20,257 bases of DNA from a virus: IMG/VR virus record IMGVR_UViG_3300030090_004500, positions 1 to 20,257 of that record. The stretch is one strand, 5' to 3'. Below, one piece after another: positions 1-20,257 of the stretch. The notes beneath the pieces are model-generated. The model was not told the origin of the DNA. It saw only the letters and a program-made list of their open reading frames with translations, and ran no database searches. The position numbers and the translations under genes are program-made. Each line of letters starts with the position of its first letter. Position 1 is the first letter of the stretch.

Positions 1-170
1 CGTGGAGGACAACCATAGGTGTCCCATGCATCCTTGACTACCTTACGCATTTCAATCACCCACTCACGAAACTCGTCGGGTGTCATCTCAAGTAAGTCTT
101 CAAAGTTACAATTCACATGTGAGTTTATCACATGCTCGTTACGCTCGTAGTAAGGTTTTGTTTTTATCAT
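1..170 (-). CDS. Unknown phage protein, N-terminal part only (runs off the window)
   Basis: An open frame begins with ATG at 168-170 and stays open to the window edge, giving about 56 codons; the 3' end lies outside. The start overlaps the gp46 stop codon (TGA at 167-169) as ATGA, so translation is probably coupled to gp46, and it belongs to the same operon. The visible protein starts MIKTKPYYERNEHV, contains the helical segment EFREWVIEMRKVVKDAW, and reaches a GCPPR motif at the edge. I do not recognise a domain and give no function. Its place directly after gp46 suggests a gene of the replication and recombination block, but that is inference only. That it is a real gene is supported by the stop-start overlap and by continuous coding with no other gene in this stretch. 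Confidence 0.7.
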   Translation of the reverse strand, partial: MIKTKPYYERNEHVINSHVNCNFEDLLEMTPDEFREWVIEMRKVVKDAWDTYGCPP

Positions 171-1879
171 TTTATCCTACTGAAGTTATTCTTCTTTTCA
201 AAGACGATATGGTTCTGGAACTTGTCCGTCATCGTATCAGACTTATGACTTATTACAAATATATTAGCACGACTTCCGAAGGATGTCAAGAGTTTTAAGA
301 ACTCTTCGGTGCCAACTGCATCGAGACTTGAATCAAATACCTCATCAAGAATCAACAGGTTACAGTTTACACTGTTCTTCAATCGTGCAATCTCACGCCA
401 TGCAAGAAGCAAAGATAGGTCGATACGCAATCGTTCACCTTCACTGAAACTGTGGTAGGTAAACTCGTCACGATGTCGGCTTTTGATTGTCTCGTTGAAG
501 TTTTCGTCAAGATTAAACTGACAAAAGAAGTCCATATCTGTCAAGTACTTGTTAATCAACTTGTTCATGATTGGCAAGTAGTGCTTGATAATCTTTGCTT
601 TGATTCCACTGTCCTTCAGAAGAGTAGAAGCAATGCTAAGATAATGCCTATCTTCAATGAGTTCCTTTCTTCTTTCGACATGATTCTTTCCTTCTCCAAG
701 CAACTGATTTAATTCTTTCTTTGTTTCCTCTACCTCAGTTCCTTCATTCAACACCGACTCGATGTTCTTTTGCATCTTATCAATATACTGGGAAGATGCA
801 CTAATTTCACTTTGCTTAGAAGAAATTTGCTTCTCAATATTTTGTATAGAATCAAGAATGGCATTAATGTCTCCCATTCTCTTTTCTGTGTATTCAATAC
901 TTTCTACTAGAGCATTTAACTCTTTCTCAACAGATTCTTGTTCTTTTGCCTTTTCTTCAAACACACAATCTTTATGGTGCTGTTGAATGTCTTGCTTACA
1001 CGATGGACATGTATCGTTCTCTTGATAAAACTTAATGTTCTTCTGAATTGCTTTTATTTTGCTATTCAATTCTCTCTCATTAGATTCAAGTTTAATCAAA
1101 GACTTTGGAATAACATCCTTATCGTTTATCTGAGACATGAGATTATCAATGCTTTTTTGTTGATTCTCGATATCTTCCTGAATTTCTTTTATTTGCTTAC
1201 GAGACTCTTCAATTTCTGATTGATACTTCTCTACAGAGTCACTTGATTTTTTCTCAAGAGTGTTAATGAGTTTTTGCTTTTCATCTACCTTACTCTTTGC
1301 AATCTCAATCTTCGTGTCAATGTCTTTTACATATTCCTTTGTCATTTGTAGTCTTGAACGAACCAGAGTATTCATAACGGAGAATACATCAATATCAAGA
1401 AGGTTCTCAACAACCAATCTTCTGTCTGCGGCACTTAACTGCATAAACGGAACATAGTTCGATGAACCAAGAATCACAACCTGACAGAATGATTTGTATG
1501 TCATCTTCAGAATCTGTTCTTCGAGAATCTTTTGGTAGTCTCTTGACTTTGCATCTTGGTCAAGCATCTCATCATTTTTATAAATTTCAAACTTCTTTGG
1601 TTTCAGACTTCGGAATACACGGTAACTATCATTCCCCACTAAAAATGTAATCTCAACCTCACAGTTCTTTTCGTTGATTGAGTTTGTTAGTTGGGGAATG
1701 TTAATACCACGAAACGATTTTCCAAACAAAGCAAATGTCAACGCATCAAGCATCGTTGACTTACCCGCACCATTCTCACCAGAGATGAGTGTGTTATGGT
1801 GTCTTGTCAAGTCAACGGTTGTCTTATTATTGCCAGTTGAGAGAAAGTTTCTCCAACTTAATGTTTGGAATATTATCAA
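167..1879 (-). CDS. 46: Recombination endonuclease subunit gp46 (Rad50/SbcC-like ATPase)
   Basis: This is the SMC-type ATPase that pairs with gp47 to resect DNA ends for T4-type recombination-dependent replication. Visible parts in order: N-terminal FLSTGN and Walker A GENGAGKS (residues 34-41); a long coiled coil rich in K, E and Q from about 170 to 430; a zinc-hook CPSC near residue 293 in its middle; the ABC signature FSEGERLR (478-485); Walker B LLILDE with the acidic pair at 512-513; and the H-loop VISHK near 545. Its 570 residues are close to T4 gp46. The start codon is TTG, not ATG. It overlaps the previous stop as TTGA, has AGGAGG 7 bases upstream, and an in-frame stop five codons further up excludes an ATG start. 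Identity is secure. Confidence 0.97.
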   Translation of the reverse strand: MIIFQTLSWRNFLSTGNNKTTVDLTRHHNTLISGENGAGKSTMLDALTFALFGKSFRGINIPQLTNSINEKNCEVEITFLVGNDSYRVFRSLKPKKFEIYKNDEMLDQDAKSRDYQKILEEQILKMTYKSFCQVVILGSSNYVPFMQLSAADRRLVVENLLDIDVFSVMNTLVRSRLQMTKEYVKDIDTKIEIAKSKVDEKQKLINTLEKKSSDSVEKYQSEIEESRKQIKEIQEDIENQQKSIDNLMSQINDKDVIPKSLIKLESNERELNSKIKAIQKNIKFYQENDTCPSCKQDIQQHHKDCVFEEKAKEQESVEKELNALVESIEYTEKRMGDINAILDSIQNIEKQISSKQSEISASSQYIDKMQKNIESVLNEGTEVEETKKELNQLLGEGKNHVERRKELIEDRHYLSIASTLLKDSGIKAKIIKHYLPIMNKLINKYLTDMDFFCQFNLDENFNETIKSRHRDEFTYHSFSEGERLRIDLSLLLAWREIARLKNSVNCNLLILDEVFDSSLDAVGTEEFLKLLTSFGSRANIFVISHKSDTMTDKFQNHIVFEKKNNFSRIK

Positions 1880-2427
1880 ACTAATGCCTCCTCATACCAT
1901 GTAGGCGTATCTGAGTATTTCCATTCTGCAAATCCTGTCTTCTCTCCAAGATAATATGCACGGTATGCTTTTACCGCATCCTCATTCTTGTATTCATCAG
2001 GCATTGCTTGTGCAAATGGTGTGATGTCATCTGCAATGGGAATGTTCACTGGTTTGCGATAACGAATAAGTGATAACATATCATCTGTCTTGTGAATTTT
2101 CTTGTATCGTTTACCATATTCTCTGCATAATTCTAGTGCATGTTCTGCTAACCAATAATAGTTTTTATCGTTTTCCATAACCCACTGAGTGCATGGATGT
2201 CCAACAAAAGATGCTTTGTATAACAAATCTTCCATCAATTGATATGGAGACTTCCATCGTTTGATTCTACGACCGTTCTTTGCATAGTCTGTCCATTCTG
2301 TTCCATCCAGAACACGATGTGCGGTTGATAACATCTGAGCAGACTCTACAATCATTTTTACCACATGCTTGTCGCATTGCATTTGTGCGGCGACTCGTGG
2401 ATTTTCATCCAAAACAAAAATATTCAC
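1876..2427 (-). CDS. Conserved phage protein of unknown function between genes 47 and 46
   Basis: This 183-residue protein has no function I can name. From memory, similar proteins occur in many tailed phages with the same conserved blocks: an N-terminal stretch with CDKHVVKM (18-25), E28 and STAHR (34-38); a central block with HPCTQW (77-82), NYYWLAEH (89-96) and YKKIHK; and a C-terminal block with AMPDEYK (141-147), AYRAYY (155-159) and a final TPTWY. The recurring Cys, His, Asp and Glu residues look like a metal or catalytic site, which is inference. There is no signal peptide or membrane segment. The start is GTG at 2425-2427, overlapping the gp47 stop as GTGA; the stop overlaps the gp46 start. 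Being locked between the two subunits of the Mre11/Rad50-like nuclease, it is probably made with them and may act on DNA ends or repair. Confidence 0.85.
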   Translation of the reverse strand: MNIFVLDENPRVAAQMQCDKHVVKMIVESAQMLSTAHRVLDGTEWTDYAKNGRRIKRWKSPYQLMEDLLYKASFVGHPCTQWVMENDKNYYWLAEHALELCREYGKRYKKIHKTDDMLSLIRYRKPVNIPIADDITPFAQAMPDEYKNEDAVKAYRAYYLGEKTGFAEWKYSDTPTWYEEALV

Positions 2428-3470
2428 AGTGACAAACTCTCCATATAAAGGTCTTTGATGAGTTTTTTCATACGAGGTTTATCCTCAACCTCTTCTATAG
2501 AATCAATCTCATTATTTATAAGTGTAACAGTATCTTGTGCTAAGTCAACTATTTCTTCCTTAGTCCACTCAGAATCAATAATATCTTCCACGACCGTAAT
2601 CTTTGCCACACCCGAATCATAGAGTTTATCCATAAACCTATCGAAACTATATGGATGCTTCTTCGACTCTACAAATATCTTTACATAAGCATCTTTAAGA
2701 TACGAGGCATCAACTTTATCTACATCAAGTGGTCCATCATTGTCGTTATACCGAAGTGTATGAAACATCTTGTATGGGTTTTCAATAAACTCTATTTCTC
2801 TTGTCTCTGTATCAAGAACATGAAAGCCCTTTGTCTCATTTAAGTCTGCAAATGTAATTTGATATTGTGTCCCCATATAATACACATTACCACTCTCTTG
2901 TCTGCAATGAAAATGACCAGATAAAACTTTTTCATACCTGTCAAAGTCTTCTGGATTCATACCACCATCAAACTTCACACCTCTCATAACATCATAACCC
3001 CTAAGTTCTAGATGTCCAATTAAGATTGGAGCAGAGGCAGTTTTGATAAAGTCAACCGAATCTTTTTGGTTTTCTTTATTCACCCAAGGAAGAAGTGCAA
3101 TATCTAAACCATCAAAGTTTACAACTTCTGGTTTTTCATATAATGTTAAATCATTATCAAACAATTCACGAATTGAATTCACCATATTTGTATTTCTATA
3201 GTAAACATCATGATTACCAAGAATACAATGCAATTCAATATTATTTTCGTGAAGTATATTTACAAATTTAGTTCGTACTTGATTTAGAATACTAAAGTTG
3301 ACAAACTTTCGTCTGTCCATCAAATCACCTGCATGAATAATTGTTTTGATGTCATTCTCTTTGAGATATGGAAAGAACACCTCATCAAAAAACTTCATGA
3401 AGTAATCGAAGAATAGTTGAGAGTCGCCTCTCGCACCAAAGTGAGTATCATTAATCAGTGCTATCTTCAT
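2424..3470 (-). CDS. 47: Recombination endonuclease subunit gp47 (Mre11/SbcD-like nuclease)
   Basis: This is the metallophosphoesterase subunit of the gp46/gp47 complex, which trims double-strand ends to start recombination. All expected metal-binding motifs are present in order: DTH (8-10), GDLMDRR (48-54), GNHD (85-88), GHLE (152-155) and GHFH (185-188). The C-terminal part from about 230 onward would contact gp46 and the DNA. Its 348 residues fit the T4 family (about 340). The ATG start lies 20 bases inside the end of gene 55, with GAGG placed six bases before it. The stop overlaps the next start as GTGA. Nothing is missing or broken. Confidence 0.97.
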   Translation of the reverse strand: MKIALINDTHFGARGDSQLFFDYFMKFFDEVFFPYLKENDIKTIIHAGDLMDRRKFVNFSILNQVRTKFVNILHENNIELHCILGNHDVYYRNTNMVNSIRELFDNDLTLYEKPEVVNFDGLDIALLPWVNKENQKDSVDFIKTASAPILIGHLELRGYDVMRGVKFDGGMNPEDFDRYEKVLSGHFHCRQESGNVYYMGTQYQITFADLNETKGFHVLDTETREIEFIENPYKMFHTLRYNDNDGPLDVDKVDASYLKDAYVKIFVESKKHPYSFDRFMDKLYDSGVAKITVVEDIIDSEWTKEEIVDLAQDTVTLINNEIDSIEEVEDKPRMKKLIKDLYMESLSL

Positions 3471-4041
3471 TAGTGTCCTCTAATACAGAATCTAAATTTG
3501 ATTTTTTAGTTTTCTTTTTCTTTTTCTTTGGTGTGAATTTTTCTATGTCCGTATCTGTCAACTGAAAATGTTTTGACAGCATTTCTTTACCTTTCATCTG
3601 GTCAGAAGAGTCGTCTTCAAAGTAATTTTTCCTATACCAATTCTTAATTGTAGAATCGTCCAGTTGTTCCATTGCTTTGTACTTAACATATGCCTGTTTC
3701 TTTTCCTTTTCAATTCTTCTAAGAAAAGCATAGTATATTATCTGAGTAAAATAAGAAAAAGGATTCTTTGATTTTTCTGGATTGAAGTTATGTGCATACA
3801 TTAAGCAATTTTCAATACCATCTCCTATCATTTCATCTCTGTAAGGATAATTGATAAAATTAGGTCTATACGACAAATGCTCTGCAATTTCTAGGAAACA
3901 TTGACCAATATAATCTGTAACTGGAGGTCGTGGTTCACCCGAATCTTCAGCATCATCAACAATCTTTTTCCACTCTATCATAGCGGCATAGAATTCTTTA
4001 TTATCAATATAATGGTTTGATTTTGGTTTTTCTTCACTCAT
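3451..4041 (-). CDS. 55: Late-transcription sigma factor gp55
   Basis: This small sigma-family protein gives host RNA polymerase specificity for T4-type late promoters (TATAAATA). Recognition rests on the central region from about 42 to 125, with INYPYRDEMIGDGIENCL (63-80) and FNPEKSKNPFSYFTQIIYYAF (86-106), the reduced sigma region 2 typical of the family, and on its position before gene 47. Its 196 residues compare with 185 in T4. The C-terminus is unusual: a lysine run (172-180) followed by a short acidic-hydrophobic segment LDSVLED (183-189). In T4, gp55 uses a C-terminal motif to bind the sliding clamp gp45, and this segment is a candidate for it (inference). The gene starts with ATG and a weak AAGG site after a 139-bp gap holding a probable promoter. 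The end overlaps gene 47 by 20 bases. Confidence 0.93.
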   Translation of the reverse strand: MSEEKPKSNHYIDNKEFYAAMIEWKKIVDDAEDSGEPRPPVTDYIGQCFLEIAEHLSYRPNFINYPYRDEMIGDGIENCLMYAHNFNPEKSKNPFSYFTQIIYYAFLRRIEKEKKQAYVKYKAMEQLDDSTIKNWYRKNYFEDDSSDQMKGKEMLSKHFQLTDTDIEKFTPKKKKKKTKKSNLDSVLEDTNEDSTD

Positions 4042-4067
4042 AACATATTAAATCCTTGTTTTAACCC

Positions 4068-4073
4068 ATTATA
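4068..4073 (-). promoter_or_regulatory. Probable -10 element for gene 55
   Basis: On the minus strand this reads TATAAT and sits about 27 bases before the gene 55 ATG, which would give a leader of about 20 bases. The matching -35 at 17 bp is weak (TGTGCA), and no clear MotA box is visible, so the promoter type (early or middle) is uncertain. Its place in the only long gap of this block supports it. Confidence 0.4.
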
Positions 4074-4115
4074 TAACAAAAAGTAAAAAATGCACACAAA
4101 AAATTAAAAAATGTA

Positions 4116-4144
4116 TTGACAATTTTCAAAATGTCCATTACAAT
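4116..4144 (+). promoter_or_regulatory. Possible sigma70 promoter on the opposite (plus) strand
   Basis: The plus strand reads TTGACA, a 17-bp spacer, then TACAAT: 11 of 12 consensus positions at the best spacing. Transcription would start near 4151 and run antisense to the Sm-like gene and uvsW. I see no gene on the plus strand, so the product would be an antisense or small RNA. It could also be chance in AT-rich DNA. Confidence 0.35.
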
Positions 4145-4146
4145 CA

Positions 4147-4177
4147 TCTGTGCCAACAGACATAAGGAACACTTATG
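4147..4177 (-). other. Two adjacent small hairpins after the Sm-like gene
   Basis: Directly after the stop codon of the Sm-like gene, two perfect inverted repeats lie side by side. Plus-strand arms are CATAAG / CTTATG (4161-4166, 4172-4177; 5-base loop) and TCTGT / ACAGA (4147-4151, 4156-4160; 4-base loop). No T-run follows on the minus strand, so this is not a classical terminator. It could be an RNA processing or stability element, or a protein site. Confidence 0.45.
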
Positions 4178-4180
4178 ATC

Positions 4181-4885
4181 TTACTCTAAGTAATCATTAA
4201 GGTCTGGACTCCAATCAGTCCAAATATTCCCAAAGTCGTCTTCTTTTTGTCTTTTTTCATCATCGCCAGTATACTTTGGTTTATTTTTTTTAAAACTTCC
4301 ATTGATATTGTCAATTAAATTGAGAATGTCTTCCTCTTCAATTATACCTGATTCTACCAATGTCATTAAAGCCTCTGGTGGAAGCATTAAACTCATAGTA
4401 ATAAAGTTTTTATGATGCTTATCTTCCATCTCATCAATATCATCAAGAAGGTCTGGATTTTCATCGATTGCATCTTTCATCATATCAATTAAATTTTCAA
4501 TATCTTCTGGCATCATATCTTCGCCAATTTTTTTGTTTTCCATATCCTTTTTCATTAATTCTGTAAGATTGGTGATTTTAGGTTCTTTGGTATCAACATC
4601 TTCTTTTTCTTTCTCAAGACCATATAATTCCATAACATCACTGTCTGGAACCAGATAAGTTGCAATATAATCTTTCGGAAGTCTAGTTTCGATTTCGTTT
4701 GTGTGTGCTAGCCAATTCTTAAGAACAGTTAATTCCCTTTGTCTACCAGAGTATGGATCCATAACAATTCGAGTCATAAAAACCATAGGTCTTTCGATTA
4801 TAATTTTACCTCTCTCTTCTCCCTTAAGTTTGGCAATAATTTGCTCTCCACTTTTTAATTTTAAAATTCTATAGGGTGTTTTCAT
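4181..4885 (-). CDS. Sm-like N-terminal domain protein with acidic C-terminal region
   Basis: The first 75 residues (RILKLKSGEQIIAKLKG and then IIIERPM) have the alternating strand pattern and G-E-x-I motif of the Sm/LSm fold. Sm-like proteins are known from marine T4-like phages. The rest is acidic and probably helical, rich in D, E, M and N, with MMPEDIENLIDMMKDAID and a later MSLMLPPEALMTLVESGII. The last residues are DLNDYLE, resembling a clamp-binding tail. The role is unknown: RNA binding is the usual Sm job, and the position between uvsW and gene 55 would also suit a late-transcription partner (inference). Of two possible ATGs, 4883-4885 is chosen because AGGAG lies nine bases upstream; the ATG at 4892-4894 directly abuts that site. 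The gene lies 15 bases after uvsW and is followed by two hairpins. Confidence 0.8.
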   Translation of the reverse strand: MKTPYRILKLKSGEQIIAKLKGEERGKIIIERPMVFMTRIVMDPYSGRQRELTVLKNWLAHTNEIETRLPKDYIATYLVPDSDVMELYGLEKEKEDVDTKEPKITNLTELMKKDMENKKIGEDMMPEDIENLIDMMKDAIDENPDLLDDIDEMEDKHHKNFITMSLMLPPEALMTLVESGIIEEEDILNLIDNINGSFKKNKPKYTGDDEKRQKEDDFGNIWTDWSPDLNDYLE

Positions 4886-4900
4886 TTTAAGCATCTCCTA

Positions 4901-6391
4901 TCATAATCGGATTTTAACCATCTTGAAAGAAAAGTTCTCTCTATTATATATCTTAATTCGTTCACCAAGATGTTTCATGGTGTGGTTTACATACTTCTTA
5001 AACTGTAAATTATCACTGATGTCATATAATTTTACTTTTTCTTTTGTTTCAGACTTTCTCAGACCTCTACCTATCGACTGTAAAACACGAATTACAGATT
5101 TGGATGGAGATGAGAAGATAATATTGTGAATGTTCTTAATATTGATACCAGTAGAACATGTTCCGTATGATGCTACCAATATGGCATTTTCTTCCTTATC
5201 AATAATCTTTCGTATGAATTCTCTCTGCTCGGTTTCTGTTCCTCCGTGAATAAAGAACACCTTCTTATCAGGACACTCCTGTCGAATCTGTTCAAAAAGA
5301 GGTTTACCATGAGACTCCACATAATTGAACAGAAGAAGAGTGTTTCCTTTTACCTTACAACAGAGACTTACTAGGAAGTCGTTTCTTTTCTTATTACCCA
5401 CAATCCATTTAATTTCATCTTGGTATGGGGCTCTTTTGATTTCTTCGATATCTTTGACTGGATATTGTAGATTGATACACTCAATGTCCAACTCAGAAAG
5501 AAGACTTTTATCTATAAGTTTCTTGGTTGATGTTACATTGAATACCCTACCAAACAAACCTTCAATTACAAGTTTGTGTGTAAATGTGCCGTCCAGAGTC
5601 CCTGTAGTCCCCACACGGTACGGACAATCCACTAATTTCGTCATAAGAGTGGTAAGAGACTTTGATTTGAAAAGATGACATTCATCTCCGAATATCGCAC
5701 CAAATTGCTCAAAGTATTTCTCTGGCATCTTGTATATACTTTGCCATGTAGAGATGATGACTCTCTTCTCTGTATTCTTATCCTGCCCTGCATATATCGT
5801 GTGACAGTTATCTTCTACATTCCAGTGGTCTTTTGACGAATAATCATCAAAGTCATTGTACATCTGAGATACCAATCCAGTGGTAGGAACAATAATCAAT
5901 ATCTTCTTATCATGTCCCAGAAGTTCTTGGTAATATCGAATTAATGTGTAAATAATCAAAGACTTACCACTACCAGTAGGAGACAACAAAAGGCATCTCT
6001 CGTGGTTGATAGCGTGAACAATTGCATCGATTTGATGCTGGTGGGGTTTGATTCTCGAAGAACCAACAGTAGGTTTTAGTTTCTCATTGATATACAAAGA
6101 AACATCTTTCTCTGTCATCTTTGATTTGGATGAGGGAATATTGTTTACTACGGTATAGTTTCTTTCTGCCGCAAACTTTAGAACATATTCTTTCAGTCCA
6201 CTGTATATCTTCTGAGTGTGTATGTTGTATAATCTTATTTGACCATCCCACATCTTATTTCTATATGCAGGAATGTATTTGTAGTTTGGAACGGTGAAAG
6301 TAAAGAAGTCACTCAGTTCTTTGCAAATTCCTCTGTCACAAATCACTTTAATATAAACAGAATCTACTGGATGTATTTCTATTTCACTCAT
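4901..6391 (-). CDS. uvsW: DNA/RNA helicase UvsW (superfamily 2)
   Basis: UvsW in T4 is a RecG-like helicase that unwinds R-loops at origins, regresses stalled forks and migrates branches. Helicase motifs are clear: Walker A PTGSGKS (138-144), motif Ia VPTTGLVSQM, DECH box (236-239), motif III GTTGT (261-265), motif V STGINIKNIHN, and motif VI QSIGRGLRK (438-446). The N-terminal 110 residues correspond to the substrate-binding domain of T4 UvsW. Length is 496 residues against about 503 in T4. The start is set at ATG 6389-6391, which overlaps the uvsY stop as ATGA. A frame 24 bases longer would need TTG and has less support. It is coupled to uvsY and followed at 15 bases by the Sm-like gene. 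Confidence 0.95.
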   Translation of the reverse strand: MSEIEIHPVDSVYIKVICDRGICKELSDFFTFTVPNYKYIPAYRNKMWDGQIRLYNIHTQKIYSGLKEYVLKFAAERNYTVVNNIPSSKSKMTEKDVSLYINEKLKPTVGSSRIKPHQHQIDAIVHAINHERCLLLSPTGSGKSLIIYTLIRYYQELLGHDKKILIIVPTTGLVSQMYNDFDDYSSKDHWNVEDNCHTIYAGQDKNTEKRVIISTWQSIYKMPEKYFEQFGAIFGDECHLFKSKSLTTLMTKLVDCPYRVGTTGTLDGTFTHKLVIEGLFGRVFNVTSTKKLIDKSLLSELDIECINLQYPVKDIEEIKRAPYQDEIKWIVGNKKRNDFLVSLCCKVKGNTLLLFNYVESHGKPLFEQIRQECPDKKVFFIHGGTETEQREFIRKIIDKEENAILVASYGTCSTGINIKNIHNIIFSSPSKSVIRVLQSIGRGLRKSETKEKVKLYDISDNLQFKKYVNHTMKHLGERIKIYNRENFSFKMVKIRL

Positions 6392-6822
6392 GTACCATTT
6401 GTAAACTTCAGCCAATCAATCGTTGAACGAATAGACCATTGTCTATTGTTAATAATTTTGATTACATTCTCTAGGTAGTTTACCTTTTCCTTTTGCAATA
6501 AAATTCTATTGGAGAGTTTGATTATATCTTCATCAGATTCTATAAATTTGTCTATGTCTGTCTTTAGAATTTGTAAATCAAACGGCTCCCATCCCATATC
6601 TTCAAGTTCTTCTTGACTAATTTTTCCTGTATAGTATAGCCATTTATTCCTCTTTAGAACATTGAAGTCATTTTGTAATTTGCCAAGAATGAGTTTTTCA
6701 TCACTATGAAGCACTAAGTATTTATTATGAAGTTGTGGAGTCTTCATAGATTCAATATCTAATTCTGTCTTGTCCATTACCACATCGGCAGAAACCATTT
6801 TTCTTATTTCTTCTAGATTCAT
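6388..6822 (-). CDS. uvsY: Recombination mediator UvsY
   Basis: UvsY helps load the UvsX recombinase on single-stranded DNA coated with gp32. The 144-residue protein (137 in T4) is small, lysine- and glutamate-rich and helical. It begins MNLEEIRKMVSADVVMDKTELD, which aligns well with the T4 N-terminus, and has the central KLQNDFNVLKRNKWLYYTGK that matches the basic, tyrosine-containing segment of T4 UvsY. Position before uvsW gives further support. The ATG has AAGGAG eight bases upstream and a strong sigma70-type promoter just before it. The end overlaps the uvsW start by 4 bases. Confidence 0.9.
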   Translation of the reverse strand: MNLEEIRKMVSADVVMDKTELDIESMKTPQLHNKYLVLHSDEKLILGKLQNDFNVLKRNKWLYYTGKISQEELEDMGWEPFDLQILKTDIDKFIESDEDIIKLSNRILLQKEKVNYLENVIKIINNRQWSIRSTIDWLKFTNGT

Positions 6823-6842
6823 AATATAACTCCTTATGGAGT

Positions 6843-6871
6843 ATTATACCTCATTTATCAATAAAAGTCAA
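6843..6871 (-). promoter_or_regulatory. Sigma70-type (early) promoter of the uvsY-uvsW operon
   Basis: The minus strand reads TTGACT at 6866-6871, a 17-bp spacer, and TATAAT at 6843-6848, almost the ideal host promoter. The start of transcription would be near 6836, giving a leader of about 14 bases that carries the AAGGAG site. The -35 overlaps the stop codon of the upstream tube-like gene. No MotA-type box is seen, so early expression by unmodified host polymerase is likely. In T4 the uvsY promoter is also part of a replication origin. Confidence 0.75.
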
Positions 6872-7482
6872 TCAACTTCAGTAATACTATAAGAGTCATA
6901 TGTAAATGTCGCCGTTGCTAACATTGGCTCTGTATCTACTGCAACTGAAGTAAATTGAATTCCTGAAATCGCAATAGGCCATGCTCTCTTAAATCTGACA
7001 TAATATTTGGGGTTATATGTACTATTTGTGATTGTTAGAGTTATATCTGAGAAGAAATCCATAGTTTGTTTTGCGGCTATAACTTTTGTCATATCTTCTA
7101 AGTTACCAATCTCTTCCATCCATCTGTAAACTTCTAACCAGTTTCTCATTTGTTCATCCACAAGGAATGATACTTGTAAATCTTCATATGCATATTGACC
7201 ACCAACCCATTTAGGCTTGATTCCAAGAGTAGTTGGTTGCTCTGCTGGGGTTACAGTCAAAGAAGGTAGATTGGCAGATTGACAGAAATATGTGACAGTT
7301 GGTAATCTTGTTATTTGTAACTGAAAGAAGTTTCCACCAAGATAGTTGTTTGTATCTGGTTGTATTGGACTTCTTCTTCTTGTAATGTCAGGCATTCCAG
7401 GCCCAGTATATCCTGGATAATCTCCAGTATACCCTCCACTGAAACCAGCCAGTGCTTCGTTGTATGGATTATCTAATGCCAT
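6868..7482 (-). CDS. Tail-tube-type structural protein (second tube-fold protein; possibly gp3-like)
   Basis: This 204-residue protein has the layout of the T4 gp19/gp54 tube fold: NFFQLQITRLPTVTYFCQSANLPSL (51-75), then GGQYAYEDLQVSFLVDEQMRNW (strand, acidic helix), a variable helix, and a final WPIAISGIQFTSVAVDTEPM block. The same order of blocks is visible in gp19 at 13895-14554, though the sequences are only distantly alike. The first 45 residues are glycine-, tyrosine- and proline-rich and probably flexible. It may be a tube initiator or the tube terminator gp3; marine T4-like phages often have a gene annotated gp3 at this place after gene 23, but I cannot decide from sequence alone. AAGGAG lies eight bases before the ATG. 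It stands between the gp23 terminator and the uvsY promoter, so it forms its own unit. Confidence 0.75.
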   Translation of the reverse strand: MALDNPYNEALAGFSGGYTGDYPGYTGPGMPDITRRRSPIQPDTNNYLGGNFFQLQITRLPTVTYFCQSANLPSLTVTPAEQPTTLGIKPKWVGGQYAYEDLQVSFLVDEQMRNWLEVYRWMEEIGNLEDMTKVIAAKQTMDFFSDITLTITNSTYNPKYYVRFKRAWPIAISGIQFTSVAVDTEPMLATATFTYDSYSITEVD

Positions 7483-7500
7483 AAAGATTTCTCCTTACAC

Positions 7501-7508
7501 TATGTATA
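7501..7508 (-). promoter_or_regulatory. Candidate variant late promoter (TATACATA) of the tube-like gene
   Basis: The minus strand reads TATACATA, one base away from the T4 late consensus TATAAATA. It begins at the end of the gp23 terminator T-run and lies 19 bases before the ATG. The predicted start of transcription (near 7495) would fall within the ribosome site, which weakens the case. Confidence 0.35.
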
Positions 7509-7541
7509 AAAGAAAAGGGGAGTCCCCGAAAGGACTCCCCT
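7508..7541 (-). terminator. Rho-independent terminator after gene 23
   Basis: A perfect 10-bp GC-rich stem (plus-strand arms AGGGGAGTCC at 7516-7525 and GGACTCCCCT at 7532-7541) encloses a 6-base loop. On the minus strand it is followed by TTTCTTTT. It lies 26 bases after the gp23 stop codon and should end the capsid messenger. Confidence 0.92.
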
Positions 7542-7567
7542 AGTCTAGTTCAGTTTAACTACTTTTA

Positions 7568-8947
7568 TCAAGCAGTGTTACCGTGTAGGTTACTGATGGT
7601 GAAGAGTCTGTAGTAGACATTCTTACCTGAACCTACTGAGACGGAAGTACCGTCATCGTGTGCGAATGGGTTTGCAACCATTCCGTAACGAGTCTTGAAG
7701 CCAATCTTAGGCTGGAAGGTGTTTTCACCAACTGCTCTTACCATTTGTAGTGGGACATATGGGCAGTAGAACAGTCCAGCATCGTATGGGTTGCTACCTC
7801 TGTAACCAACACATGCGAAGTTGAAGTCACTGCTTCCACCTGTATAAGTGTGTGATGATGCACTGTATGGGTCGATGTAAACTTTCATCTTACCGTTGAG
7901 TGTACCAACGAATGTGTTACCTGTGTCATCAACATCTAGTGAAGTGTTGAGGGCAGGTGAGAGTTGTAACCAACCACCCATTGCGAGGGCGGAAGCAACA
8001 TCTGAAGAGCAGATAACGAAGTTACCCTTACCTCTACGAGTTTGCTTTGCGATGATGTTTGCTTCTCGTTCAAGTTGGAACATAAGTCCTCTGAATCGTT
8101 CTGCACTCCAACGACCATCTGAGTCAGTGTTAAGGTTGTAAGTACCGGCAGCATTTAAGTCTGTGTGTTGGGCACCATTCTTAGCACTTGTGTAGATGCT
8201 TCGGATGAGTTCACGGTTGATTTCAGTGAGAATTTCAGTGCTAAGAATGTTAGCAAGTTCAGTCTCAGCATCAAGTCCGTGGACTGCTTTGAGGTCCTGA
8301 GCGAGTTCAGTGGTGTACTCTGCTTTGAGGGCACGAGTCTTTGCTTCCACAGCAACTCGTTCGATGGTGAATGCCATTTCCTTGAATGTTGTGCTATCAC
8401 CTAAACCTTCAGCAGTTGCTGTTAGCATTGCACGGAAACCGTCAAGAGCAAGGTTGGTATCAGTTGGGTCGATACCACCAGTTGAACTGAATGCGGCACC
8501 TGTTGCAGTGTTACCTGCACCAGAGAACTTAGCAAATGCTTCTTGGTAAAGTGCTTCTGCGCCTGCTTGGTTGTCATATCTTGCTCTCATTGCGAAGATA
8601 AGTCCAGTAGGTGCGCTCATGGGCTGAACACCAGCAAGGTCGTATGCCATTAAGTTAGGCATGGAACGACGAACAAGACTGATGAGTACTGGGTCGTAAC
8701 CAGCAATTGCATTATTGCTTGCGTTATCTGCGGCAGCACTTACATCAAAACCACCTGCACCCATATGGTTTGCTGGTGCTTCGTGTAGATGTTGCTCACG
8801 CAAAGCCTTTTCTTGGTTCTCAAGGAGAACTGCGGTTACTTTAGACTTGTAACTATCATCGATAGGTGCAATGTCTGGGTGATTCAGTACTGGTGACCAC
8901 TTTTCTGCCAGTACATCATACGATGTGTTTTGTTGATTGAAATCCAT
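7568..8947 (-). CDS. 23: Major capsid protein gp23
   Basis: This is the main shell protein of the head. It has the HK97-type T4 capsid pattern: GYDPVLISLVRRSMPNLMAYD and GVQPMSAPTGLIFAMRARY near residues 84-125, the central insertion, ANIIAKQTRRGKGNFVICS, and the C-terminal FKTRYGMVANPFA. Length is 459 residues (521 in T4). An N-terminal prosegment is expected to be cut by gp21. The T4 protease pattern (I/L)-x-E before a small residue fits LHE (54-56) followed by A57, giving a mature protein of 403 residues. AGGAG lies eight bases before the ATG. The gene has a candidate late promoter in front and a strong terminator behind, so it can be made as a one-gene message, in keeping with its high demand. 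Confidence 0.98.
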   Translation of the reverse strand: MDFNQQNTSYDVLAEKWSPVLNHPDIAPIDDSYKSKVTAVLLENQEKALREQHLHEAPANHMGAGGFDVSAAADNASNNAIAGYDPVLISLVRRSMPNLMAYDLAGVQPMSAPTGLIFAMRARYDNQAGAEALYQEAFAKFSGAGNTATGAAFSSTGGIDPTDTNLALDGFRAMLTATAEGLGDSTTFKEMAFTIERVAVEAKTRALKAEYTTELAQDLKAVHGLDAETELANILSTEILTEINRELIRSIYTSAKNGAQHTDLNAAGTYNLNTDSDGRWSAERFRGLMFQLEREANIIAKQTRRGKGNFVICSSDVASALAMGGWLQLSPALNTSLDVDDTGNTFVGTLNGKMKVYIDPYSASSHTYTGGSSDFNFACVGYRGSNPYDAGLFYCPYVPLQMVRAVGENTFQPKIGFKTRYGMVANPFAHDDGTSVSVGSGKNVYYRLFTISNLHGNTA

Positions 8948-8990
8948 TATAGATTCTCCTTTTGACTCGTAAGTTTTTGAGATTTCCTTC

Positions 8991-8998
8991 TATGTATA
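8991..8998 (-). promoter_or_regulatory. Candidate variant late promoter (TATACATA) of gene 23
   Basis: The minus strand reads TATACATA, one base from the T4 late consensus, 44 bases before the gp23 ATG in the 64-bp gap after gene 22. A start near 8985 would give a leader of about 38 bases. T4 gene 23 is also preceded by its own late promoter. Confidence 0.5.
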
Positions 8999-9011
8999 AT
9001 TTATGCGGCCT

Positions 9012-10199
9012 TCAAGATACTCTGTCGTGTTTAGAATGTCTTGAAAGAGTGGACATGTAACGATCCATGGGTCCACCCTCTGAAATAACTTGATTAGTTG
9101 TTTCTTCTTCTTCAGTTAAGACTACAGGAGTTCCTGTGAAATAACTTTCTCGTAGAACCTGAATCTTATCTCTGTATTGTTCCTCTGTCTCGAACTCAAT
9201 ACCTTCGGATAAAGATGCTAGTTTTTCTACTTCAACATCAGTCAAACCATCTGCTTCGTCTGCAAAGATTTCGCCGCAACGATGTGAGACAATTTCTTTA
9301 CGAAGGTCAATGTTTTCCTGTAGTGCTTTGTTTAAATCTTCTTCTAGTTCATTCTTTACATCTGTAACTTCTTCTAGAAGGTCGTATTTTTCATTTGGTA
9401 CATCGATGTAGCAGTTCTCAAAGAGTACTTTGAGTCCAGAGATGAAGTTTTCAGCAACCTCGGCACGAATACCATTGTCTACTGCTAACTTATTTTCTTC
9501 TACCCACTGCTCAACAACATAACCGAGATAGTCGTCTAACTTTTCTGCTAATTCATTTGAAGTCTCTTCGATTGCACTTTCAAGGATTGTCTGATATTGT
9601 TCAGTCAAGTCCTCTTCAATCTGATTAATTCTTTCGTTGATTGCAGCCTCGAAGATTGTAGATGCTTTGGATTGGAATGTTTCGGATAATTCTTCACCAT
9701 CAAAGAGTGCTTCTAGATGTTCCTTAACATTTACACCACCCTTTGGCTTTTGTACCTTAGCACCACCCTTACCAGCGATGGAAGCCATGTTCTTCTTAGA
9801 GTTGTCCGACATCTCATCGGTATCAATCTTCGCATGACCGCCTTCTGCATCCTGATAAAGTTTTGGATCTTCTTCTGATTTAGTATCTAGAGTTGGAGTT
9901 TCTGGCCCTGCTTCTAGAATTTCCGTGTTGTTGTCGTATTCAGACATAGTTGACTCCCTGTTTAACAGATTTTTTAACTTGTTTGTAATAGCCTTTGCTC
10001 CTCGTTCACCCGCTTGATTTACTTTGGATTGAACTTTTTCTTTTGCTTTATCTGGATTGATGGCATCTCCAATCCTTTTTGCTCTATCTTTTCCAACCAC
10101 CGTTTTAATTAGTTTAGCGATACTTTCGGCACTATCTTCGGAAACATCTTCCGATGATAAAATGCCATGTGTCGCCTCTAATAGTGATTTTTCTTCCAT
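9012..10199 (-). CDS. 22: Prohead scaffold protein gp22, with N-terminal extension
   Basis: This is the main protein of the inner core around which the capsid assembles, later cut up by gp21. The 395-residue protein (269 in T4) is acidic and helical, with a coiled-coil-like middle (about 180-320) and a C-terminus ending in GGPMDRYMSTLSRHSKHDRV, which is typical of the family. The first 84 residues are lysine-rich and form an extra block. An in-frame ATG at 9945-9947 (Met85) has AGGGAG six bases upstream, so a 311-residue form is also likely; the long ATG has only GGAAG. Several protease-type sites are visible: LLE/A at 6-9, ILE/A at 94-97, and later IFE/A and ILE/S. An exact late promoter stands 38 bases before the long start. 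Confidence 0.9.
   Translation of the reverse strand: MEEKSLLEATHGILSSEDVSEDSAESIAKLIKTVVGKDRAKRIGDAINPDKAKEKVQSKVNQAGERGAKAITNKLKNLLNRESTMSEYDNNTEILEAGPETPTLDTKSEEDPKLYQDAEGGHAKIDTDEMSDNSKKNMASIAGKGGAKVQKPKGGVNVKEHLEALFDGEELSETFQSKASTIFEAAINERINQIEEDLTEQYQTILESAIEETSNELAEKLDDYLGYVVEQWVEENKLAVDNGIRAEVAENFISGLKVLFENCYIDVPNEKYDLLEEVTDVKNELEEDLNKALQENIDLRKEIVSHRCGEIFADEADGLTDVEVEKLASLSEGIEFETEEQYRDKIQVLRESYFTGTPVVLTEEEETTNQVISEGGPMDRYMSTLSRHSKHDRVS
9954..9959 (-). promoter_or_regulatory. Internal ribosome binding site in gene 22
   Basis: The minus strand reads AGGGAG six bases before the in-frame ATG at 9945-9947. It is a better site than the one at the long start and would allow a separate 311-residue scaffold form. 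Confidence 0.5.
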
Positions 10200-10236
10200 G
10201 CGTTTCTTCCGTAGAGTAAAGAGTATTATCTTTGTT

Positions 10237-10244
10237 TATTTATA
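10237..10244 (-). promoter_or_regulatory. T4-type late promoter of gene 22
   Basis: The minus strand carries the exact late consensus TATAAATA in the 49-bp gap between genes 21 and 22. Transcription would start near 10231, 31 bases before the gp22 ATG. The matching sigma factor, gp55, is encoded in this window. Confidence 0.75.
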
Positions 10245-10248
10245 TTTT

Positions 10249-10896
10249 TCACAGTTTTGACAAGAAATCTTGAAATGCTAAAATCGCCTTTTCTTCAAGT
10301 TCTCTCTGTGAAGCCTTTTTAATCATTTGATGATATTCGTGAATTTCCTTCTCTCGAATAACACCGTTATCCCAAATCCATTCTTTACCTTCCATAATAC
10401 CATTTACGAAAGCATTAGGAGCAGAAGGGTCTGCAACGATGTCTACTGCGGAAAGCATGAAGTCTGGTTTTACATAGTTGACGCCATTCTTTTCCTCAAG
10501 TGAACCCATACCACGAGAAGACACACCAAGTTGTGCGCCTTCATTGACTAGATTCTTTGCAATGTTACCCATAGGAGTATCAAGTAGTTTAGCCTTACCG
10601 ACTACATCATTACCTTCTACCTTCAAATCCTTAATCATATGGGAAACACGGTCAAGGTTTACGGTTGGACCCTGTGGGTGATTTAGTTCACCCATTGCAC
10701 GGTTTTTTCCAACAAATTCCTTACCGTATCGTGTTACTTCGTTTTCAAGAATCTTCTTTGGATAGATTCTACCATTACGGTTCTTCTGCTCTGCTTGCAT
10801 GAAGATTCCTTGAATGTAATGGTTCTTTTTGCCAGTTGTGGAATCTTCCTCAACAAGGCATTGAATGTCTTCTGTCATTTCTGTAATTAACTTCAT
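10249..10896 (-). CDS. 21: Prohead core protease gp21
   Basis: This serine protease is built into the prohead core and cuts scaffold and capsid proteins during head maturation. The family motifs are in place: NGRIYP (41-46), GELNHP with His73 (69-74), GVSSRG with the serine at 126 or 127 (124-129), and SAVDIVADPSAP (149-160) with the acidic residues. Length is 215 residues against 212 in T4. The ATG overlaps the stop of the upstream charged protein as ATGA, so it is translationally coupled. The order core protein, protease, scaffold, capsid is that of T4. Confidence 0.97.
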   Translation of the reverse strand: MKLITEMTEDIQCLVEEDSTTGKKNHYIQGIFMQAEQKNRNGRIYPKKILENEVTRYGKEFVGKNRAMGELNHPQGPTVNLDRVSHMIKDLKVEGNDVVGKAKLLDTPMGNIAKNLVNEGAQLGVSSRGMGSLEEKNGVNYVKPDFMLSAVDIVADPSAPNAFVNGIMEGKEWIWDNGVIREKEIHEYHQMIKKASQRELEEKAILAFQDFLSKL

Positions 10897-11636
10897 TCGT
10901 TATGCCCCTTTGCTTTTTCTTCTTGTGCTTTTTTGTGACTCCACTTCATTTTTATCTGATGCTTTTGCTTATCAGTTAAAGCACGATACTTCTTAAGTGG
11001 CATACCGTAGATGTGTGATTCTCTACCGTCGCCTTTACTTTCCTCAACTTCCTCAACTTCTTCTGTTGTAAATCCATGCTTTTGCATGAACTTCTTTCCT
11101 GTTTCCTCACTATCAAATCTTAAGTTATATTTTTTATCTCCAACAGACTTTCCGCCTGCTAATGGTCCACGACGGCGAGTTCCAGATCCAATCGCTGCAC
11201 TTGCCTTTATATGATCATTGTGTTTAGCAGTTACATTATATCCTTCTTTGACTTCCTCTTCGTCGTCTTCGATTTCTTTCTTACGAACCTTTCTTCGGTT
11301 CTTTAGATACTCATCGGACTCATCAGAATCTCCATCATTGTCAACATCACTATCCTCTGCATCTACAGGATCTAGTCCTTCACCATCATCCTCTTTATCT
11401 GTCTTTTTGGCATATTTTTTGCCGTTATCATCATCGTCGTTCTTCTTCTTCTTTGCCTTCTTCTTTTCTACGAGAGATGCAACACCAACCGCATCTTCAT
11501 ATACTTCACCTGCGGTTGATTCTTTTACTTGATTCAGAAGTTCGGCTGTTTTAGAATACAACAAATCTTCTGTTTTATTTCTAGCATCAGATAGATTACC
11601 TGATAGAACATCTGTGATAATATCTTTAGTTGACAT
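10893..11636 (-). CDS. Highly charged head-core-type protein (position of T4 gene 68)
   Basis: I do not recognise this 247-residue protein by sequence alone. It has three parts: an N-terminal helical block (4-45) with DIITDVLSGNLSDAR; a low-complexity stretch of alternating lysine and aspartate/glutamate runs (about 57-131); and a C-terminal part with YNLRFDSEETGKKF (170-183), a glutamate-rich run and a basic tail. The first and last blocks resemble the 129-residue protein at 11887-12276. It lies just before the protease gene, where T4 has prohead core genes 67 and 68, and charged internal proteins are usual there, so a core or internal head role is likely. The start has GAGGAA upstream inside the end of the 78-residue gene, and the end overlaps gp21. 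Confidence 0.8.
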   Translation of the reverse strand: MSTKDIITDVLSGNLSDARNKTEDLLYSKTAELLNQVKESTAGEVYEDAVGVASLVEKKKAKKKKNDDDDNGKKYAKKTDKEDDGEGLDPVDAEDSDVDNDGDSDESDEYLKNRRKVRKKEIEDDEEEVKEGYNVTAKHNDHIKASAAIGSGTRRRGPLAGGKSVGDKKYNLRFDSEETGKKFMQKHGFTTEEVEEVEESKGDGRESHIYGMPLKKYRALTDKQKHQIKMKWSHKKAQEEKAKGHNE

Positions 11637-11639
11637 GTT

Positions 11640-11876
11640 TCATTCCTCTTCGTTTAATTGGCTATTACAGAAACTAAGAACCTTAACAAACTGCTCCTCG
11701 GATTCCTCCATCATGTTCCTCATCTTTTCCTGATTTTGCTTATTCATGTTATCATGAACGGATGCGAGGGAAACAGCATGTTCTGGCTCAATATGTATAC
11801 TTGAACCATCTTTAGTCTCAAAAACGATTGGTTCTTGATTATTTAATACTTCTTGTAATGATTTGATAATAGACAT
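11640..11876 (-). CDS. Small acidic protein, possible prohead core protein (position of T4 gene 67)
   Basis: This is a 78-residue, acidic, mostly helical protein. It begins MSIIKSLQEVLNNQEP, has a short strand-like part (IVFETKDGSSIHIEPEH, 17-33), and a glutamine/glutamate-rich helix to the end. T4 gp67, a prohead core protein, is 80 residues and lies between genes 20 and 21, so size and position agree, but I see no decisive motif. The ATG is preceded by AAGGAG at seven bases. Ten bases separate it from the upstream gene and three from the downstream one, so it is part of the head operon. Confidence 0.75.
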   Translation of the reverse strand: MSIIKSLQEVLNNQEPIVFETKDGSSIHIEPEHAVSLASVHDNMNKQNQEKMRNMMEESEEQFVKVLSFCNSQLNEEE

Positions 11877-11886
11877 TTAATGCTCC

Positions 11887-12276
11887 TTATACAGATGCTT
11901 TCATTTCTTTTGCTAACATTGTTAACATTTGAAGCATCTCTTTGTCTTTTATACCACTTATTGTTACTTGTTTACCTCTCACGGAGAAATTTCTTTTATT
12001 TACTCCCACTAGACCTGGGGTTTTTGCGGCAGAATTAGAAAATTTCTTTGCGTCGGAGGCATTTTTGAATGTGAAAGTGTTACCCTTTGACTCTTCAATA
12101 GCAGGTTCTTCAACATCTGGAGTTTTTAAAATGTCCTTTGATATTTCGACATTTTGATCAACTATATGTCTACCCACTCTATCTTGCATTTCGTTTTTAA
12201 AGGCATCATTAAATCCTTCTCTGTCTTTGTTGAGAATTGAAGCAATCATGTCTTGCATGTTTTGATTAGTTATCAT
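11887..12276 (-). CDS. Small head-operon protein with helical N-terminus
   Basis: This 129-residue protein is of unknown function. Residues 8-50 (with DMIASILNKDREGFNDAF) form a helical block like one at the start of the charged protein at 10893-11636. The C-terminal half has NTFTFKNASDAKKF (66-79) and then strand-like VRGKQVTISG and a helix, suggesting a small alpha/beta domain. The ATG overlaps the portal stop codon as ATGA, so it is coupled to gp20. Its place after the portal and before the core protease suggests a core or portal-associated role (inference). Confidence 0.8.
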   Translation of the reverse strand: MITNQNMQDMIASILNKDREGFNDAFKNEMQDRVGRHIVDQNVEISKDILKTPDVEEPAIEESKGNTFTFKNASDAKKFSNSAAKTPGLVGVNKRNFSVRGKQVTISGIKDKEMLQMLTMLAKEMKASV

Positions 12277-13811
12277 TCGTACATTTCTCCTTCTCCGCCC
12301 ATCATTTCATCTTCTGATGGACCTTCAGATTGGATTTGAGTATCCATTTGTTTAATTTCTTCGTCTGATTGTTTTAATATATTTCTACGAACCCAATCAG
12401 TTGAGTAATACTTACCTATGTATACCTCCATCTGGCTCAATATATCAAGTCTTTCTTTAAGAATTTCAGTTTCCTTTAATTCACTAAAGTATGAATCCTT
12501 ATTCCACGACCACCGAATGTATGGAACGATTTTTTCCCAATCTTCCTCACTCATTACACCCTTTAAAATCAATTGAACTCTTAGAAGTTGCATGAATAAA
12601 TCTGCAAAACGAACTCTAAGTTTTTCTATAAACTTGAAGAATTTAACTTCATCTCTTGTAATTTCGGCACTTCTTCCCATATTGAAACCAGAATCTGGTT
12701 CCATTCTTGAGATAGGAACATTCAACGAACGATAAACTTTTCTGAGAAGATATTCAACATCTTCCATCTCTCCAAGATTTTGACCACCATCTAAAGTGGT
12801 AATCTCTGTTCCTCTACCACCTTCTCTTCTTGGAAGCCAATAATCTTCTAGCATATGTAAATGGTTTCTATCGTCTTTAATTTCACCTGTTGATGAATCG
12901 TATGTTAGTTTATTACGATACCGATTCATAATATCACGAAGATATTGTTCTGCCTTTTGCTTTGGTAGATTACCAACATCAATGTAGAATATTCTTCGTT
13001 CGGGTGCGCGAGATATCCGATAGATAACAACTGCATCCTCAATCTGCCGAAGCATGTTCAATGGACGAACAGCCTTTTGAAGATAACCAATAACTCGTTT
13101 GCTTGTACCATCTACTACACCTGAGTGAACATATGCAACAGAATCGGGAGCAATTTTAAGTCCAGTTGATGAAGTTTGATACGGAGAATCTTTATCCATG
13201 TTAGTATAAACAAAGAATTCTTCTACACTTTTCACCATAGGAATAATGCCACTTGCTGTTCTTTTTTGTTCTTTATTTACTTTTCTTACCTTCTTTATTT
13301 TTGTTGGGTCAATAGACCTTATCTCAGTGACTCCCTTTTGGGGATTATCCTTATCGATTATAAGATGGTAGTACAATTTACTATCTACATACCATCTTCG
13401 GAAAATATCTGCACCCTTATTATGAAATTCTAACATTCTTAAAATGTTGTCATATTCGTTGTGAATTTTAACTTTGATATTATCAGATAGTTCTACAGTT
13501 TCTAAGTTTAATTTTACTGGTTTTCTATCATCATTCATCACAACAGATTCATTTACAATATCTTCAATCGCTTGATCTACTTCTGGATACATTGCAGTTT
13601 GTCTAAACTGACGAATTAGACCGTTTTCATTACGAACACCACCGGCGAAGTCTATGAGTGTTCCAAAGACTCCGCCGGTTTCTAGTGTATAACTACCGTC
13701 GTAATTTTCTGGTGATACAAAGGATGCTTCTTTAGTAGCCTGTTGAGGATTAATCTCTTTGCTACCATCCTTCTTTCTACCGATTGAAAAACCAAAAATA
13801 TCTAGGGGCAT
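12273..13811 (-). CDS. 20: Portal vertex protein gp20
   Basis: This protein forms the twelve-part ring at one head corner that starts prohead assembly and passes DNA. The 512 residues (524 in T4) contain typical family blocks: QFRQTAMYPEVDQAIEDIVNE (68-88), a wing region with RRWYVDSKLYYHLIID, then RISRAPERRIFYIDVGNLPK, MLEDYWLPRREGGRGTEI and TLDGGQNLGEMEDVEYL, followed by LYRSLNVP-like VYRSLNVPISR. The C-terminal tail is acidic and methionine-rich. The ATG has AAAGGAA upstream. The 83-bp gap before it holds an inverted repeat. Identification is secure. Confidence 0.97.
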   Translation of the reverse strand: MPLDIFGFSIGRKKDGSKEINPQQATKEASFVSPENYDGSYTLETGGVFGTLIDFAGGVRNENGLIRQFRQTAMYPEVDQAIEDIVNESVVMNDDRKPVKLNLETVELSDNIKVKIHNEYDNILRMLEFHNKGADIFRRWYVDSKLYYHLIIDKDNPQKGVTEIRSIDPTKIKKVRKVNKEQKRTASGIIPMVKSVEEFFVYTNMDKDSPYQTSSTGLKIAPDSVAYVHSGVVDGTSKRVIGYLQKAVRPLNMLRQIEDAVVIYRISRAPERRIFYIDVGNLPKQKAEQYLRDIMNRYRNKLTYDSSTGEIKDDRNHLHMLEDYWLPRREGGRGTEITTLDGGQNLGEMEDVEYLLRKVYRSLNVPISRMEPDSGFNMGRSAEITRDEVKFFKFIEKLRVRFADLFMQLLRVQLILKGVMSEEDWEKIVPYIRWSWNKDSYFSELKETEILKERLDILSQMEVYIGKYYSTDWVRRNILKQSDEEIKQMDTQIQSEGPSEDEMMGGEGEMYE

Positions 13812-13828
13812 AATATATTCCTTTAAAA

Positions 13829-13864
13829 AGTAAATTCTTTACTATTATGTATGGTGAATTTACT
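13829..13864 (-). repeat. Inverted repeat in front of the portal gene
   Basis: Two perfect 9-base arms (plus strand AGTAAATTC at 13829-13837 and GAATTTACT at 13856-13864) flank 18 bases. A second, shorter pairing AGTAAA/TTTACT (3-base loop) uses the same arm, so the two structures exclude each other. The loop contains CATACATA on the minus strand, a weak match to the late promoter. No T-run of terminator type follows. Confidence 0.6.
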
Positions 13865-13894
13865 AATCAAATTTCACTTCACCTAAATCTCCCT

Positions 13895-14554
13895 TTACTC
13901 ACCACGAACAGTGGATTCTCCACTACCACCAGTTTGGAATGAACTTGAACGATTATTTGTTCTTGTTGCTTGTCTGTTACCTGCCGCAACACCACTACCA
14001 TCACCAAGAGTGATGTAGTCATATGCAAGTGTAACAGAATACTCGGTGAGAGTATCAGCAGTATCGTAACTTAAATCGATTGCTCCGACTTCTACAGGCC
14101 AACAGTTGTGTAACTGAATGTGTCGTAGTTCGCTTCCGAACATGTCAATTTGAGTCACTGTCCATCGAGTGAATTCTGGACCAACACCAGAGAGAATATC
14201 TTTGTTTGCAACAACATTCTGTTTATGCCAGTTAAATTCCTCATGCCATGCTTCAAATATTCTTCTCATGTTGTATGTTGTTTCATCCAACACTGTGATG
14301 GTCCACTCTGCATATGCTCTGTCGCCAGGAACTTTTGCAATTCTTCCTCTAAATGGAAGTGGGATAATACCCAAAGTTTGTGCTGGCATCGAAGCAGCCT
14401 TTACCATAAAGTTATTTGGTAATGAACCTCTAGATCCTAAGTCTCCTGAAACAACAAATCTATTTGGACGAGTTCCTCCATCAAAGTTGTTCTTGAACTC
14501 GCTGATGGCCATTGAGTGTGGCCCTGAATTTGAATTACCGATTGGTGCTACCAT
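13895..14554 (-). CDS. 19: Tail tube protein gp19
   Basis: This is the subunit of the inner tail tube through which DNA passes. It matches T4 gp19 over most of its length: NRFVVSGDLG near the start, NFMVKAASMPAQTLGIIPLPF (48-68), GDRAYAEWTITVLDET (77-92), a helix with IFEAWHEEFNWHK, then LHNCWPVEVGAIDLSYDTAD and the final strand YSVTLAYDYITLG. T4 gp19 has 163 residues. This one has 219, with a longer N-terminus and a tail of about 35 residues rich in G, S, N and R (about 185-219) that is probably flexible or on the tube surface or lumen. AGGAG lies eight bases before the ATG. It follows gp18 by 22 bases, as in T4. Confidence 0.95.
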   Translation of the reverse strand: MVAPIGNSNSGPHSMAISEFKNNFDGGTRPNRFVVSGDLGSRGSLPNNFMVKAASMPAQTLGIIPLPFRGRIAKVPGDRAYAEWTITVLDETTYNMRRIFEAWHEEFNWHKQNVVANKDILSGVGPEFTRWTVTQIDMFGSELRHIQLHNCWPVEVGAIDLSYDTADTLTEYSVTLAYDYITLGDGSGVAAGNRQATRTNNRSSSFQTGGSGESTVRGE

Positions 14555-14576
14555 TTAGGTTTCTCCTTTTAAGTTA

Positions 14577-15800
14577 TTATCCTAGGTCGTCTGCTGTGTT
14601 CTTGTTTGTGAATGTAATCTTAATGAAGTTGATGCTCTTCGCAGGCTTGATGTAAATGTCAGCAACAAACTGATTAGAATCAATGATACCATCAGTGTTG
14701 TTTGACCTATCACACACTACCCTGTAGTCATAGAGACCTCTTCTTGCTTGAATACTATCAAGAACAGGACTTACTGCATTCACGAACGCGGCTCTAGTAG
14801 TAACATCATTCAATTCAAACAAGATTCCTCTTGCAGCCGCACCAATAGTCTTCTTCAGGTAAATGAAGAGTCTTGAAACATTGATTCGACTCAAAGTACT
14901 ACTCGCAGGTTTACCAGTCTTATCTCCGAAGAGTACTGTTCCTTCGCCTGGGAAGGTAACAATTGGGTTAATTCCTGCATCGTATAATGTATCTTGTTCA
15001 GCATCTGTTGGGTTCTTTTCGATACGAACAACATCTAAGATTCTACCTCGTTTGAATCCTGCGGGTGAATACCAAGGATATCCATCTCTGTCTGTTCTTG
15101 CAAGACAACCAGCAACATCTGGCGCACAGTTTGTGCGAATGTAGTTTGCAGTGTTGTCTGCATCATTGATTCCTCTAGTGATGTCCAAGTGTCTCTTCGC
15201 ACCGAATACGGTAATATTGAATTCATCGGCAGTTCCTTGAGAACTAGCACCTGCAACAGTAAGTCCTACACTGCTGTCTGGGATAACAGCAACACAATCT
15301 CCTCTTGACGATGCAATATTAGAAACAGAGGCAACATACCCCGCTCCACCTGTCGCTGCGAAGACAACATCCAACGGAATTGTCTTGTCTTTGAGTGTTG
15401 TATATGCATCGTCTTGAGTATTACTTTCTGTACCAGTCGCACCAATAACGCAAACACCACCATATTGGAGATAGTTATGTACTGCCCACCATTCATTCTT
15501 CCATGCACCAGTAGGACCTTCTGGCCATCTGCTACCAGTTCCCCCAACAGTACCATTTGCATGGTTTATATTATCTGTCCATGCGCCACTGGCAGTGGGT
15601 TCTTTGGAAGTTAATCTCTTTACCCAGTCTTGTGGGTCTTCGAGTTGCATTACTCCGGCTTTTCTTTCTGCGGTGTTTCCGAGTGCGAGTACGAGTCCAT
15701 AGACTGAAGGCATACCTGCTCGTGTTAGAGAGCCTGCTTCGCTTCCTGGAACTACAAAACTTTGATCATCTATTAAGACGGTTACATTTGGTCTAGCCAT
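14577..15800 (-). CDS. 18: Tail sheath protein gp18 (short form)
   Basis: This is the subunit of the contractile sheath. The C-terminal part matches T4 gp18 very well: INVSRLFIYLKKTIGAAARG, LFELNDVTTRAAFVN, GLYDYRVVCDRSNNT, IIDSNQFVADIYIKPAKSIN. At 407 residues it is much shorter than T4 gp18 (659), so the protruding outer domains must be largely absent or reduced. The start is set at ATG 15798-15800 (MARPNVTVL), with AGGAG eight bases upstream; a frame six codons longer would need TTG and would contain this ribosome site. An exact late promoter stands 77 bases before the start, after the terminase gene. Confidence 0.95.
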   Translation of the reverse strand: MARPNVTVLIDDQSFVVPGSEAGSLTRAGMPSVYGLVLALGNTAERKAGVMQLEDPQDWVKRLTSKEPTASGAWTDNINHANGTVGGTGSRWPEGPTGAWKNEWWAVHNYLQYGGVCVIGATGTESNTQDDAYTTLKDKTIPLDVVFAATGGAGYVASVSNIASSRGDCVAVIPDSSVGLTVAGASSQGTADEFNITVFGAKRHLDITRGINDADNTANYIRTNCAPDVAGCLARTDRDGYPWYSPAGFKRGRILDVVRIEKNPTDAEQDTLYDAGINPIVTFPGEGTVLFGDKTGKPASSTLSRINVSRLFIYLKKTIGAAARGILFELNDVTTRAAFVNAVSPVLDSIQARRGLYDYRVVCDRSNNTDGIIDSNQFVADIYIKPAKSINFIKITFTNKNTADDLG

Positions 15801-15842
15801 CCTTAATTCTCCTTGCAAGGTGTATTTCTGGTATCATTTTTC

Positions 15843-15859
15843 GTTTTTTTAAAAAAAAC
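15843..15859. repeat. A/T-tract palindrome in the gene 18 leader
   Basis: The plus strand reads G, seven T, eight A, C, nearly a perfect palindrome. It lies in the 105-bp gap between genes 17 and 18, downstream of the late promoter, so it should be in the gp18 leader RNA. It could bend DNA or cause slippage; no function is shown. Confidence 0.4.
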
Positions 15860-15876
15860 ATAGTTCTTGTCGTCCA

Positions 15877-15884
15877 TATTTATA
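15877..15884 (-). promoter_or_regulatory. T4-type late promoter of gene 18
   Basis: The minus strand carries the exact late consensus TATAAATA in the 105-bp gap between genes 17 and 18. Transcription would begin near 15871, with a leader of about 70 bases, and could cover genes 18, 19, 20 and beyond. Confidence 0.75.
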
Positions 15885-15905
15885 CTTTTGCGTGTTTTGC
15901 CTATT

Positions 15906-17573
15906 TTAATTAGGCCACACAGAGAACCATCTATCTTCCCCGTCATAATCTCCTTCATCACCTGTTCCATCGTTTATGAACCCAAAAGGTGCCATATTTT
16001 CTTCTAATTTATCTATTTCTTTTTCGTATATTTCTGTTCTTACATCAGTCTCGGTTACAGACTTAAAATAGTCTTGTCGAGTTAACCAAGCAAAAAGAAC
16101 TAATGACATTACCAAGTCATCATTATATCCGTCATCTGCTTCATACGATTGCTTCTTTGCAATGAAAGTGGTAAGTTCATTGACTGTATCAATATCCTCA
16201 ACTATCAGTTTATCTTCCTCAATCAAACTCTTGAGAACAGAACAGCCAAGTTTCTTTACAACAGCAGAGGTACGAACACCCATATGAGTGGTTCCCTTAC
16301 CACCTGCACCAAATCCAGATGTGACTGTTTGACCTTTTCGTCCCATGTGAGTACACATAAGAATGTTATCATATTCTAAATCTTGATGAAGAACATCAGC
16401 AACCTGTCCGCCAATATCATTTATCTCGACCAAAACATATGCATTATTGAATTGTTTTGCGACTGTCGAAATGACAGTTGGGTATACCATCGGAGATACA
16501 ATATTGTTCTTATATCTTGCAACTAATCTATATGGCATTTCTGTTGCATCAATGACAGTGAATGCACTATAGTCTAATCCTTGACCTCTTGCTGTATCTA
16601 CTGTGATGTAATAAGTATGATCCTCTTTCGGTTCTTCATATATCCAAAGACCATCAGTATTTCTAGTAATAGGTTTCACCCAAGAAAGTGCATGGAGTTT
16701 ACTGGAAGATATTAGAGTTGCACTCGAACCAACAAAGTCACACTCAAATTCTGACTGGAATTGTTGTTCACTTGTATTTGCAATTGTTTCTTTTTTCCAC
16801 TTTTCATCCCGAAGTGGTCCACCAGGATATGCAGGGACTTGACTCCAGTGAACCTCGATAGGAACATATTCGTTTTTTCCTTGCTCACCTTCCTTTTTCG
16901 TTGCACCCCTCCAATAGTGGTAATACATGTTTAGACCATTTGGAGTGGAAACCATAAGAACCTTTGTGCTTTGTCCTGAAGTAATTGTAGGATATACAGA
17001 ACTAAAGAATTCTTCTGCGATATTAGTAGGCACATGGGCGAACTCGTCAAGGAAAATCATGTTATAAGAACCACCACGAACTGCGGAAGCAGAGGTGGAT
17101 GACGCAAGAATTTTAGAACCGTTTTCTAATTTGATACTTCCCTTATTCCATTCCACAATACCCTGTTGAAGCCATAGTGGAAGATATTCATATGCAAGTT
17201 GCAATCGACTCAGAATATCTCTTGCAGTTGCTTGTTTGTTTGCAAGAACTGCCACATTCATACTTTGGTTGAAAAGAACATAATGAAGAATATATGAAAT
17301 AACAGTGGTTGATTTGCCACTCTGACGAGGAAGTTTTGCAATTACAAAACGATTATTGTGAACTGTATCTACAATATCATTTTGATAATCATACATCTCA
17401 AAAGGAACAAGGCCTTCATCCAAAGAAACTACTTTAATGTATTTTTGTATAAAATACTTTGGGTCTTGGGCACATTTAATGTACTCCTTAACCTGCTCTT
17501 TGGTATACTCAATCTCTACACCCGCAGGTTTGAGATTTGGATTTCCAAGATATCCTGCCTTTTTATCCGTCAT
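15906..17573 (-). CDS. 17: Terminase large subunit gp17
   Basis: This is the DNA packaging motor and headful nuclease docked on the portal. ATPase motifs: Walker A RQSGKST (83-89), Walker B MIFLDE with catalytic Glu177 (172-177), and coupling motif STPNG (209-213). RNase H-like nuclease residues: Asp326 in YYITVDTARG, Glu383 in VLVEINDIGG, and Asp485/486 in DGYNDDLVMS. The QSE..CDF segment before the nuclease domain is typical. Length is 555 residues (610 in T4), with all functional parts present. It starts 11 bases inside gene 16, so the two subunits are coupled. Confidence 0.98.
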   Translation of the reverse strand: MTDKKAGYLGNPNLKPAGVEIEYTKEQVKEYIKCAQDPKYFIQKYIKVVSLDEGLVPFEMYDYQNDIVDTVHNNRFVIAKLPRQSGKSTTVISYILHYVLFNQSMNVAVLANKQATARDILSRLQLAYEYLPLWLQQGIVEWNKGSIKLENGSKILASSTSASAVRGGSYNMIFLDEFAHVPTNIAEEFFSSVYPTITSGQSTKVLMVSTPNGLNMYYHYWRGATKKEGEQGKNEYVPIEVHWSQVPAYPGGPLRDEKWKKETIANTSEQQFQSEFECDFVGSSATLISSSKLHALSWVKPITRNTDGLWIYEEPKEDHTYYITVDTARGQGLDYSAFTVIDATEMPYRLVARYKNNIVSPMVYPTVISTVAKQFNNAYVLVEINDIGGQVADVLHQDLEYDNILMCTHMGRKGQTVTSGFGAGGKGTTHMGVRTSAVVKKLGCSVLKSLIEEDKLIVEDIDTVNELTTFIAKKQSYEADDGYNDDLVMSLVLFAWLTRQDYFKSVTETDVRTEIYEKEIDKLEENMAPFGFINDGTGDEGDYDGEDRWFSVWPN

Positions 17574-18039
17574 CTTCCACTACCTCTGCATCGATAACAT
17601 CATTACTTAATGCCTTTTTGGCACTTCGAGACTGGTTAATCAAATCTTGAAGTTCACTTGTAGAGCCGATGTAGAGTGCGTTGTTTGTGGTATTGTTGAT
17701 TGTAGTTTCTTCTTTGTTGATGTCCTTCATTTTCTTATGAAGGTCAATCAAGTCTTTGTTTGCTTCTGCAACTGTTTTAATCATCTGTGCTGCCACTTCA
17801 TATGCACGGGGGGAGTCTCCCTCGGTAGCAACCTTTAAAATACCTTCGATTGCTTCCTCACCCGTAGAAATCAACTCTTTCATATTCTTACGGACTAACC
17901 AATAATCCTTTTCGCTATCAACTGCATCTACCTGAATCTCCGTAACCTTTCTTCCTTTGGTTACTTTCTTTTCTTCTGATTCAAATGTAGTTTCAAGTGC
18001 ATCTGATAGTTTATCATTAACTGACTTTTTATCACTCAT
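17563..18039 (-). CDS. 16: Terminase small subunit gp16
   Basis: This is the regulator that recognises DNA and stimulates gp17. It is 158 residues from the chosen start (164 in T4), acidic at both ends, with a central helical pair (DYWLVRKNMKELISTGEEAIEG and a following SPRAYEVAAQMIKTVAEANKDL) as expected for the coiled-coil ring core. The start is ATG 18037-18039 (MSDKKSVND), which overlaps the gp15 end by eight bases. A longer in-frame extension would lie wholly within gene 15 and is not supported. The ribosome site is weak (GGTGA), so coupling to gp15 translation is likely. The end overlaps gp17. Confidence 0.92.
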   Translation of the reverse strand: MSDKKSVNDKLSDALETTFESEEKKVTKGRKVTEIQVDAVDSEKDYWLVRKNMKELISTGEEAIEGILKVATEGDSPRAYEVAAQMIKTVAEANKDLIDLHKKMKDINKEETTINNTTNNALYIGSTSELQDLINQSRSAKKALSNDVIDAEVVEDDG

Positions 18040-18793
18040 AATAGTAATCACCATAAATTCTGTTACCTGCGGTGTATCCTTCACCTGTAAATCCACCTGT
18101 AATACCAACTGTTGCATCGTGATCACCATCAACCGATACATGAAACTTTTCTGCACCAAAGAAATCTACCTGAGCCTGTGTGATAACCTTTCCTGTTCTT
18201 GATGGTCCAAACACATAACTTTTTGCCACAAAATCAAAAGTAGTTATAATACTTCTTCTTGTATCAAAATCTCCCTCATAATCTTCAACGGTAGAAACCC
18301 CATTCAATATTATAGGAATATCGATTTTATCATTGATTGAATTTAATTTAAATGTAACAATAAATTCTGGGGAAAAGTAAGGAAGTATCTGTTCAATTAC
18401 TTGTAAGTTTTCATCCTGATTTCTAGTAAATGAGTATAAACCAAAGTTAATATTGTACGGAACTTCTGAATAATTCCATGATGAAGCACTATCACTAGTC
18501 ACATTTCTTGTAACCCTTAGTTTGTTTCCTTTTCTTGCAGAATCATATACCATACCTGTGATATCAAATCCCATTCGTGGTAAAATTATTTCTGTTCTTG
18601 TAGTAGAAGTAATACTACTCATTTCGGAAATTCTTCTTATGAACTTTTCTTTTGGTCCATATGAAAGTGGAATACGAATATTTTCTTTCGTAGTACCATC
18701 TTCGTTCTTGCGAACTACTCGTATGTCATTGAATAAGGAACCAAATCCAATAACAAGTTTTCTTAATGCTTCGTTATAAAATTGAGTAAACAT
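18032..18793 (-). CDS. 15: Tail sheath stabiliser and completion protein gp15
   Basis: This protein forms the ring that closes the top of the tail and joins it to the head. It aligns with T4 gp15 from the first residue: MFTQFYNEALRKLVIGFGSL, IRIPLSYGPKEKFIRRI, TEIILPRMGFDITGMVYD, LYSFTRNQDENLQVIEQILPYFSPEF (split here from a longer block). Length is 253 residues (272 in T4), and the C-terminus ends in a glycine- and tyrosine-rich tail (YTAGNRIYGDYYYE). The ATG overlaps the gp14 stop by one base (TAATG), and the end overlaps gp16. Confidence 0.96.
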   Translation of the reverse strand: MFTQFYNEALRKLVIGFGSLFNDIRVVRKNEDGTTKENIRIPLSYGPKEKFIRRISEMSSITSTTRTEIILPRMGFDITGMVYDSARKGNKLRVTRNVTSDSASSWNYSEVPYNINFGLYSFTRNQDENLQVIEQILPYFSPEFIVTFKLNSINDKIDIPIILNGVSTVEDYEGDFDTRRSIITTFDFVAKSYVFGPSRTGKVITQAQVDFFGAEKFHVSVDGDHDATVGITGGFTGEGYTAGNRIYGDYYYE

Positions 18794-19701
18794 TAATAAT
18801 CACCCTCCGAGAATGGATCGTTTTCAGTAAAGTCGAATATTTCATCTTGGTCTCTTAACAATTCTATCTCTTCATTATCACCTCTTGATTCATTATCTTG
18901 AGGATCATTTGGAATTACAAGAGTAGTTGTCTCACTACTTGTAATTTCGTACTCTGCTCCAGAAACTGCACCTTTTAATTTTTGTCCTGCCGTAGTTGAT
19001 ATAGTTCCAACAACATTCGTAACAGTAAGTTTTGTTGCAGTGCTGTTCCAATCAGTTACCACAGCAGTTGCAGTTGCACTGTCTAAATCAGTTCCTTGGA
19101 ATACAGTTTCACCCTCAAAGAAGTTATAAGTTTCACCAGTGCTTGTTCTTGTACCCATATCAAATTCAATTGCAAACTTCTTAACTTCATCTTCAACTGT
19201 GTCAATGTCACTGAAACCTGTATCGATTTCTTCTTGGTTGTAAGTGAAGAGTTCGCATGATAGAATATATGTGTATAGTTTTCCTACTTGATAAAATGGA
19301 TTCTCATGCTCAACAAAGTTTATTTCAAAGAGACTTTTACTAAGTGGGAAGTAAATTAAATCACCTTCTTTTGGTCGTGTAGAACCTTCGTGAATTCCCA
19401 CTGTTTGTTCAAACCTTTTTCTAGAAACAACAAGAGTAACTCTATCTCTTATTTCAATACCAAACTTAGTTAAAATATCACCTTCACCTTCAAACCCATC
19501 AATGGATTGAATATACATTTCAAGAGTATATCCATCATCAAATTTAGAGATAACATCTTCACCAAACAATTCGTCTTTGTTTACTAAAGTTCTGGGAATG
19601 TATACCATATCCCTACCCATTGATTTAATTGTTTCAATGGTAAGGTCTTCTATTACATCCTGTTGTCCAGAATGATCTCTAAAGTATGGATTACGAGCCA
19701 T
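18793..19701 (-). CDS. 14: Neck protein gp14, with an added beta-rich module
   Basis: This is one of two neck proteins that seal the filled head and allow tail joining. The N-terminal 175 residues fit the family: NPYFRDHSGQQDVIEDL, YIPRTLVNKDELFGED, RPKEGDLIYFPLSKSLFEI and GKLYTYILSCELFTYNQEEIDTG. A separate strand-rich, threonine- and alanine-rich module follows at about 193-262 (ETVFQGTDLDSATATAVV ... GQKLKGAVSGAEYEI), then an acidic tail. At 302 residues it is longer than T4 gp14 (256), and the module explains the difference. The start lies 11 bases after gp13 with a TAAGG site. Confidence 0.92.
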   Translation of the reverse strand: MARNPYFRDHSGQQDVIEDLTIETIKSMGRDMVYIPRTLVNKDELFGEDVISKFDDGYTLEMYIQSIDGFEGEGDILTKFGIEIRDRVTLVVSRKRFEQTVGIHEGSTRPKEGDLIYFPLSKSLFEINFVEHENPFYQVGKLYTYILSCELFTYNQEEIDTGFSDIDTVEDEVKKFAIEFDMGTRTSTGETYNFFEGETVFQGTDLDSATATAVVTDWNSTATKLTVTNVVGTISTTAGQKLKGAVSGAEYEITSSETTTLVIPNDPQDNESRGDNEEIELLRDQDEIFDFTENDPFSEGDY

Positions 19702-19712
19702 CTATAATAACC

Positions 19713-20257
19713 TTATCCTATATCAAAATTGATGGGAAGTTCATATGTTAGTGATAACTCTTCTTCTAATCTAAGAATCTCCTCATTTGCTTCTGCGGAT
19801 ATTGCATCCCCTCGAAGAGATACACCACCCGGAAGTTGAACACCTTCAAATTTTGAAAGATTAGAACCCCATTGTTTCTTAATCAACGAAGTTAAATATT
19901 TTTTAAGCCAAATATCATCGAAGATTTCAGAAAAAGTTGCAGATGGAGTTTTTACAAATGTTTCCAATATTAAGAAATTACCAACATCCAAATCATCTTT
20001 ATCCATATCCAAGTGAACTCTATTGCTTACTTTATTAAATCTAATCATTTTTTCTGGTTGGAAAAAATCTTGAATTAAATTAATATATCTTTTTGTCGAG
20101 TCATAACTAGCAAGTCCCATAGAACTGTTGAAACCAAGTCCTCTGTTAATACCAAAATAATCACTTAGTGCCATTTGATATCTAACATCAAACATGTTTA
20201 TGTTTGAAAAATCCCCGAATTGAAACACCTTAACAACACTCATTATGTCTCTTCCAG
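19713..20257 (-). CDS. 13: Neck protein gp13, C-terminal part (5' end outside window)
   Basis: The frame is open from the window edge to the stop at 19713. An ATG at 20241-20243 exists, but the frame continues upstream without a stop (GRDI before it), and T4 gp13 has 309 residues, so the true start is almost certainly outside. The visible 181 residues include FSNINMFDVRYQMALSDYFG, and the C-terminal block WLKKYLTSLIKKQWGSNLSKF, GVQLPGGVSLRGD and SLTYELPINFDIG, typical of gp13. gp13 works with gp14 to close the portal after packaging. Position directly before gene 14 agrees with T4 order. Confidence 0.92.
   Translation of the reverse strand, partial: GRDIMSVVKVFQFGDFSNINMFDVRYQMALSDYFGINRGLGFNSSMGLASYDSTKRYINLIQDFFQPEKMIRFNKVSNRVHLDMDKDDLDVGNFLILETFVKTPSATFSEIFDDIWLKKYLTSLIKKQWGSNLSKFEGVQLPGGVSLRGDAISAEANEEILRLEEELSLTYELPINFDIG

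Follow-up and report, generated by a model that had tools for sequence, protein, structure and literature searches.

A candidate pyrimidine dimer DNA glycosylase gene held between the gp47 and gp46 nuclease genes of a viral genome fragment

Introduction

A small gene that overlaps both genes of an Mre11/Rad50-like nuclease raises the question of whether its product is a further part of that nuclease or an enzyme that has come to be expressed beside it. Such a gene, here called gene X, lies in the window analyzed in this work, a stretch of 20,257 nucleotides that makes up positions 1 to 20,257 of the 23,227-base IMG/VR virus record IMGVR_UViG_3300030090_004500. An earlier note on the window considered gene X to belong to a family widespread in tailed phages and without a function, and proposed either a third factor for end processing or a repair enzyme. 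We conclude that X is probably a divergent member of the T4 endonuclease V superfamily, a DNA glycosylase/AP lyase most likely directed at UV-induced pyrimidine dimers. This would replace the label “unknown” with a testable enzyme, and would make X a candidate enzyme for repairing UV damage without light in marine T4-like phages, from which the classical denV gene has been reported absent. We prefer to think of X as an ordinary repair gene in an unusual place, rather than as a new part of the recombination machinery.

Gene X and its overlaps with gp47 and gp46

The gene and its two stop/start overlaps are present as the earlier note had described them (Table 1), and both overlaps recur in all nine complete relatives that carry the same locked arrangement, the gp47-X overlap as GTGA in eight and as ATGA in L003, and the X-gp46 overlap as TTGA throughout. 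Protein X shares 74–84% identity with its counterparts in these relatives at a dN/dS of 0.06–0.18 which, together with the retained overlaps, identifies X as a real, constrained gene. The ribosome-binding-like sequence in its 3′ end stands seven bases ahead of the gp46 start. Four-base overlaps between neighboring open reading frames are not rare in the window, further examples being 10249–10896/10893–11636 and 11887–12276/12273–13811, and a scan of the region for promoters and terminators gave scores at about chance level. The weak start codons inside the overlaps are also kept, TTG for gp46 in nine of nine relatives and GTG for X in eight of nine (L001–L006, L008–L010), perhaps for coupling.

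Table 1. Features of the gp47-X-gp46 region and of protein X in the window.
Feature	Position	Strand	Basis
Gene X, 183-residue PF03013 (Pyr_excise) protein, phrog_624 clade	1876..2427	-	GTG start; Pfam and PHROG match, AF2 model, structural alignment
gp47, SbcD/Mre11-like nuclease	2424..3470	-	phrog_100, 8.3e-96; Metallophos
gp46, SbcC/Rad50-like ATPase	167..1879	-	phrog_77, 1.1e-169
GTGA stop/start overlap, gp47-X	2424..2427	-	X GTG 2427–2425 over gp47 stop TGA 2426–2424
TTGA stop/start overlap, X-gp46	1876..1879	-	X stop TGA 1878–1876 over gp46 TTG 1879–1877
GAGGAGG, ribosome-binding-like site for gp46 in the 3′ end of X	1887..1893	-	Read from the sequence
N-terminus Met1-Asn2-Ile3-Phe4	2416..2427	-	N2 in 109 of 111 relatives; Met1 at the place of T4 mature Thr2 (structural alignment)
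Predicted active-site helix D19-K20-H21...K24...E28...Q31	2335..2373	-	E28 as counterpart of T4 Glu23
H77-P78	2194..2199	-	111 of 111 relatives; hhalign register (not significant) with HP of cellular PF03013; presumed counterpart of DenV His56
E103...R107...H112 block	2092..2121	-	hhalign register (not significant) with E..RG[YF] of other PF03013 clades
C-terminal P-x-W motif, also in T4 endonuclease V	1897..1905	-	Alignments

Family assignment

X passes the gathering cut-off of the Pfam family PF03013 (pyrimidine dimer DNA glycosylase) with 34.1 bits against the required 23 (E 3.7e-8). When its relatives were scanned singly, the same family was found at E≤0.01 in 23 of the 29 viral proteins and in all 22 cellular ones, and no other Pfam family was found in this set. 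PHROGs places X in phrog_624 under the label “DNA binding protein”, and a search of NCBIfam with X returned nothing.

Profiles of our own making did not recover the relationship. An hhalign comparison of 29 X proteins with 19 proteins of the T4 endonuclease V (DenV) type was not significant; with HMMs built from 30 cellular PF03013 and the 19 DenV proteins, the best E was 0.016 for X and 0.042 for shuffled X, which is likewise not significant, and with a joint PF03013/DenV profile both reversed and shuffled controls outscored X. Neither X nor a profile of 29 X rows recovered T4 endonuclease V in sequence searches of the PDB. The Pfam model may be more sensitive than these home-made profiles, or may include X-like seeds. 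Since our profiles miss the relationship by sequence alone, it is the Pfam model, the fold and the register of the motifs that jointly make the case for common descent. Cellular PF03013 proteins resemble X in their Pfam family, conserved Glu, HP motif and unprocessed-looking Met start, and differ from it in that their profile similarity to X is not significant and their open frames are often longer; the MR[IL]W start of the 30 extracted proteins is not independent evidence, because the extraction pattern required such a start.

Contrary to the earlier note, the family is not without a proposed function; it carries a name in Pfam, in several records and in the published literature. In the accessible part of a 2023 paper, ORF91 of cyanophage S-CREM1 and its cyanophage homologues are assigned by database search as “overlooked” pyrimidine dimer DNA glycosylases (PMC9964418), and this name for the cyanophage homologues of X is thus already in print. 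SCREM1_91 belongs to the X clade and is a tblastn match of X at 36.6% identity; unlike gene X of the window, it lies ~85 kb from gp46/gp47.

Predicted structure

AF2 models were of high confidence both for X (pLDDT 95.0) and for a bacterial relative from Endozoicomonas (pLDDT 96.3), and the fold search that had been proposed for X gave T4 endonuclease V (PDB 2end, 1enj, 1enk) as the best VIA-align match of each. Among the 934 chains compared with the X model, T4 endonuclease V took the first three places (Z 8.5, 8.4 and 8.3, with 118–119 of its 137 residues aligned) and the next, unrelated chain reached Z 4.0; among the 61 compared with the Endozoicomonas model the values were 9.1, 9.0 and 8.8, followed by 3.7, the chains in both cases being those ranked highest by Foldseek. 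A Z of 8–9 lies barely past the level that VIA-align describes as possibly a common arrangement, and chance can lift helical proteins higher. Plain Foldseek matched neither model to a PDB entry at E≤1e-3; its top entry for the Endozoicomonas model was T4 endonuclease V at a non-significant E of 0.47. Identity over the structural alignments of the two models with T4 endonuclease V is at most 13%, and X differs further from the T4 enzyme by an extra hairpin at about residues 43–59. A comparable case is ORF11 of Alteromonas phage R7M, which the available text of its description identifies as a pyrimidine dimer glycosylase on structural grounds (TM-score 0.795), its sequence showing no homology to the T4 enzyme (PMC8265664). 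With family match and fold in agreement, we regard the assignment of X to this family and fold as well supported and very probably correct.

A Foldseek search of viral models produced ten significant matches, and those among them that carry a name have no informative one. This search returned two longer BFVD proteins with an X-like part, A0A1V0S9G0 of the giant virus Catovirus (381 residues) and A0A0B5GYN6 of Vibrio phage phi 3 (346 residues), which are possible fusions.

Conserved residues and the putative active site

Conservation was read from 230 sequences of at least 140 residues from viral contigs, phages, bacteria and archaea, thinned at 70% identity to 111. K24, E28, Q31, H77, P78, W82, R107, H112 and Y155 are invariant in all 111, and N2 (109), H21 (109) and D19 (108) are nearly so. 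Nine residues had been singled out as conserved and as a possible metal or catalytic site (C18, D19, H21, E28, H37, H77, C79, H96 and H112); all nine are at the positions given, and the conservation of D19, H21, E28, H77 and H112 is borne out, whereas H37 (84 of 111), C18 (83), C79 (64) and H96 (59) vary. The several conserved histidines would suit a metal-dependent nuclease with a Cys/His site, a reading that we consider highly improbable given the variation of both cysteines and of H37 and H96, and a metal site is not supported. The matched fold works through an N-terminal amine and a Glu and, to our knowledge, uses no metal.

The structural alignments of both models open at model residue 1 and at chain residue 2 of T4 endonuclease V, so that Met1 of X occupies the place of the mature N-terminal Thr2 of the T4 enzyme. 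X starts with Met-Asn, in contrast to the processed Thr-Arg start of T4 endonuclease V; an N-terminal Met that precedes Asn is not expected to be removed, given the specificity of the aminopeptidase. The stretch D19-x-H21-x6-E28 of X has the order and spacing of D14-x-H16-x6-E23 of DenV, which is invariant in the 19 DenV proteins, and the non-significant hhalign registers still pair these stretches, with E28 of X on E23 of DenV. X shares with the phage-borne T4 enzyme its Pfam family, its predicted fold, a D-x-H-x6-E helix that bears the catalytic Glu in T4, the N-terminal register and a C-terminal P-x-W. In the T4 enzyme, the available part of one study describes a mechanism based on the N-terminal Thr amine and an active-site Glu (PMC3285167); as that source numbers the processed protein, its Glu22 is the Glu23 referred to here.

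The PHROG label, and records of the same name, would fit a catalytically dead DNA-binding protein. Binding alone would not call for the retention of E28, H77 and H112 in 111 of 111 relatives and of H21 in 109, across bacteria, archaea and phages, and this makes the loss of catalysis very unlikely. The repair enzyme suggested in the earlier note gains support from the PF03013 match, the predicted T4 endonuclease V fold and the conserved, putatively catalytic Glu, and by analogy with T4 endonuclease V enzymatic activity of X is likely.

The nature of the substrate is a separate matter. Thr2, Arg3 and Arg22, invariant in 19 of 19 DenV proteins, correspond to Met1, Asn2 and Val27 of X, and X is therefore not a DenV orthologue. 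The replacement of these residues, and the invariant set that X has of its own (K24, Q31, W82, R107, H112 and Y155, of which K24 and H112 set it apart from the T4 enzyme), could indicate that X has retained the T4 endonuclease V fold but targets a different lesion or a modified base, or serves as an AP lyase only. We think this rather unlikely; the gene neighborhoods that bear on it are described below.

Linkage and co-variation with gp46 and gp47

Linkage was surveyed in 55 records, made up of 48 hand-picked viral contigs (mostly ≥20 kb, from those behind 233 loci) and seven phage records; gp46 was not seen in 33 of the 55, most of which are fragments. Among the 22 that carry gp46, X is locked between 47 and 46 in six, within 4 kb in four (P-SSM2, G348, G358 and G366) and more than 18 kb away in 12, so that the linkage to 46/47 does not extend to the family as a whole. 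One record of 141 kb (G359) carries X and lacks both gp46 and gp47. In the tree, the locked set of ten rows, the window included, forms one side of a branch supported 99/98, and the 46–47 lock on X is an arrangement of one clade. Nested within that clade is L007, whose X stands beside a GMP-reductase-like gene and small open reading frames (named by eye), with neither gp46 nor gp47 on its 36-kb contig.

Within the ten locked loci, the distances of gp46 follow those of gp47 closely (Mantel r 0.91, p 0.0003), whereas those of X follow neither gp46 (r −0.32) nor gp47 (r −0.24); as the nine relatives in this set were picked for their similarity to X, the X distances span a narrowed range. Between L001 and L004, for example, the divergence is 13% for X and 51% for gp46, and between the window and L003 it is 22% for X and 8% for gp46; in L002, L004 and L010 the contig ends within gp46. 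The discordance indicates that X has been exchanged independently of its neighbors, and suggests gene replacement within a tightly overlapping operon (window 1876–2427, L001–L010). For this reason two perfect stop/start overlaps do not amount to a shared complex.

A structural role of X in the gp46/gp47 nuclease is accordingly unlikely, and a dedicated third subunit or accessory factor, the other proposal of the earlier note, appears very improbable. Such a factor would suit the retention of both overlaps in nine of nine relatives and the recurrent proximity of X to recombination genes in other branches (L248, L249, L267, L279 and L235), where the label “near” needs at least four changes on the tree; of the 24 gp46 loci in this proximity survey, L252 and L253 are weak and probably spurious. 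This repeated proximity is a weak hint of shared use. A dedicated subunit does not fit the distant position of X in 12 of 22 records, the absence of co-variation, the case of L007 and the existence of bacterial and archaeal relatives; the link to 46/47 is lineage-specific, and X is exchanged independently even inside the locked clade. Homologues found mostly away from recombination genes and with a clear unrelated fold had been named beforehand as grounds for giving up the subunit idea, and this is largely what the data show. No description of the 47-X-46 arrangement was found among the open-licence papers covered by the search.

Distribution and cellular neighbors

The family is indeed widespread in tailed phages, with relatives of X in 619 of 50,697 phage records, the majority from cyanophages, vibriophages and Acinetobacter phages, and it occurs also on long bacterial contigs and in archaeal genomes. 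The cellular neighbors are for the most part housekeeping genes, and a search for a common partner among 143 neighboring proteins of 42 cellular loci, from which proteins of more than 900 residues such as UvrA were excluded, found none past lineage-bound housekeeping genes. Loci L189, L190, L191 and L214 are exceptions: in three Rhodobacteraceae MAGs, probably of one lineage, the uvrA gene ends 46–47 nt upstream of X (uvrA was called by Pfam in one and by identical opening residues and length in the other two), and in a Nitrospina MAG uvrB directly adjoins X. Two lineages with UV-repair neighbors would be unusual by chance, according to a rough estimate from about 25 lineages, two neighbors each and some eight UV-repair genes per 3,000. 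In a planctomycete MAG and a Clostridium MAG, from distant phyla (L217 and L230), X adjoins 2-thiouracil desulfurase-DUF1722 genes, which makes a link to modified bases conceivable and would favor the other-lesion substrate considered above; the uvrA and uvrB neighbors, the many cyanophage matches and the alternation with DenV suit UV lesions at least equally.

That alternation was seen from both sides. A search for DenV in 17 X-bearing records found none, T4 serving as the positive control, and a search for X in 26 DenV records, mostly from close relatives of T4, likewise found none, with one X-bearing record as the positive control. As no record in either set was found to hold both, the two look like alternatives. 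The available portion of a 2010 review states that no cyanophage genome was found to carry denV and expects another repair route (PMC2984593); P-SSM2, a phage in a table of that portion, carries X. Elsewhere, the accessible text of a jumbo-phage survey counts the T4-type enzyme among the repair genes that occur sporadically (PMC7824862), and that of a 2007 ocean survey reports new DenV diversity (PMC1821046).

Proposed function

By analogy with T4 endonuclease V, a pyrimidine dimer substrate is plausible for X, slightly favored over its alternatives. X would bind damaged duplex DNA, and the α-amine of Met1, at the place of the mature Thr2 of T4, would attack C1′ of the damaged nucleotide, with Glu28 as acid/base. 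The resulting imine intermediate would be cut by β-elimination to leave a nick, to be finished by phage or host enzymes. In the lineage of the window X would be translated in step with gp47 and gp46 without being an obligate subunit, and such coupling could subject lesion nicking and recombinational repair to a shared control of expression.

More tentatively, and with less confidence than in the dimer substrate itself, X may represent a second branch of the T4 endonuclease V fold that separated long ago and now extends over phages, bacteria and archaea, with an active site of its own that comprises an unprocessed Met1-Asn2 nucleophile, E28 and the invariant K24 one helical turn away. It could then be the dimer-repair gene missing from cyanophages in the available portion of the 2010 review (PMC2984593), captured into the Mre11/Rad50 operon in the lineage of the window.

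The surrounding recombination block

The block around X comprises uvsY (phrog_231), a UvsW-like helicase (phrog_16), a late sigma factor gene (phrog_234), gp47, X and gp46, and with the first three lying directly upstream of gp47-X-gp46 (window 3451–6822) it unites recombination genes with late transcription. Flanked by the helicase and late sigma factor genes, at 4181–4894, is a gene for an acidic protein of 237 residues that has only weak PHROG matches (phrog_527, 471 and 431), and counterparts of like start and size occupy the same place in L248 and L267.
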